A stretch of 64,000 nucleotides of DNA, taken from Burkholderiaceae bacterium. GTDB lineage: Bacteria; Pseudomonadota; Gammaproteobacteria; Burkholderiales; Burkholderiaceae_E. Location of the stretch: contig JAHBZV010000010.1 in the NCBI GenBank assembly GCA_019635275.1, forward strand, positions 1-64,000. Reading direction: 5' to 3'. Positions 1 through 64,000 of the stretch are shown in pieces. The position numbers and the translations under genes are program-made. The notes under the pieces were generated by a model, which ran no database searches, had not been told where the DNA came from, and saw nothing but the letters and a program-made list of their open reading frames with translations. Position 1 is the stretch's first letter. The number at the start of each line of letters is the position of its first letter.

Positions 1-1
1 G

Positions 2-1384
2 CTCGCGCCGGGAACCGCCTTCGGCGAGGTCGAGGGCGCGGCGCACGCGCGACTGTGCCTGCTGCCGCCGGACCTCGGCGGCGAGGTGGTTCGCATCGCC
101 GCGCACGGCGAGACCGACGCCGAGACGCCCGTGCTCGTCCTCCGCGACGACGGCGGCCGCGAGCACCCGATCGGGATGTTCCACCGCTGGCCGGTGCGCC
201 GGCCGCGCCCGGTCGCGCGACGCCTGCCCGCCGACCAGCCGCTGGTCACGGGCCAGCGCATCCTCGACACGCTGTTTCCGGTGGCGCGCGGCGGCCGCGC
301 GGCCATTCCCGGCGGGTTCGGCACCGGCAAGACGGTGCTGCAGGAGACGCTGGCCAAGTGGTGCCACGCAGACATCATCGTCTACGTCGGCTGCGGCGAG
401 CGCGGCAACGAAATGGCCGAGGTGCTCGACGAGTTTCCGCAACTGGCCGACCCGCGCACCGGCCGCGCGCTGATGGAGCGCACCGTCATCATCGCGAACG
501 CGTCGAACATGCCGGTGGCCGCGCGCGAGGCGAGCATCTACACCGCGGTCACCGTCGCCGAGTACTTCCGCGACCAGGGGCTGCACGTCGCGCTGATGGC
601 CGACTCGACCAGCCGCTGGGCCGAGGCGCTGCGCGAGGTGTCGGGCCGGCTCGGCGAGCTGCCCGGCGAAGCCGGCTATCCGGCGTACCTGAGCTCGCGG
701 CTCGCCGAGTTCTACGAGCGCGCGGCACGCGTCGAAGCACTGTGCGGGCGCGAGGGGTCGTTGACGATCATCGGCGCGGTCAGCCCGCCCGGCGGCGACT
801 TCTCCGAGCCGGTCACCAGCCACACCAAGCGCTACGTCGGCTGCTTCTGGGGGCTCGATCGCGAGCGCGCGCAGGCGCGCTTCTACCCGGCCATCCACCC
901 GCTGCAGTCGTACGCGGTCGACGCCGGGCGCTTCGCGCCGTGGTGGACCGAGCACGGCAACGACAACTGGCTGCGCCAGCGCGAGCGGCTGCTGGTGCTG
1001 CTCGAGGAGCAGGCGCAGCTCGAGCGCATGGCGCGCATCGTCGGCAAGGATGCGCTGCCGGCCGAGCAGCAGCTGACGCTGATCGCGGCCGAGCTGGTCA
1101 ACGAGGCACTGCTGCGGCAGTCGGCGTTCTCGCCGGTCGATCGCTACTGCTCGGCCGAGCGCCAGAGCGAGATGCTGCGCCTGGTGATGCGCTTCATCGC
1201 GCTCTCGCGCGAGGCCCTCGCCCGCGGGGCCCGGCCCGAGCAGGTCGCCGCGCTGCCGGTGCATCGGCGGTTGCAGCGGATGGGCGAGGAGATCGGCGAG
1301 GACGCGATCGGACGCTTCGCCGAGCTCTGGCCGCAGCTCGAACGCGAATTCGCGGCGCTGGGCCAGGCCCGGGCGGGAGCGTGA
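2..1384 (+). CDS. ntpA: V/A-type ATP synthase subunit A, catalytic (5' end outside window)
   Basis: This is the catalytic subunit of a V/A-type rotary ATPase, which hydrolyses or makes ATP in the membrane-peripheral V1 head. The window opens inside the gene, in frame from base 2, leaving about 460 residues of a protein usually near 580-600. The P-loop GGFGTGKT is at 311-334, and downstream are the family stretches SRWAEALREVSGRLGE and GAVSPPGGDFSEPV. The loop differs from the commoner GPFGSGKT but keeps the GKT. The stop is two bases before the subunit B ATG, so A, B and D form one operon whose start lies outside the window. Family assignment is firm; whether it moves protons or sodium cannot be seen here, because the membrane ring gene is absent. 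Confidence 0.95.
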   Translation, partial: LAPGTAFGEVEGAAHARLCLLPPDLGGEVVRIAAHGETDAETPVLVLRDDGGREHPIGMFHRWPVRRPRPVARRLPADQPLVTGQRILDTLFPVARGGRAAIPGGFGTGKTVLQETLAKWCHADIIVYVGCGERGNEMAEVLDEFPQLADPRTGRALMERTVIIANASNMPVAAREASIYTAVTVAEYFRDQGLHVALMADSTSRWAEALREVSGRLGELPGEAGYPAYLSSRLAEFYERAARVEALCGREGSLTIIGAVSPPGGDFSEPVTSHTKRYVGCFWGLDRERAQARFYPAIHPLQSYAVDAGRFAPWWTEHGNDNWLRQRERLLVLLEEQAQLERMARIVGKDALPAEQQLTLIAAELVNEALLRQSAFSPVDRYCSAERQSEMLRLVMRFIALSREALARGARPEQVAALPVHRRLQRMGEEIGEDAIGRFAELWPQLEREFAALGQARAGA

Positions 1385-1386
1385 GC

Positions 1387-2791
<1,405 letters not shown>

Positions 2792-2799
<8 letters not shown>

Positions 2800-3400
2800 G
2801 ACGACAGCGACCCGCAGCGCCGCGCTCGCGCTCGCCGACGAGCGCGCGCTGATGCGCCAGGGCTACCGGTTCCTCGACGAGAAGCGGATGCTGCTGGCCG
2901 CCGAGATGCTGCGCGCGCTGGCCGGACACGGCGCACTCGAGACCCGGCTGCTCGACCAGCTTCGCGAGGCCGTCGCCGCGCTGCGACGCGCGCTGCAGCG
3001 CCACGGACTCGAGGGACTCCAGGCCTATCCGCCCGCCGCCATTGCGCCCGAGGCCCCGGCGCTCTCGCCCTCGCAATTCCTCGGCGTGCCGCAAGCCGCC
3101 GCGAGTTTCGACCCGCATGTCGTCACCGGCGAGGACACCGCCGTCGACCCGTCGCCCGAGGCGCGCGCCTGCCGCGACGCCTTCGCGGCGCTGCTCGCCC
3201 CGCTCGCATCGCTGGCCGCCTCGGCGGGCAACCTCGAGCGGCTCGCCGCCGAATACCGTCGCACCGAGCGGCGCGCCCGCGCGCTCGAGAACGTGCTGCT
3301 TCCGGAGATCGAGACCGCACTGAAGGCCATCGACGAGCACCTCGAGCTCGCCGACCAGGAAGAGGCGGTGCGCACGCGCCTGGCGGGCCGGCGCCGCTGA
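2792..3400 (+). CDS. ntpD: V/A-type ATP synthase subunit D (central stalk)
   Basis: Subunit D forms the rotating central shaft that links the A3B3 head to the membrane ring. The product is 202 residues, matching the family, and is almost wholly helical and charged, with the expected early segment (ERALMRQGYRFLDEKRMLL) and a C-terminal helix ending in basic residues. The ATG at 2792 lies inside the end of subunit B (8-nt overlap). It is the last gene of the operon in this window, because the next gene is on the other strand and convergent. No membrane subunit (I/a or K/c) is visible, so those genes must lie upstream or elsewhere. Confidence 0.88.
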
Positions 3401-3451
3401 CCGACGCGCCACCGGCGCCCAAACCTGGCGTGCGCCCAGGGCGTGTTCACA

Positions 3452-4120
3452 CTAGCGCGGTGCGCCGAGCACCAGTTCGATCCGTCGCCGAATGGCCGCC
3501 ACGGCCGCTGCGTCGCCGGCCGCCTGCGCGCGCTGCGCCTGCACGCCGAGCCACGCCAGCAGCGGCCGGCGCCAGCCGTTGGCCGATGCGGTGTCGACGG
3601 CGGCGGCGATTCCTGCCGGCGCGATGCGCCCGGCGCGAAACAGCGCACCGGCCGCCACCAGCCGCGACACCGGATCCCCGATCGATACGAGCGCGGCTTC
3701 GCCGCCGCCGGCCAGCGTCGGGCGGTGCTGCGTCGGCAGAAGCGACGCATCGATGCCTTGCCAGCGCCCCGCGAGGTAGTCGGCGTAGGCCCGCGCGGCC
3801 GGCCCCGCATCCTGCGCCAGCGGCCCGAAGCCCGGGCAATCGTCGAACTCGAGGCTCGCGACCTGCAACGCGCAACGGGTGAGCTCGGCGCGCGCGACCA
3901 GTTCCGCGTCGCCGGTGCTCGCGAGCTCGCGGCGCGCGCGCGAAAACTCCTGCGCCGCCACCCGCGAGTCGCCGCGCAGGTACGCCGTCTCGAAGCCGGC
4001 AAGCGCGCTGCGCGCGTCGAGCCGCCACTGCGGTGTCGCGGGCCCGCTCGCGCACGCGCCGAGCAAGGCCGCGGCGGCCAGCGACGCGAGCAGTCGCGCA
4101 ACGGCGCGCCCCGTCCTCAC
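3452..4120 (-). CDS. putative lipoprotein at the end of an MCE transport cluster
   Basis: Product not recognised at family level. It is 222 residues, with a short basic N-terminus, a hydrophobic stretch and a lipobox (LLGAC near residues 19-23), so it is probably a lipoprotein. The rest is Ala-rich and helical with regularly spaced aromatic and Leu residues, compatible with helical repeats. The GTG start at 4120 overlaps the stop of the MCE gene in a GTGA arrangement, so the two are almost certainly co-translated. By position it may serve as the outer-membrane or periplasmic partner of the lipid transport system, a role often filled by a lipoprotein in such operons; this is inference. It does not look like the common ABC-transport auxiliary lipoprotein. 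Confidence 0.75.
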   Translation of the reverse strand: MRTGRAVARLLASLAAAALLGACASGPATPQWRLDARSALAGFETAYLRGDSRVAAQEFSRARRELASTGDAELVARAELTRCALQVASLEFDDCPGFGPLAQDAGPAARAYADYLAGRWQGIDASLLPTQHRPTLAGGGEAALVSIGDPVSRLVAAGALFRAGRIAPAGIAAAVDTASANGWRRPLLAWLGVQAQRAQAAGDAAAVAAIRRRIELVLGAPR

Positions 4121-5118
4121 GGCAACCTCAGCTCGGCGTCGCGCTTGAACGGCCACTTGCGATTGATCTCGTCGACCAGCTGGCTCGCCTTGCGCAGGCT
4201 CGCCTCGACCTCGGCGCGCAGCGCCTGCAGGTCGGTGGTGGCGGCACGCGTATCGCGGGCGATGCCCTGCCCGTCGACGAGCAGCGCATCGAGCTTCTTC
4301 AGGCTCTCGCGCACCTCGCCCAGCATCGCGTTCACCTGCTGCACGGCCCGCTGCGTCTCGTCGACCACGCCGCCGGCGCCCAGCAGCCGCTCGTCGGCCC
4401 GCGCGACGGTGCCGTCGACCCTCTGCGCGAGGCCATCCAGGCGCCGCACCACGCCTTCGAGCGAGGCGAGCACGCCATTCACGCGCCCGACCGCTTCGAT
4501 GACCTTCTTCGCCTCCTCCTCGCTGCCGAGCAGCGCGGTGAGCATCCCGTAGCGCCCACTCATGCGGTCGGTCATCGTACGCAGGCCTTCCAGTCCGCGG
4601 TTGACGTCGGAGTCCTGCGCGGTCATCCGCTCGACGTTCTCGACCAGGCGCTTGACGCTGGCCACGAGCGCCGGTAGCTCGTCGGTGGTGTCGCCGCGAA
4701 GCACCGGGCGTACCGCCCCGTCGGGCAGCGGCGCGCCGTCGAGGTCGCCCGTGAAGGCGCGCAGCCGCGCCCCGCCGACCAGCCCGCGCTCGAGCGTGAA
4801 CACGCTGGAGGCGCGCAGCCACTGCAGTTGCGAGCGGGGGACGTCGACTTCGATCCGCGCCTGCCCGGTGCGGGCGAGCTCGATCTTCTGCACCCGCCCG
4901 ACCGGGAACCCCGAGAAGGTGAGGTCCGAGCCGACAGACACGCCCTCGGCGTTGTCGGCCATCAGCACCAGCCGCTGTGTCTCCTCGAAAGTGCCGCGCG
5001 CATAGAGCACGTAGCCCACGAAAGCCGCGAGCAGCCCGAAGGTGAGGACGAGCAGCAGCGTCGCCTTCAGCGCGACATTGCGCACCGCTCCTTCGTCTCG
5101 CTGCGGGGCCGGGTCCAT
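4117..5118 (-). CDS. MlaD-like MCE-domain protein
   Basis: MCE proteins are membrane-anchored periplasmic rings that bind lipid and dock on an MlaE-type permease. This 333-residue protein has one N-terminal membrane helix (about residues 18-40, ATLLLVLTFGLLAAFVGYVL), then the MCE core (about 45-115) with the typical VSVGSDLTFSGFPVGRVQKI, then a long helical coiled region to the C-terminus, as in the longer MCE proteins that form needles. It follows the permease gene by 6 nt on the minus strand and overlaps the lipoprotein gene downstream. The substrate is unknown; lipid or phospholipid is the family expectation. Confidence in the family is high. Confidence 0.9.
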   Translation of the reverse strand: MDPAPQRDEGAVRNVALKATLLLVLTFGLLAAFVGYVLYARGTFEETQRLVLMADNAEGVSVGSDLTFSGFPVGRVQKIELARTGQARIEVDVPRSQLQWLRASSVFTLERGLVGGARLRAFTGDLDGAPLPDGAVRPVLRGDTTDELPALVASVKRLVENVERMTAQDSDVNRGLEGLRTMTDRMSGRYGMLTALLGSEEEAKKVIEAVGRVNGVLASLEGVVRRLDGLAQRVDGTVARADERLLGAGGVVDETQRAVQQVNAMLGEVRESLKKLDALLVDGQGIARDTRAATTDLQALRAEVEASLRKASQLVDEINRKWPFKRDAELRLP

Positions 5119-5124
5119 CGTCTG

Positions 5125-5931
5125 TCAGGCGTACGTCACGGCGAGGAAGACGATCTCGATCAGGCCGAGCACGATCCCCAGGCGAACCATGCCGCGGCGC
5201 ACGGCGCCGGGCGCGTGGGCCCGATCGCGCCGGATGCCGAGCGCCGCACCGATCGGGATCGCGCCCGCCGCGGCGCCGAACAGCATCGTCTTCATCACGA
5301 ACCCCGCGACGATCACCGGGTCGAACACGTGGCCGGTCACGCGAACGAAGGTGCCGATCGCCCACGGGGACAGCCCATAGAGTTCGAGATAGGCGAGCGC
5401 GAGCGCCACCACGCCGTTCACGTAGGTGAGCAGCATCACCGCCACCAGGCTGCCGATCGCGCGCGGCACCAGCTCGGCGGCGAGCGGGTCGCGACCGGCC
5501 CGCGCGAGCCGCTCGAACTCGCCGTCGATGTGCATCAGCGTCACCTCGGTGCTGATCGTCGCGCCCGAGCGCAAGGCCACGAACAACGCCGCGAACAGCG
5601 GGATCAGCTCGAGCACCAGGACGCGCACGGTGAGCTCGAGCGCGTACTGCGGCAGGCCGTAGTCCTGCGCGGTGCCGATCACGATGCGCACCAGCACGAA
5701 GCTCAGCAGGGCGCAGGCGAGCATGAACCCGGGCAGCGCCTGCCACGCCGAGAAGTGGATCTGGCGCGCGGCGACCAGCCGCGCGTCGCGATCGTAGGTC
5801 GACGGCGACAGCGCGGTGACCACGGCCACCGCGCCGAAGTGGATCGCGCGCAGCCAGCCCGCCGGACGGCCGAGCAAGGCGCCGCCCAGGGCGCCGTACT
5901 CGCGCAGCAGCGAATGGCGCAGGCCCGCCAT
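5125..5931 (-). CDS. MlaE-like ABC permease of an MCE lipid transporter
   Basis: This is an integral inner-membrane permease of the MlaE family, 268 residues, with about five to six membrane segments. Family features are the N-terminal amphipathic region, the central RSGATISTEVTLMHIDGEFE block (the conserved SGA...E coupling region) and the C-terminal hydrophobic helices. It normally works with an MlaF-type ATPase and an MCE protein. Here the MCE gene is directly downstream (6-nt gap) but the gene directly upstream is an FmdB-type zinc ribbon, and no ATPase gene lies within 3 kb on either side. ATG at 5931 is chosen from the family N-terminus; a longer in-frame reading exists but has no family support. 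Confidence 0.9.
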   Translation of the reverse strand: MAGLRHSLLREYGALGGALLGRPAGWLRAIHFGAVAVVTALSPSTYDRDARLVAARQIHFSAWQALPGFMLACALLSFVLVRIVIGTAQDYGLPQYALELTVRVLVLELIPLFAALFVALRSGATISTEVTLMHIDGEFERLARAGRDPLAAELVPRAIGSLVAVMLLTYVNGVVALALAYLELYGLSPWAIGTFVRVTGHVFDPVIVAGFVMKTMLFGAAAGAIPIGAALGIRRDRAHAPGAVRRGMVRLGIVLGLIEIVFLAVTYA

Positions 5932-5936
5932 CCCGA

Positions 5937-6161
5937 TCAGCCGAACGCGCAGGCCCCGGGCCCGTCCGGGTGCCCACAGCTGCCGCACGGGCCCGGCGCG
6001 GCTGCGCTCGCCCCGCCGCTCACCACCGGGGTGGCGATCATCGACAGCTGCTTGTCGAGCTCGCTCGATCGGCAATGGGGGCACTCGGGCTGGCTGCCGG
6101 AACGCACCAGCGTCTCGAACTGATGGCCGCACTGGCGGCACGCGTATTCGTAGATCGGCAT
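5937..6161 (-). CDS. FmdB-type zinc ribbon protein
   Basis: A 74-residue protein starting MPIYEYACRQCGHQFE, the hallmark of the FmdB/CxxC_CxxC_SSSS family. It has two CxxC pairs (CRQC near residues 8-11 and CPHC near 27-30) that should bind one zinc, and a Gly/Ala tail ending in GPCGSCGHPDGPGACAF, which adds two or three more Cys. It is the first gene of the minus-strand cluster with the MlaE/MlaD-like genes; the gap to the permease start is only 5 nt. The family role is poorly defined (proposed regulatory). The start at 6161 is set by the conserved N-terminus; in-frame sequence further upstream is not family-like. Confidence 0.9.
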   Translation of the reverse strand: MPIYEYACRQCGHQFETLVRSGSQPECPHCRSSELDKQLSMIATPVVSGGASAAAPGPCGSCGHPDGPGACAFG

Positions 6162-6264
6162 GTCGACTCCACTCGTCCTGCACGGCATCGACGCGCCGGC
6201 GCACCCCTCGGGCGCACGCCGGCGACGCTTCCGCGCACGCGCGGCGTCGACGCTTCGAGCCTGC

Positions 6265-6270
6265 ATTATC
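6265..6270 (-). promoter_or_regulatory. possible -10 element for the fmdB/MCE cluster
   Basis: The minus strand reads GATAAT, one base from the TATAAT consensus, about 100 nt before the FmdB start in an otherwise GC-rich gap. No convincing -35 is seen 17 nt upstream, so this is a weak call. Confidence 0.3.
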
Positions 6271-6336
6271 CGTCGGAAAGCGCCGGGGCACCGGTTGCAC
6301 GAGCTCCCGCCCGAGGCCGTCGCAAGGCGGCCGGCC

Positions 6337-7530
6337 CTACGACACCGCCGCCTCGAGCTCCAGCCTGCGCCGGCGCCACTGCGTCCAGCGCCGCGCGAGC
6401 GTTTGCAACAACCTCAGCTTCTGGTCGGCCAGGACTTCGGTGCCCGCCACGCGGGCCGCGTAGAGCTCGAGCACGTCGGCGTCGAGCAGCGCCAGCCCCA
6501 CCCAGCGCTGCCAACCCGGGCCCGCCTGGTAGAGTCGGGCCGCGAGCCAGCGATCGAGGTTCAGCTCACGGCCGACGACCGCGTGACGCAGCGTGCGCGG
6601 GTAGTCCGCGAAGCGGAAGTCGCCCGTCGCCAACGCGCGGGCCGCCGCGTCGCCGGCGATCTGCCCGTGTTCCAGCGCCACCGCGATCCCTTCGCCGGTG
6701 AGCGCGTCGATGCCGGCGGCGTCGCCCACCGTCAGCATCCGGGGCGCTGCGACGGGCGCGCGCGGGTGGTAGCCCCAGGCCGGCCATCCACGGGCGCCAC
6801 GCGGCGACAACTCGACGCCGTGCCGCGCCAGGCCGTCGCGCAGCATACGCCGCAATCCCGGGCCATCCTGTCGCGTGGACGGGTAGTGCATCACCCCCAC
6901 GTTCGCGCGTCCGTCGGCGAGCGGAAACGCCCACAGGTAACCACGCAAGCCCTCGCGCATCGGCGTGAAGTCGTAGAGCATGGCGCGGCCCGACGCAAGC
7001 GCCTCGACCTCCTGGACGAACAGCCGGTGCGGGCCAAGTCGCTGGCCGCCGCACAGGCGCTTGCGAACGATCGAGCCGACGCCGTCGGCGCCGACGACGA
7101 TCCGCGCGCTGAGTTCCTCGCCCGAGTTGAGCCGCAGGGACACCGCGTCGCGACCGACGTCGAGCGCCTCGGCGCGCGCCCCGGTGCGCACCTCGACGCC
7201 GAGCGCCTCGACCTGCTCGACCAGGCTCGCATCGAAGTCGGTTCGGCGGATCACGTTGACCGGACGCGCAAGCGCGACGGCGCGCTCGAAGGTGCCGAAG
7301 CGCACGCGAGCCACCCCCGACGGCGCGTGCGGTACTGCGAGCCGCAGCCCCAGTTCGTCGAGCGCGTCCGCCGCGCGGCCCGTCAGCCCGCCCCCGCAGG
7401 GCTTGTCGCGGGGAAAGCGTGACCGATCGAGCACCAGCACGTCACGCACGCCGCGCTGATGCAGGCGCGCCGCCGTGCCGGCGCCGGCCGGCCCTGCACC
7501 GATCACGACGACGTCGCGGATGCGAGCCAT
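6337..7530 (-). CDS. geranylgeranyl reductase-family FAD-dependent oxidoreductase
   Basis: A 397-residue flavoprotein. The N-terminal Rossmann motif is VVIGAGPAGAGTAARL (about residues 7-22), followed by the family block DKPCGGGLTGRA (about 42-53), a second GADGVGS region near 150 and the FAD-contact motif VGDAAGIDALTGEGIAVALE near 265-285. Members reduce prenyl chains (geranylgeranyl to phytyl, archaeal lipids) or act as general monooxygenase-like flavoproteins, so substrate cannot be assigned. There is no chlorophyll or carotenoid gene nearby. It is on the minus strand 56 nt after SodC and may be co-transcribed with it. Confidence 0.85.
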   Translation of the reverse strand: MARIRDVVVIGAGPAGAGTAARLHQRGVRDVLVLDRSRFPRDKPCGGGLTGRAADALDELGLRLAVPHAPSGVARVRFGTFERAVALARPVNVIRRTDFDASLVEQVEALGVEVRTGARAEALDVGRDAVSLRLNSGEELSARIVVGADGVGSIVRKRLCGGQRLGPHRLFVQEVEALASGRAMLYDFTPMREGLRGYLWAFPLADGRANVGVMHYPSTRQDGPGLRRMLRDGLARHGVELSPRGARGWPAWGYHPRAPVAAPRMLTVGDAAGIDALTGEGIAVALEHGQIAGDAAARALATGDFRFADYPRTLRHAVVGRELNLDRWLAARLYQAGPGWQRWVGLALLDADVLELYAARVAGTEVLADQKLRLLQTLARRWTQWRRRRLELEAAVS

Positions 7531-7586
7531 CGTGAAGCGTCCCAGACCCCGGTTGCGAATCCCGCGCCGACGAGCGCCCGGGCCGG

Positions 7587-8108
7587 TCAGTTCGCCGCGA
7601 CGACGCCGCAGGCGACCCGCGCGCCCGAATTGCCGGTGGGCTGCGTCACGAAATCGTCGGGCGCCGCGTGAACGATCACCGCGCGGCCCACAACGCCCTT
7701 GTCGCCGGAGATCGACAGTCCCTTGAGCACCATCGTCAGCGAGGCGCGCCCGCCCGCATCGGCCATCAGCATCGGCATGTCGCCGAGGTGGCGATCGGCC
7801 TTGTCGGGGTGGGCGTGCGGCTTGCCCGTGGGATTGAAGTGCCCGCCGGCGCTCATCGCGTCGGGCGCCGAGCAATCGCCCTTCTCGTGGACGTGGAAGC
7901 CGTGCCCGCCGGGGGTCAGGCCGCTGACGATCGCCTCGACCCGCACCCCGCCATCGACGTCGACGAACCGCACCGAACCGGCCGCCTTGCTGCCCTTCGT
8001 CGGCGCGAGTTGCGCTTCGGCAGTCGTGGGGCTCTTGCCGCCGAGACCGGCGCAGGCAGACAGCGCCAGCGAGGCAAACAGTGCAGGAAGCAGCGGGCGG
8101 ATGGTCAT
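7587..8108 (-). CDS. sodC: Cu/Zn superoxide dismutase, lipoprotein
   Basis: SodC converts superoxide to oxygen and peroxide in the periplasm. The 173-residue product has a signal with lipobox LSAC (about residues 16-19), so it is probably membrane-tethered. The metal site is visible: HGFHVHEKGDCSAP (Cu ligands and the first disulfide Cys), GGHFNPTGKPHAHPD (bridging and Zn His), HLGDMPML (Zn Asp), IVHAAPDDF (last Cu His), and the final RVACGVV with the second Cys. All expected ligands are present. It is divergent from the c-di-GMP riboswitch gene with about 170 nt between them. Confidence 0.95.
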   Translation of the reverse strand: MTIRPLLPALFASLALSACAGLGGKSPTTAEAQLAPTKGSKAAGSVRFVDVDGGVRVEAIVSGLTPGGHGFHVHEKGDCSAPDAMSAGGHFNPTGKPHAHPDKADRHLGDMPMLMADAGGRASLTMVLKGLSISGDKGVVGRAVIVHAAPDDFVTQPTGNSGARVACGVVAAN

Positions 8109-8276
8109 TGCCGGAGTTCCTTGTCGTGGCAGTGCGATGGCGGGCAGCGGCCCCCCGAGGCGAAGTGCCGCTCGGACATCTTGTCAGAGCGTGACGGCGA
8201 AGGAAAGACGCGGCGCCGCGATCGGCGCGAGCCGTGCCATATCGCACATGCAAAGGTCGATCGAAAATGATACAAA

Positions 8277-8362
8277 GGCAACTCGGCAAACGCGGTGGAA
8301 ACCGCGGACGCAAAGCCACGGACCCCATCCCCGACATGCTCGGGAAGGGTAGCCGGGTTGCC
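8277..8362 (+). promoter_or_regulatory. c-di-GMP-I (GEMM) riboswitch aptamer
   Basis: The sequence matches the GEMM-I pattern. P1 is formed by GGCAAC (8277-8282) and GTTGCC (8357-8362). The first inner hairpin is CGCGG/CCGCG (8291-8295 and 8302-8306) closed by a loop containing GGAAA. It is followed by the near-invariant GGACGCAAAGCC (8306-8317), then a second stem (CCCGA/TCGGG around 8330-8343), then GGGTAGCCGGGTTGCC. The short GGTG-CTTT-CACC hairpin at 8392-8403 may belong to the expression platform. The downstream gene is a secreted spore-coat-U-like protein, so cyclic-di-GMP should control its expression; the sign (on or off) cannot be read. Confidence 0.9.
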
Positions 8363-8483
8363 CCCGAGGACACGTTCGTCCCGGGGCCATGGGTGCTTTC
8401 ACCCGCCGTTTGCCGTCGACAGTCGTTGCCTCGCGCGAAGAGCTCGAGGCACGCCACGCGGGTCAGTCGGGGATCGGACGGCG

Positions 8484-9101
8484 ATGTGCGGATCAGCAGT
8501 CGAAATCGGGCAGCACCCGGAAGTGCCTCGTCGCTTCGTTCGGGCCGACACGCGGCATCGACCCGCGACATGGCGCATCGGCGCGAAGGCCGCCGCGCTC
8601 GCGCTGGCGGCGGCCGCCGCGCTGCCCGCACCGGCGCGGGCCGGCAGCGCAGGAAGCACCGGCGTCTCCGCCACCGTCGTCGACTCGTGCCGGTTCGTCG
8701 ATGTGCCGGAGGGCGCGCTGCCGCCCGCGTTCACGCCCCAGGCAGGCGACGCGTCGACGTCGTTGACCGTGCAGTTTCGCTGCACCCGCACCACCCCTTA
8801 CCGGTTCGAAGTGGACGCCGGCCGGCACTTCGACAGCGGCACGGCGTCGCGCCAGTTGCGAGGACCGGACGACGACGACGCGATCGCGTACTCGCTCGAA
8901 CTCACCCCAGGCACCGGAGAGGGCCGTGGCTCGCAGCTCGTCACGGCCACGGTCACGGCGATCGTTCGACATGCCGATTACGAGCATGCCGACCCGGGGA
9001 CCTATTCCGACGTGGTCGGACTGACCTTGCGCGACGCGCGCAGCGGCAAGGTGCTGGCGCACGAGGTGTTGCCGCTGAGGCTGAGCGCGCCGGGGCCCTA
9101 G
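8484..9101 (+). CDS. secreted spore coat U (SCPU)-domain protein
   Basis: From ATG 8484 the product is 205 residues: a basic N-terminal region, a hydrophobic stretch ([18 protein letters not shown], about residues 37-54) ending in a likely signal-peptidase site, then a beta-rich domain. The domain has two Cys (DSCRF and FRCTRT), a DAGRHF turn and the closing GTYSDVVGLTL strand typical of SCPU/fimbrial-type adhesin domains used in chaperone-usher pili. A GTG at 8523 would give a shorter, more usual signal peptide and is a good alternative start. No chaperone or usher gene is adjacent, which is odd. It lies about 120 nt after a c-di-GMP riboswitch, fitting a surface or biofilm role. Confidence 0.75.
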   Translation: MCGSAVEIGQHPEVPRRFVRADTRHRPATWRIGAKAAALALAAAAALPAPARAGSAGSTGVSATVVDSCRFVDVPEGALPPAFTPQAGDASTSLTVQFRCTRTTPYRFEVDAGRHFDSGTASRQLRGPDDDDAIAYSLELTPGTGEGRGSQLVTATVTAIVRHADYEHADPGTYSDVVGLTLRDARSGKVLAHEVLPLRLSAPGP

Positions 9102-9108
9102 TTCAGGG

Positions 9109-9534
9109 TCACGCACCGCGACCTGGGTCCACGGCCGAGCGAAGCAGCAGCACCTCCCGACCCAGCCAGAGCGTTGCGACGATCATCGCCGCGCCGCCGA
9201 GGAAGACCAGCAGCGGCGGCACGGCGAAGAGCGCGTGCAGCAGCACGCCGATCGGCATGAGCAGGCCGGCGAGCGCGAGCCAGGAGATCCAGCGCGCCCG
9301 GGACGAAGGGATCGGCAGCTTGAGAAGCGCAAGTCCGGCTGCGACGTTGATCAGGCCGAAGAGTGCGCCGTGCGCGTGGGCCACGCGGATCTCGAAGTGC
9401 GTCCCGCTCGCGTATTGCGCGATCCACTGCTCTCGCTGCGGCGCGATGTCGTGCATGTAGCCGAGAACGAACCCTGCGGCCATGAACAGACCCAGGAACA
9501 CGAAACCCCATCCGACGTTCTTTCTTCCCTGCAT
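9109..9534 (-). CDS. four-helix integral membrane protein, function unknown
   Basis: A 141-residue membrane protein with about four hydrophobic segments (roughly residues 8-27, 52-72, 83-103 and 108-126). Between the first two lies an EIRVAHAHGALFGLINV stretch with two His, which could bind heme or metal, and another His occurs in VLLHALF. I do not recognise the family with confidence; small heme-binding membrane proteins with an AHAHG motif are one possibility. ATG 9534 has a good GGAGG site a few bases upstream. It ends 8 nt from the convergent SCPU gene. Confidence 0.7.
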   Translation of the reverse strand: MQGRKNVGWGFVFLGLFMAAGFVLGYMHDIAPQREQWIAQYASGTHFEIRVAHAHGALFGLINVAAGLALLKLPIPSSRARWISWLALAGLLMPIGVLLHALFAVPPLLVFLGGAAMIVATLWLGREVLLLRSAVDPGRGA

Positions 9535-9573
9535 GCAAACCTCCGTTGAGCCCGCGCACTGCGAGCCCCGGCG

Positions 9574-10305
9574 TCATCGATCGATGGGCGACATTCCGGG
9601 TGGCATTTTCAGCGGCGACGGGGCCGCCGCATCGCCCGACCCCTTGCAGTCTCTGGCCATCGCCAGGCCGACGAGCCGCGCGAACCGCGGATTGGACTGC
9701 AGCTGCTGCGACATTTCCTGCGTGCCGTTGCCGACCGAATCGGCGAGCCGCTGCTCCGCCGGCCGCCGCTCTTCGGCCATGTGCTCACCCTGCACCTTGC
9801 CCCCGGCCAGTGCTGCCTGCTGGAGTGCCTGGGCAGCGTGGGGGTTGACGAGGCCGCCGCTGGCGAGCTGCACCGCGAGATCGGCGGCAGCCGCGGCGCT
9901 GACCGCCGCCGCGCCGGCCACGCCCTGCGCGTGGAGCCGGGACAGCTGCGAGCCCACCACAGCGCCGTATTGCGCGCTCGCCGCGCCTCCCTCGGCCCGA
10001 CTCGCGTCGGACAGGCCGATGCCCTGCATCGTGGACATTTCCTTCGCGATGTCCGGGCAAGTCATCGCCTCGTCGCCCGGCCGCGCGCCGCGCGTGTCCT
10101 GCAGTGCCGCCGCAGACTGCTGCGCGCTGTTCATCATCTGCCTGCAGAGGTCGGCATTGGCGAGCGGAGAGTTCGGCATGCCAGCCAGCGCGCTGCAGTC
10201 GACCGCCCCCGGTCCGGCCGAGCCGGCACCCGGCGTCCGGGCGCCCACCGCGGCGCAGGCCAACAGCAGGCAAGCGGCAACGTGGATCGAAAGGACTCTT
10301 CGCAT
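9574..10305 (-). CDS. hypothetical secreted Ala/Gln-rich protein
   Basis: Not recognised. From ATG 10305 it is 243 residues, with an N-terminal hydrophobic stretch (MRRVLSIHVAACLLLACA) that could be a signal peptide, possibly a lipobox (LLAC). The mature part has Cys at DCSALAG, DLCRQMM, MTCPDIA and ARDCKGS, and a long Ala-rich central helix. A longer in-frame reading upstream has no signal-like start, and an upstream GTG three codons earlier is also possible. It lies 39 nt upstream of the four-helix membrane protein on the same strand, so the two may be one transcript. The 212 nt before it hold no clear element. Confidence 0.6.
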   Translation of the reverse strand: MRRVLSIHVAACLLLACAAVGARTPGAGSAGPGAVDCSALAGMPNSPLANADLCRQMMNSAQQSAAALQDTRGARPGDEAMTCPDIAKEMSTMQGIGLSDASRAEGGAASAQYGAVVGSQLSRLHAQGVAGAAAVSAAAAADLAVQLASGGLVNPHAAQALQQAALAGGKVQGEHMAEERRPAEQRLADSVGNGTQEMSQQLQSNPRFARLVGLAMARDCKGSGDAAAPSPLKMPPGMSPIDR

Positions 10306-10517
10306 GGCCGACCTCACGATCTGACTTCGGAAATCGCAAAGACGCGCGTTTCCGAGGAAGGTCTTGCCACCCGGTCCCCTGGGTCCGCACTTCCCGGAAT
10401 CGCGAGAGTCCGCACCGGGTCGGGCAGCGTTCGTCCACTGTGCGCCCGGTGGCACGGGCTTGTCCAGCGCCGCGCCGAACCGCGAGTACGCGGGGGATCG
10501 CGCCGCGATGGCGCGTG

Positions 10518-11771
10518 TCAATCGAAGGCGGGGCCCTGCTTGCCGAGGAAGAGCTCGATCTCCTCGAAGAATCGGCCGGCCGCGGGTTCGTGCTCGAGGA
10601 ACAAGTGGTTGCGGCCCGGCAACGCAACGAACCGGGCGCCACGGATGCCGTCCGCCAGCTGGCGGCCCGCCGCGAGCGAATTGATCGCGTCTCCGCGGGT
10701 GTGCAGGACGAGGGTCGGCACTTTCACTTCAGCGAGAAGTCCGGTGACATCCAGATTGGCCGTTACCTCGAGAAAGCGAGCGGCAAACTCGGGCGAGGTG
10801 GTGTTGCGCTGCAATTCGTCGAAGCTTTCCATCTGGTCGCCGTTGGCCTCCGGGATGAACAGCGCAGTGAACATCTGGCGGAACGCCGGGTTGTCCATGC
10901 CCCAGCCCGTGCGTACCAGAGTGGTCATGGCCTCGCGTTGCACCCGCTCTTCCGGCGACCGCCACCTCGCACCGAGCGCGCGACCCCCGTACAGGACGAG
11001 GTGCGATACACGATCCGGATGACGCACCGCGTACGCCACGGCCACTGCACAGCCCTGCGATATGCCAAGCAGCGGGAATCGCTCGACCCCCGCCGCGTCG
11101 ACCACCGTGGCGAGATCGTCGACCCAGGCGTCGAAGGTGAATTCCGGCACGTCCCAATCCGACATCCCGTTGCCGCGGGCGTCGTACCGAATCAGCGTGT
11201 GGCCCTGCGACAAGCGCCGGAAGACGTGCTTCCAGACGGGACTCGCCCAGTCGTACTCGAGGTGACTGAGCCAGTTGCCGGCCTTGACCAGTGGAGGCCC
11301 TTTGCCCGTGACTGCGTAGGCAAGGCGGACGGCATCGCCGGTGCGGCAATACCGGACGACCTGTGCAATATCGGCCGGGACGTGGTGCTGCCACGGGTTC
11401 GACATCGCGTCGGCAGCAGTCTGCAGCGGGCCCGCGACCTCGTCGGAGCCGTTGCACGCGTGCTCGAAGACGACCTGGCCGACAAAGCGGAACCCCCGGC
11501 GCTGGACGGTCCTGATCATCGACTGCGACTTGCCATCGTCGCCGATGACCTTCCTGGCCGAGCGAATGCGGCTCGACAAGGTGGCATCCGAGATCGCGCG
11601 GCCCAGCCAGATCTTCTCGACGATTTCATCCTTGGTGACGACCCGATCATGATGGGTCATCAGCAGGACCACCAGATCGAACACCTGTGGTTCGGCCGGC
11701 GAAGGCAGGCCTTCGAGGCGGACCTCCCGGCGATCGGTATCGATCGTGCAACCGCCGCAGCGAAAGATCAT
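10518..11771 (-). CDS. winged-helix (OmpR-type) DNA-binding domain fused to alpha/beta hydrolase
   Basis: A 417-residue two-domain protein. Residues 1-100 resemble an OmpR/CadC-type winged helix (PQVFDLVVLLMTHHDRVVTK, then RIRSARKVIGDDG and the wing VQRRGFRFVG). Residues from about 130 form an alpha/beta hydrolase with the nucleophile elbow GISQGC, an acid in LHTRGD and a His in GRNHLFL, so the triad looks complete. There is no membrane helix between domains, unlike CadC. Such fusions are thought to sense or hydrolyse a small ligand and act on DNA directly; the ligand is unknown. ATG 11771 starts at the family N-terminus (MIFRCGGCTIDTDRREV). The divergent gene is a TctC-type binding protein, a likely target. 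Confidence 0.85.
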   Translation of the reverse strand: MIFRCGGCTIDTDRREVRLEGLPSPAEPQVFDLVVLLMTHHDRVVTKDEIVEKIWLGRAISDATLSSRIRSARKVIGDDGKSQSMIRTVQRRGFRFVGQVVFEHACNGSDEVAGPLQTAADAMSNPWQHHVPADIAQVVRYCRTGDAVRLAYAVTGKGPPLVKAGNWLSHLEYDWASPVWKHVFRRLSQGHTLIRYDARGNGMSDWDVPEFTFDAWVDDLATVVDAAGVERFPLLGISQGCAVAVAYAVRHPDRVSHLVLYGGRALGARWRSPEERVQREAMTTLVRTGWGMDNPAFRQMFTALFIPEANGDQMESFDELQRNTTSPEFAARFLEVTANLDVTGLLAEVKVPTLVLHTRGDAINSLAAGRQLADGIRGARFVALPGRNHLFLEHEPAAGRFFEEIELFLGKQGPAFD

Positions 11772-11860
11772 CGGTTCCCCGCGCACGCGTGCTCCGGCCG
11801 ACGCGCATCGGAATCCCGTCGATTCACTCCCCTGGGGTGTCGAGGAGAAAACCCTGGCCC

Positions 11861-11893
11861 CTGCAGCGCGTCTGCAGGACTTCTGCAAGCAGT
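11861..11893. promoter_or_regulatory. three CTGCA direct repeats at 11-bp spacing, candidate operator
   Basis: CTGCA occurs at 11861, 11872 and 11883, exactly one helical turn apart, in the gap between the winged-helix regulator and the divergent TctC gene. Winged-helix proteins of the OmpR/PhoB type bind direct repeats spaced 11 bp, so this is a plausible site for the neighbouring regulator. Confidence 0.4.
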
Positions 11894-11973
11894 TTACGCC
11901 GGCGCTCGCTAGGCTCGAGTTCCCGGTACAGAGCGACCGGCCGCCTGGAACAGACTCCTGAAAGGAAGAAGCC

Positions 11974-12969
11974 ATGTGCCGTCCAACCGCAAGACACGTC
12001 GCGCGAACGCCGCGCCGACTGGCTGTGGGTCTGATCTTCGCCCTGACAGCCGCCCCCTCGATCGGCACCGCGCAGCAGCACGACGGCACGCTCAGGATCA
12101 TCGTGCCCTACGTTGCCGGCTCGGGGCCCGACACGCTGGCCCGGATGATCGGCGACGAGTTGCAGCAGCTGCGAAGCCAGACGGTGATCGTCGAGAATCG
12201 ACCGGGCGCCAGCGGCAACATCGGCACGGATGCCGCCGCGCGTTCCAGGCCCGACGGCAGCACGATCCTCCTGACCGCGTCGCCGTTCACCCAGAACGTC
12301 GCGTTCTTCAAATCGGTCCCCTACGATCCCGTGAAGAACTTCGTGCCGATCGTCAGGCTTGCCGAAGGCTTCGTCGCGCTGGCGGTCAATCCATCCGTGC
12401 CGGTGGCGTCGGCCCGCGAGTTCGTCGACTACGTCAAGGCGCGGCCGGGCGAGGTCCGCTATTCATCGCCAGGACAGGGAACCCCGCAACACCTCTCGAT
12501 GGAGCTGTTCAAGCTGGCCACGGGAACGGAGATCAGTCACGTTCCCTATACCGGAATGCCGGCCGCCATCCGCGACGTCGTCGGTGGCCACGTGAGCGCG
12601 ACATTCGTCCCCATCCACATCGCCTTGCCGCTCGCGCGGGCCCACAAGATCCGGCTGCTCGGCGTGGCGAGCGGGCAGCGCATGGACGCCGCGCCCGATG
12701 TGCCGACACTGGAAGAGCAAGGCATCGAGGGCGTCGATCTCGATTTCTGGTTCGGCGTCCTGGCGCCGGCCGGAACGCCGCCCGAATTCGTCCAGCGTAC
12801 CAACGCGGACATCAACGCCATCATCCGGCTGCCGCGCATCCGCACTCAGATGACCGCGCAGGGACTGCGCCCCACCGGCGGGAGCGTAGACGAGTTCGCC
12901 GAGTTCATCCCGCGCGATCTCGCGAAGTGGCGCAAAATCGTCGTCACCTCCAGGCTCGGCGCCGAGTAG
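11974..12969 (+). CDS. TctC/Bug-family periplasmic solute-binding protein
   Basis: A 331-residue periplasmic binding protein with an N-terminal signal (about residues 1-33). Family features are IIVPYVAGSGPDTLARMI near the start, VENRPGASGNIGTDAAA (about 72-88), the ligand-loop YSSPGQGTPQHLSMELF (about 167-183) and HVPYTGMPAAIRDVVGGHV (about 190-208). These proteins bind carboxylated ligands, usually for TctAB permeases, but Burkholderiales carry many orphans and no tctAB gene is seen here. A purine-rich site (AAAGGAAG) precedes the ATG. It is divergent from the winged-helix/hydrolase regulator and 6 nt before a methyltransferase. Confidence 0.92.
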   Translation: MCRPTARHVARTPRRLAVGLIFALTAAPSIGTAQQHDGTLRIIVPYVAGSGPDTLARMIGDELQQLRSQTVIVENRPGASGNIGTDAAARSRPDGSTILLTASPFTQNVAFFKSVPYDPVKNFVPIVRLAEGFVALAVNPSVPVASAREFVDYVKARPGEVRYSSPGQGTPQHLSMELFKLATGTEISHVPYTGMPAAIRDVVGGHVSATFVPIHIALPLARAHKIRLLGVASGQRMDAAPDVPTLEEQGIEGVDLDFWFGVLAPAGTPPEFVQRTNADINAIIRLPRIRTQMTAQGLRPTGGSVDEFAEFIPRDLAKWRKIVVTSRLGAE

Positions 12970-12975
12970 CGATGC

Positions 12976-13788
12976 ATGAACCCGACCGCTTCATCGACCT
13001 ATGCAGCCGGTGATGCCGCCGGATACGAGCTTCAGATGGGCCGATGGAGCCGTCGCCTGGCGCCCGGCTTCGTCGATTTCACCGAGATCGAGGCCGCAAG
13101 GCGCATCATCGACGTGGGGTGCGGCACGGGCCATCTGAGCCTGGCACTGGTCCGATCGCCGAGGGTCGAGCACGTGACGGGCATCGATCTGTCGACTGCT
13201 TACGTCGAGCATGCCCGCTCACGTTCCGACGACTCGCGCCTCGAGTTCGTCGTCGGCGATGCGTGTCGACTGCCCTTTCCGGATGGGTGGTTCGATCACT
13301 CGGCTTCGATGCTCGTCCTGCAGTTCGTGCCCGACGCCGACGCAGCGGTACGCGAGATGCGTCGCGTCACGCGGCGCGGCGGGACCGTCGCTGCAGCCAC
13401 GTGGGACTCGCGCGGGGGCCTGGTGTTCCTTCGCGTCATCGTCGATACGGCTGCAGTGGTCGATCCCGACGCGGACCGGCTGCGAGCGAAGCTCCTGTCG
13501 CAGCCACTGACGCGCCCCGGCGACCTGCGGCGCTGCTGGGGCAACGCCGGTCTGCTCGATGTCACGCAGGACATGCTGACCGTCCGCATGGATTTCGAGT
13601 GCTTCGCGGACTTCTGGGCTCCGTGCGAAGGGCAGGAGGGACCGCTTGCGGCGTACGTCGGCCGGCTGTCGACGGACGGCAGGACAAGGCTGCGCGCACT
13701 GGTGCAGCGAGCGTACCTGGATGGCGAGCCCGACGGCCCTCGCTCCTATGCGGCAACGGCCTGGATGGTGAAGGGAAAGGTCCCTTGA
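12976..13788 (+). CDS. class I SAM-dependent methyltransferase
   Basis: A 270-residue methyltransferase of the UbiE/Methyltransf_11 type. SAM motif I is RIIDVGCGTGHLS (about residues 43-55), motif II VTGIDLS (about 69-75), motif III region VGDACRLPFPDGWFD (about 93-107) and a post-III VTRRGGTVAAATW. The substrate is not predictable. It starts 6 nt after the TctC stop, so it probably shares that transcript and perhaps acts in the same uptake or catabolic route; this is inference. Confidence 0.88.
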   Translation: MNPTASSTYAAGDAAGYELQMGRWSRRLAPGFVDFTEIEAARRIIDVGCGTGHLSLALVRSPRVEHVTGIDLSTAYVEHARSRSDDSRLEFVVGDACRLPFPDGWFDHSASMLVLQFVPDADAAVREMRRVTRRGGTVAAATWDSRGGLVFLRVIVDTAAVVDPDADRLRAKLLSQPLTRPGDLRRCWGNAGLLDVTQDMLTVRMDFECFADFWAPCEGQEGPLAAYVGRLSTDGRTRLRALVQRAYLDGEPDGPRSYAATAWMVKGKVP

Positions 13789-13954
13789 GAGGTCGACACC
13801 GTCTCTCGACGTGACCGACGGCATCTGGCTCGAGCGGTTTTCGGCCGGCGGCGAGGCCGCCTGACCGCGGCAGCCGCGAGCGAAGCGTGTGCCGGCGGCC
13901 CGGTCAGCATGGTTCAGGGTCGCTGCAGCAACTTGCTCGACAGGATCGGCATTC

Positions 13955-14047
13955 TGGCGGAGACGGAGGGATTCGAACCCTCGATGCAGTTTTTGGCCGC
14001 ATGCTCCCTTAGCAGGGGAGTGCCTTCGACCTCTCGGCCACGTCTCC
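13955..14047 (-). tRNA. tRNA-Ser (anticodon GCT)
   Basis: On the minus strand the 90-nt body (13958-14047) folds with acceptor GGAGACG/CGTCTCC, an anticodon loop CTGCTAA giving GCT (serine AGC/AGU codons), a long variable arm of class II type, and a T arm containing GGTTCGAATCC. An encoded CCA is at 13955-13957. It lies downstream of lysC on the same strand, an arrangement seen in related betaproteobacteria. Confidence 0.97.
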
Positions 14048-14154
14048 GGGCTTCGATTGAGATAACGCTCGCTCGATGCCGGCTCGGGGGCGATTGTACC
14101 GCAGGCCGTCGAGCGAGCGACGCGCGGCCCGCGCCGGGCCGGCCCCGAGCGGAC

Positions 14155-15423
14155 TCAGGCGCCGATCGCTGCCGCCGGCTGGTCGAGCCCGAACGCCTTG
14201 TGCAGCGCGCGCACCGCCAGTTCCATGTACTTGTCCTCGATCACCACCGAGATCTTGATCTCGCTGGTGGAGATCATCTGGATGTTGATGCCCTCTTCGG
14301 ACAGGGTGCGGAACATCTGGCTGGCGATGCCGACGTGCGAGCGCATGCCGATGCCGACTGCCGAGACCTTGCAGATCTTGGGGTCGCCGACGATGTCGCC
14401 GGCCTTGATCAGCTCGCGGACCTTTCCGTTGAGCACCTCGAGCGCCTTCTGGTACTCGTTGCGGTGCACGGTGAACGAGAAGTCGGTCATGCCGCCGACG
14501 CTCTGGTTCTGGATGATCATGTCGACGTCGACATTGGCGTCGGCGATCGGACCCAGGATCTGGTACGCGATGCCGGGCCGATCGGGCACGTTCATCACGG
14601 TGATCTTGGCCTCGTCGCGGCTGAACGCGATCCCGGAAATGACCGCCTGTTCCATGCTTGCGTCTTCCTCGAAGGTGATCAGGGTGCCCGAGTTGGCCTC
14701 GACCTGCAGCGGGATGTCCGGCGGCGTGAGGCTCGAGAGCACGCGCGTCTTGACCCGGTACTTGCCGGCGAACTCCACCGATCGGATCTGCAGCACCTTC
14801 GAGCCCAGGCTCGCCATCTCGAGCATCTCCTCGAAGGTGATGCGCTCGAGCCGGCGCGCCTCGGGCACGACGCGCGGGTCGGTGGTGTAGACGCCGTCGA
14901 CGTCGGTGTAGATCAGGCACTCGTCGGCCTTCAGCGCCGCGGCGATCGCGACCGCCGAGGTGTCCGAGCCGCCGCGGCCCAGCGTGGTGACGTGGCCGAG
15001 TTCGTCGATGCCCTGGAAGCCGGTGACGATGACGACGCGGCCCGCGTCGAGGTCGGCGCGCACGCGCGCGTCGTCGATCGAGAGGATGCGCGCCTTCGTG
15101 TAGGCACTGTCGGTGCGCACGGGCACCTGCCAGCCGGTGTAGCTGATCGCGTCGGTGCCGAGGGCCTTGAGCGCCATCGCCAGCAGGCCGACCGACACCT
15201 GTTCGCCGGTCGACGCGATCATGTCGAGCTCGCGCGGATCGGGCTGCGCCTGGATCTCGCGCGCCAGCCCGATCAGGCGGTTGGTCTCGCCCGACATCGC
15301 CGACGGCACGACCACCATCCGATGGCCGGCGGCGCGCCACTTGGCGACGCGGCGCGCGACGTTCTGGATGCGCTCGACCGAGCCCATCGACGTGCCGCCG
15401 TACTTGTGAACGATCAGTGCCAT
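14155..15423 (-). CDS. lysC: aspartate kinase
   Basis: Catalyses phosphorylation of aspartate, the first step to lysine, threonine, methionine and diaminopimelate, in the cytoplasm. The 422-residue product begins with the family motif MALIVHKYGGTSMGS, has TLGRGGSDTSAVA (about residues 142-154, nucleotide/aspartate site) and TDVDGVYTTDPR (about 174-185), and ends with two ACT domains (from about 265). It is a stand-alone kinase with no homoserine dehydrogenase part, usually feedback-inhibited through the ACT domains. It is the last protein gene of the alkA-accA-tilS-lysC run. Confidence 0.97.
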   Translation of the reverse strand: MALIVHKYGGTSMGSVERIQNVARRVAKWRAAGHRMVVVPSAMSGETNRLIGLAREIQAQPDPRELDMIASTGEQVSVGLLAMALKALGTDAISYTGWQVPVRTDSAYTKARILSIDDARVRADLDAGRVVIVTGFQGIDELGHVTTLGRGGSDTSAVAIAAALKADECLIYTDVDGVYTTDPRVVPEARRLERITFEEMLEMASLGSKVLQIRSVEFAGKYRVKTRVLSSLTPPDIPLQVEANSGTLITFEEDASMEQAVISGIAFSRDEAKITVMNVPDRPGIAYQILGPIADANVDVDMIIQNQSVGGMTDFSFTVHRNEYQKALEVLNGKVRELIKAGDIVGDPKICKVSAVGIGMRSHVGIASQMFRTLSEEGINIQMISTSEIKISVVIEDKYMELAVRALHKAFGLDQPAAAIGA

Positions 15424-15471
15424 GGCTGTCGAAGGTTGGCGCGGCCACCGGCGGGCCGCGAAAAACCCGAA

Positions 15472-15477
15472 ATTATA
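15472..15477 (-). promoter_or_regulatory. consensus -10 element for lysC
   Basis: The minus strand reads a perfect TATAAT, about 50 nt before the lysC ATG, embedded in the tilS stop codon. It would start lysC transcription independently of the upstream operon. No clear -35 is seen. Confidence 0.45.
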
Positions 15478-16862
15478 CGGTAGCAGCGGGCTCGAATCGT
15501 GCGCTGCGCGGGTCCTCCGGGTCGTCCGGGCGCCAGTGCAGGCAGACCCGGTGGCCGCCGCCGGCGGGCCCGGAGGCGTCCATCCCGATCCCGGCCGCGT
15601 AGATGAGGCGATCGCCCACGAAGACGGCCGGCATCGCCGCGCGCAGCCACGGCGGTACGCCACGCTCCTGGTACAGGTTCTTCAGCGTGCGGCTCGGGCC
15701 GCCGCGCCGCGGGCGCAGTCGCGCGCCGGCCGGTGGCGAGCGGACTTCGAGCGGCTGGGTGGCCAGCCAGGCGGCGTCGACCGCGCCGGGTTCGGCGCTG
15801 GCACGCACCGACAGGCGCCCCGCCCAGCCGGGCAGTTCGATCACGGGCTCGCCGCGCCAGCGAAGCGCCACGGGCGGCGGCGGGTCGCGGCGCCAGTCGC
15901 GGGCGTCCGCGCGCTCGGCGCTGACCCGATCGCGATAGCGGCGAAAGCGCCACGGCGGGGCCTCGACGCTCGCACTCGCCGACCCTCCCATCAGCATCTG
16001 CGCGACCCACTGCGCAAGCCGCGCCTGGGTCGGCATCGGCAGGCCGAGCAGGCGAAACCACTCGCGTACCGACTCGTTGCGGCGAAACGGCGGCAGCGCA
16101 GCCAGCGTGCAGCGGTCGATCGCGCGCAGGTCCGCGCCCAGCCCGGCCGCAGCGAGATCGGCTTGCGCCGCGGCACGCAGCGCCTCGCCGGTCTCGCGCA
16201 GCAGCGCGGCGCTGCGCAGCACGTTTTCGCGCAGCCCCGGCACCGCGCTCGCGAGCGCAGGCAGCACGCGCGCGCGCAGCGTCGCCCGCAGGAACGCCTG
16301 GTCGGCGTTCATCGGGTCGTCGATCCACTCGAGGCCGCGCGCCCGCGCGCAGGCTTCGACGAGGTCGCGGCCCACGGCGAGCAGCGGCCGCAGCAGCCAT
16401 CCGCCCGGCCGGTGTTCGGCCGGCGCCATCGCGCCGAGCCCCTCGGGGCCGCTGCCGCGCGCCAGGCGCATGAAGACGGTCTCGAGCTGGTCGTCGGCGT
16501 GGTGCGCGGTGAGCAGCGCTGCCGCGCCACACGCGGCGACGGCCCGCCACAGCGCCTCGTAGCGCGCGTCGCGCGCCCAGGCCTCGAGGTTCTCGCCGGC
16601 GGCCGGTGCCGGGCCCAGCCGCGTGTGGCCGAAGCGCACGCCGAGGCGCGTGGCCGCGCGCTCGCACCAGGCGAGCCACTGGTCGGCCTGCGGCTGCAGC
16701 CCGTGATGGACGTGCCAGGCCACGAGCTGCCCGGCCCCGTGCAGCCGCACCAGCGCGTCGAGCAGGACGGTGGAGTCGCGCCCGCCGCTGAACGCGACGA
16801 GCAGCATCGAGCGCTCGGGAAGCCGGCGCAGCGCCTCGGAGACCGCGGCGTCGACCGGGGCC

Positions 16863-17830
<968 letters not shown>

Positions 17831-17831
<1 letters not shown>

Positions 17832-18448
17832 CAGTACTCCACCGGCAACGGATCGAGGCTGCGCCACAGGTACCAGGTGGCGACGGTTCGCCACGGCCGC
17901 CAGGCCTCCCCGATCTCGCGGGCCTCGTCTCGCGAGACCTTCTGTCCGTCCCGATAATTGGTTCCGATGCCCCGCAGCAGGCCGATGTCGTCGACCGGAT
18001 AAACGTCGGGGCGCAGCAGATTGAATATCAGGAACATCTCCGCTGTCCAGCGCCCTATGCCGCGCACGCAACAGAGCTCCCCGATGATCGCCTCGTCGTC
18101 GGCGCCCGGCCAGTGGACCGGATCGACCTCCCCGGAGACGAACCGGGCGGCGAGATCCTTCAGGTATTCGGCCTTGCGGCCCGACAGCCCGCAGGCGCGC
18201 AGCGTGGGGGCACGCATCCGCGCGACCCGCGCCGGCGCGACCTCGCCGGCCTTCGCGGCGAAGCGTTCCCAGACCGACTGGGCGGCCTTCACCGAGATCT
18301 GCTGGCCGACGATCGAGCGCGCCAGCGTCTGGAACGCATCGCCGCGCGACACCAGGTGCGCCGGGCCGCAGGCGCGAATGATCCGGCCCATCGTCCGGTC
18401 GCGCCGCGCCAGCGCCCGGCAGGCGTCGTCCCAGTAGTCGGGCTTCAT
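17831..18448 (-). CDS. DNA-3-methyladenine glycosylase, AlkA-like (HhH-GPD)
   Basis: A base-excision repair glycosylase for alkylated purines. The 205-residue protein has the family core [19 protein letters not shown] (about residues 45-63) and a helix-hairpin-helix/GPD segment [17 protein letters not shown] (about 128-144) followed by [12 protein letters not shown], whose Asp in PVDD is the catalytic acid of the family. It is the compact bacterial form without the N-terminal AlkA domain. It overlaps both neighbours by 3-4 nt, so the run DUF6352-like, glycosylase, accA, tilS is one translationally coupled operon. Confidence 0.92.
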
Positions 18449-19488
18449 CAGTGCCCCCGCAACGGCAGGTTGAACAGCAGGTTCTGCGGCTTCATCCTCA
18501 GCACGCCGGCCTCGTCGGCGGCCAGCGCCAGGTAGACCGGCTTGCCGGCCACGGCCGGGTCCTGGTCCTCGAGTCGCTCGAAGTCCAGCCGCATCAGCAG
18601 CAGGATGCGCCGGTGCTCCTCGGGGGTCAGGCCCTCGTCGCGGTACAGCTTGTCGAGCAGCACCGACGCCTGCGCGTCGAGCCCGACGTGCCAGCGCCAG
18701 CGCGCGTCGTCGATCGAGGCGAGCGTGGTCACGCGCACCGGCACGCCGAGCAGGTGCCCGATCCAGCGCCGGACCAGGTCGCAGAACATTGCCGAGGCGG
18801 TGCGCCCGTGGGTGATCTCGACCGCGAAGTCGTGGCGCTCGTCGCGGCCGAAGTAGCTCGCGGCGTTCGGTCGGTCGATCACCTCGAGGTCGACGTCCTC
18901 CCCGGCCTTCGTCCTGACGTTGGCCTGCGCGAGCAGCCGGCCCAGGTTGCCGAGCCCCGGATCTCCGGCGCGCGCCTCGACCGTCTCGAGGTCGGCGAGC
19001 ACGACCCGGTTCTCCAGCAGCGACACGCGCTGCTCGCGGAACCACAGCTCGGCCACGCGCAGCAGCAGCCCGTCCTCGCTGTCGGCCAGCACGTGGTGGA
19101 CGATGATCTGCGCCAGCTGCTCGACGAAGAGCGGCGGCACGTCGATGCGCCCGGCGTGCTGCGCGTCGGCGAAGATCGCGACGTAGGCGGCCTGCAGGTT
19201 CGGCGCGGCCAGCAGCCGGTCGCGAAAGCGCAGGAACAGCCGCCAGTTCTCGCGCGCATCCGGGTCGGCCAGCGCCGCGAGCTCGCCGCCGTCGCCGGTG
19301 GCGACCGCGCGCCGCGGGTCGGCGACCAGCGCCGCGTGCAGTGCGCGCTCGGCCGCGCACGACTCGTCGACCGGCGCAAGCTCGGGCCGCTCGAGGTAGG
19401 CGCGCAGGAACGCGTCGGTGACCTGCAGCCCGCCGTGGGCGTCCGCGTCGAGCAGCGCCAGGCCGGAGTGGACCCAGAACGGTTTCAT
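18448..19488 (-). CDS. conserved hypothetical protein, DUF6352-like
   Basis: A 346-residue soluble protein of a betaproteobacterial conserved family that I recall as DUF6352; no function is known. It begins [19 protein letters not shown], is rich in Leu, Asp and Arg, has no signal or membrane segment, and has a C-terminal half with repeated acidic and aromatic positions. It sits between cysS and the glycosylase gene, a stable neighbourhood in this group, and overlaps the glycosylase start by ATGA. The family label is from memory of the neighbourhood and should be treated as probable. Confidence 0.75.
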
Positions 19489-19531
19489 GGGAAACGAACG
19501 AGACCCCGCAGGCGGCGTGAGACGGTGTGGC

Positions 19532-20992
19532 TCACGAACGCCGCCAGGCCGTGCCGGCCGGCGTGTCCTCGAGCACGATGCCCTGCGCGGTGAGCTCGCC
19601 GCGGATCCGGTCGGCGGTGGGGAAATCGCGCGCCTTCTTCGCCGCGGCGCGCGCGGCGATCATCGCCTCGATTGCCGCGTCGTCGAGGGCGCCGGCCGCG
19701 GCCCGTACAGCGTCGCTGCCGTGCAACCCGCTGCGCTTGACCTCCGACGGCACGCGCCCGAGTAACCCGAGCAGTCCGGCCAGCCGGCGCAACCGCGCCT
19801 CGATCGCCGAAACCTGCGCGGCCGGCGCAGGCCCGCCCTGCCCGGCCGCCGCAGCTGCGCGCGCCCGGTTCAGCTCGCTGGCGAGGTCGAACAGCACCGA
19901 CAGCGCGACCGGCGTGTTGAAGTCGTCGTCCATCGCGTCGCGAAAGCGCGCCGCCAGCGGATCGGACCAGTCGATCGGCAAAGCGTCGTCCGGGCCTGCC
20001 GCGCCCGCGTCGGAGAGCGCGCCGTAGAGCCGCAGCAGCGCCTGGCGCGCGTCTTCGAGGTGCGCGTCGGAATAGTTCAGCGGGCTACGGTAGTGCGCGC
20101 GCAGGATGAACAGCCGCACCACCTCGGCGTCGAACTTCCTGAGCACTTCACGGATCGTGAAGAAGTTGCCGAGCGACTTCGACATCTTCTCGTCGTCGAC
20201 GCGCACGAAACCGTTGTGCATCCAGTAGCGCACGAAGCGCGTGTTCAGCGCGCCTTCGCTCTGCGCGATCTCGTTCTCGTGGTGCGGGAACTGCAGGTCG
20301 GCGCCGCCGCCGTGGATGTCGATCGTCTTCCCCAGCAGGCTGGTGGCCATCGCCGAGCACTCGATGTGCCAGCCGGGGCGGCCGGTCCCGTAACGCGATT
20401 CCCACTTCGCCTCGTCGGGCTCGTCGGCCTTGGCCGACTTCCACAGCACGAAGTCGAGCGGGTCCTGCTTGGCGTCGTCGACCGCCACGCGCTCGCCGGC
20501 GCGCAGGTCGTCGAGCGACTTACCCGACAGCCGGCCGTAGCCGGGGAACTTGCGCACCGCGTAGTTGACGTCGCCGTCGGCGGCGCGGTACGCGAGCCCG
20601 TTCTTCTCGAGCAGGTCGATGAGGCCGAGCATCTGCGGCACGTACTGCGTGGCCCGCGGCTCGTGGTCGGGGCGCTCGACGCCGAGCGCGTCGGCGTCTT
20701 CGTGCATCGCCTCGATGAAGCGATGGGTGAGCTGCGCGATGGTCTCGCCGTTCTCGACCGCACGGCGGATGATCTTGTCGTCGATGTCGGTGATGTTGCG
20801 CACGTAGGTGAGGCGGTAGCCGGACGCGCGCAGCCAGCGCTGCACGATGTCGAACACCACCAGCACGCGCGCGTGGCCCACGTGGCACCAGTCGTAGACC
20901 GTCATGCCGCAGACGTACATGCGCACCTTGCCCGGCTCGAGCGGGACGAATTCTTCCTTGCTGCGCGTGAGCGAGTTGTAGAGTCGGAGCAT
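19532..20992 (-). CDS. cysS: cysteinyl-tRNA synthetase
   Basis: Charges tRNA-Cys. The 486-residue protein has the class I signature as [11 protein letters not shown] (HIGH equivalent), the zinc ligands in YVCGMTVYD and GWHIECSAM plus [12 protein letters not shown], and the KMSKS loop [11 protein letters not shown] (about residues 266-276). Length fits the family. The ATG at 20992 opens with [18 protein letters not shown]. It is divergent from the TPR gene, with about 90 nt between. Confidence 0.97.
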
Positions 20993-21070
20993 GGGTCGGA
21001 GCCGGACGGGCCGGCGCGTGCCGCGCCTGCTCGGCGCGGGGCGCCCGGCGGCCGGCAAGGCGCGATTGGC

Positions 21071-21076
21071 TAGAAT
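21071..21076 (+). promoter_or_regulatory. -10 element TAGAAT before the TPR gene
   Basis: GGCTAGAATGCGCGG lies just before the ATG at 21083. With normal spacing transcription would begin at or next to that ATG, so the mRNA could be nearly leaderless. The same core (CTAGAATnCGCGG) recurs at 53403. Confidence 0.45.
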
Positions 21077-21082
21077 GCGCGG

Positions 21083-21856
21083 ATGCGATCGAGTATAGCA
21101 GCGTCGACCCTGCTGTTCGCCGTGGCCGTCGCCGCCGGTGCGCCGGCGGCCGTGGCGCAGGACGGCGCCACCCCGACTTCCGCAGCCCCTGCGACCGAAC
21201 CCGCCACGGGGCCGGCTGTCGCTGCCCCCGCTGTCGCTGCCCCCGCTGTCGCTGCCCCCGCTGTCGCTGCCCCCGCAGCCGCGCCCGCGCCTGCCGCCGC
21301 CCCGGCTGCCGTGCCCACGAGCGATCCCCGCGCGGCGACAGCCGCGCTCGAATCCGCGCGCAAGCTCTTCGCCGAGCACCGCAACGACGAGGCGCTGGCG
21401 GCGATCGACGCCGGCCTGAAGGCGTCACCGAGCGACGCGCAGCTTCGCTTCCAGCGCGGCGTCGTGCTCACCGACATGGGCCGCATCGACGAGGCGATCA
21501 CCGCCTTCGAGGCGCTCACCCAGGAGTTCCCCGAGCTGCCCGAGCCGCACAACAACCTGGCCGTGCTGTACGCGGCACGCGGCGAGCTCGACCGCGCGCG
21601 CGCGGCGCTCGACGACGCGGTGCGCGCGCTGCCCTCGTACGCGCTGGCGCACGAGAACCTCGGCGACATCCACCTGCGATTGGCCGAGCGCGCCTACGAG
21701 CGCGCCACGAAGGCCGATGCGACCAACCGCGCGGCGCGCGAGAAGCTCGCGCTGGCCCGCGAGCTGATCTCGAAGGTATCGCCCGCCGGAGGCCGGCCGG
21801 CCAACGTGCGGCCGCCTGAACCCCGTCCTGCGTCGGCGCCGGCCTCGGCACGCTGA
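21083..21856 (+). CDS. secreted TPR-repeat protein
   Basis: A 257-residue protein with a signal peptide (about residues 1-25), a low-complexity Ala/Pro linker (about 26-80) that contains four VAAPA units, and three to four tetratricopeptide repeats (about 85-205), for example [19 protein letters not shown]-like and [20 protein letters not shown] units, then a Pro-rich tail. TPR proteins in the periplasm scaffold protein complexes; the partner is unknown. The ATG lies only 7 nt after a -10 hexamer, so translation may start on a leaderless message. It is followed 34 nt later by the cyclophilin gene and probably co-transcribed with it. Confidence 0.82.
21215..21274 (+). repeat. 15-bp tandem repeat, four copies
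   Basis: Four identical copies of GCTGTCGCTGCCCCC, in frame inside the TPR gene, encode repeated AVAAP in the linker. Exact identity at DNA level suggests recent slippage expansion. Confidence 0.9.
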
Positions 21857-21890
21857 GCAACTCCCCCGCTTCACGACCTCAACGGAGCCC

Positions 21891-22490
21891 ATGATGTTGA
21901 AGAAACTGCCGCTGATCGGCGCACTCGTCGTCGCCCTGTCCGCCGTGCCAGACGGCGCCGGCGCCGCACCGAACCCGCAGGTGCTGGTGAAGACCTCGAT
22001 GGGCGAATTCGTCATCGAGCTCTACCCGGACAAGGCGCCGGCGAGCGTGGCCAACTTCCTGCAGTACGTCAACGACGGCTTCTACAGCGGCACGATCTTC
22101 CACCGCGTGATCGGCAGCTTCATGATCCAGGGCGGCGGCTTCACCGCGGAGCTGTACAAGGGCCAGCTGCGCCCGAAAGCGACCCGCGCGCCGATCGCGA
22201 TCGAGTCGAAGAACGGCCTGAAGAACGACATCGGCTGGGTGGCGATGGCGCGCACCGGCGACCCGAACTCGGCCACCAGCCAGTTCTTCATCAACGTGGT
22301 CGACAACGTCAACCTGAACTACCCCAACCCGGACGGCCACGGCTACGCGGTGTTCGGCAAGGTGGTGAGCGGCATGGACGTGGTCAACGCGATCCGCAAG
22401 GTGCGCACCACGTCGGTCGGGCCGTACCAGGACGTGCCGGTGGACGCCGTCGTGATCGATTCGATGGCCGTCGTCGGCGGCGGCAAGTGA
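21891..22490 (+). CDS. ppiA: periplasmic peptidyl-prolyl cis-trans isomerase (cyclophilin)
   Basis: Catalyses cis-trans isomerisation at proline in exported proteins. The 199-residue product has a signal peptide (about residues 1-25) and a full cyclophilin fold: FYSGTIFHRVIGSFMIQGGGF holds the catalytic Arg and the core block, then MARTGDPNSATSQFFINV and the closing YAVFGKVVSGMDVV. Two adjacent ATGs are possible (21891, 21894), with a GGAG site just before. Its TGA overlaps the GTG start of lpxH. Confidence 0.95.
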   Translation: MMLKKLPLIGALVVALSAVPDGAGAAPNPQVLVKTSMGEFVIELYPDKAPASVANFLQYVNDGFYSGTIFHRVIGSFMIQGGGFTAELYKGQLRPKATRAPIAIESKNGLKNDIGWVAMARTGDPNSATSQFFINVVDNVNLNYPNPDGHGYAVFGKVVSGMDVVNAIRKVRTTSVGPYQDVPVDAVVIDSMAVVGGGK

Positions 22491-23329
22491 TCGAGGTCGG
22501 GCGAACGGCGCGCGAGGTCGCGCTGTTCTGCTCCGACATGCACCTGGGCGACCACGACCCGGGCACCGCCACCCTCTTCCTCGAGCGGCTCGACGCGCAG
22601 TCGCCCACGGCCAGCCACCTGTTCCTGCTCGGCGACCTGTTCGAGGCCTGGGTCGGCGACGACCAGCCCGACGCGGTCGCGCGCGAGCTGATCGATCGGC
22701 TGGCGGCGCTCGCCGCGGCCGGCACGCGGGTGTACGCGATGCGCGGCAACCGCGACTTCCTCCTCGACGTCGCGTTCCCGCCCGAGGCAGCGACGCGCCC
22801 GGTGCGCTCGTTCGGCGAGCGCACCGGCGCCACGCTGATCGACGACCCGTGCACGGTGACGCTGTTCGGCGAGCCGGTGCTGCTGGCCCACGGCGATGCG
22901 CTGTGCGTCGACGACGTCGACTACCAGCGGGCGCGCGCGCTGGCGCGCAGCGACGCCTGGCAGCGCGACTTCCTCGGTCGCCCGCTCGACGAGCGGTTGC
23001 GCATCGCCGGCGAATTGCGTGGCGAGAGCCGCCGTGTGCAGGCCGCACGCGCGATGGGCGACGCCCACCCGGGAGACGTCGCCCCTGTGGCCGTCGACGC
23101 GGCGATGCGCCATGCCGGCGTGCGCACGATGGTGCACGGCCACACCCACCGGCCGGCCTGCCATCGATGGATGCTCGACGGCGCGCGGGCGCGTCGCTGG
23201 GTACTGCCCGATTGGCACGCCGGTAGCGACGGGGCTTCGCGCGGCGGCTTCCTGCGCGTGGACGCGTCGGGCTGGTCGCCGATCGGCTACCCGATCGGCG
23301 ACACCACCGGCGATTCGATCGGCCGGTGA
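22487..23329 (+). CDS. lpxH: UDP-2,3-diacylglucosamine diphosphatase
   Basis: Cleaves UDP-2,3-diacylglucosamine to lipid X in lipid A synthesis, at the inner face of the cytoplasmic membrane. The 280-residue calcineurin-type phosphoesterase has all metal motifs: SDMHLGDH, GDLFEAWVGDD, RGNRDFLL, LAHGDALC and HGHTHRPA. The start is GTG at 22487, overlapping the cyclophilin stop (GTGA). The C-terminus is somewhat long and ends in Gly/Asp/Thr repeats (PIGYPIGDTTGDSIG). The gene pair ppi-lpxH is a common betaproteobacterial arrangement. Confidence 0.95.
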   Translation: MIEVGRTAREVALFCSDMHLGDHDPGTATLFLERLDAQSPTASHLFLLGDLFEAWVGDDQPDAVARELIDRLAALAAAGTRVYAMRGNRDFLLDVAFPPEAATRPVRSFGERTGATLIDDPCTVTLFGEPVLLAHGDALCVDDVDYQRARALARSDAWQRDFLGRPLDERLRIAGELRGESRRVQAARAMGDAHPGDVAPVAVDAAMRHAGVRTMVHGHTHRPACHRWMLDGARARRWVLPDWHAGSDGASRGGFLRVDASGWSPIGYPIGDTTGDSIGR

Positions 23330-23381
23330 GCCCGGCCTGGGGTCCTTCGCTCGACCATGGCGAGGCCGGTGCCTGCGGCGC

Positions 23382-24128
23382 TCACTCGACCATCTTGTTC
23401 AGCGCCGGCGCATCGAGCGGCTCGCACGACTCCGTGACCTCGCCGCCGAGGCGAGCCAGGGCCGCCTGCAGCTGCTCGATCGTACGGTCCTGCTCGGCGA
23501 CGTGGTCGATCAACCGGTGCAGCGCGAGCGACAACGGATCGTCGCCGCCCTGGGTGACCGCATAGGCCGAGAAGCCCATCTTCGCCGCCTGCGCCTCGCG
23601 GCGCTGGTCGGCGCCTTCGACGATGACCCGCGCCGGGATGCCCACCGCGGTCGCACCCGGCGGCACCGCCTTGAGCAGTACCGCGTTCGAGCCGATCCGC
23701 GCGCCGGCGCCTACGGTGAACGGCCCCAGCACCTTGGCGCCCGCGCTGACCACGACACCGTTTTCCAGCGTCGGGTGACGCTTCCTGCCACGGTCGAGCG
23801 ACGTGCCCCCGAGCGTGACCCCCTGGTAGATCGTGCAGTCATCGCCGACCTCGGCGGTTTCGCCGATCACCACGCCCATGCCGTGATCGATGAAGACCCG
23901 CCGTCCCATCTTCGCGCCGGGATGGATCTCGATGCCGGTGAGCAGCCGGCCAAGCTGCGATACCGCGCGCGCCAGCGTTCGAAGACCCGAATTCCACAGC
24001 GCATGCGCAACCCGGTGCAGTGCCAGCGCGTGCACGCCCGGGTAGCACAGCAGCACCTCGAGCGTGGAACGCGCGGCCGGATCCTTCTCCAGCACGGCGG
24101 CGACGTCCTCCCGCAGGCGCGCGAACAT
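23382..24128 (-). CDS. cysE: serine O-acetyltransferase
   Basis: Makes O-acetylserine from serine and acetyl-CoA, the entry to cysteine synthesis. The 248-residue protein has an N-terminal helical part with [24 protein letters not shown], then left-handed beta-helix hexapeptide repeats with [29 protein letters not shown], where the catalytic His-Asp pair is found, and GIPARVI at the end of the helix. The C-terminal tail is longer than in short CysE forms. It is convergent with lpxH and lies 34 nt downstream of the PrpF-like gene. Confidence 0.95.
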
Positions 24129-24162
24129 CGGGTCTCTCCGAAAGTGGACGAACCGCTCCAGT

Positions 24163-25368
24163 TTAAGCGGTTTGCGGCGGTCCTGCCGCCGACGCAGGCA
24201 AGTGCACCCAGCCGCTCATCAGGCGGCGCGCGCTGCGCGACAGCACGGCCTTGTCGAAGCGCCAGCCCGAGGGCCCGTGCGACACCTCGGCGCCCACGGC
24301 CAGCACGTTGGAGACGTGGCCGATCCGGGTCGGCACCCCGGGCAGCGTCCGGGCGATCTCGCCGACCACGGTGCCGGGCAGCGCCGCGGCCGCCGCCAGC
24401 GCGATCGATCCGGTGCCGGTGAATGCATGGTGCAGCTTGCCCATCGACATGATCCGCGCCAGCAGGTCGATGCGGTCGGCGCCGACGTCGACGCCGGCGC
24501 TGGTCCGGTAGCCGACGGGCCGGGCCACCCACGCGACCTTGGGGGTGGCCGGCCGGAACGCGGTGGCGAACTCCGCGCTGTCGGCCAGGCCCATGCGCAC
24601 GGCGGCCGCGGCGCGGATCGCCTCGAGCTGCGCGAGCAGCTTGCGCTGGCGGTTGACCTCGTCGGGCAGCTCGCGGCCGGTGAGGCCCAGCGCGTCGGCG
24701 CGCACGAACACGGTCGGATTGCCGGCCGTGATCATCGTCGCGCGGATCCGGCCCAGGCCGGGCACGGCGAGCTCGTCCTGCGGCGAGCCGGTGGGCAGCA
24801 GCGGCAGCGCCTCCGTGCCCGACTCGTCGCCGCCTGCCCCGGGATGCCGGTCGGACTGCGGTTCGAGGAACTCCAGGCGGATCTCGGCGCCGGGGAACGG
24901 AACGCCGTCCTCCATGAACGCGCCGTCCTCGAGCACCTCGCCGTGGCGCACCGGCACGAAGGCGTCGATGCGTTGCCCGACGTTCTGCTGCCAGATGCGC
25001 ACCCGGGTGAGGCCGTCGACCGGCGCGACCAGCCCTTCGGCGATCGCGAACGGGCCGACCGCCGCCGACAGGTTGCCGCAGTTGCCCGACCAGTCGATCA
25101 GCGGCTCGCCGATCGACACGGCGCCGAACAGGAAATCGACGTCGCAGCCGTCGCGGGTCGAAGGGGCGACCAGCACCACCTTGCTGGTGCTCGACGTGGC
25201 CCCGCCCATGCCATCGGTGTGCTTGCCATAGGGGTCGGGGCTTCCGATCACGCGCAGCAGCAGCGCATCGCGCTCGCGCATCGAGCGCGGCAGGTCGCGC
25301 ACGTGGAAGAACACGCCCTTGCTGGTGCCGCCGCGCATGTAGACGGCGGGGATGCGTCGCAGGTTCAT
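24163..25368 (-). CDS. PrpF-family isomerase (2-methylaconitate / oxalomesaconate type)
   Basis: PrpF proteins move a double bond in 2-methylaconitate (propionate breakdown); relatives act on 4-oxalomesaconate or itaconate-like acids. The 401-residue protein starts [18 protein letters not shown], the family signature, followed by [30 protein letters not shown] and the C-terminal [19 protein letters not shown]. The active-site Cys is in GNCGN and the SK in TSKGV is conserved. It stands alone, with no prpB, prpC or acnD beside it, so the true substrate is open. It overlaps the RNA methyltransferase gene by 4 nt. Confidence 0.88.
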
Positions 25369-26141
25369 CGCGGGGTCCTGGTGTGCTTCTCGATCCGGGT
25401 GCAGACGCCGCGCAGGATCGCGACTTCCTCGTCTTCGAGCCGGGCCCGCGAGAACAGCCGGCGCAGCCTCGGCATCAGCTTCTTCGGGTGGCGCGGGTCG
25501 AGGAACCCGATGTCCACCAGCGCGCGCTCGAGATGCTCGAACAGCGCCTCGATCTGGGCCTGCGTCGCGTGGCGCGGCGCGGATGCGTCCGGTGCGAGCG
25601 CCTCCGATTCGGACACCGCGTCGCCGCGCCGCGCGGACTGCCCCTCCGCCCCGGGCGGCTCCGCGGCCTGCGCGCGCAGGCACCAGGCCACGACCTGCAC
25701 CGCCTGCGCGAGGTTCAGCGACTGATAGTCGTCCTCGCCCGGAATCGTGCACAGCGCCTGGCACAGGCCTACCTCGTCGATCGACAGGCCGGTGCGCTCG
25801 GCGCCGAACACGAACGACACCCGGTGCGACGGATGCGCAGCGAGCTCGTCGCGCGCGACGCGCACGCACGCCTGCGGATCGCGCGCGGGCGGGCCGAACT
25901 CGCGCGTCTCGGCGCTGACGGCAATCGCCAGCGTGCTGTCGGCCAGCGCCTGCGACAGCGAGGGCACGACGCGTGCGGCCGCCAGCACGTCGTCGGCGCG
26001 GCTCGCGCGCGCGATCGCTTCGGGGTGGCTGCAGACGTCCGGATCGCGCGGCGACGCGAGCACCAGCCGGCGCAATCCCATCGCGCGCATCGCGCGCGCG
26101 GCCGCACCGACGTTGCCGGGATGGCTGGTGCCGACCAGCAC
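25365..26141 (-). CDS. TrmJ/TrmH-family RNA methyltransferase (SPOUT)
   Basis: A SPOUT-fold ribose methyltransferase, best matching TrmJ (2'-O-methylation at position 32 of tRNA). The product has [21 protein letters not shown] at the start, [10 protein letters not shown] in the middle and [14 protein letters not shown], all in order, followed by a C-terminal helical extension (about residues 190-258) as in TrmJ. The first canonical start is GTG at 26141, but the conserved FDRVEF lies upstream of it. In frame upstream is CTG at 26192 with a well-spaced AAGGGA, so the protein may really start there and be about 17 residues longer. It is divergent from suhB. Confidence 0.85.
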
Positions 26142-26245
26142 GAATTCGACGCGGTCGAACCACGCCGGCGCAGGGCGATGAAGGCTTGTCAGGGCGATCC
26201 CTTAGAATGACGGGTTCTGTTCAGTCACTACAGGCCCGATCGCCC

Positions 26246-27076
26246 ATGCATCCGATGCTGAACGTGGCGGTCCGGGCGGCGCGACGCGCCGGCCGGATCA
26301 TCAACCGCGCGAGTCTCGATCTCGAGACGCTCGCGGTGGCGCGCAAGCAGCGCAACGACTTCGTGACCGAGGTCGACCACGCCTCGGAAAAGGCGATCAT
26401 CGAGACCCTGCTCACCGCGTATCCGGACCACACGATCTTAGCAGAGGAGTCCGGCCATCTCGTGAAGGGCGTGCCCGCGGGCGCCGAGCACAAGGTCGAG
26501 CAGGCCGAGCACGTCTGGATCATCGATCCGCTCGACGGCACGACCAACTTCATCCACGGGCTGCCGCAGTACGGGATCTCGATCGCGCTGATGCAGCGCG
26601 GCGTGGTCACGCAGGCGGTGGTCTACGACCCGAACCGCGACGAGCTGTTCACGGCCTCCAAGGGGGCGGGCGCGTTCCTGAACGACCGCCGCATCCGCGT
26701 GTCGAAGCGGCAGAAGTTCGACGAGGCGCTGATCGGCACCGGCTTCCCGTACCGCAAGCTCGACCAGCTCGAGGAGTACCTGGCGATCTTCCGCAGCGTG
26801 ACCGAACGCGCCGGTGGCATCCGACGCCCCGGCGCGGCGGCGCTCGACCTCGCCTACGTTGCCTGCGGCCGCTTCGACGGCTTCTTCGAGATGGGCCTGT
26901 CGCCGTGGGACGTCGCCGCCGGCAGCCTGCTGATCACCGAGGCCGGCGGCCTGATCGGCGACTTCCACGGCGAGCCCGACTACCTGTTCTCCGAGCGTGT
27001 CGTGGCCGGTTCGCCGAAGGTGTTCGTCGCGATGATCGGACTGCTTCGCGGCATGCCGCCGACCGACAAGGCCTGA
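26246..27076 (+). CDS. suhB: inositol-1-monophosphatase family protein SuhB
   Basis: A Mg-dependent inositol monophosphatase that in Proteobacteria also binds RNA polymerase antitermination complexes at rRNA genes. The 276-residue protein has the metal motif [15 protein letters not shown] (about residues 92-106) with acidic partner LAEESG (about 73-78) and the C-terminal [20 protein letters not shown] at 26246 ([16 protein letters not shown]) is the family start. A TAGAAT hexamer at 26203-26208 may be its -10, without a good -35. Confidence 0.95.
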
Positions 27077-27097
27077 GGGCCCTGCCGGCGCCGCGCC

Positions 27098-28042
27098 TCA
27101 ACGCCCCGCGTCGAGCCAGGCCGCGAGGCCGTCGGCGTTCAGCATGATGTCGAGCTCGAAGAGCGCGAACAGCTCGGGCCCCGTCACGGGCCAGTCCTGG
27201 CGGCGGGCCTCCTCGACCAGCATCGCCCGCACGCCGTCGCGCAGGCGCTCGGCGCGCGCCGGGCCGGCATCGCGGCACTCGAGCGCCAGCCGAACGTGCT
27301 CGTCGATCAGCCGGTGCAGGTCGGCGCCGTGCCGCTGCACGTCGGTCACCTGCCCGAAGTGCGTCACGTAGATCGCGCCGGGCGACCTGGCCAGCAGCCG
27401 GTCGATCGACGCGTGCAGCGCCGGCGGATCGAACTGCACCGGCGTCGTCGATGGGAAGATCCCCTGCCGCCCGTCGCGCTGCAGCTCGCGATACGACAGT
27501 CCGAACGTATCGCCGGCGAAGATGTGTCCCGATCGTTCGTCGACGATGCAGGCGTGGTGGCGCGCATGACCCGGCGTGTCCAGGAACTCGAAGCGGCGTC
27601 CGTTCAGCGAGACGGCCGCGCCGTCGGGCATCTGGACGACCCGCTCGGCCGGCACCGGAACGATGTCGCCGTACATGCGCCGTGCGGCCTGCGCGCCGTA
27701 CACCTCGACCGTGGCCGCGGCGAGCCGCGACGGGTCGATCATGTGCCGCGCTCCGCGCGGGTGCACCGCGAGCCGCGCATTCGGGAAGGCGGCCATCATC
27801 GTCCCGGCGCCGCCCGCGTGGTCGAGGTGAACGTGAGTGAGCATCACCCAGTCGACGTCTGCGGCGCCCAGGCCGCGCTCGGCCAGCGCCGCCATCACGT
27901 GCGGCAGCGAGTCGTTGGAGCCGGTGTCGACGATCGCCGCCCGTCCCCCCTCGACGACGAGGTGCACCGCGTCGAGCATCGGGCGCACGAAGCCCGAGTC
28001 GACGGCGGCGATGCCGTGGCCGTAGTCAATCGAACAATGCAT
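27098..28042 (-). CDS. metallo-beta-lactamase fold hydrolase
   Basis: A 314-residue MBL-fold protein with the di-metal motif THVHLDHAGG (about residues 71-80), a downstream His in TPGHARHHA, an Asp in IFAGDTFGLS and the last His in YVTHFGQV. The N-terminal part reads as a glyoxalase II / lactonase-like fold, followed by a helical C-terminal region (about 240-314). Members hydrolyse thioesters or lactones; the substrate is not predictable. Its start overlaps the Nudix gene stop by 17 nt, so the two are coupled. It is convergent with suhB. Confidence 0.88.
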   Translation of the reverse strand: MHCSIDYGHGIAAVDSGFVRPMLDAVHLVVEGGRAAIVDTGSNDSLPHVMAALAERGLGAADVDWVMLTHVHLDHAGGAGTMMAAFPNARLAVHPRGARHMIDPSRLAAATVEVYGAQAARRMYGDIVPVPAERVVQMPDGAAVSLNGRRFEFLDTPGHARHHACIVDERSGHIFAGDTFGLSYRELQRDGRQGIFPSTTPVQFDPPALHASIDRLLARSPGAIYVTHFGQVTDVQRHGADLHRLIDEHVRLALECRDAGPARAERLRDGVRAMLVEEARRQDWPVTGPELFALFELDIMLNADGLAAWLDAGR

Positions 28043-28901
28043 CGAAGCCTCCCGGCGGCTCGAAACGGCTCTCGCGCACGACGAGCCGCGTCGGCCCCGG
28101 CATCGCGCGCGCACGCACGCTGTGGCGCTCGTCGCCGGGGTAGACCAGCGTGCGCACGCCGTCGGCCTCGAACGACTCGGGCTCGATCACCGGCGGCGGG
28201 CGCCGACGCGCTTCGTCGAGCACGGCGGCCGCGCTGTCGTGCCGACCCACCTGCGCGAGGCTCATGATCTGCGCGGGCGCGAGCACGATCTCGCGGCGGC
28301 GGTAGCGCTCGATCGCCTCGCGCGGCGTGAGCCACACGCTGTCGGTCGCCTCGTGGTCGTCGTGCCGCGCCTGCTGGCCGCCGGGCAGCGCGGCCACGAA
28401 GAAGCGCGCGTCGAAGCGCTTGTTCATCATCGCGGGCACCTTCGGCGTGATCCAGCGAGTGAACGGCACCAGCGCATCGGTGGCGAGCTCCAGGCCGAGT
28501 TCGGCGAGCAGCGCGCCGAACGCGAGCCCTTCGCGCGCGCGGCGCGCCGCGCGCTCGGCCAGGCCGGCATCGGCGCCGCGCGCGAGCAGCACGCTGGCCT
28601 CCTCGAACGTCTCGCGGCAGGCCGCCACGAAGAAACCGGCTGCGACCCGCGCTTCGAGCTCGGGCTCGCCGAGGCGCGCGCGCAGCGCCTCGGCCGGCGC
28701 GCCGGCACGGCCGATCAGCGCATCGCCGCTGTCGTCGTCGTCGAGCTTGCCACCCGGGAAGACGTAGGCGCCGCCCAGCACGTCGGAGCTGCCGTGCCGG
28801 CGCAGCATCAGCACCTCGGGCCCGCGAGCGCCGTCGCGCAGCAGCACGACGGTGGCCGCGGGACGCGGGGGCGTGAGGACGGGTCGGAAAAACGGTTCCA
28901 T
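28026..28901 (-). CDS. Nudix hydrolase with long insertion in the Nudix box
   Basis: Nudix enzymes cleave nucleoside diphosphates linked to another group. In this 291-residue protein the box is split: GGAYVFPGGKLDDDDSG comes first and the RETFEEAS core follows about 45 residues later, with an Ala/Arg helical insert between. That architecture resembles the NUDT19-type (acyl-CoA diphosphatase) relatives. ATG at 28901 is preferred; an in-frame TTG ten codons earlier is possible but has no ribosome-binding site. It overlaps the MBL-fold gene downstream, which could handle a related CoA ester; that link is inference. Confidence 0.85.
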   Translation of the reverse strand: MEPFFRPVLTPPRPAATVVLLRDGARGPEVLMLRRHGSSDVLGGAYVFPGGKLDDDDSGDALIGRAGAPAEALRARLGEPELEARVAAGFFVAACRETFEEASVLLARGADAGLAERAARRAREGLAFGALLAELGLELATDALVPFTRWITPKVPAMMNKRFDARFFVAALPGGQQARHDDHEATDSVWLTPREAIERYRRREIVLAPAQIMSLAQVGRHDSAAAVLDEARRRPPPVIEPESFEADGVRTLVYPGDERHSVRARAMPGPTRLVVRESRFEPPGGFDALFD

Positions 28902-28924
28902 GGGCGACCCGCATTCTGCCTGAT

Positions 28925-28953
28925 CGGACAAGGCGACGATCGTGGGCTATCAT
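28925..28953 (+). promoter_or_regulatory. sigma-70 type promoter with long leader before the rnk-like gene
   Basis: CGGACA (28925-28930) and TATCAT (28948-28953) are separated by 17 nt, matching 4 and 5 of 6 consensus bases. Transcription would begin near 28960, leaving a leader of about 259 nt before the ATG at 29219. The rest of the 28902-29218 gap shows GC-rich inverted repeats (around 29160-29205) but no gene I can support. Confidence 0.5.
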
Positions 28954-29218
28954 TCGTCCTGGAACACCGACCATGCACGCGATGCCTTCGAACCGCCAGC
29001 GCCCATGCGCCGCCGCCCTGCCGGGCGCGGGGCGTTCGCGCGCGCGCATCGCGCCGCCGGGACGCCAGTTCGAGGCCGCCAGCCGCTCCCGCTCGCCGGC
29101 CTTCGATCTCTGAGCCCGGCGATCTTCCGCACGACCCTACCCGCCCCCACCTGATCGCCGGGCCCTCACCAGGGGCCGCGTTGCGCTGCGCGCCGCCGGC
29201 GCGCACACAGGAATCGCC

Positions 29219-29629
29219 ATGAACCGTACCGCTCTCGCCACCCGCGTGATGACCGAACTCGACCACGTGCGCATCGACCGCCTGCTCGCGCGCGCGCTGC
29301 GCGCGTCCGACGACACGCTGCACGCGCTGCTCGACGATGCCGACGTCGTGCCGCCCCGACAGGTCCCCGCCGACGTCGTCACCATGTACACGCAACTCGC
29401 CGTCGAGGATCCCGACGACGGCACCCGCCGCAAGCTCGCGGTCTGCTATCCGGAAGACGCCGACCCGGCCGCCGGATTCGTGTCGGTGCTCTCTCCGGTC
29501 GGCACCGCGCTGCTGGGCCGCCGCCGCGGCGATCTCGTCGAATGGACCACGCCGTCGGGCGCGATCCATCGACTGCGCATCGTCGAACTGCTGTTCCAGC
29601 CCGAGGCGAGCGGCGACTTCACGCTGTGA
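29219..29629 (+). CDS. Rnk-like, GreA/GreB C-terminal domain protein
   Basis: Rnk proteins bind RNA polymerase and were first seen to affect nucleoside diphosphate kinase. The 136-residue protein has an N-terminal helical hairpin (about residues 8-48) and a GreA/B-type C-terminal domain with VVTMYTQLAVEDPDDGTRRKL and SPVGTALLGRRRGDLVEW, the PVGxALLG segment being diagnostic. A short Arg/Asp-rich N-terminal part replaces the acidic coiled coil tip of GreA. It ends 64 nt from the convergent LuxR-type gene. Confidence 0.88.
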   Translation: MNRTALATRVMTELDHVRIDRLLARALRASDDTLHALLDDADVVPPRQVPADVVTMYTQLAVEDPDDGTRRKLAVCYPEDADPAAGFVSVLSPVGTALLGRRRGDLVEWTTPSGAIHRLRIVELLFQPEASGDFTL

Positions 29630-29693
29630 AGCGCGGCCAGCCGAGCCGCGCCGCGCCGCCCCCCGGCGCTCGGGGCTCCGCGCGTCGCACGCG

Positions 29694-30770
29694 TCAACGC
29701 CCGAGCGCGCGCATCACCGCGCCGGTGCGGTTCTCGACGCCGAGCCTGCGGTACATGTTCTGCAGGTGCTTGCCCACGGTGCGCGGGCTCACGCCGAGCA
29801 GCTGCGCGATGCACTCGTCGGTCTTGCCGGCGGCAATCCAGCCGAGGATCTCGGTCTGCCGCGGCGTGAGTCGCGGCGGCGCAATCGCGCGGCTCGCCGA
29901 GCCGTCGCGCTCGATCAGCACCGTGCAGCCCGACGGACACGTGCGCGGCAGGCAGTGCAGCACCAGGCGCGCGCCGCTCGATTCGTCGACCAGTGACGCG
30001 CTGCGGCGCCCCTCGCCGCAAGCGGCCGCTTCGCTCAGCTGCGCACGCAGCCACTGCAAGACGGGAGCCGGCAATACGGGCCCCGGTCGCAGCGAAGAAT
30101 GGCGACGCGCGATCTCCGCGAGCCAGGCGAGCGCCGGGCCCGACGCGTCGACGATGCCGAAGTCGCGGTCGAGCGTGATGGCGGCGATCCGGCCGTCGCC
30201 GGCGATGCCGTGCAACAGCCCGGTCGCGCATTCGGAACACGCGTTCGCCAGCGCCTGCCGGTAGAGCGCCGCGATCTGGGGACGCATCGCTTCGAGCAGG
30301 CCGAGTTCAGCGTCGGAGAAGTCGCGGCCGGCGCGGTTCAGCACGATGCCCGACAGCCGGCCCGGCTCCCAGGCGAGCGGCAGCAGCAGCACGCGGTCCA
30401 GGCCCAGCGGCGCGTAGTACGCGCCGAAGAGCTCGCTGCGCCGGAAGTCCGTATCCGCGATGCAATCGGACAGCCGGATGGCCCGCGCATGCGGATGCCG
30501 CAAGTGGTGGCGCACGAGCGGATGGTCGCCGAGGAAGCGGTCGAACGCTCCGGGGTCGACGCGCCCTGGCAGCCCGGACGGCTGCGCCGACAGGAAGCGC
30601 CGCCCGGCCGCGAGATCGCAGACGCTCAGCGTGGTGAGGTCCGAGCGCACGATTCGGGCGATCGCACGCAGCAACTCGGCCACCTGCTGCGAAGACGGGC
30701 GCGCACCCTCCCCGACGGTCCCGAGGAGGCGGGACGCGCGAGCGAACTCACCCGGGCGCGGCAGTCTCAC
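29694..30770 (-). CDS. LuxR-family transcriptional regulator
   Basis: A DNA-binding regulator of 358 residues from GTG 30770. The C-terminal 65 residues are a LuxR-type helix-turn-helix: LTPRQTEILGWIAAGKTDECIAQ (split at length limits), SPRTVGKHLQNMYRRLGVENR. The N-terminal part resembles a GAF-like ligand fold, with Cys in CSECATG and in LPRTCPSGC. There is no phospho-receiver domain. GTG 30770 has a GGAG site at good spacing; a TTG at 30800 is in frame without one. It is divergent from a decayed methyltransferase gene. Confidence 0.85.
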   Translation of the reverse strand: MRLPRPGEFARASRLLGTVGEGARPSSQQVAELLRAIARIVRSDLTTLSVCDLAAGRRFLSAQPSGLPGRVDPGAFDRFLGDHPLVRHHLRHPHARAIRLSDCIADTDFRRSELFGAYYAPLGLDRVLLLPLAWEPGRLSGIVLNRAGRDFSDAELGLLEAMRPQIAALYRQALANACSECATGLLHGIAGDGRIAAITLDRDFGIVDASGPALAWLAEIARRHSSLRPGPVLPAPVLQWLRAQLSEAAACGEGRRSASLVDESSGARLVLHCLPRTCPSGCTVLIERDGSASRAIAPPRLTPRQTEILGWIAAGKTDECIAQLLGVSPRTVGKHLQNMYRRLGVENRTGAVMRALGR

Positions 30771-30917
30771 GATGCGCTCCGCGAGGCGGCGCCTACGCAA
30801 GGATGCGTACTTACCCCTGGCCGGCAGAAGCGGAAATTATCCGCGACCGTGCCGGCGCGCGCCATCCGCGGCGCAGCGAACGGATCGATCCGGAGCGTGC
30901 GAACCGAGGAGGCGCCC

Positions 30918-31449
30918 ATGGCTGTCGACGAAGCGAAACTGAACGCCCTGGTGGGCAGGATCGTCGAGGAGTTCGGCGCGATCGCGAACGCGCCGCTGGT
31001 GGTGCTGGGCGACCGGCTCGGCCTGTTCAGGAAGATGGCCGGCGCCGGACCGATGGACGCCGAGGCCTTGTCCGATGCGAGCGGCGTGCGCCTGCGCTAT
31101 GCGCAGGAGTGACAGGGTGACCTTCTTCGACTGCCTGCACGACATGGGCGATCCGGTCGGCGCCGGCCGGCACGTGCGCCAGACGCTCGCGCCCGACGGG
31201 GCGTGGATGCTGGTCGAGCCGTTCGCCGGCGACTCGGTCGCCGAGAACCTCAATCCGGTGGGCCGCGTCTACTACGCGGCTTCCACGATGGTGTGCACGC
31301 CGTGCTCGCTGTCGCAGGAGGTCGGCCTGGGGCTGGGCGCGCAGGCCGGCGAGCGCCGGCTGCGCAAGGTCGCCGAGGAAGCGGGATTCGAGCGCTTCCG
31401 CCGCGCGACGCAGACGCCGTTCAACCTGATTTTCGAGGCTCGCGCCTGA
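30918..31449 (+). pseudogene. methyltransferase gene with internal deletion and frameshift
   Basis: Two pieces of one class I methyltransferase family are visible. The first (30918-31112) encodes a 64-residue N-terminus, ending ...SGVRLRYAQE then TGA, the winged-helix-like part of a roughly 350-residue protein. The second (from about 31111 in another frame, ending at 31449) encodes the C-terminal third, VTFFDCLHDMGDPVGAGRHV ... CTPCSLSQEVGLGLGAQAG ... TPFNLIFEARA. About 170-190 residues between them, including the SAM-binding glycine motif, are missing, and the join is out of frame. A strong AGGAGG site precedes the first ATG, so a short peptide might still be made, but no enzyme. Confidence 0.8.
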
Positions 31450-31539
31450 GCGGAGGGTCGGCACCCGGCCGGCTCCTGCGGCCCCGAAGCGTCTCGCCCT
31501 CCTCGAACGTCCGGTGGGCCGCGCCGCCGCGGCGCCCGA

Positions 31540-31554
31540 TGGCACGAAACGTGC
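31540..31554 (+). promoter_or_regulatory. sigma-54 type -24/-12 promoter for the sulfide:quinone oxidoreductase gene
   Basis: TGGCACGAAACGTGC has the -24 core TGGCAC and the invariant GC of the -12 element at exactly the sigma-54 spacing (consensus TGGCAC-N5-TTGC, here GTGC). It lies about 43 nt before the ATG. A sigma-54 activator gene follows the oxidoreductase. Confidence 0.72.
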
Positions 31555-31596
31555 GTATCGGAAGACGGCCCCACCCAGATCCCGAGGAGGAGACAC

Positions 31597-32892
31597 ATGG
31601 CCCACATCGTCATCGTCGGCGCGAGCACCGGCGGCATGCCCGCCGCCTACGAGATCCGCAACACGCTCGGCTCCGGGCACCGGATCACGGTCGTCAATCC
31701 GTCCGAGACCTTCAGCTTCGTGCCGTCGAACCCGTGGATCGCGGTGGGCTGGCGCAAGCGCAGCGACACCTGCTTTCCGATCGCGCCGTACCTGAAGAAG
31801 CGCGACATCGACTTCATCGCGCAGGCGGTCACCGAGATCCAGCCCGATGCGAACAGGGTCGTGCTGGCCGACGGGCAGCAGCTGTCCTACGACTACCTGG
31901 TGATCGCCACCGGCCCGAAGCTCGCGTTCGACGAGATCGAGGGCTTCGGCCCCGAAGGCCACACCGAGTCGATCTGCACGATCGACCACGCCGAGAAGGC
32001 CTACGGAAACTGGCAGCGATTCGTCGCCGACCCGGGCCCGATCGTGGTGGGCGCGACGCAGGGCGCCTCGTGCTTCGGCCCGGCCTACGAGTTCGCGTTC
32101 ATCATGGACGCCGACCTGCGCAAGCGGCGCCTGCGCAGCAAGGTGCCGATGACCTTCGTGACCTCCGAGCCCTACATCGGCCACCTCGGCCTGGGCGGGG
32201 TCGGCGACTCCAAGACGATGCTCGAATCGGAGCTGCGCCAGCACCACGTCAAGTGGATCTGCAACGCCAAGGTGATGCGCGTCGAGCCCGGCAAGATGAT
32301 CGTCGCCGAGCACAACGAGAAGGGCGAGGTCGTCAAGGAGCACGAGCTGCCGTTCAAGTACTCGATGATGATCCCGGCGTTCAAGGGGGTCGACGCGGTC
32401 ATGAAGGTCGGCGACAAGCTGGTCAACCCGCGCGGCTTCGTGAAGGTCGACGAGTTCCAGCGCAACCCGGCGTGGAAGAACATCTATTCGGTGGGCGTGT
32501 GCATCGCGATCCCGCCGGTCGAGGCCACGCCGGTGCCGACCGGTACGCCGAAGACCGGCTACATGATCGAGTCGATGGTGACCGCGGTCGCGCACAACAT
32601 CCGCGACGACATCGCCGGCAAGCAGGTCTCGGAGAAAGGCACCTGGAACGCGATCTGCCTGGCCGACATGGGCGACACCGGCGTCGCGTTCGTCGCGATC
32701 CCGCAGATCCCGCCGCGCAACGTGGCCTGGATGAAGAAAGGCAAGTGGGTGCACCTGGGCAAGGTCGCGTTCGAGAAGTACTTCCTGCGCAAGATGAAGA
32801 AGGGGTCGTCCGACCCGATCTACGAGAAGTACGTGCTCAAGGCGCTGGGCATCACCCGGCTGCAGGAGGAGTCGAAACCGAAGGCCGGTTGA
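31597..32892 (+). CDS. sqr: sulfide:quinone oxidoreductase
   Basis: A membrane-associated flavoprotein that oxidises sulfide to sulfane sulfur and reduces quinone. The 431 residues start with the FAD motif IVIVGASTGGMPAAYEI, and the three Cys expected of SQR are present: Cys127 (SICTIDH), Cys159 (QGASCFGPAYEF) and Cys302 (VGVCIAIPPVE). The C-terminus is amphipathic and basic, as for membrane attachment. It sits behind a sigma-54-type promoter and ahead of a sigma-54 activator and the sorAB-like genes, supporting a role in sulfur oxidation. Other flavocytochrome-like oxidoreductases are less likely because of the Cys pattern. Confidence 0.88.
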   Translation: MAHIVIVGASTGGMPAAYEIRNTLGSGHRITVVNPSETFSFVPSNPWIAVGWRKRSDTCFPIAPYLKKRDIDFIAQAVTEIQPDANRVVLADGQQLSYDYLVIATGPKLAFDEIEGFGPEGHTESICTIDHAEKAYGNWQRFVADPGPIVVGATQGASCFGPAYEFAFIMDADLRKRRLRSKVPMTFVTSEPYIGHLGLGGVGDSKTMLESELRQHHVKWICNAKVMRVEPGKMIVAEHNEKGEVVKEHELPFKYSMMIPAFKGVDAVMKVGDKLVNPRGFVKVDEFQRNPAWKNIYSVGVCIAIPPVEATPVPTGTPKTGYMIESMVTAVAHNIRDDIAGKQVSEKGTWNAICLADMGDTGVAFVAIPQIPPRNVAWMKKGKWVHLGKVAFEKYFLRKMKKGSSDPIYEKYVLKALGITRLQEESKPKAG

Positions 32893-32947
32893 GTCCCCTG
32901 CGCTCGCGGCCGCGGGCCCGCGCCCGCCGGCCGCCGCCGGCACCGGT

Positions 32948-32981
32948 GTGTCATGACAAAGCCGGTACACTGTCATGACAC
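32948..32981. promoter_or_regulatory. palindromic operator with paired TGTCATGACA sites
   Basis: GTGTCATGACA (32948-32958) and its exact inverse TGTCATGACAC (32971-32981) are separated by 12 bp, and each contains the palindrome TGTCATGACA. Centre-to-centre spacing is 22 bp, two helical turns. A partial third site (GTCATG) follows. The pair lies in the gap before the sigma-54 activator gene, suggesting self-control. Confidence 0.7.
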
Positions 32982-33011
32982 GTCATGTCCGACGGCGGTC
33001 CGGAGGCGCGC

Positions 33012-34349
<1,338 letters not shown>

Positions 34350-34455
34350 TCCGCGCATTGCATTCGATGGAATAAACCTCGCGCGTCGCCCGTCTTGGTC
34401 GGGTGGGACGCGGCCGCGTCCAACGTCCGGTCCCCACAGGAGGAGGACGACGACG

Positions 34456-35685
34456 ATGAAAAAGAGAGACTTCCTGGCCGGAGCCGGCGGATCGCTGGCC
34501 GCCGGCGCACTCGGCGCGCTCGCGCCGGGCCTCGCGCGGGCGGCGGCACCCTGGCAGCCAGGGGAGCTGGCGGAGGGCACGGTCGATTCGGCGACGCTCG
34601 AGGCGCTGCCTGGCAAGGTGCCGCTGATCAAGCGCAGCTACCGGCCGACCAACTACGAAACCCCGATCGACTACCTGCGCACGGCGATCACGCCGAACAA
34701 CGCGTTCTTCGTGCGCTGGCACCTCTCGGGTATTCCCGAGGTGAAGCTGCGCGACTGGCGGCTGAAGGTCGGCGGAGAGGCCGCCGGCAAGGCGCTCGAG
34801 TTCGACATGGCGACGTTGCGGCGCGAGTTCGAGCAGGTCGAGTTGGTGGCGGTCTGCCAGTGCTCGGGCAACCGCCGCGGCATGTTCCAGCCGCACGTCG
34901 CCGGCGTGGAATGGGGCGTGGGTGCGATGGGCAACGCGCGCTGGACGGGCGTGAGACTGCGCGACGTGCTCGACAAGGCCGGCGTGAAGGGTGGCGCGAT
35001 CGAGGTCGCGTTCAACGGCGCCGACGGCGGCGTGTTTCCGGCCACCCCCGACTTCGTCAAGAGCATCCCGGTCGACAAGGCGCGCGACGAGCACACGATG
35101 ATCGCCTTCGAGATGAACGGCAAGCCGTTGCCGGCCGCCAACGGCTTCCCGGCGCGGCTGATCGTTCCGGGCTGGACCGGCACCTACTGGATGAAGCAGC
35201 TCACCGACCTGGACATCCGCACCAAGCCCCAGGGCGGCTTCTGGATGAACCCGGCCTATCGGGTACCGGCGGGCCGCTTCCCGAAGGCCGACGCCTTCGC
35301 GACGCAGGCGACGCCGGCCAATACGCCGATCACCGACATCGTCGTCAATTCGCTGGTCACGTCGATTCACGACGGCGAGCGGGTCCATCGCGGTCAGACG
35401 GTCGAGGTCGCGGGCATCGCCTGGGACGGCGGCCGCGGCATCCGCGAGGTGCAGGTGTCGATCGATGCCGGGCGCAGCTGGCAGCCGGCGAAGCTGGGAC
35501 ACGACTACGGCCCGTACTCGTTCCGCCAGTACAGCTACCGGTTCCGGCCCGAGAAGGAGGGCGTGTACCTCGTGATGGTCAAGGCGACCAACGCGCGCGG
35601 GGACACGCAGACGATGAACCTGGTGCACAACCCGGCGGGCTACCACCACAACGTGGTGGAGCGCATCCAGGTCGAAGTGGTCTGA
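34456..35685 (+). CDS. sorA: SorA-type sulfite dehydrogenase, molybdopterin subunit
   Basis: Oxidises sulfite to sulfate in the periplasm with a molybdenum cofactor. The 409-residue protein has a signal with a Lys-Arg variant of the twin-arginine motif (KKRDFLAGAGG). The Mo-ligand Cys is in VCQCSGNRRGMF (about Cys126), followed by sulfite oxidase family blocks NGADGGVFPATPD and LIVPGWTGTYWMKQL and a C-terminal Mo-co dimerisation domain (about 300-409, with VSIDAGRSWQPAKLG). The gap before it (34350-34455) holds TGGAAT-N7-GC, a weak sigma-54-like match at 34368-34382. Ten nt after the stop is the monoheme cytochrome gene. Confidence 0.93.
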   Translation: MKKRDFLAGAGGSLAAGALGALAPGLARAAAPWQPGELAEGTVDSATLEALPGKVPLIKRSYRPTNYETPIDYLRTAITPNNAFFVRWHLSGIPEVKLRDWRLKVGGEAAGKALEFDMATLRREFEQVELVAVCQCSGNRRGMFQPHVAGVEWGVGAMGNARWTGVRLRDVLDKAGVKGGAIEVAFNGADGGVFPATPDFVKSIPVDKARDEHTMIAFEMNGKPLPAANGFPARLIVPGWTGTYWMKQLTDLDIRTKPQGGFWMNPAYRVPAGRFPKADAFATQATPANTPITDIVVNSLVTSIHDGERVHRGQTVEVAGIAWDGGRGIREVQVSIDAGRSWQPAKLGHDYGPYSFRQYSYRFRPEKEGVYLVMVKATNARGDTQTMNLVHNPAGYHHNVVERIQVEVV

Positions 35686-35695
35686 GGAGGCTGCC

Positions 35696-35980
35696 ATGAT
35701 GCGAACCCTGATCGCGGCAGCCCTCGCCGCTTCGTGCGCCACCGGCTGGGCCGCCGAGGCGCAGTTCAAGCTGAAGGACGCGCCCGGCGTGCAGCAGGTC
35801 TACACGAACTGCATGTCCTGCCACAGCGTGGACTACGTGCAGCTCAACTCGCCGTTCCTCGACCGCAAGGGCTGGGAGGCCGAGGTCGGAAAGATGATCA
35901 AGGCCTTCGGAGCCCCGGTGAAGGCCGAGGACGTGCCGGCGATCGTCGACTACCTCGCGAAGAACTACGGCAAGCCGTAG
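35696..35980 (+). CDS. sorB: SorB-like monoheme cytochrome c
   Basis: A 94-residue periplasmic protein with a signal peptide (about residues 1-20), the heme motif CMSCH (residues 39-43) and a Met in KMIKAF as a possible sixth ligand. It has the size and sequence pattern (YTNCMSCHSVDYVQLNSPFL) of SorB, which takes electrons from the Mo subunit and passes them to cytochrome c or an oxidase. Gene order sorA-sorB with a 10-nt gap supports the pair. It is the end of the sulfur locus. Confidence 0.93.
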   Translation: MMRTLIAAALAASCATGWAAEAQFKLKDAPGVQQVYTNCMSCHSVDYVQLNSPFLDRKGWEAEVGKMIKAFGAPVKAEDVPAIVDYLAKNYGKP

Positions 35981-35996
35981 CGTCGGGCGGCGGCCC

Positions 35997-36021
35997 GGGC
36001 GGCGCGCGAATGCGCGCGCCC
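35997..36021. terminator. GC-rich hairpin between convergent genes
   Basis: GGGCGGCGCGC and GCGCGCGCCC pair around a GAAT loop in the short gap between sorB and the convergent kinase. No T tract follows on either strand, so it would be a weak or factor-assisted terminator. Confidence 0.35.
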
Positions 36022-36025
36022 GCGG

Positions 36026-36976
36026 TCAGCCGGCCTGCAGCGCGCGCACGTCGACCTGCCGCGCAAGACGCGTCGTGTCCTCGGGGAACGCGAGCCGCGT
36101 GCCCGGCGCCAGCAGCGCCGCGGTGCCGCCCGCGATCCCGTGGCGGAATGCGTCCTCGAGCGGGGCGCCCGACGCGAGGCGCCAGAGCATCGCGGCGACG
36201 AAGCTGTCGCCCGCCCCGACCGTGCTGGCGATCTCGACTTGCAGCGCCGGGGCGCGCAACGCGACATCGCGCGTGGCGAGCAGCGCACCGCGATGGCCCA
36301 GCGACAGCGCAACGACCTCGGCCTTGCCGGCGAGCACCAGGCCGCGGGCGGCGCGCACCCAGTCGGCCTCGGCCTCCAGCGCTTCGCCGGTGAGCTCGCG
36401 CAGTTCGCGGAGGTTCGGCTTGACCAGGTAGACGCCCTGCTCGAGCGCCGCCGCGAGCGGCGCGCCGGACGTGTCCAGCACCATGCGGGCGCCGCGGTCG
36501 CGCGCCGCGCGCGCCAGGCGCGCGAAGAAGTCCTGCGGAACGCCGGCGGGCAGGCTGCCGCTGCCGACCACCCAGGCCGGCGCCTCGTCGAGCGAGGCGA
36601 GGCCGTCGAGACAGGCCTGCCACTCGCCTTGTGCCAGTTGCGGGCCGGGCAGCACGAAGCGATATTCGCGGCCGCTCGAGTGCTCGAGGACCGTGAAGCT
36701 CTCGCGCGTCTCGCCGGCGATGCCGATGGCAATGCTCGGTACGCCCTCCTGGTCGAGCAATTCGCGCAGCAGCCGCCCGAGGTTCGGGCCGGCCGGATAC
36801 AACGCGGTGCACCGGGCGCCGAACCGCGTGAGCACGCGCGCAACGTTGATCCCGCCACCTCCGGGGTCGCGCCGGACGTCGGTGCAGCGCAGCTTGTGCT
36901 CGGGCGTCACGACCGACGTCCCCGCGGAGACGTCGATCGCCGGATTGGGCGTCACCGTCAGGATGGCGTTGCTCAC
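36026..36976 (-). CDS. PfkB-family sugar kinase, 1-phosphofructokinase type
   Basis: A ribokinase-fold sugar kinase of 316 residues. Family signatures are GGGGINVARVL at about residues 39-49 and STVGAGDSFVAAML at about 250-263, whose Asp is the catalytic base. The N-terminus (ILTVTPNPAIDVSA) and KPNLRELRELTGE match 1-phosphofructokinase/tagatose-6-phosphate kinase types more than adenosine or ribo-kinases. The start is GTG 36976. No PTS or sugar transporter gene is adjacent, so the substrate (fructose-1-P, fructose-6-P or another) is unsettled. Confidence 0.88.
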   Translation of the reverse strand: MSNAILTVTPNPAIDVSAGTSVVTPEHKLRCTDVRRDPGGGGINVARVLTRFGARCTALYPAGPNLGRLLRELLDQEGVPSIAIGIAGETRESFTVLEHSSGREYRFVLPGPQLAQGEWQACLDGLASLDEAPAWVVGSGSLPAGVPQDFFARLARAARDRGARMVLDTSGAPLAAALEQGVYLVKPNLRELRELTGEALEAEADWVRAARGLVLAGKAEVVALSLGHRGALLATRDVALRAPALQVEIASTVGAGDSFVAAMLWRLASGAPLEDAFRHGIAGGTAALLAPGTRLAFPEDTTRLARQVDVRALQAG

Positions 36977-37029
36977 GGCGCCACCGCGGAGGCTTCGGCT
37001 GGGCGCGCCTGCGCGCGCTCAGGCCGGGA

Positions 37030-37098
37030 ATCATGATTTACAGTCATTTATGAAGAATACCTGTTAACCATATGTTTTGTATGTAATTACAACCTGAA
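37030..37098. other. AT-rich segment between pfkB-like gene and mutS
   Basis: About 70 nt of strikingly AT-rich DNA in an otherwise very GC-rich window, containing GTTAAC, CATATG and the palindrome GTAATTAC. It fills the divergent gap, so it is probably the promoter/operator region for both genes. I cannot fix a -10/-35 pair with confidence. Confidence 0.5.
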
Positions 37099-37214
37099 TC
37101 CCCATCGACGCTCGGGCGACCGCCCAGGACACCCGCCCGGCGCCCGCCAGCGCTGCGCGGTGCGCCCCCGGCCCACTGGCATACTTGCGGGCCAGGATCC
37201 AAGGTACAGCGCAA

Positions 37215-40136
37215 GTGCCCCCGCCGCAGCCCTCGCCGGAACCCCGGCTCGCCGAGTCGGACCTCTCGGGCCACACCCCGATGATGGCGCAATACCTGCG
37301 CCTGAAGGCCGAGCACCCCGACCGGTTGATGTTCTACCGGATGGGCGATTTCTACGAGTTGTTCTACGGCGACGCGGAGCGTGCCGCGCGCCTGCTCGGG
37401 ATCACGCTGACCCGGCGCGGCGTCTCGGCGGGCGAACCGATCCCGATGGCGGGCGTGCCGGTGCACTCGGTCGAGCAGTACCTGGCGCGGCTGATCCGCC
37501 TCGGCGAGTCGGTCGCGGTGTGCGAGCAGATCGGCGACCCGGCGACGTCGAAGGGCCCGGTCGAGCGCAAGGTGGTGCGCATCGTCACGCCCGGCACGCT
37601 GACCGACTCCCAGCTGCTGCCCGATCGCGACGACCGGATCCTGCTGGCCGTGCAGCCGGCAGCCCGGGTGGCGCGCGGTGCCGGTGCGGCCGGGGGGCGC
37701 GCCGGCGTCGCCGGGAACGGCACGGGCACGAGCGAGGGCGTCCCCGGTCATTCGCCGGGCAGGCTGGGGCTGGCGTGGATGGTCGTGGCCAGCGGCGAGT
37801 GCTGGCTGGCCGAGCTGTCGGCCGACGCGATGGCGCGCGAGCTCGACCGGCTGCGCCCGGCCGAGGTCGTGCTTCCCGAGGGCGCGACGCTGCCGCAGGC
37901 GCTGGCCGACGCGCTGGCCAGCGCCGCGATCGCGCGGGCCCCCGCGTGGCAGTTCGACGCCACCCGCTCGCAGCGGCGGCTCACCGGGTTGCTCGGCACC
38001 CGCGACCTGGCCGGCTTCGGCGCCCAGCACCTGGACGCCGCAGTCGCGGCTGCGGGCGCCCTCCTCGACTACGTCGAGCGCACGCAGGGACAGGCACCTT
38101 CGCACCTGCAGGCGCTGCGCGTCTTCACCGGCGACGAGTTCGTGATCCTGGACGCGGCCGCGCGGCGCAACCTCGAGATCGTCGAGAGCCTGCGCGGCGA
38201 CGACGGCGCGTCGCTGCTGCGGCTGCTCGACCGCTGCGCGACCAGCGCGGGCGGCCGCCTGATGCGCCGCTGGCTGCTCGAGCCGCTGCGCTCGCAAGCG
38301 GCCGCCTCGCACCGCCATGCCTGCGTGCAGGCGCTGCTCGGCCCCGCCGCGGCGCCGAGCCCGGGCGGACGGCCGGCCGCGGCGCTCTCGCCCGACGACG
38401 CCGCCCCCGGGACGCCGCTCCACGAGCCGGTGCTGGCCGACCTGCGCGAGCTGCCCGACCTCGAGCGCATCGCCGCGCGCATTGCGCTGCGCTCGGCGCG
38501 CCCGCGCGAACTCGCCGCGTTGCGCGACGCCGAGCCGGCGCTGCGCCGCCTGGGCGAACGCCTCGCCGGGCTCGACGACGCACTGTTCGGCGAGTTGCGC
38601 GACGCGCTGCGGGTGCCCGACGCGGCGCTCGCGCCGATCGCAGCCGCGCTGCTCGACGAGCCGGCCGCGCAGGCACGCGACGGCGGCGTGATCCGCGACG
38701 GCCACGACGCCGCGCTCGACGAACTGCGCGCCATCGACCGCGACTGCGACAGCCTGCTCGCCACGATGGAGGCGCGCGAGCGCGAGCGCACCGGCATCGC
38801 GAACCTGCGCGTGGGCTACAACGCGGTGCACGGCTTCTACATCGAGGTCACGCGCGGCCAGGCCGACCGCGTGCCCGACGACTACCGCCGCCGCCAGACG
38901 CTGAAGAACGCCGAGCGCTACATCACGCCGGAACTGAAGGCCTTCGAGGACAAGGCGCTGTCGGCGCGCGAGCGCGCGCTGGCGCTCGAGCGCCAGCTCT
39001 ACGACGCGCTGCTCGAATCGCTGGCGCCGACGGTGGCCGCCTGGCAGCGCGCCGGGCGGGCCGCGGCGCAACTCGACGTGCTGGCCGCGTTCGCCGAGCG
39101 CGCGCGCGCGCTGCGCTGGGTGCGCCCGCGCTTCGTCGCGGCGCCGGGCATCGAGATCCGCGGCGGCCGCCACCCGGTGGTCGAGGCCGGCGTCGAGCAG
39201 TACACGCCGAACGACTGCGTGATGCGCGAGAACCGCCGCCTGCTGCTGCTCACCGGCCCGAACATGGGCGGCAAGTCGACCTACATGCGCTCGGTGGCGC
39301 TGATCGCGTTGCTCGCGTGCTGCGGCAGCTTCGTGCCGGCCGACGCCTGCGAGCTCGGGCCGATCGACCGGATCTTCACGCGCGTCGGTGCGTCCGACGA
39401 CCTGGCCGGCGGACGCTCGACCTTCATGGTCGAGATGACCGAGGCCGCGTCGATCCTGCACGCTGCCACCGAGCGCTCGCTGGTGCTGATGGACGAGATC
39501 GGCCGCGGCACGTCGACCTTCGACGGCCTCGCGCTCGCGCACGCGATCGCCGCGCGATTGCTGTCGCACAATCGTTCGCTGACGCTGTTCGCGACGCATT
39601 ACTTCGAGCTCACCCAGCTCGCGGCCACGCACCCGCAGGCGGTGAACCTGCACCTGGCCGCGGCCGAGCACCGCGGCGGCATCGTGTTCCTGCACGAGGT
39701 GCGCGACGGGCCGGCCAGCCGCAGCTACGGCCTGCAGGTCGCGCGGCTGGCGGGGCTGCCGCCCGCGGTGATCCGCGCGGCCAGCCAGCTGCTGGGCGAA
39801 CTCGAGGCACGTGCCCGGGCCCACGACGACCAGCTCGACCTGTTCGCGATGCCGCAGGGGCCCGCGCCCGACCTGGTCGGCCTGGCCGGACAAGGACCCG
39901 CCGCCGCCGCGCCGGCGCCGACCCGCGACGGCGAACCCGACCGCGCGATGCTGGCGCTCGCGCGGCTGCGCGAGATCGATCCCGACGCGCTCAGCGCGCG
40001 CGAGGCGCTCGAGCTGCTCTACGAATTGCGTGCCCAGGTCGACGGGGAAGCCGGCGAACCGGGCGTCGCCCGCGCGGGCGCCAGCGACGCGGGCGCCGGC
40101 GACGCGGGCGACGCGGGCGACGTCGGCCGCGGATGA
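37215..40136 (+). CDS. mutS: DNA mismatch repair protein MutS
   Basis: Recognises mismatches and recruits MutL. From GTG 37215 the protein is 973 residues, about 100 longer than the E. coli form. The mismatch-binding motif [10 protein letters not shown] is near residue 40, the P-loop GPNMGGKST near 683-691, and Walker [17 protein letters not shown] near 758. Extra length comes from a Gly/Ala insert in the connector region (about 37660-37760), insertions in the lever domain, and an Ala/Gly/Asp-rich tail ([17 protein letters not shown]). A TTG at 37185 is in frame but has no ribosome site. Its TGA overlaps the start of the phosphoesterase gene. Confidence 0.96.
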
Positions 40137-41158
40137 GCGGGCGCCGCCCCGACGCGACGCGGCGCGCGCTGCTGCAGGCGACCGCGGCCTTGGCGGGCGG
40201 CGTCGTGGCGCTGCCGCGGTGCGCGCTGTCCACCGACGCCGATCGCCCTGCCTCCGGCCGGCGCTTCGCGTTCGCACTGATCGGCGACGCACCCTATGGC
40301 GCGCTCGAGGCCCAGTGGCTCGCGCGGCTGTACGCCGACTTCGATCGCGACATCGCATTCGCGATCCACGTGGGCGACATCAAGGCGGGCTGGGAGCGTT
40401 GCGACGACGCGCTGCTCGCCGCGCGCCACGCGCTGCTCGACGCCTGCCCGGTGCCGCTGGTCTACGTGCCGGGCGACAACGAATGGACCGATTGCGCGCG
40501 CTCGCGCGCCGGCGGCTTCGATCCGCTCGAGCGCCTCGACTGGTTGCGCCGGCACTTCTTCGCGCAGCCCCGGCCGGTCGGTGCAGGCGCCCTGCGCGCC
40601 GCGGAGGCGCTCGCCGGCTTCGAACGCCAGGCCGACCATAGGCCCGACGGCCCACCGGAGAACCTTCGATGGCGCCACGGCGGGATCGGCTTCGTGACGC
40701 TGAACCTGCCGGGCAGCAACAACGGGCTCGCAGCCGAGGGACTCGGCGAATCCGAACTGCGGGTTCGCGAGCGCTTCAACGCCGAGTGGCTGCGCGACGC
40801 CTACGCGATCGCCGCGCGCGAGGCGCAGGCGGCGCTGGTCGTCGTCGCGCACGCGAATCCGCGCTTCGATCGCGACCGCGCCCGCCGATCCGCGCCAGGC
40901 ACGCGGCGCGACGGCTACGCCGCGTTCCGCCGCCTGTTGCGCGAATCGAGCGACGCGTTCGCCGGGCCCACGCTGTTCCTGCACGGCGATACGCACTGGC
41001 ACACGGTGCAGGCGATCTCGCCGAAGCTCGTGCGGGTCGAGGCGCACGGGTCGCCGTTCGTCGACCAGTGGGTGCGCATCGACGTCGATGCCGATGCGCA
41101 TCAGCCGTTCTCGCTCGTCAGCCGGCGGATCGCCGCGGCGCAGCCGACGCCGCCGTAG
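40133..41158 (+). CDS. exported calcineurin-like phosphoesterase
   Basis: A 341-residue metallophosphoesterase with a twin-arginine-like signal ([15 protein letters not shown] near residues 9-23). Metal motifs are [22 protein letters not shown], a His in VVAHANP and HGDTHWH. Substrates of this group are unknown. It overlaps mutS by 4 nt (ATGA), so it may be transcribed with it. Its last 41 nt overlap, antisense, the end of ctaA. Confidence 0.85.
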
Positions 41159-42167
41159 CGCTGCCTGCGACGGCGGCCAGCGCGACGGCCAGCAGCGCGG
41201 CAACCGCGTTGTGCAGCGTGGTCGTCAGCAGCGGCTGCGTGCCCAGTGCCGTGCCTGCCCCGAGCACCAGCTGCGCCGCCACCAGCAGCGCCAGCCACGC
41301 GGCCACCGCGGGACGCGCGGCGCGCAACCGCAGCGCCAGCATCGCGACCGCGATCGCGAGCAGCAGCCCGACCAAGCGGTGCGCCACGTGCAGCCCCTGC
41401 GCCGCTGCGCCATCGACGGCAACCGTCGCACGCGTCGGATCGATTGCCGCGACGTCGAAGCGCGCGCCGCTGGCGCACAGCGGCGTCGCGCAGGCGTCGA
41501 TCGCGTGCCGCGCGCCGATCATCGTGCCGCCCCACGCGAGCAGGCCGACCAGCGCGAGCGCGGTGACGGCCACGCCGCGCGCGCCGGGCGGCACGCCACG
41601 TCCGCCACGAGCGGCCGCGATCCACGCCAGCGCCACCGCCAGCAGCAGGCCGCCGACGAGATTGCCGAGCGTGACCAGCGGCAGGTCGTGCGGCGTGTAG
41701 CGCCCCAGCCACGACAGGAACACCGTGTCGACGAGCGCGACGGCCGCGGCGATTCGCGCACCGCCACCCATCGACGACCAGCCGAACACGACGACCAGCA
41801 GCACCAGCACGCCGGCCAGCGTCGCGCTGACACGGTGCAGCGCCCGCGCAATGCGTACCGGCGGCGGCGCGTCGACCGACGGCACGTTGGCGATCGTCGC
41901 GACCGCCGCGTCGAGCGCACCGCGCTCGCGCGGACCGGCCTGCCCGGACGGCTCGACGGCCTGTGCCCCCGCCGCGTCGGTCGCCCCCGCCGCGCCGATC
42001 GGCGCGGAAGCGCCGGAGGCGGCCGGCGCGCCGGACGCGTGCGCCGCGCGGTAGCAGTCGGGCCAACCGTCGCAGCCGACGCCGTTGCCCCAGTGGCGGA
42101 TGAACGCGCTGGACGCCGTGATGCAGACCGTGAGCAGGCAGGCGACGAGCGCCAGCGAGCGGATCAT
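41118..42167 (-). CDS. ctaA: heme A synthase, CtaA/Cox15 family
   Basis: Converts heme O to heme A in the cytoplasmic membrane, by oxidising a methyl group. The 349-residue protein has about eight membrane helices, the periplasmic Cys pair (VGCDGWPDC near the N-terminus) and the conserved His in ALHRVSATLAG, YTPHDLPLVTLGN, HVAHRLVGLLLAI and TLHNAVAALL. There is an unusual Gly/Ala-rich insert of about 60 residues after the first Cys pair (ASGAPAASGASAPIGAAGA). It is the last gene of the leftward respiratory cluster and overlaps the previous gene by 4 nt. CtaB is in the same cluster, so heme O to A conversion is fully encoded. Confidence 0.9.
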   Translation of the reverse strand: MIRSLALVACLLTVCITASSAFIRHWGNGVGCDGWPDCYRAAHASGAPAASGASAPIGAAGATDAAGAQAVEPSGQAGPRERGALDAAVATIANVPSVDAPPPVRIARALHRVSATLAGVLVLLVVVFGWSSMGGGARIAAAVALVDTVFLSWLGRYTPHDLPLVTLGNLVGGLLLAVALAWIAAARGGRGVPPGARGVAVTALALVGLLAWGGTMIGARHAIDACATPLCASGARFDVAAIDPTRATVAVDGAAAQGLHVAHRLVGLLLAIAVAMLALRLRAARPAVAAWLALLVAAQLVLGAGTALGTQPLLTTTLHNAVAALLAVALAAVAGSATAASAAPRRSAG

Positions 42168-43585
42168 CGGGCGCGCCTCGCGGCGACGACGCTGTCGAGC
42201 ACGACCCAGACGAACAGCACGCCGCCGACGATCGCCAGCAGCCCGCCGAAGCCCATCAGGCCCATGCCGAACACCTCCTGCGTGCTGCGCAGCGTCTGCT
42301 CGGCGCCGGCGACCTTGCGCTGCACGCCGTAGCCGCCCGACCACATCAGGCCGAGGATGTGCAGCAACTGCCCGCCGCCGTAGATCCAGGGCTGCCAGTT
42401 CGCGATCCGGCCGGTGGCCTCGCGATAGCCCAGGCGCGGCAGCAGCGCGTAGGCCAGCCCCATCAGCGCCAGTGTCACGCCGACGATCGAGCCGTGATAA
42501 TGCGCGGGCACGCGCACGTCCGATCCCTCGATCAGGAAGCCGAGCACGCCGCCCGTCGAGAACAGCAGCAGCGACGCGATCAGCGACGCGCGCAGCGGTC
42601 GCGTCGCGGGCGTCGACGCGACGCGACGCGCGAGCGCGACCGCCAGCGCCAGCACCATCGGGAGGATCGCGAGTCCGCCGCCGAAGCGCATCAGCCAGGT
42701 CATCATCTTGCGGTGCTCGACCGACGGCACGCTCCAGTTCAGGTAGATGAGCGGCGCGGCGAACACCGACACGAGACCGATCGCGTAGACCAGCACGACG
42801 ACGCGCGGGCTCAGCGGCAGCGGCGAACCCACGAGCGTCGCCAGCCAGGCCCACGCCACCAGCATCAGCAGCGTCCAGGTGAACTGGATCACGTGCCCCG
42901 GCCCCCAGAACAGCAGCTCGTAGTAGGTGCGCGCGTCGAGCTCGCGCGGCACGTCGGCCGCGGACCACACCAGCGCCATCAGCGCGACGGCGCTCGAGAC
43001 CGCCGCCGCCTTCAGGCCGAAGCGCAGCGCGTCGGCGCCGTCGAGCTGCAGGCTCATCCGGGCCGGTGCCACGAACGAACGCAGCGTGAGCAGCAGGAAC
43101 CCCACGCCGAACACGACCAGCCCGTACAGGAACGTGTCGTTGTCGAGCACCGGCACGTAGTTCGACATCACCGGCGTCGCCGCCCCGGTGAACGGCGCAA
43201 CCGCCATGAACAGCGTGCCGAGGCCGGTGACCCACAGCGCAAGCCACCCGAGCCAGAGCGAGCGCGGCGAGGTGTCGATCGTCCACAGCATGCCCGCCAT
43301 CGACACGAACCAGACCAGCACCGAGAGGTCGACGTGCACCACGAGCGCGACCCGGAAGAAGTCGCCCGCCGGGACCAGGTTGGCGAAGAACGGCGTTCGC
43401 GCGAGCACCAGCAGGATCGAGAACACGCCGGCGCCGATCAGCGCCGCCACCCCGAGCAGCAGCCACCCGGCGGCGATCGAACGCTGCTCGGTCGTGGGAA
43501 CGGCGACGTCGAATCGATCGTCGCGGGCGCGCGCCGGCGCGCCGGCGATCTGGCGGGGCAAGCCCGCGGTCGGTGCGCCGCTCAT
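42164..43585 (-). CDS. divergent heme-copper oxidoreductase subunit I-like protein
   Basis: A 473-residue membrane protein with about twelve hydrophobic segments. It keeps heme-copper landmarks: an early His in LVVHVDLSVLVWF (His84), FWGPGHVIQF (His211 at the CuB helix VI position), EHRKMM (Glu270-His271 where oxygen reductases have His-His) and RVPAHYHGSIVG (His342, His344). No Tyr follows His211 in the usual place. It therefore looks like a relative of cbb3/NOR-type subunits with an altered copper site, or a heme-only membrane protein. It overlaps both neighbours (ATGA) in the cluster. Function is unknown; calling it an oxidase would be unsafe. Confidence 0.75.
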   Translation of the reverse strand: MSGAPTAGLPRQIAGAPARARDDRFDVAVPTTEQRSIAAGWLLLGVAALIGAGVFSILLVLARTPFFANLVPAGDFFRVALVVHVDLSVLVWFVSMAGMLWTIDTSPRSLWLGWLALWVTGLGTLFMAVAPFTGAATPVMSNYVPVLDNDTFLYGLVVFGVGFLLLTLRSFVAPARMSLQLDGADALRFGLKAAAVSSAVALMALVWSAADVPRELDARTYYELLFWGPGHVIQFTWTLLMLVAWAWLATLVGSPLPLSPRVVVLVYAIGLVSVFAAPLIYLNWSVPSVEHRKMMTWLMRFGGGLAILPMVLALAVALARRVASTPATRPLRASLIASLLLFSTGGVLGFLIEGSDVRVPAHYHGSIVGVTLALMGLAYALLPRLGYREATGRIANWQPWIYGGGQLLHILGLMWSGGYGVQRKVAGAEQTLRSTQEVFGMGLMGFGGLLAIVGGVLFVWVVLDSVVAARRAR

Positions 43586-44088
43586 CGGATCACCACCCCA
43601 CCCTGGTCGGGGATGAAGTCGATCAGCACGACCTGCCCCGGCACGACCGTCAGCCGCCGCTCGCCTTCGTGGTTGAAGCCCTTGACGCGGACGTCGTCGT
43701 TGAACTGCACGCGCAGCTGGTGATCGCCGGCCGCGATGGGCAGGCGTCGATAGCCGCTGGCCGCGCCGTCGCGCCGCAGCCCCGCGGGCTGGAACGTCTC
43801 GTCGTAGAGCACCTTGCCGTCGAGCTCGACGCGCACGTGCACCGGCGAGCGCTCGCGCGGGCAGTCCATCTGCGCGCGCAACTGGGGCGGCAGCTTGGCA
43901 AGCTCCTCGGCCGTGCGCGCGCGGCAGTCGGTCGCGAACTCGCCCGGGTGCCGGAACGACAGGCGCAGCAGCGCGTCGTCCGGCGCGAGGTGCTGGTACG
44001 CCGGCGCAGTCGAGAAGTAGCCGATGAACGCGGCGAACAGCAGGTACAGGATTCCCTGTCCACCGTACCGCAGCAGCGCGTTAGCCAT
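43582..44088 (-). CDS. single-helix membrane-anchored protein of the respiratory cluster
   Basis: Not recognised at family level. The 168-residue product has one membrane helix near the N-terminus (YGGQGILYLLFAAFIGYF), then a soluble, probably periplasmic beta-rich domain with two Cys (ATDCRAR, QMDCPRE), PVHVRVELDGKVLYDETFQPAG and RRLTVVPGQVVLIDF. It looks like a small accessory subunit that could cap or assemble the complex. It overlaps the cytochrome b fusion gene by 8 nt and the divergent subunit I gene by 4 nt, so translation is coupled. Confidence 0.75.
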   Translation of the reverse strand: MANALLRYGGQGILYLLFAAFIGYFSTAPAYQHLAPDDALLRLSFRHPGEFATDCRARTAEELAKLPPQLRAQMDCPRERSPVHVRVELDGKVLYDETFQPAGLRRDGAASGYRRLPIAAGDHQLRVQFNDDVRVKGFNHEGERRLTVVPGQVVLIDFIPDQGGVVIR

Positions 44089-45670
44089 GTCCGTGTTCTC
44101 CGAGTGTGCGCCGGCGATCGTCGCCGGCCTTCGATGCCAACCCCGCCGCGGCGAGCCGCGACCCGAACGCCTCGATCCCTGCGTCGAGCGCAGCGCCGTC
44201 CTCGCGGCCGGCAGGGATCACCATGACCCGCGCGCGATCGACGGCGCGGCGCAGGCGCGGCTCGCGACTGCCCGCGATCCGTTCGATGGTCCATCGTACC
44301 CCGAAGCGGTACTCGCAATCCCCCATCGCGCACGTGGCCACGACGACGCCGGCGGCGCCGGCACGCAGCCCGTATTCGACGAACGAAGGCGGCAGCATCC
44401 CGGCGCACGGCAACTCGAAGTCCAGCACCCCGACGCGCCCGGCCGGCCGGGCGCCATGCCGGCACGAGAACACCAGCGTCGCCCCGGCGGCGCCCGGTTG
44501 CCGCAACGCGGCCTCGATCTCGTCGCGCAACACGCCCACCGTCAGGCCCGGGAGGTCGATGCCGCTCACCAGCCGCACGCCCGGCCGGAACGGCACCGCC
44601 GATGGGCACGAACCCGCGCAGATCCCGCACGACGCGCATCGATCGTCGTCGACGACGGCGATCTCGCCCTCGCCTCCGGGATGCGGCGCCATCGCGATCG
44701 CGGCGAACGGGCAGTCGGCGAAACAGATGCGGCACCCGTTGCAGTGCTGCGGATCGACCCTCGCCGGCGCCGGCCGCGCGCGGCCGCCGAGCCAGGGCGC
44801 CACGCCGAGCAACAGCGTGAGACCGACGCTCGCGACCCAGACGGCGGCCGGGGAGGTCGCGTAGATCGCCGGCAGCGGCGCCAGGTAGAACCAGTCGATC
44901 GGCAGCGATGCGGGCAGCCGCTGCAGGTCGGCGGGCGGCTCCGAGACCGCGGGCATCGCAAGCGACAGCGCGAGCATCGCACCGAGGCTCCACAACGCCA
45001 CGGCGCGGCTCGCGCCGGTCTGCGGCTGGGTGAGCCGCTGCACGTGCGCCCACATGAGCAGCAACAGCACCAGCGGCACGCCGATGTGCAGGAACACCAC
45101 CAGCGAGAACAGCCGGTCGGAGACCGCTCCTGCGGCGATGAAGTTGCGCACCAGCGCGGGGCCGAAGCCGGGCAAGGCGCCGAACCACTCGGTCGTCGCC
45201 GTGGCGACGAACAGCGCCACGGTGTCCCAGACCATCCAGTAGCCGATCACGCCCGCCGCGACGGCCAGCCACAGCGTCGGCACGCCGCTCACCCACGAGT
45301 ACCAGCGAAAGCCTCGGAAGCGCCCGAGCATCAGCTCGCGCAGCAGGTGCAGCACGATCACGGCGACGAACGCGTCCGACGCGTAGCGGTGCAGGCTGCG
45401 CATCACGCCGCCCGCCCACCACTGGCCGTGCGTCAGCGCCTCGACCGACGCGTGCGCGCCGTCCACGCTGGTGTCGTAGAAGACGTACAGGTAGCCGCCC
45501 GTGAGCGCGATCAGCCAGAACAGGTAGAAGCCCAGCCCGCCCAACTGGCGCAGCGGGTTATCGGGCTCGCCGCAGATCCGGTCGAGCCCGTGCTCGAACG
45601 CTCGCCAGGCGCGCGCGGCGCGAGCGCCTCGCGGCGGCTCGACGGGCCTCTGGGACAGGAACACGGACAT
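44081..45670 (-). CDS. cytochrome b / 2x[4Fe-4S] ferredoxin / MvhD-like fusion protein
   Basis: A 529-residue fusion. Residues 1-290 form a cytochrome b-like membrane domain with heme-ligand His94 (RSLHRYASDA), His108, His195 (LHIGVP) and His209. Next is a two-cluster ferredoxin: Cys310, 313, 316, 320 (CNGCRICFADC) and Cys345, 348, 351, 355 (CASCGICAGSC). The C-terminal part (about 370-480) resembles the MvhD [2Fe-2S] hydrogenase subunit, with Cys403, 422, 447 and 452 (ELPCAGML, VATCAMGDCEY). It could carry electrons between a soluble Fe-S donor and membrane heme. The gap to the Sco gene upstream is 47 nt. The partner is unknown. Confidence 0.85.
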   Translation of the reverse strand: MSVFLSQRPVEPPRGARAARAWRAFEHGLDRICGEPDNPLRQLGGLGFYLFWLIALTGGYLYVFYDTSVDGAHASVEALTHGQWWAGGVMRSLHRYASDAFVAVIVLHLLRELMLGRFRGFRWYSWVSGVPTLWLAVAAGVIGYWMVWDTVALFVATATTEWFGALPGFGPALVRNFIAAGAVSDRLFSLVVFLHIGVPLVLLLLMWAHVQRLTQPQTGASRAVALWSLGAMLALSLAMPAVSEPPADLQRLPASLPIDWFYLAPLPAIYATSPAAVWVASVGLTLLLGVAPWLGGRARPAPARVDPQHCNGCRICFADCPFAAIAMAPHPGGEGEIAVVDDDRCASCGICAGSCPSAVPFRPGVRLVSGIDLPGLTVGVLRDEIEAALRQPGAAGATLVFSCRHGARPAGRVGVLDFELPCAGMLPPSFVEYGLRAGAAGVVVATCAMGDCEYRFGVRWTIERIAGSREPRLRRAVDRARVMVIPAGREDGAALDAGIEAFGSRLAAAGLASKAGDDRRRTLGEHGHG

Positions 45671-45717
45671 GCTCGACCGGCGCGATGGCAGGAGGCCTGG
45701 GACACACCCCGACGCGC

Positions 45718-46590
45718 TCAGGCGCGCGTCGACCGCCGCAGCTCCCGCATCACCACCCAGGCGATCGCGCCCAGCGTCGTCAGTCCGGCGAAGATCTCGA
45801 AGAACAACGAGTAGTTGACCCGGTACCCGCCCGTCTGCGGATCGTACACGGTGCAGTACAGGATGACCTTCTCCCACAGGTTCTCGAGGGATGCGTGCTG
45901 CGAGGCCTGCCCCGACAGCAGTTCCTTCAGCGGCTGGACCAGCATCGGCAGGTCGAAGTTCTCGCCATAGACCTGCCGATAGATCACGCCGTCGGCGTCG
46001 ACGATCGTCACCTGCGTGACGTGGTCGAAGCCCTTCGGCGTCGCCTCGTAGGTGAAGCCGAGGTTGGCGGTCAGCGCCTCGACCTGCGTCGGGTCCGGGC
46101 TCAGGAAGTCCCAGCCGCGCTCGTCGATCTTGTTCTGGCGCTTGAAGGCCGCCATCGCCGCCGGACTGTCGAAGGGCTGGTTGAAGCCGATCGACACCAC
46201 CGCGAACTTTCCGTCGCCGAGCGCCTTGCGCGCCTCGCGCACCGCTTGGGCCAGGAACTGCGTGGCGACCGGGCACGCCTGGAAGCAGCCGGTGTAGACC
46301 AGGCTGATCAGCAGCGGCCGGCCGCGGTAGTCGCCGAACCGCACGTCCTTGCCGGTGCTGTCGCGCAGCCGCACGTCGACGAGCGGGCGGCCGATCGCCG
46401 CCTGGCTGGTCGCGATCACCTTGCGATAGTCGGGTGCGCGGTTCGCGCCGTCCGCCGGCGTGCCGTCGGCCCACGCCGGCGCGGCGGCGGCGCAGATGCC
46501 CGCCACCACGGCGCCGCTCGCCAGCACGCGCCGCAGAACCGGGGCGATCGACTGCAGGTGCGCGGCCAGCGACACCGCCGCCTCAGCCAC
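45718..46590 (-). CDS. SCO1/SenC-type copper chaperone
   Basis: Delivers copper to the CuA or CuB site of a heme-copper enzyme. The 290-residue protein has an N-terminal signal or anchor (about residues 20-42), the thioredoxin-like copper site TGCFQACPV (Cys-x3-Cys) and the His ligand in TPKGFDHVTQ, plus a C-terminal membrane helix (FFEIFAGLTTLGAIAWVVM). The start at 46590 overlaps the ctaB end by 8 nt. Presence of a CuA subunit in the same cluster explains the chaperone. Confidence 0.92.
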   Translation of the reverse strand: MAEAAVSLAAHLQSIAPVLRRVLASGAVVAGICAAAAPAWADGTPADGANRAPDYRKVIATSQAAIGRPLVDVRLRDSTGKDVRFGDYRGRPLLISLVYTGCFQACPVATQFLAQAVREARKALGDGKFAVVSIGFNQPFDSPAAMAAFKRQNKIDERGWDFLSPDPTQVEALTANLGFTYEATPKGFDHVTQVTIVDADGVIYRQVYGENFDLPMLVQPLKELLSGQASQHASLENLWEKVILYCTVYDPQTGGYRVNYSLFFEIFAGLTTLGAIAWVVMRELRRSTRA

Positions 46591-47449
46591 CGAGCGAGGC
46601 CCTCATCCACCCGTCGGCGATGGTCCCGAGGAGCAGCAGCGAGAGCTGGATCAGCGAGGCGTGGAAGCTCGCCAGCGCATTGGCGCGATTCGGCGCGCGT
46701 GCGAGCGTCAGCGCACGCCGGATCAGCAGCGCGCCGCCCGATGCGGCGCAGACGAAGTACAGCCAGCCGGGGCCGAGCAGCGCCAGCGCCAGCGAGAGCC
46801 CGACCATCACGACGGCGTGCCCCAGGATGGCCCAGGCTGCGTACCGATCGCCCTTGACGACCGGCAACATCGGGACGCCGGCCTCGGCGTACTCGTCGCG
46901 AAAGACGATCGACAGGCTCCAGAAGTGCGGTGGCGTCCAGAGGAACAGCACCAGCGCGAGCACCAGCGCCTCGGCGGACAAATGGGGCGAGACCGCGGCG
47001 GCCCCGGCCAGCACCGCGAAGCTGCCGGCCAGGCCCCCGATGACGATGTTCCACGCGGTGCGCCGCTTCAGCCAGACCGTGTAGACGATCGCGTAGAAGA
47101 AGGCACCGAGGAAGGTGTACAAGGCCGCGCTGGCGTTGGTGGCCAGCCACGCCGCGGCCACCGCGATGCCGGTGAGCGCCACGATCAGCGCCAGCCAGCC
47201 GCCGTGGTGGCGCATGCGCCCGCTGACGAACGGGCGCCGGCGCGTGCGCGGCATCCGCGCGTCGAGATCGACTTCGTAGAACTGGTTGAACGCGCCGGCG
47301 GCGGACGAGGACAGCAGCACCGCGAGGGTCAGGACCACGGCCTGCCAGGTCTCGATCGCGGCGCCCGGCGACACCATCAGGCCGGCCACCGCGGTCAGCG
47401 CGATCGCCACCCCGATGCGCAGCTTGAACAGGTTGAGCAACGCCTTCAT
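46583..47449 (-). CDS. ctaB: protoheme IX farnesyltransferase (heme O synthase)
   Basis: Adds farnesyl to heme B to make heme O, in the cytoplasmic membrane. The 288-residue protein has about eight helices and the prenyltransferase motif NQFYEVDLDARMPRTRRRP (about residues 55-73), with LKRRTAWNIVIGGLAGS and WTPPHFWSLSI further on. ATG at 47449 begins MKALLNLFKLRIGVA, as in the family; an in-frame upstream start at 47491 is less likely. It follows subunit I by about 75 nt and overlaps the Sco gene. Confidence 0.95.
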   Translation of the reverse strand: MKALLNLFKLRIGVAIALTAVAGLMVSPGAAIETWQAVVLTLAVLLSSSAAGAFNQFYEVDLDARMPRTRRRPFVSGRMRHHGGWLALIVALTGIAVAAAWLATNASAALYTFLGAFFYAIVYTVWLKRRTAWNIVIGGLAGSFAVLAGAAAVSPHLSAEALVLALVLFLWTPPHFWSLSIVFRDEYAEAGVPMLPVVKGDRYAAWAILGHAVVMVGLSLALALLGPGWLYFVCAASGGALLIRRALTLARAPNRANALASFHASLIQLSLLLLGTIADGWMRASLGG

Positions 47450-47524
47450 GGCCTGCCTCCATCGCCGGGCCGCACGGGGCGGCCCGGCCATGTTCGTCCG
47501 TCGCTCACGTACGCGCTCCGGGGA

Positions 47525-49231
47525 TCAGCTCAGGCCCCAGACGGTCGACAGGTACTTCCAGTTGACGAAGTAGTACAGCACGAAGGCGGCGAGGAACACC
47601 AGCGCGAACACGAAGGTGCCCGGCACGCCGAAGCCGCCGCCGTGCCCGCCGTGACCGGTGAGCGCCGCCTGCACCGGCAGGCGCAGCGGGCTGACCGTGG
47701 TCGTGTAGGCGCCGGCATCGAGGCGCTTGCCGAACAGGATCGTGCCGACCGTGATCAGGATGTACATCGCCCCGCCCACGACCGCGATCACCCCGGCGAC
47801 GCCGAAGATCGCGATCATCAGCAGCGCCGTGCCCGGATACTCGTACGGGAGCGCGGCGCCGGCGAACGTGATGTCCCAGTGCCGGCGCGGCACGCCGAGC
47901 GTTCCGGCGCCCATCATCGCCAGCGTGAACACGCCCATCCCGAGCCCGAAGATGTAGGGCTGCAGCTTCGCCCACCCCGGCAGGATCAGCTCGCGATTGA
48001 ACAGCGTCGGCAGCAGGAAGTAGGTCAGCGACATGAACGCCAGCGTCGTGCCGATCACGACCGTGGCATGGAAGTGCCCCGGCACGTAGATCGTGTTGTG
48101 GATGATCATGTTGAGCTGCTCGGTGCCCATCATGACGCCCGAGATGCCGCCGAGGAAACCGAAGCCGATCAGCGAGATGAACATGCCCGAGAACACCGGG
48201 TTGCCCCACGGCGCCTTGCGCAGCCACTCGAACAGGCCCTTGGTGTAGCCCTTCTCGCGCTGCGCCGCCTCGATCGCGCCCGGCACCGTCAGGCCGTGCA
48301 GCATCGACGCGAGCACCGCCAGGTACATCGCGTAGCTGGTATTGAAGATCTTCCACTCGGTGCCCACGGCCGGGTCGGCCAGGATGTGGTGCGCCGACGC
48401 GAGTTGCAGGAACAGGATGTACAGCAGGAACGCCGTCCGGCTCACGCGCTCCGACATCGGCTTGGCACCGAAGACGATCGCCGCGATCGCGTACCAGACC
48501 GCGATGTGCGCCGAGACGTTGATCTGCTGCGACGAGTGGCCGAAGGCCCACCAGATCACCCGGTACATCGCCGGGTCGATGTGCTTGATGTAGCCCACCG
48601 ACCACAGGAACGTCGGGATCAGGATGATCGCGCCCGAGGCGATCGTGAAGATCGCGATGATGCACGCGGTCAGTGCGCCGAACGTGACCAGCGGGATCGA
48701 GCCCTCGTAGGTCTTCTCGGCCTTGGCCACGACGAGCGTGCCCAGGAAGATGAAGCAGCCGATCAGCGCGCCCACCGCGAACAGGATCAGCCCGAGATAG
48801 AACGCGGGGTGGCCGGGCAGCGGCACGTACGAGGTCATCATCACCGTCGCGTTGCCGGTGAAGATGGCCGCGTTGAAGGTCAGCGTGCCGATCACCATCA
48901 GCGCGAACGCCAGCCACGCGAGCCTCGGCGTCGCGAGCCGGCATCGCAGCAGCGTCGACGAGCAGAAGTACAGGATCGCGATCTCGAAGAAGATGATCCA
49001 GACGACCAGCATGTCGAGGCCGTGCGCGGTCAGGAACAGATAGAAATTGTCGGCGTCGATCAGGTGGATCGCCTGCCAGCGCGTGAGCGTGATCAGCAGC
49101 GCCAGGACGCCGCCGATCAGCAGCGCGACGACGGCCGCGACCGCGTTGAGCTTGATCAGCGTCTCGGCCGACTTGTGGAACTGCAGCCCCGTGCGGGGGC
49201 AGATCCGGTATTGCGCTTCAGCGGTTGCCAT
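47525..49231 (-). CDS. heme-copper oxidoreductase subunit I, B-type-like, lacking the active-site Tyr
   Basis: A 568-residue membrane protein with about thirteen helices. Ligands visible: His70 (LTAHGLDML) for the low-spin heme, His232 (FGHSSQQ) and His281-His282 (SAHHILAD) for CuB, and His386/His388 (VPGHFHAT) for the two hemes. At the place of the cross-linked Tyr of B- and A-type oxygen reductases (GHPxVY) the sequence reads GHSSQQ, giving Gln236. Helix VII HHILADPAV also lacks the Tyr used by cbb3 enzymes. The overall pattern (HNTIYVPGHFHATVV, WWAFGHSSQQINVSAHIAVW) resembles B-type or NO reductase-like members. A CuA subunit II follows immediately upstream. Confidence 0.9.
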   Translation of the reverse strand: MATAEAQYRICPRTGLQFHKSAETLIKLNAVAAVVALLIGGVLALLITLTRWQAIHLIDADNFYLFLTAHGLDMLVVWIIFFEIAILYFCSSTLLRCRLATPRLAWLAFALMVIGTLTFNAAIFTGNATVMMTSYVPLPGHPAFYLGLILFAVGALIGCFIFLGTLVVAKAEKTYEGSIPLVTFGALTACIIAIFTIASGAIILIPTFLWSVGYIKHIDPAMYRVIWWAFGHSSQQINVSAHIAVWYAIAAIVFGAKPMSERVSRTAFLLYILFLQLASAHHILADPAVGTEWKIFNTSYAMYLAVLASMLHGLTVPGAIEAAQREKGYTKGLFEWLRKAPWGNPVFSGMFISLIGFGFLGGISGVMMGTEQLNMIIHNTIYVPGHFHATVVIGTTLAFMSLTYFLLPTLFNRELILPGWAKLQPYIFGLGMGVFTLAMMGAGTLGVPRRHWDITFAGAALPYEYPGTALLMIAIFGVAGVIAVVGGAMYILITVGTILFGKRLDAGAYTTTVSPLRLPVQAALTGHGGHGGGFGVPGTFVFALVFLAAFVLYYFVNWKYLSTVWGLS

Positions 49232-49244
49232 GTTCCTCCCCCGA

Positions 49245-49784
49245 TTACTTGACGTACAGCCGCGAGACCATCTTGTGATGGCCGATGCCGCAGAATTCGT
49301 TGCAGACGATCGCGTACTGCCCCGACCGGTTCGGCTGGATCGTCACGACGTGCTGGTAACCGGGCAGCACCTGGATGTTGATGTTCTCGGGCTGCAGCGA
49401 AAAGCCGTGCTGGTAGTCCATCGAGCTCAGGTTCAGGCGGTAGGTCTTGCCCTTCTCGAGCTCGAGGATCGGCCACCAGTCCCACAGGCGGGCGATCAGG
49501 TAGATGTCGCTGCCTGCCGGCGGCGCGACCACGGGAACCTTGTTCTCGCCTTCGGTGCGCACCGTGTACTTGTCGACCATCTCCTGCGTGGCCTTGGCGA
49601 ACAGCTCGGGCTTGACCTTGTAGGTTTCAGGCGAGAGGTTCTGCTTACCGTACACGTGCCAGTACGGCATCATGAAGAACATGATCATGCACCAGACGAA
49701 GGCGATCACGATCCATAGGATCTCGACCCTGTCGACCGGCTGCTTCCACCAGATCCGATGCTGCGGGGGCAGTATCGCGCTCAT
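49245..49784 (-). CDS. CuA-containing subunit II of a heme-copper oxidoreductase
   Basis: Takes electrons from a soluble cytochrome c or cupredoxin and passes them to subunit I. The 179-residue protein has one membrane helix (about residues 22-42, ILWIVIAFVWCMIMFFM) and a periplasmic cupredoxin domain with the complete CuA ligand set: His in DYQHGFSLQ and Cys, Cys, His, Met in VCNEFCGIGHHKM. The short single-helix form is typical of B-type (ba3-like) enzymes. It lies 13 nt before the subunit I start and 21 nt after the small membrane peptide. Confidence 0.93.
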   Translation of the reverse strand: MSAILPPQHRIWWKQPVDRVEILWIVIAFVWCMIMFFMMPYWHVYGKQNLSPETYKVKPELFAKATQEMVDKYTVRTEGENKVPVVAPPAGSDIYLIARLWDWWPILELEKGKTYRLNLSSMDYQHGFSLQPENINIQVLPGYQHVVTIQPNRSGQYAIVCNEFCGIGHHKMVSRLYVK

Positions 49785-49805
49785 CGTCGTTCTCCTCGTG
49801 AACGC

Positions 49806-49985
49806 TTACTTGGCCAGCGGCGTGACGGGGACGGTGGCGATCTCCATCACGCCCCACAGGATGTAGAACACCGTCGGAACCGTGATGCCCAGGAACAGCA
49901 GCAGGAAGGGGTTGTCGAGAATCTGCTGCATGACGGGTACGCGTTCTTCCTTTTGTTCGGCCTGCGATTGAGCTTGGTCAGCCAT
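49806..49985 (-). CDS. 59-aa single-helix subunit at the head of the cluster
   Basis: A 59-residue protein with a charged N-terminus (MADQAQSQAEQKEERVPVMQ) and one membrane helix (FLLLFLGITVPTVFYILWGV). Size, position and charge fit a small accessory subunit such as the IIa-like peptides of B-type heme-copper enzymes. ATG 49985 is preceded by GGGGAG; a longer in-frame reading upstream is not supported. It is the first gene after the FNR-like box on the leftward strand. Confidence 0.8.
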   Translation of the reverse strand: MADQAQSQAEQKEERVPVMQQILDNPFLLLFLGITVPTVFYILWGVMEIATVPVTPLAK

Positions 49986-50056
49986 TGCAGCTCCCCTTCC
50001 CTGTGGAAAAGATTGGTAACGCCGGCCATCATGGTTGGCCCCGACGTACGCCCGCA

Positions 50057-50070
50057 TTGACTCGCATCAA
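50057..50070. promoter_or_regulatory. FNR/Anr/Dnr-type box between the divergent respiratory operons
   Basis: TTGACTCGCATCAA matches the TTGAT-N4-ATCAA consensus with one mismatch. It lies in the 257-nt gap between the leftward heme-copper operon and the rightward cytochrome b fusion. A CATGAT -10-like hexamer on the minus strand (50028-50033) would place the box near -41.5, a class II activation position, for the leftward operon. Confidence 0.6.
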
Positions 50071-50242
50071 AGGTTGCCGAGTTGTCGCAACGCAACAGGC
50101 CAAATAGATACAGCGCGTCTCCATGTTCTTGCAAGGGCCGGACGTTCCGGCTAGCTTCCCGTTGATTTGCGCGCCCCGCGGTACTCGCCGCCCGAAACGC
50201 GCGCTGCGCCGTTTCCGCGGCGCAGCGTGACGGAGAGATTCG

Positions 50243-52159
50243 TTGCTCAAGAGACTCCAGGCCCTGCTGCAGTGGTTCTTCCTCCGGATGGAAGCCGTCG
50301 GCAACCGGGTGTTCGGCGACCGGCTCAATCCGATGTACTACCTGGGGGCGACCAGTTACTGGATGTTCTGGATCGTGGTCGCCAGCGGCCTGTACGTGTA
50401 CGCGTTCTACGAGACCGGCATCGACAAGACCTACGCGTCGATGGAGTCGATCACCCACGGGCAGTGGTTCGCGGGGGGCATCCTGCGCAGCGTGCACCGC
50501 TACGCCTCCGACGCGATGGTGCTCACGATGCTGCTGCACATGGCGCGGCACTTCGCCTTCGACCGATACCGGGGGTTTCGCGCGTTCTCGTGGGTCACCG
50601 GCGTGATCGTGCTGTGGCTCGTCTACGCGTCCGGGGTCAACGGCTTCATGCTGCCCTGGGACAAGCTCGCGCAGTTCGTCGTCATCGGCACGACCGAGTG
50701 GCTCGATGCGCTGCCGGTGTTCCGCGGCATCCTGACGCGCAACTTCATCACGCCCGAGGCGATCACCGACCGCCTGTTCTCGCTGCTGTCGTTCCTGCAC
50801 ATCGGCATCCCGCTGGTCGTGATGCTGGCGTTGTGGATCCACACGCAGCGCGTGCCGCGGGCCTCGCAGATGCCGCCGCGCCGCCTCGCCTACGGGCTGG
50901 TCGGCATGCTGCTCGTGCTCGCGCTGGTCAAGCCGGTGGTGAGCCAGGCGCCGGCCGATTTCGGCACGGTGCCGGCGCGACTGGACTTCGACTGGTTCTA
51001 CCTGACGGTCTTTCCGCTGATCTACTCTTGGGACCCGCTGAAGTTGTGGCTCGCCGTCGGGGGAGCCACGTTGTTGCTGATGGCGATGCCCTGGCTGCCT
51101 CCCGCGCGCAGTGGGCGGGGCAAGGCCTACCACCTCGTCGCGCACCCCGGGCGCCAGGGTGCGCCGGTGCGCGCGGGCGAAACCCTGCTCGACGCCGGGC
51201 TGCGCGCCGGCATCGCGCTGCCCTACGAGTGCCGCTCCGGCGGTTGCGGGGTGTGCAAGGCGACGATGATCGGTGGCGAAGTCGAGATGTCGGGCTACCA
51301 GCCGAGTGCGCTGTCCGAGGACGAGCGCCGCGCGGGCCGCATCCTGCTGTGCTGCGCGCGCGCGCTGTCCGACGTCGAGTTCGAGTACGAGGAGAACGCC
51401 GCCGCGCGCGGCACGCAGGTCGACACTTACGAGGCGCGCGTCGAGCGGCTCGACCGGCTGGCGCACGACGTGATGCTGGTCGCGCTGCGCCTGCCCGAAG
51501 GCCGGAGCATCGCCTTCGAGGCCGGGCAGTACCTGAACGTCGTGCTCGAGGACGGCTCGCGCCGCAGCTACTCGTTCACCACGCCCTCCGGGGCCACCGA
51601 CCTCGTCGAGCTGCACGTGCGCCTGATGCCCGGCGGCCGCTTCACGACCCGCGTGTTCGAGTCGATGAAGGTCGGCGACCCGATCACGTTCGAAGGGCCG
51701 GTCGGCTCGTTCGTGCTGCATGAGCCCAGCGACAAGCCGCTGATCTTCGTCGCCGGGGCGACCGGCTTCGCGCCGGTCAAGAGCCTGCTCGAACAGGCGT
51801 TCCGGATGGGCATCGAGCGGCCACTCTATCTGTACTGGGGCGTGCGCCGGCTGCGCGACCTGTACCTGACCGACCTGCCGCGGCAGTGGGAGCGCGAGCA
51901 CCCGAACTTCCACTTCGTGCCGGTGCTCTCCGAGCCGGCGCCCGAAGACGGCTGGAGCGGCCGCACCGGGCTCGTCCACGAGGCGATCCTCGCCGACTTC
52001 CCCGACCTGTCCGGATTCTCGGTCTATGCCTGCGGTTCGGTGCGCATGGTCGAGGCGGCGCGGCCGGCGTTCGTCTCGCAGGGCCTGCACGAGGACGCCT
52101 GCTACTCCGACGCGTTCACGCCGGCAGCGGGCGCGGCACCGGCTGCGGCGCGGCCATAG
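50243..52159 (+). CDS. cytochrome b / [2Fe-2S] ferredoxin / FAD-NAD(P) reductase fusion
   Basis: A 638-residue three-part redox protein. Residues 1-285 are a cytochrome b-like membrane domain with His85 (RSVHRYASD), His99, His186 and His200, clearly related to the b domain of the leftward fusion. Residues 295-385 are a plant-type [2Fe-2S] ferredoxin (Cys330, 335, 338, 370; CRSGGCGVCK). The rest is a ferredoxin-NADP reductase-type module with RRSYSFTTP (FAD), GATGFAPVKSLL (NAD(P)) and VYACGSVRMVEAA. It should pass electrons from NAD(P)H to heme b, or the reverse. The start is TTG 50243 with a GGAGAG site 8 nt upstream. It is divergent from the heme-copper operon. Confidence 0.88.
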   Translation: MLKRLQALLQWFFLRMEAVGNRVFGDRLNPMYYLGATSYWMFWIVVASGLYVYAFYETGIDKTYASMESITHGQWFAGGILRSVHRYASDAMVLTMLLHMARHFAFDRYRGFRAFSWVTGVIVLWLVYASGVNGFMLPWDKLAQFVVIGTTEWLDALPVFRGILTRNFITPEAITDRLFSLLSFLHIGIPLVVMLALWIHTQRVPRASQMPPRRLAYGLVGMLLVLALVKPVVSQAPADFGTVPARLDFDWFYLTVFPLIYSWDPLKLWLAVGGATLLLMAMPWLPPARSGRGKAYHLVAHPGRQGAPVRAGETLLDAGLRAGIALPYECRSGGCGVCKATMIGGEVEMSGYQPSALSEDERRAGRILLCCARALSDVEFEYEENAAARGTQVDTYEARVERLDRLAHDVMLVALRLPEGRSIAFEAGQYLNVVLEDGSRRSYSFTTPSGATDLVELHVRLMPGGRFTTRVFESMKVGDPITFEGPVGSFVLHEPSDKPLIFVAGATGFAPVKSLLEQAFRMGIERPLYLYWGVRRLRDLYLTDLPRQWEREHPNFHFVPVLSEPAPEDGWSGRTGLVHEAILADFPDLSGFSVYACGSVRMVEAARPAFVSQGLHEDACYSDAFTPAAGAAPAAARP

Positions 52160-52187
52160 CCCGCGCCCTCGTTCCGAAAGTCGGCCG

Positions 52188-53384
52188 ATGTCCGCCGCCG
52201 GCCCGTCGATGCGCCATCCGGTCGAGGCGCCCGCGAATCCGGCGAAGCGCCGCGCGCGCGGGCCGCTGGGGAGCGTCGGCGTCGCACGCTTCATGCGCGA
52301 CTACTGGCAGCGCCGGCCGCTGCTGGTGCGACAGGCATTTCCTGCGCTGCAGGCGCCGCTGGACCCCGACGCGCTGGTTGCGCTCGCTGCTCGTGACGAT
52401 GTCGAGTCGCGCCTCGTGAGCGCCTTCGGCGGACGCTGGCGACTTCGTCACGGCCCCTTCGAAGCGGGCGACGTGCCGAGCCTGCGCAGGCGGCGCTGGA
52501 CGCTGCTGGTGCAGGGCGTCGACCTGCACGACGAGCGCGCGCACGCGCTGCTCGAGCGCTTTCGCTTCGTGCCCGATGCGCGGCTCGACGACCTGATGAT
52601 CAGCCTCGCCTCCGACGCCGGCGGCGTCGGCCCTCACGTCGATTCATACGACGTGTTCCTCGTTCAGGCCTGGGGGCAACGACGCTGGCGAATCGGCTGG
52701 CCGGCGTCGCGCGAGCTCGTCGCCGGACTGCCGCTGAAGGTGCTGGCCCGCTTCGAGCCGCAGCACGAATTCGTGCTCGAACCCGGCGACATGCTGTACC
52801 TGCCGCCGGGATGGGCCCACGACGGAATCGCCGAGGGCCCTTGCATGACCTGCTCGATCGGCTTTCGTGCGCCCTCGCGCCACGAGTTCCTGTCGGCGTT
52901 TCTCGCCGACGCGGCCGAATCGCCGGCGGGCCCCGATCCGCGCTTCGGCGACGCCGGCCGCCGCCCCGTATCCCGGCCGGCGCAGGTGCCCGAAGACCTG
53001 CGCAGGCAACTCGCGCGCTGGGCGCACGGCTGGCGCCCCGGCTCCGCGAGGCTCGACGACTTCATCGGCCGCTTCCTCACCGAACCGAAGCCGCAGGTGT
53101 GGTTCGAGCGCGCGCCGGCGATGAACGCGACACGGTTCGCCGCGCGGGCGGCGCGGGTCGGGCTCGAGCTCGACCGGCGCACCCGGATCGCGTATCGGCG
53201 CCAGCAGGTGTTCGTCAACGGCGAACGGTTCGACGCCACCGGGGCCAACGCCTGGCTACGGGCGTTAGCGGATCGTCGGCGTCTCGATCCGGCGAACACC
53301 GCGCGCGCACTCGCCGAACCCCGGTGCGCCGCGCTGTTGCTCGAATGGCACGAAGCAGGCTGGCTGCACCTGTCGGAATTCTGA
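52188..53384 (+). CDS. JmjC-like cupin 2-oxoglutarate oxygenase, ribosomal RoxA/YcfD type
   Basis: Homologues hydroxylate an arginine of ribosomal protein L16 using Fe(II) and 2-oxoglutarate. The 398-residue protein has the Fe motif HVDSYDVFLVQAWGQRRW (His and Asp) and the distal His in PPGWAHDGIA, with EPGDMLYLPPG before it. The N-terminal FMRDYWQRRPLLVRQAF is diagnostic of the group. ATG 52188 is selected for family length. It follows the cytochrome b fusion by 28 nt but functionally belongs to translation, so the pairing may be incidental. Confidence 0.92.
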   Translation: MSAAGPSMRHPVEAPANPAKRRARGPLGSVGVARFMRDYWQRRPLLVRQAFPALQAPLDPDALVALAARDDVESRLVSAFGGRWRLRHGPFEAGDVPSLRRRRWTLLVQGVDLHDERAHALLERFRFVPDARLDDLMISLASDAGGVGPHVDSYDVFLVQAWGQRRWRIGWPASRELVAGLPLKVLARFEPQHEFVLEPGDMLYLPPGWAHDGIAEGPCMTCSIGFRAPSRHEFLSAFLADAAESPAGPDPRFGDAGRRPVSRPAQVPEDLRRQLARWAHGWRPGSARLDDFIGRFLTEPKPQVWFERAPAMNATRFAARAARVGLELDRRTRIAYRRQQVFVNGERFDATGANAWLRALADRRRLDPANTARALAEPRCAALLLEWHEAGWLHLSEF

Positions 53385-53400
53385 GCTCTTGCCATAAGTT

Positions 53401-53409
53401 TGCTAGAAT
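53401..53409 (+). promoter_or_regulatory. extended -10 promoter for the Ala/Lys-rich lipoprotein
   Basis: TGCTAGAAT (53401-53409) is an extended -10 (TGn + TAGAAT). It gives a leader of about 140 nt before the ATG at 53557. No strong -35 is visible. The core resembles the element before the TPR gene at 21071. Confidence 0.5.
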
Positions 53410-53556
53410 TCGCGGCTCGACCGGCTCGAAAATGAGGGTTAATACCTAAGGGTTTGACCCGAAACCGACCCGCAACGTCGCGCCAGCGGCGGCAGCGGGT
53501 CGCCAGCCGGCGAAGCTCGACCCCTCCACGATTTCCTCCCAGGACCAGAACCCATC

Positions 53557-53928
53557 ATGAAGAAGTCGCTCCTCCTCGCCTCGCTGATCGTCGTCACTCT
53601 GGCCGCCTGCGGCAAGAAGGAAGAGGCGCCGGCGCCCGCCCCGGCTCCGGCCACCACCGCCCCGGCCCCGGCTCCCGCCGAGGCTGCCAAGGAAGCCGCT
53701 GGCGCTGCGGTCGATGCCGCCAAGGAATCCGCCGAGAAGGCCGGTGAAGCCGTGAAGGAAGGCGCCACGGCTGCGGCCGACGCCACCAAGGAAATGGCCA
53801 AGGATGCAGTCCAGGCCACCAAGGACGCCGCCGGCGCGACCGTCGACGCCGCCAAGGAAGCCGCCGACAAGGCTGCCGCGGCCGCCAAGGAAGCCGCCGA
53901 CAAGGCTGCCGAAGCCGCCAAGAAGTAA
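53557..53928 (+). CDS. Ala/Lys-rich amphipathic lipoprotein with LEA-like repeats
   Basis: A 123-residue protein with a lipobox (LAAC, Cys18), an Ala/Pro linker (about residues 25-42), then a helical region built from imperfect 11-residue units such as AAGAAVDAAKE and AAGATVDAAKE, and a tail AKEAADKAAEAAKK. The pattern of Ala with evenly spaced Lys and Glu resembles late-embryogenesis-abundant-like repeats or E. coli Lpp/OsmY-type accessory helices, but I do not identify a family. It has its own promoter and a perfect terminator 80 nt downstream, suggesting strong, separate expression. Confidence 0.85.
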   Translation: MKKSLLLASLIVVTLAACGKKEEAPAPAPAPATTAPAPAPAEAAKEAAGAAVDAAKESAEKAGEAVKEGATAAADATKEMAKDAVQATKDAAGATVDAAKEAADKAAAAAKEAADKAAEAAKK

Positions 53929-54006
53929 TCCGGGCGACTCATCCGTCGCGCGGGGCGACCGGCGCAAGCCGGCCGCCGGGCACCGGCGATCGCGCCCGGT
54001 GCCGTC

Positions 54007-54037
54007 GAAACCGGCCCTCGCGGCCGGTTTCTTTTTT
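54007..54037. terminator. rho-independent terminator, bidirectional
   Basis: GAAACCGGCC / GGCCGGTTTC (10-bp perfect stem, CTCGC loop) at 54007-54031 followed by six T. On the minus strand the mirror A tract before the stem would give a weaker T run, so it may also stop the convergent MBL gene. Confidence 0.92.
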
Positions 54038-54831
54038 CAGACCGCGATCCAGTCGATGCCGCTGTCCTGGTCGGCGACGCGGATCATCGCGTCGGCATCC
54101 GACCGCAGCACCGACGCCAGCGCTTCGCGCGCCAGCTCGGGGCGATTGTTGTGCCGGCTCAGGTGCGCCGCCACCACGGTGTGCAGCCGCGAGCGGTCGA
54201 TCGTCGCCAGGATGCGCGCCGCCTCGCGGTTATCCAGGTGCCCCCAGGGCCCGGCGATGCGGCGCTTGAGCGCCTGCGGATAGCGGGGATTGGCAGCGAG
54301 CAGTTGCTCGTCGTGATTGCACTCGAGCACCAGCGCGTCGAGCCGCGACAGCGCGCGCACGACGTGCGGCGTGCCTTGCCCGAGGTCGGTGAGCACGCCC
54401 AGGCGGCGGCTGCCGTCGTCGACCACGTACTGGACGGGCTCGCGCGCATCGTGCGGCACCGGCACCGGCTCGATCCGCAGGCTCGCGCATTCGAATGCAG
54501 CGTGCGAGTCGAACACGCGCAGCAGCGGCTCGACGTCGTCCAGCGTGGCCAGCATCGCCGCTGCCGCGCGCAACGTGCCGTGCGTCAGGTGCACCGGGAC
54601 GCCATGCGCGCGCGCGAGCCGGAACACGCCGCCGATGTGGTCGGCGTGCTCGTGGGTGACGAGGATGGCATCGAGCCGGTCGGGCTCGCAGCCGGCCGCG
54701 CGCAGCCGGCGCTCGGCCTCGCGTCGCCCGAAACCGCAGTCGACCAGCACCCGCGTCGTGCGGGCGCCGTCGCTGCTCTCGATCAACAGCGCGTTGCCTT
54801 CGCTGCCGCTGCCCAGACTCGCGAAGCGCAC
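54037..54831 (-). CDS. metallo-beta-lactamase fold protein, YycJ/WalJ-like
   Basis: A 264-residue MBL hydrolase with GSGSEGNALLIES at the start, the metal motif THEHADHIGG (about residues 58-67), the later His in VPHDARE, Asp in LTDLGQGTP and His in AAHLSRHNNRPE. This layout matches the YycJ group, proposed DNA or RNA exonucleases of the beta-CASP-less class. The start is GTG 54831; it is 7 nt from the BamC stop, so the two share an operon with dapA. Confidence 0.88.
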   Translation of the reverse strand: MRFASLGSGSEGNALLIESSDGARTTRVLVDCGFGRREAERRLRAAGCEPDRLDAILVTHEHADHIGGVFRLARAHGVPVHLTHGTLRAAAAMLATLDDVEPLLRVFDSHAAFECASLRIEPVPVPHDAREPVQYVVDDGSRRLGVLTDLGQGTPHVVRALSRLDALVLECNHDEQLLAANPRYPQALKRRIAGPWGHLDNREAARILATIDRSRLHTVVAAHLSRHNNRPELAREALASVLRSDADAMIRVADQDSGIDWIAV

Positions 54832-54838
54832 CGCGCCG

Positions 54839-55996
54839 TCACTTCAGCTGCTCGTAGAGCAGCGCGAGGATGCGCCCCACCGTGCGCTGGTCGACGTCGC
54901 CGACCGGCTTGCCGTCGGGGCCGAGCACGTTCACGCGGCTGAGCTCGCCACTGCCCTCGACCCGGATGCGGAACTGCTGGCTGGCGTCGGCACGCGCCTT
55001 CGACGAGCCGAACAGCCGCGCGAAGAAGCCCGGCTTCTCGGCGACGCGGCCGCCCTCGACCTCGGGATCGATGTAGCGCACGAAGTACAGCCCCTGCGTG
55101 CGGTCGCGGTCTTCGACGGTGAAGCCGCCCCGGTCGAGCGCGAGCCCGACGCGACGCCAGGCACGATCGAAGCCCTCGAGGACCTCCAGCGTCTGCGTGG
55201 CGCCGCTGCCGGCCAGCCGCGCGCGCGCCACCGGGCTGGCCGCCGCCGTCGTCGTCGACGCCGCTTCGGTGGGGTTGAACTTGAGCATCAGCCGGCGCAG
55301 GAACTCGGCCTCGAGTTCGGGGTCGCTCGGCCGCGGCTGCCAGGCGGTGTTCTCGCGAGCCGTGTTGGTGTAGACCTCGACCATGCCGCGATGGCTGATG
55401 AAGATCTCGGTCTTGCCGCCGACCGACTCGAGCCGCGTGCGGAACTTGTCGCGCTCGCCGGTGGAATAGAGATTCTGGAACACCCGACCGATCGTCTCGC
55501 GGATGAAGTCCTGCGGAAGCTTCGCGCGGTTCTCGGCCCAGTCGGTCTCCATGATGCCGGTGGCCGGCGACTCGGTCTTCACGACGAAACCGGACTCCTG
55601 CCAGAAATCGCGCAGCACCGGCCAGACCTTATCGGGCGGCTGGTCGACCACCAGCCAGCGCAGCGAGCCGTCGCGCTCGATGTGCGCGCCCGCGACCTTG
55701 GGCAGCACCGGGCTCGAGGCGCCGGACGTCGAGCGCTCGGCCGCGCGGCCGCTCTCGAAGGCCGAGGCCGTGCGCGCGCTGCGATCGGGCACCGTGTACC
55801 GGCCGTCCGCGGCCGGCTTGGTGAGGTCGGGAGGCACGTCGAGCGACGGCCCCTTGGTGGCCGACTTGTACTCGATCTTGCTCGCCTCGTCGATGCGCTC
55901 TCCGAGCGCGCAGGCGGCCAGCACCGCGGAGAGCCCCGCGATGGCGGACAGGCGCAACGCGCGGGCGCGCAGGGTCGGACGGGATGTCGTCGTCAA
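54839..55996 (-). CDS. bamC: outer membrane assembly factor BamC (NlpB)
   Basis: A lipoprotein of the beta-barrel assembly machine. From TTG 55996 it is 385 residues, with a lipobox LAAC (near residue 25), an N-terminal unstructured region ([20 protein letters not shown], which touches BamD in E. coli) and two helix-grip domains (about 110-230 and 270-380; [47 protein letters not shown]). TTG overlaps the dapA stop (TTGA). The dapA-bamC order is conserved in Proteobacteria. Confidence 0.92.
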
Positions 55997-56871
55997 TTGA
56001 GCACTCCAGAACGCTTCAGCGCCGCGCGCACGAAATCGTGTCGCTCGGGCGAGAGCGGCGTCAACGGCAGCCGGATGCCGGGACGGATACGGCCCATCTC
56101 GGCCAGCGCCCACTTGACCGGAATCGGATTGGCTTCGACGTACAGGTCGGTGTGCAGCGGAAGGATCCGGCGATTGATCGCCAGCGCCTGCGCCCAGTCG
56201 CCGGCCAGCGCCCGCGCGCACATCTGCGCCATCGGGCCGGGCGCGAGGTTGGCGGTGACCGAGATCACGCCGTGGGCGCCCATCGCCATCAGCGCCAGCG
56301 CCGAATCGTCGTTGCCGCTGTACACGGCGAAGCCGGCCGGCGCCTGCGCGAGCAGCACCGAGCCGCGGCCGACGTCACCGCACGCGTCCTTCAGGCCGAC
56401 GATGCCCGGCACCTGCGCCAGGCGCAGCACGGTCGAGTTGGACAGGTCGGCGACGGTGCGCGAAGGCACGTTGTAGAGCAGGACCGGCAGGTCGACCGCT
56501 TCGGCCACCGCCCGGAAGTGCCGGTACAGCCCTTCCTGCGTCGGCTTGTTGTAGTAGGGGACCACCTGCAGCGTCGAGTGCGCCCCGGCCTTGCGTGCGA
56601 ACTCGGTCAGCTCGATCGCCTCGCGCGTGGAGTTGCCGCCGGTGCCGGCGATGATCGGCAGGCGCCCGGCGGCGTGCTCGACCGCCACGCGGATCAGCGT
56701 CGCGTGCTCTTCGACGTCGACGGTCGGCGACTCGCCGGTCGTGCCGACCGCGACGATCGCTGCCGTGCCTTCCTCGATGTGCCAGTCGATCAGCCGGCGG
56801 TAGCTCTCGAGATCGAGGCTGCCGTCTTCGTGCATCGGACTGACGATCGCGACAATGCTGCCCTGGATCAT
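55993..56871 (-). CDS. dapA: 4-hydroxy-tetrahydrodipicolinate synthase
   Basis: Condenses pyruvate with aspartate semialdehyde in lysine and diaminopimelate synthesis. The 292-residue protein starts [20 protein letters not shown], has [14 protein letters not shown] (about residues 43-56), the substrate Tyr in [14 protein letters not shown] (about 132-145) and the Schiff-base Lys in VGLKDACGD (about Lys161). All catalytic positions look intact. It has its own -10 (TAGAAT) just upstream. Confidence 0.97.
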
Positions 56872-56895
56872 GGCGGGTCGATCGCAAAAATCCGC

Positions 56896-56901
56896 ATTCT
56901 A
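56896..56901 (-). promoter_or_regulatory. -10 element for the dapA-bamC operon
   Basis: On the minus strand TAGAAT at 56901-56896 precedes the dapA ATG by about 25 nt and resembles the -10 sequences at 21071 and 53404. It overlaps the stop codon region of the upstream methyltransferase gene. Confidence 0.45.
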
Positions 56902-57468
56902 TCCGAGCGGGCGCAGTGCCTCGGGTCCGGCCGCGCGAACCGCGCAGACGCGCTGCACGACTGCCGGGCGCGGCCGCTCGAGCAGCCCGTGCTCGTAGGC
57001 CAGCACCCGCAGCCCCGCGCTGCGGCAGCGCTCCAGCAGCTCGCCCGGCGCGAGCAGGAACGCCGGATTCGACGGCTTGCCGTAGCGCTCGTTGCCCCGT
57101 GCGAAGGTCTCGTAGACCAGCAACCCGCCGGGCGCCACCAGCGCGGCCAGCAGCGCGAATCGGGGGCGAAAGAGGTAGTTCGTCACGACGACCGCGTCGA
57201 AGCGCTCGCGCCCGAACGGCCACTCGCCCCCCTCGAGGTCGGCCGCGCGCGTCGCGATGCCCTCCCCGATCCCGGCCAGCGCGCCGGCGTCGCGGTCGAT
57301 GGCGGTGGCGCGCAGCCCGAGGCGATGCGCCTCGCGCGCGTGGCGTCCCGATCCCGCCGCGAAGTCGAGCACGCTCGCCCCCTCGGGCAGGGTCTCGAGC
57401 CATCGCCGGACCCAGGACGACGGCGGCAAGGGCGTGAAGGCGGGCGGGGTTGCGGTCAGGGTGGACAT
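56899..57468 (-). CDS. class I SAM-dependent methyltransferase, TehB-like
   Basis: A 189-residue methyltransferase. SAM motif I is SVLDFAAGSGRHA (about residues 32-44), then ATAIDRDAGAL (motif II) and FDAVVVTNYLFRP (motif IV). The size and the final YETFARGNERYGKPSNP resemble TehB/tellurite-resistance type enzymes. Substrate unknown. It is 27 nt upstream of dapA and may share its transcript. The ATG end overlaps the GTG start of the divergent GGDEF/EAL gene by 8 nt. Confidence 0.88.
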   Translation of the reverse strand: MSTLTATPPAFTPLPPSSWVRRWLETLPEGASVLDFAAGSGRHAREAHRLGLRATAIDRDAGALAGIGEGIATRAADLEGGEWPFGRERFDAVVVTNYLFRPRFALLAALVAPGGLLVYETFARGNERYGKPSNPAFLLAPGELLERCRSAGLRVLAYEHGLLERPRPAVVQRVCAVRAAGPEALRPLG

Positions 57469-60355
57469 ATTCCTCGGTTCGGCGCTGGCGATCCGCTACA
57501 TTACGCCGGATCCCCTGCGGAGATCGACGATCGAACCCGTTTCCGACTCGCCGAGTTCCCGGCTCTCGTCGCGCGACCTGGCCGTCTGTGCCGTCGCGCT
57601 CGCGGCGGCCGCGGGCCTGCTGCTGGTGGCCTGGGCGGCGCCGTCGCCGTCGGCATGGCGCGCCGCGCTCGCGGCGTCCGCGGTCGTGGCGATCGCCGGG
57701 CTCGGCTGGGTCTGCATCGCGATGCGCCGCGAGCTGCGCACGGGCCGACGCTCGAGCGAGTTGCTGCGCGACCTCGGCGAGCACCAGCAGGCAGCCGAGC
57801 AACTCGCCGCGCTGGGGTCCTGGGTGCACGACCTGCGGCGCAACACGCTGCACTGGAGCGACGGGGCGTTTCGCCTGTTCGGCATCGACCGGCCGGCCGG
57901 CGTGCCACCGCCGGCCGAGTTCCTCGCCCACATCCACCCGAACGACCAGGAGCGCTGGCAGGAAGCGCATCGGCGCGCGCTGCGCAGCGGCCGCGAGGCG
58001 CGCGTCGAGTTCCGCTGGATGCGTCCGAACCGCGACGTCGTCTGGGTCCGCAGCGTCGGGCGGCCGGAGCGCGACGAGCACGGCCAGACCGTGCGGATGG
58101 CGGGCATCGTGCAGGACATCACCGGCATGCGCGCGATGCAGCAGCAACTCGCGGCGAGCGAGGCGAAGTTCCGCGACCTCACGCACCTGAGCTCGGACTG
58201 GGTCTGGGAGACCGACGCGCAGCACCGCGTCTCGTTCCTGTCCGATTCGATCGACGCCGTGCTCGGCCCGTGGCGGCGCGCGCTCATCGGTCGGCGCCGT
58301 TGGGAGATGGCCGAGGCCGACTTCCTGCGTCCCGACTGGGACAGCCATCGCGCCACCTGCGAGGCGCACAAGCCGTTCGAGAACTTCGAGTTCGGCCAGA
58401 TCGATCCGCAGGGCAACGTCTACCACCTCTCGCTCAGCGGCCACCCGGTGTTCGACGAAGCGGGCCAGTTCACCGGCTATCGCGGCACCGGCCGAAACAT
58501 CACCCGCGAGAAGCAGCAGCGGATGCTGCTCGAGATCGAGGGCGACGTGGCCGGCATCATGCGCGAGCAGACCGAGCCCGCGCGCGTGATCACCGCGATC
58601 ATCATCACGCTGTGTGGCAAGCTCGGCTGGCTCGGCGGCGTGCACCTGGTGCGCACCGAACGCGGCCTGGCCGCGCGCGAGCGCTGGGGCTATCCGGCGT
58701 TCACGAAGATGGTGTCCGACCTGCCGGCCGACATCGCGCTCGAGGAAGGCAGCGTCGAGGGCCTGTGCTGGCGCGAGGGGCGGCATGCCTGGATCACCGA
58801 CCTGCCGGCGCATCCGTCGTTCATCGGCCGCTATCGCACCCGCGCGCTGGGCGCGAAGGCGGCGTTCCTCGCGCCGATCCGCGACGAGCAGGGGCGCACC
58901 CTCAGCCTGCTGCTGTTCCTCGGGCCCGTGGCGTTCCAGGGCGACGTGTTCCTCGGACAGGCCGCCGAGACGCTGTCGCGCACGCTTTCGCTGTACCTGC
59001 AGCGCAAGGCCGCCGAGCGTCGACTGCTGCACGCGTCGATGCACGACGCGCTGACCGGCCTGCCCAACCGCGCCTTCCTGCTGCAGCAGCTCGAGAAGCG
59101 GCTGCAGTCCGACGAGCGCGCCGCGCTGCTCTACGTCGACCTGGACCGCTACAAGCTGATCAACGACACGCTGGGCCACGCCGCTGGCGACAAGGCGCTG
59201 ATCGAGGTCGCACGGCGCCTGCGCGCCGCGGTGGGCGCCGACGACGTGGTCGGGCGGATGGGCGGCGACGAATTCGTCGCCCTGCTCGTGCAGCCGGGCA
59301 CCCGCGAGGACATCGAGCAGGTCGCCCGGCGCGCGCTCGCGGCGATCGAGAAGCCGCTGGTGCTCGCCGGCCGCGCCTACTTCCTGTCGGCGAGCATCGG
59401 CGTGGCGCTCGCCCCGGACGACGCCCAGGACGCCGAGGCGCTGATCCGCTGCGCCGACAGCGCGATGTACCAGGTGAAGTCCGAAGGCCGCAACGACGTG
59501 CGCTTCTTCGCCGGCGGGCTCTCCGACGAGCGGGCCGAGCAGTTGCAGCTGGCCGCCGAGCTGCCGATGGCGATCCGGCGCGACGAGGTCGACCTGTACT
59601 ACCAGCCGGTCATGAACATCGACGAGCGCATCGTGATCGGCTACGAGGGGCTGCTGCGCTGGCGCCACCCGACCCGCGGCCTGCTGCTGCCCGACCGCTT
59701 CCTGCCCGCCGCCGAGCAGAGCAACCTGATCCGCGAGATCGGCCTGTGGGCGATCCGCCGCGCGCTGGACGATCGCGTGCGGCTGGGCATCGACGCGTAC
59801 CCCGACGTCGCGGTATCGGTGAACGTGTCGGCGCGCCAGCTCTCGGAGGAAGGCTTCCTGGCGACGCTCGCCGAGCTGCTCGACGAGCGCGACTTCCCGC
59901 CTCGCCTGCTGCGGCTCGAGCTCACCGAGAGCGCGTTCATCGAGAACCCCGAGCGCACCGTCGCGCTGATCGGCGAGCTGCGCAGGCTCGGCGTACGCGT
60001 CTTCATCGACAACTTCGGCACCGGCTACGCGTCGCTGTCGTACCTGAAGAACCTCCCGGTCGACGGCATCAAGATCGATCACACGTTCGTGAAGGACCTG
60101 CCGGCCGATCGCGGCAACGCCGCCATCGTCCAGGCGATCACGACGATGGCCGCGAAGCTGGGCCTGCAGGCGATGGCCGAGGGCGTCGAGACCGCGGCCG
60201 AGCTGCGCGGGCTGCGCTCGCTCGACTGCCACCAGGTGCAGGGATCGCTGATCGCCGAGCCGCTGCCGTTCGCGCAGCTGCGCGAGTTCATGGAGGCGCT
60301 GCCGACGCTGCGCCAGATGCACCTGGTGCGCGACTCGCGCCTGGGCGCGGCCTGA
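57461..60355 (+). CDS. PAS/GAF/GGDEF/EAL protein (c-di-GMP metabolism)
   Basis: A 964-residue membrane-anchored signalling protein from GTG 57461, which is the best of poor start choices. It has two N-terminal hydrophobic segments (about residues 45-90), PAS domains (about 115-215 and 240-350), a GAF domain (about 360-510), GGDEF (about 530-690; DALTGLPNR then RMGGDEF) and EAL (about 705-955). The GGDEF signature is intact and no RxxD inhibitory site is visible. In the EAL domain EGLLRW, LELTESAF, AEGVE and CHQVQG are present, but the DDFGTG motif reads DNFGTG, so phosphodiesterase activity may be impaired. It could set the c-di-GMP level seen by the riboswitch at 8.3 kb. Confidence 0.9.
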   Translation: MDIFLGSALAIRYITPDPLRRSTIEPVSDSPSSRLSSRDLAVCAVALAAAAGLLLVAWAAPSPSAWRAALAASAVVAIAGLGWVCIAMRRELRTGRRSSELLRDLGEHQQAAEQLAALGSWVHDLRRNTLHWSDGAFRLFGIDRPAGVPPPAEFLAHIHPNDQERWQEAHRRALRSGREARVEFRWMRPNRDVVWVRSVGRPERDEHGQTVRMAGIVQDITGMRAMQQQLAASEAKFRDLTHLSSDWVWETDAQHRVSFLSDSIDAVLGPWRRALIGRRRWEMAEADFLRPDWDSHRATCEAHKPFENFEFGQIDPQGNVYHLSLSGHPVFDEAGQFTGYRGTGRNITREKQQRMLLEIEGDVAGIMREQTEPARVITAIIITLCGKLGWLGGVHLVRTERGLAARERWGYPAFTKMVSDLPADIALEEGSVEGLCWREGRHAWITDLPAHPSFIGRYRTRALGAKAAFLAPIRDEQGRTLSLLLFLGPVAFQGDVFLGQAAETLSRTLSLYLQRKAAERRLLHASMHDALTGLPNRAFLLQQLEKRLQSDERAALLYVDLDRYKLINDTLGHAAGDKALIEVARRLRAAVGADDVVGRMGGDEFVALLVQPGTREDIEQVARRALAAIEKPLVLAGRAYFLSASIGVALAPDDAQDAEALIRCADSAMYQVKSEGRNDVRFFAGGLSDERAEQLQLAAELPMAIRRDEVDLYYQPVMNIDERIVIGYEGLLRWRHPTRGLLLPDRFLPAAEQSNLIREIGLWAIRRALDDRVRLGIDAYPDVAVSVNVSARQLSEEGFLATLAELLDERDFPPRLLRLELTESAFIENPERTVALIGELRRLGVRVFIDNFGTGYASLSYLKNLPVDGIKIDHTFVKDLPADRGNAAIVQAITTMAAKLGLQAMAEGVETAAELRGLRSLDCHQVQGSLIAEPLPFAQLREFMEALPTLRQMHLVRDSRLGAA

Positions 60356-60400
60356 TACCCGAGGCGGGAGCCCGAGGCGCGAGGACCGAGGCCCGAGGCC

Positions 60401-61603
60401 TCAGTCGAACGCGAGTCCCATCGCCTCGCGGACCTCGCGCATCGTCTCCTGAGCGATCTTGCGCGCCTGGTCGCAGCCGTCGGCGATGATGTTGCGCAGC
60501 AGGCTCGGGTCGTCGAGGTAGGGCTGCGCCCGCTCGTGAAAGCCCTGCTGCTCGGCCAGGATCGCGTCGATCACCGGCTGCTTGCACTCGAGGCAGCCGA
60601 TGCCGGCGCTGCGGCAGCCGGTCTGCACCCATTCGCGGGTCGCGTCGTCGGAATAGACGAGGTGCAGCTGCCACACCGGGCAGCGCTCGGGCTCGCCCGG
60701 GTCGGTGCGGCGCACGCGCGCCGGGTCGGTGGGCATCGTGCGGATCTTCTTGCGCACCGACTCCGGGTCTTCGCGCATCGCGATCGAGTTGCCGTAGCTC
60801 TTGGACATCTTCTGGCCGTCGATGCCGGGCATCCGCGACGCCTCGGTGAGCAGCGCCTGTGGCTCGGCCAGGATGATCCGTCGGCTGCCCTCGAGGTAGC
60901 CGAACAGCCGCTCGCGGTCGCCCATGCTGAGGTTCTGCGCGAGCTCGAGCAGCTCGCGCCCCTGCTGAAGCGCGGTGTCGTCGCCCTGCTCCTGGTAGCG
61001 CGTGCGCAGCTCCTGGTAGAGCTTCGCGCGCTTGCTGCCGAGCTTCTTCACCGCCTCGCGCGCCTTGTCCTCGAAGCCCGGCTCGCGACCGAACAGGTGG
61101 TTGAAGCGGCGTGCGATCTCGCGCGTGAACTCGACGTGCGGCACCTGGTCTTCACCGACCGGCACCCAGGCCGCGCGGTACATCAGGATATCGGCCGCCT
61201 GCAGCAGCGGATAGCCGAGGAACCCGTAGGTGGAGAGGTCACGGTCGGACAGCTTCTCCTGCTGGTCCTTGTAGGTGGGCACGCGCTCGAGCCAGCCCAG
61301 CGGCGTGACCATCGACAGCAGCAGGTGAAGCTCGGCGTGCTCGGGCACGCGGGACTGGATGAACAGCACCGACTGCTGCGGATCGATGCCCGCCGCGAGC
61401 CAGTCGATCACCATCTCCCAGACGTTGTTGCCGATCACGTCGGGCGAGTCGTAGTGCGTGGTGAGCGCGTGCCAGTCTGCGACGAAGAACAGGCACGGAT
61501 GCTCGGACTGCAGCCGCACCCAGTTCTTCAGCGCGCCGTGGAAGTGGCCCAGGTGCAGCGCCCCGGTCGGGCGCATGCCGGATACGACACGTTCGGTGAA
61601 CAT
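60401..61603 (-). CDS. trpS: tryptophanyl-tRNA synthetase
   Basis: Charges tRNA-Trp. The 400-residue enzyme has GMRPTGALHLGHFHGAL (HIGH-like motif near residues 10-25), KQPVI near the C-terminus and the KMSKS loop GQKMSKSYGNS (about 264-274). It is longer than the E. coli type (about 334), with an insert around residues 195-245, as in a second bacterial lineage of TrpS. It ends the leftward run that starts outside the window; the gap to the protease gene upstream is 1 nt. Confidence 0.95.
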   Translation of the reverse strand: MFTERVVSGMRPTGALHLGHFHGALKNWVRLQSEHPCLFFVADWHALTTHYDSPDVIGNNVWEMVIDWLAAGIDPQQSVLFIQSRVPEHAELHLLLSMVTPLGWLERVPTYKDQQEKLSDRDLSTYGFLGYPLLQAADILMYRAAWVPVGEDQVPHVEFTREIARRFNHLFGREPGFEDKAREAVKKLGSKRAKLYQELRTRYQEQGDDTALQQGRELLELAQNLSMGDRERLFGYLEGSRRIILAEPQALLTEASRMPGIDGQKMSKSYGNSIAMREDPESVRKKIRTMPTDPARVRRTDPGEPERCPVWQLHLVYSDDATREWVQTGCRSAGIGCLECKQPVIDAILAEQQGFHERAQPYLDDPSLLRNIIADGCDQARKIAQETMREVREAMGLAFD

Positions 61604-61604
61604 T

Positions 61605-62264
61605 TCAGTCGGACAACGAAAAGAGCGCCGCGATCACGCCGACCCCGATGTCGACCAGCGGCGCGACGACGAAACCCAGCACGCCGGTGGCCAGCAAGCC
61701 GAGCAGGATGAAGAGCCCGTAGGGCTCCAGGCGCGAGAAGCGCGCCGCGAGGCGAGCCGGCAACAGGCTGTTGACGATGCGCCCGCCGTCGAGCGGCGGC
61801 ACCGGCACCAGGTTGAGCACGGCCAGCGCGAGGTTGACGAAGATGCCGGCGATCGCCATCCGCGGAAAGAATTCTCCGTCGCTGCCGAAGAGCGTCATCA
61901 GCTTGAGCAGGAAACCCCAGCCGAGCGCCATCAGCAGGTTCGCCAGCGGCCCGGCGGCCGCGACCATGCCCATGTCGCGCCGCGGCGAGCGCAGGTTCGA
62001 GGGCACGATCGGCACCGGCTTGGCCCAGCCGAACAGCATGCCGCCACCCAGCGTCTTGCTTGCGAGCAGGATCAGCGCCGGCACCAGCAGGGTGCCGATC
62101 GGGTCGATGTGGCGAAGCGGATTCAGCGAGACGCGGCCCTGAAGCTGCGCAGTGCGGTCGCCCAGGCGAGCGGCGACGAAACCGTGCGCCGCTTCGTGCA
62201 GCGTGATCGCGAAAATCACCGGGATCGCATAGACCGCGATCAGCTGCGGAAGGCTCAATTCCAT
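61605..62264 (-). CDS. M50-family site-2 metalloprotease
   Basis: An integral membrane zinc protease of 219 residues with about five helices. The zinc motif HEAAH is at about residues 23-27 (ITLHEAAHGFVAARLGD), and the third ligand is in NLVPVPPLDGGRI (about 152-164). The short form lacks a PDZ domain and its substrate is unknown; homologues occur between tsaC-like and trpS genes in betaproteobacteria. Confidence 0.9.
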   Translation of the reverse strand: MELSLPQLIAVYAIPVIFAITLHEAAHGFVAARLGDRTAQLQGRVSLNPLRHIDPIGTLLVPALILLASKTLGGGMLFGWAKPVPIVPSNLRSPRRDMGMVAAAGPLANLLMALGWGFLLKLMTLFGSDGEFFPRMAIAGIFVNLALAVLNLVPVPPLDGGRIVNSLLPARLAARFSRLEPYGLFILLGLLATGVLGFVVAPLVDIGVGVIAALFSLSD

Positions 62265-62285
62265 GGCCGCGATTGTAGCAGCCGC

Positions 62286-62945
62286 CTAGAAGCGCACCCT
62301 GAGCGCCGAAGTCTCCGCACCCCGCGCGACCATGCCCTCGATGCTCCCGCAGCCCACGCGCACCACGAGCGGCTCGTCGCCGGTGAGATCGACGACCGTG
62401 GTCGGTACGAAGCCCTGCCCTCCGGCGTCGAGGACGAGATCGATGCGACGCGCCAGCCGCTCGACGATCGCGTCGGCGTCGGTGAGCGGGTCGTCCTCGT
62501 CCGGAAGGATCAGGCTCGAGCACAGCACCGGTTCGCCGTGCGCCTCGAGAAGCCCCTGCGCGACCGGCGCATCGGGCACGCGCAGGCCGATCGTGCGCCG
62601 CGACGGGTGCCACAGGCGGCGCGGCACTTCCTTCGTAGCGTTCAGCACGAACGTGTACGGGCCCGGCGCCCACTCCTTCAGGAACCGGTATTGGCGGTTG
62701 TCGACCATCGCGTAACTGGAGAGCTCGGAGAGATCGCGGCACATCAGCGTGAGCAGGTGGCGCTCGTCGAGCCCGCGGATCGCGCGCAGCCGGTCGACCG
62801 CGGCCTTGTCCCCCAGCCGGCACGCGAGCACGTAGCAGGCGTCGGTGGGCATCGCCACCAGCCCGCCGGCGCCCAGCACCTCGGCGGCCTGCCGCAGCAG
62901 CCGCGCCTGCGGGTGAGTCGGGTGCAGCGTGAAGCGCTGGGTCAT
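62286..62945 (-). CDS. YciO/TsaC-family protein (Sua5/YrdC domain)
   Basis: A 219-residue YrdC-domain protein. Motifs include GGLVAMPTDACYVLACRLGD (about residues 27-46), RGLDERHLLTLMC and the C-terminal VVDLTGDEPLVVRVG. TsaC makes threonylcarbamoyl-AMP for tRNA t6A; YciO relatives are close paralogues of unclear role. The DERHLLTLM part (K-rich in TsaC as KR.xxxP) fits YciO better. It is coupled to the upstream PHP gene by ATGA. Confidence 0.9.
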   Translation of the reverse strand: MTQRFTLHPTHPQARLLRQAAEVLGAGGLVAMPTDACYVLACRLGDKAAVDRLRAIRGLDERHLLTLMCRDLSELSSYAMVDNRQYRFLKEWAPGPYTFVLNATKEVPRRLWHPSRRTIGLRVPDAPVAQGLLEAHGEPVLCSSLILPDEDDPLTDADAIVERLARRIDLVLDAGGQGFVPTTVVDLTGDEPLVVRVGCGSIEGMVARGAETSALRVRF

Positions 62946-63919
62946 GCGCGCGCCGTCGAAGGGACATCGGTGCCGGCCGGCGCCGGCGCACTGCGCGAAA
63001 TCGCCTGCGCCGTCTCGGGCCAGTCGAGCCACACCGGCACCAGCGTGTCCGGCAGGGCCGGCAGGCTGCCCAGTTCGACGCGACTCTCGTCGGGCCCGTG
63101 GAAATCCGAGCCGCGCGAGGCGCGCAGCCCGAACTCGTGCGCAACCTGCGCGAAGCGCCGGTACTGGTCGCGCGTGTGCGAGCCGCTGACGACCTCGATG
63201 CCCTCGCCGCCTGCGTCGCGGAACCCGGCGATCAGCGACCACAGCGCCGTCTCGCCGAGCCGGTAGCGGCCCGGGTGGGCCAGCACCGCGACGCCGCCGG
63301 CGCCGCGGATCCAGCCCACCGCGTCGCCGAGGCTCGCCCATCGGTGCGGCACGAAGCCCGGCTTGCCCTCGGACAGGTAACGCTGGAACACCTCGTGGAC
63401 GTCGCGACAGACGCCCTGCTCGACGATGAAGCGCGCGAAGTGCGTGCGCCCGACCATCGCCGGATTGCCGACGAACCTCAGCGCGCCGGCATACGCGTCC
63501 GCGATGCCCGCGCGGGCAAGGTCCTCGCCCATCTCCCTGGCGCGCGCGTCGCGGCCGCTGCGCGTGCGGGCGAGCCCGTCGCACAGCGCCTGGCAGCCGG
63601 GGTCGATGCGCAGGCCGACCACGTGGATCGTCTCGCCACCCCAGGTGACCGAGATCTCCACGCCGGGCACGAACGGCAGGCCGAGCCGGGCGGCGGCCGA
63701 GGCGGCTTCGGCCAGCCCGCCCACCTCGTCGTGGTCGGTCAGCGCGAGCAATTCGACACCGTGCTCGTGCGCCCGGCGCACGACCTCGGCGGGCGCGAGC
63801 GAGCCGTCCGACACCCGTGAATGCGCGTGCAGGTCGGCGTTCAGCCGCAGCGGTGCACCTGGCACGTCCGCGGGGGCGTTCATCGGCGCTTTCATCGGTG
63901 CGTGGGTCGGTGCGCTCAC
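62942..63919 (-). CDS. PHP-domain phosphoesterase (RNase AM / TrpH type)
   Basis: Hydrolyses 3',5'-nucleoside bisphosphates and acts on 5' ends of short RNAs in the E. coli homologue. The 325-residue protein has the PHP metal motifs DLHAHSRVSDGSL (about residues 29-41), LLALTDHDEV (about 57-66), VPGVEISV, LAHPGRY and SDFHG. The start is GTG 63919, overlapping the stop of the upstream hydrolase gene; ATG alternatives a few codons later give the same domain. The N-terminal MKAPMNAPADVPGAP repeat is unstructured. Confidence 0.92.
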   Translation of the reverse strand: MSAPTHAPMKAPMNAPADVPGAPLRLNADLHAHSRVSDGSLAPAEVVRRAHEHGVELLALTDHDEVGGLAEAASAAARLGLPFVPGVEISVTWGGETIHVVGLRIDPGCQALCDGLARTRSGRDARAREMGEDLARAGIADAYAGALRFVGNPAMVGRTHFARFIVEQGVCRDVHEVFQRYLSEGKPGFVPHRWASLGDAVGWIRGAGGVAVLAHPGRYRLGETALWSLIAGFRDAGGEGIEVVSGSHTRDQYRRFAQVAHEFGLRASRGSDFHGPDESRVELGSLPALPDTLVPVWLDWPETAQAISRSAPAPAGTDVPSTARA

Positions 63920-64000
63920 AGGCGAGGCGCTCCGGCGAGATGCTCCACGATCAGGCGCGCGACCTCGTCGGGGCGGTCGTGGTGCAACATGTGTCCGGCG
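63916..64000 (-). CDS. alpha/beta hydrolase, C-terminal end only
   Basis: Only the last 28 codons are in the window: ...AGHMLHHDRPDEVARLIVEHLAGAPRL. The GHMLHHDRPDEVA pattern is the final active-site His region of an alpha/beta hydrolase of the haloperoxidase type. The gene continues beyond base 64000 and overlaps the PHP start by 4 nt, so it belongs to the same operon. Substrate not predictable. Confidence 0.7.
   Translation of the reverse strand, partial: AGHMLHHDRPDEVARLIVEHLAGAPRL

Follow-up and report, generated by a model that had tools for sequence, protein, structure and literature searches.

Heme-copper reductases in which the active-site tyrosine is missing and the metal ligands are retained raise two questions: which gas is reduced, and has the type been described before? 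Such a protein is encoded at positions 47525..49985 of the window, i.e., the whole 64,000-nucleotide stretch of Burkholderiaceae DNA analysed here. An earlier note on this DNA had proposed that it is an unrecognised nitric oxide reductase. The explanation that we favour, with a probability of roughly 0.85, is that the locus encodes a CuA-containing NO reductase of the eNOR type, predicted to be expressed at low oxygen or in response to NO via an FNR/DNR-type regulator.

Subunit I and the residue at the tyrosine position

The catalytic subunit is encoded by the following gene:

47525..49231, minus strand: subunit I (eNOR), 568 amino acids (PF00115, 226 bits)

By homology to the B-type enzymes, His70 and His388 would coordinate the low-spin heme, His386 the high-spin heme, and His232, His281 and His282 the CuB ion. 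The earlier note had listed all six His residues as retained; they are indeed present, and are invariant in an alignment of 14 rows that includes the window protein. It had also reported that the strings GHSSQQ and HHILAD leave the protein with neither of the known cross-linked tyrosines, and this reading holds as well. The sequence includes GHSSQQ followed by AHHILAD, and upon alignment to solved enzymes Gln236 falls on the active-site Tyr of the B-type oxygen reductases, i.e., no Tyr was found at the helix VI position (GHPxxY). The active-site Tyr of the C-type (cbb3) enzymes is located in helix VII, 6 residues before the HH pair. The CcoN-like protein of the same genome has a Tyr at this distance, and the corresponding residue in subunit I is Leu275.

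The set of relatives used here consists of the best 80 of 565 confirmed loci from one genome scan, and eNOR members beyond these 80 were sampled in separate sets only. Within the best 80, QQ is found at the Tyr position in every locus (HSSQQ in 77, HSAQQ in 2, and HPSQQ in 1), the HH and HFH motifs are each conserved in 80/80, and no in-frame stop was found in any. Because QQ is present in all 80 loci and stops in none, GHSSQQ cannot be put down to an error in sequencing or to gene decay. Gln is also present at this position in aligned homologs from Thermus, Thermomicrobium and Defluviimonas. In two subunit I sequences of the Gln type from Thermus thermophilus plasmids (L137 and L139), HFK is read where the others have HFH, and the low-spin heme His appears to be replaced by Lys.

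Two other tyrosines are conserved in the Gln group. Tyr300 is invariant (NTSY in 80/80 of the best 80 of 565 relatives), while its position is occupied by Phe, Leu or Asn in the aligned Tyr-type rows; it may be near the active site. Tyr271 is likewise invariant in the Gln group and is not Tyr in the Tyr-type rows.

Subunit II, the small subunit and a possible proton path

Two further genes complete the region:

49245..49784, minus strand: subunit II (eNOR) with a CuA domain (COX2/CoxB), 179 amino acids, directly upstream of subunit I
49806..49985, minus strand: small subunit (orfX), 59 amino acids from the ATG at 49985, with one hydrophobic stretch

The full CuA site previously ascribed to subunit II is confirmed, with H126, C161, C165, H169, and M172 identical in 84/84 aligned rows, and the predicted CuA-dependent entry of electrons fits this subunit. 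Glu21 of subunit II is invariant in the same 84 rows. The end point of the earlier note, 49985, corresponds to the likely start of the third, 59-residue subunit: its listed open frame begins at 50057, and the ATG at 49985 is the likely start codon. A homolog of this small subunit precedes subunit II in 80/80 loci (best 80 of 565).

In subunit I, Tyr247, Ser309 and His312 are invariant in the 13 Gln rows of the alignment, and position 315 is either Thr or Ser. The position of Ser309 is Ser or Thr in oxygen reductases, and the position of the K-path Thr is taken by His312 in 13/13 Gln rows. If the K-path residues play the roles that we presume for them in the ba3 enzymes, eNOR probably has a K-like proton path.

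Placement among the heme-copper reductases

The residue at the Tyr position has been tabulated by type: Tyr in oxygen reductases, Glu in cNOR and qNOR, Asn in sNOR and CuANOR, Asp in gNOR, and Gln in eNOR (PMC8756737, Table A4). The last type is reported from Alpha-, Beta-, Gamma- and Deltaproteobacteria (PMC8756737), is counted among the biochemically characterised NORs, with NO reduction placed in microoxic conditions (PMC11388526), and has already been published for Gallionellaceae and Zetaproteobacteria (PMC10734462, PMC8114936). A further family has been named nNOR (PMC11388526, PMC12569097).

In a tree of 38 rows, subunit I and 12 other Gln rows (from Proteobacteria, Thermus and Thermomicrobium) form one group with support of 96/95. 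The nine Tyr-bearing B-type rows, including the solved Aquifex and Thermus ba3 chains, group separately (88/89), and the three A-type rows are also apart from the Gln clade. The check that had been suggested earlier, whether the protein falls within an oxygen-reductase clade, therefore places it in the Gln clade. The solved structures closest to subunit I are ba3 oxygen reductases; all 31 matched chains are oxidases (31/31), and no NorB, the cNOR/qNOR type with an active-site Glu, was found among them.

On the sequence evidence, the protein is a member of the eNOR family, which has already been described; this membership rests on the residue rule together with the Thermus and Thermomicrobium proxies, because the comparison lacked the eNOR sequences of Rhodothermus marinus and of archaea. 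The R. marinus enzyme is reportedly a characterised eNOR. Two Haloarcula plasmid homologs considered as archaeal eNORs were ruled out, as both read GHPVVY. Of the earlier proposal, the assignment as an NO reductase is supported by family and context, while the word "unrecognised" is not, Gln being the published mark of eNOR (PMC8756737).

With the eNOR family as found in Chloroflexi, Halobacteria and Proteobacteria, the locus shares a B-type-related subunit I with Gln and a cupredoxin subunit II encoded directly upstream, whereas the cluster described below adds S2, p168 and two cytochrome b fusions, none of which we found described. The B-type (ba3) reductases of Thermus thermophilus and Aquifex have in common with it the family, the six His residues, the CuA subunit and several K-path-like residues, but differ in that here Gln stands for Tyr, His312 occupies the K-path Thr position, and the clade is separate. 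Both sNOR (NorSY-SenC of ammonia oxidisers) and bNOR/CuANOR likewise have a Tyr-less, B-type-related subunit I, and the sNOR operon includes SenC, as here; in contrast, these enzymes have Asn where the window protein has Gln. The cNOR and qNOR enzymes share the proposed function and the company of NirS and of FNR/DNR-type boxes, although they belong to another subfamily with FeB and Glu, and no cytochrome c or quinol-fusion subunit is present here.

Upstream box, gene neighbours and co-occurrence with denitrification genes

The FNR-like box that had been claimed upstream of these genes was located as follows:

50057..50070, no strand assigned: FNR/DNR-type box TTGACTCGCATCAA, the sole TTGA-N6-TCAA in the 64-kb window

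The claim gains weight from the recurrence of the box. When the region from -300 to +30 of the small-subunit start was searched in the best 80 of 565 relatives (one was dropped, its upstream sequence missing), a box of the same form was found in 39/79 loci versus 1.7 expected; in the other 40/79, the strict form was not found. Within the fetched flanks of the best 80 of 565 loci, a NirS-like protein (scoring >350 bits against one NirS) is encoded in at least 18/80, a Crp/Fnr regulator in at least 24/80, and a member of the NnrS group, typed by one member, in at least 6/80; these are lower bounds because the flanks vary in length. Two Thermus plasmid homologs adjoin genes for Rrf2 and DUF542 proteins, and one of them is also near a cytochrome P460 gene.

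Among 61 related genomes, NirS (best match of at least 340 bits) was found in 16/19 with eNOR and in 8/42 others, counting one genome with only split pieces of NirS (G029) among the 16 and one with only an eNOR fragment (G004) among the 19. Outside the window's own genus, the corresponding figures are 4/4 and 7/39. NosZ, in full or as large pieces, is present in 12/19 genomes with eNOR versus 8/42 without. Of the genomes with NirS, 7/16 bearing eNOR and 1/8 lacking it yielded neither cNOR nor qNOR; in this tally, divergent NorB-like matches count as NOR and NO dismutase-like proteins do not, and two of the seven genomes (G004 and G029) are less than 85% complete. None of these counts are independent, because the genomes are related by descent. 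A point against the association is that NirS was not found in the window's own genome, which is 86.8% complete and has a full NosZ but only weak matches to the NirK model.

The same genome also encodes, outside the window (G000:C75:24940-27645; L216, match L005:1501-2832), a qNOR-like protein that shares two hallmarks with putative NO dismutases, namely a metal-binding His changed to Asn (GISHN) and a nearby Glu changed to Gln (PMC3413370). Proteins of this type occur in 8/17 other genomes of the genus with 81-98% identity, one of them split over contigs with the Gln unseen. NO dismutases of Burkholderiales have already been published (PMC13386854).

The conserved gene cluster

The genes at 47525..49985 belong to a larger conserved cluster, which includes:

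41118..42167, minus strand: CtaA/COX15-like heme A synthase (PF02628, 46 bits, a weak partial match)
42164..43585, minus strand: S2, a second COX1-family protein (PF00115)
43582..44088, minus strand: p168, a conserved protein with no Pfam or NCBIfam match
44081..45670, minus strand: b6-like cytochrome b (His94/108 and His195/209) with two [4Fe-4S] motifs and an FlpD/HdrA-like domain
45718..46590, minus strand: SCO1/SenC-like protein, a probable copper chaperone (PF02630, 40 bits)
46583..47491, minus strand: heme O synthase (CyoE/CtaB; TIGR01473, 263 bits)
50243..52159, plus strand (divergent gene): b6-like cytochrome b (His85/99 and His186/200) with [2Fe-2S], FAD and NAD(P)H-binding domains

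Two H-x13-H pairs are kept in both cytochrome b parts. The CtaA-like gene overlaps the end of S2, and its product has no NCBIfam match. Using score cut-offs, we surveyed the 53 loci with enough flank among the best 80 of 565. The small subunit, subunit II, SCO and p168 were each present in all 53, the cytochrome b-FeS protein and S2 each in 50, CyoE in 46, the cytochrome b-reductase in 44, and a CtaA of the window type in 14. In 30/80 loci (best 80 of 565), a gene of the CtaA type, which comprises two groups with one member of each typed by Pfam, has its start or end no more than 300 nt upstream of the match to the small subunit. A version on an alphaproteobacterial plasmid consists of the first part of the cluster plus a hemerythrin; S2 was not found in the sequence retrieved for it. 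In the window, the cytochrome b-reductase gene is directly followed by a gene for a JmjC/ROXA-like cupin protein (52161-53384, plus strand). The cluster is present in Castellaniella defragrans DSM 12141, where CyoE and the FeS fusion are missing from the vicinity, in Acidovorax sp. 210-6, where it is more complete, and in Zeimonas arvi.

S2, a second COX1-family protein

The most novel part of the cluster is S2. The window protein keeps the heme-type residues His84, His362 and His364 and the CuB-type His231, and has Phe235 at the Tyr position. The CuB His-His pair of subunit I corresponds to Ile280-Tyr281, so that two of the three CuB His are lost. Among 58 S2 rows from eNOR clusters, His84, 231, 362, 364 and 409 are kept in all (58/58), while the first His of the pair is found in 0/58 and the second position carries Tyr in 57 rows and His in a single row. 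All of 29 further S2 rows from Pseudomonadota likewise have these five His, with the first His of the pair occurring in 0/29 and the second in 19/29. Judged by these residues, the copper site of S2 is incomplete in every case, with the greatest loss in the eNOR clusters; a description of S2 as CuB-less throughout was ruled out by the 19/29 rows outside eNOR clusters in which the second His is retained.

In the 38-row tree, the S2 rows group together with 100/100 support; their stem is long and joins the Gln clade on a common branch (96/93), a tie that is less sure because the branches are long. The NorB of cNOR, which had been considered on account of length, was ruled out by this shared branch and by the missing His-His pair. 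Another divergent COX1-family protein, L145 (G046:C46:14517-15911), with FHNMHY, YH for HH, and GYFHF, is possibly another ligand-altered homolog according to these motifs; it lies on a long branch of the tree and was left unclassified. Among family models, S2 matches PF00115 only, with no NCBIfam match up to an E value of 0.1, and no solved chain matches it up to an E value of 1.

A survey of 398 Pseudomonadota genomes, with two genomes dropped and an E value of up to 1e-15 taken as presence, revealed S2 in 30/31 genomes bearing eNOR, and S2 without eNOR in 28. Outside the window's genome, a CtaA gene is found no more than 150 nt from S2 in 12/37 places, some of the 37 being cut by contig ends. 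Heme A synthase CtaA requires O2 (PMC9145763). S2 may have a role in heme A supply or assembly, and an exchange of electrons with CtaA would be a guess. We would tentatively suggest, as a rather improbable idea, that S2 represents an undescribed class of heme-copper oxidase homologs with a broken copper site that serve heme A-type reductases, either by holding or delivering heme A or by exchanging electrons with CtaA. No description of S2 was found in the literature on eNOR and heme A synthase or on CuB-less homologs, the key eNOR paper lying outside this search.

Proposed function and alternative explanations

The enzyme most likely converts toxic NO to nitrous oxide, a prediction that is supported because of the regulation suggested by the box, the NirS-like neighbours, and the co-occurrence with NirS. 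In the proposed mechanism, a cytochrome c or a cupredoxin would donate electrons to CuA of subunit II, from which they would pass to the low-spin heme and then to the pair of high-spin heme and CuB, where two NO molecules would be reduced to N2O. Gln236 replaces the cross-linked Tyr, and the site would therefore be without the residue that oxygen reductases use to split O2. Protons would probably be taken from the cytoplasm by the K-like path consisting of Glu21 of subunit II and Tyr247, Ser309, His312 and Thr315 of subunit I. The A-type heme would be provided by CyoE and CtaA, and copper by SCO, while the two cytochrome b fusions may supply electrons that stem from NAD(P)H or from other sources.

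FNR boxes also control microaerobic oxidases. The box of the window would thus suit an enzyme that is mainly a high-affinity oxygen reductase in which another residue, or none, replaces the Tyr. The ba3 oxygen reductases among the closest solved structures point the same way, as do Tyr271 and Tyr300, which are invariant in the Gln group and replaced by other residues in the Tyr-type rows. For the B-type sNOR of Nitrosomonas, a possible role as terminal oxidase was argued in a study from 2020 (PMC6967387). We consider this unlikely in view of the missing Tyr at both the helix VI and the C-type helix VII positions, the company of NirS, and the listing of eNOR as a characterised NO reductase (PMC11388526). 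Some O2 turnover is nevertheless possible, because B-type enzymes can reduce both gases (PMC6967387). An eNOR that reduces mainly NO but also O2 where oxic and anoxic zones meet overlaps with our preferred reading and is compatible with it. Such a dual activity is suggested by the B-type ancestry, by the presence in the cluster of heme A synthase, an O2-requiring enzyme (PMC9145763), and by the reduction of NO by eNOR in microoxic conditions (PMC11388526); the loss of the Tyr in subunit I argues against it, and we regard it as possible, if the less probable outcome.

Membership in another Tyr-less family, i.e., sNOR, bNOR/CuANOR or gNOR, would also account for several features of the locus. 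A cupredoxin subunit II is predicted for sNOR and gNOR too (PMC8756737), and the SenC gene, on account of which sNOR was first considered, is found here as in norSY-senC (PMC4940428). Neither the Asn of sNOR and bNOR (CuANOR) nor the Asp of gNOR (PMC8756737, Table A4) is found at the Tyr position, however, which in subunit I is Gln236; sNOR was ruled out on this basis, and these families together are a very improbable source of the protein. The eNOR-type NO reductase remains the reading that we prefer.

Implications

The eNORs are reportedly often annotated as cytochrome c oxidases (PMC8756737), as are the plasmid relatives of subunit I, and the capacity to form N2O is for this reason overlooked in genome surveys. 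The function of eNOR is testable in the named strains that bear the cluster. It is the conserved cluster, and S2 above all, that deserves attention. S2 poses a question of its own, namely which function a heme-copper homolog with an incomplete copper site has next to heme A synthesis. If the role suggested for S2 were true, S2 would enable denitrifiers to assemble an eNOR complex linked to NADH, together with the two cytochrome b fusions, and to feed it under oxygen scarcity.
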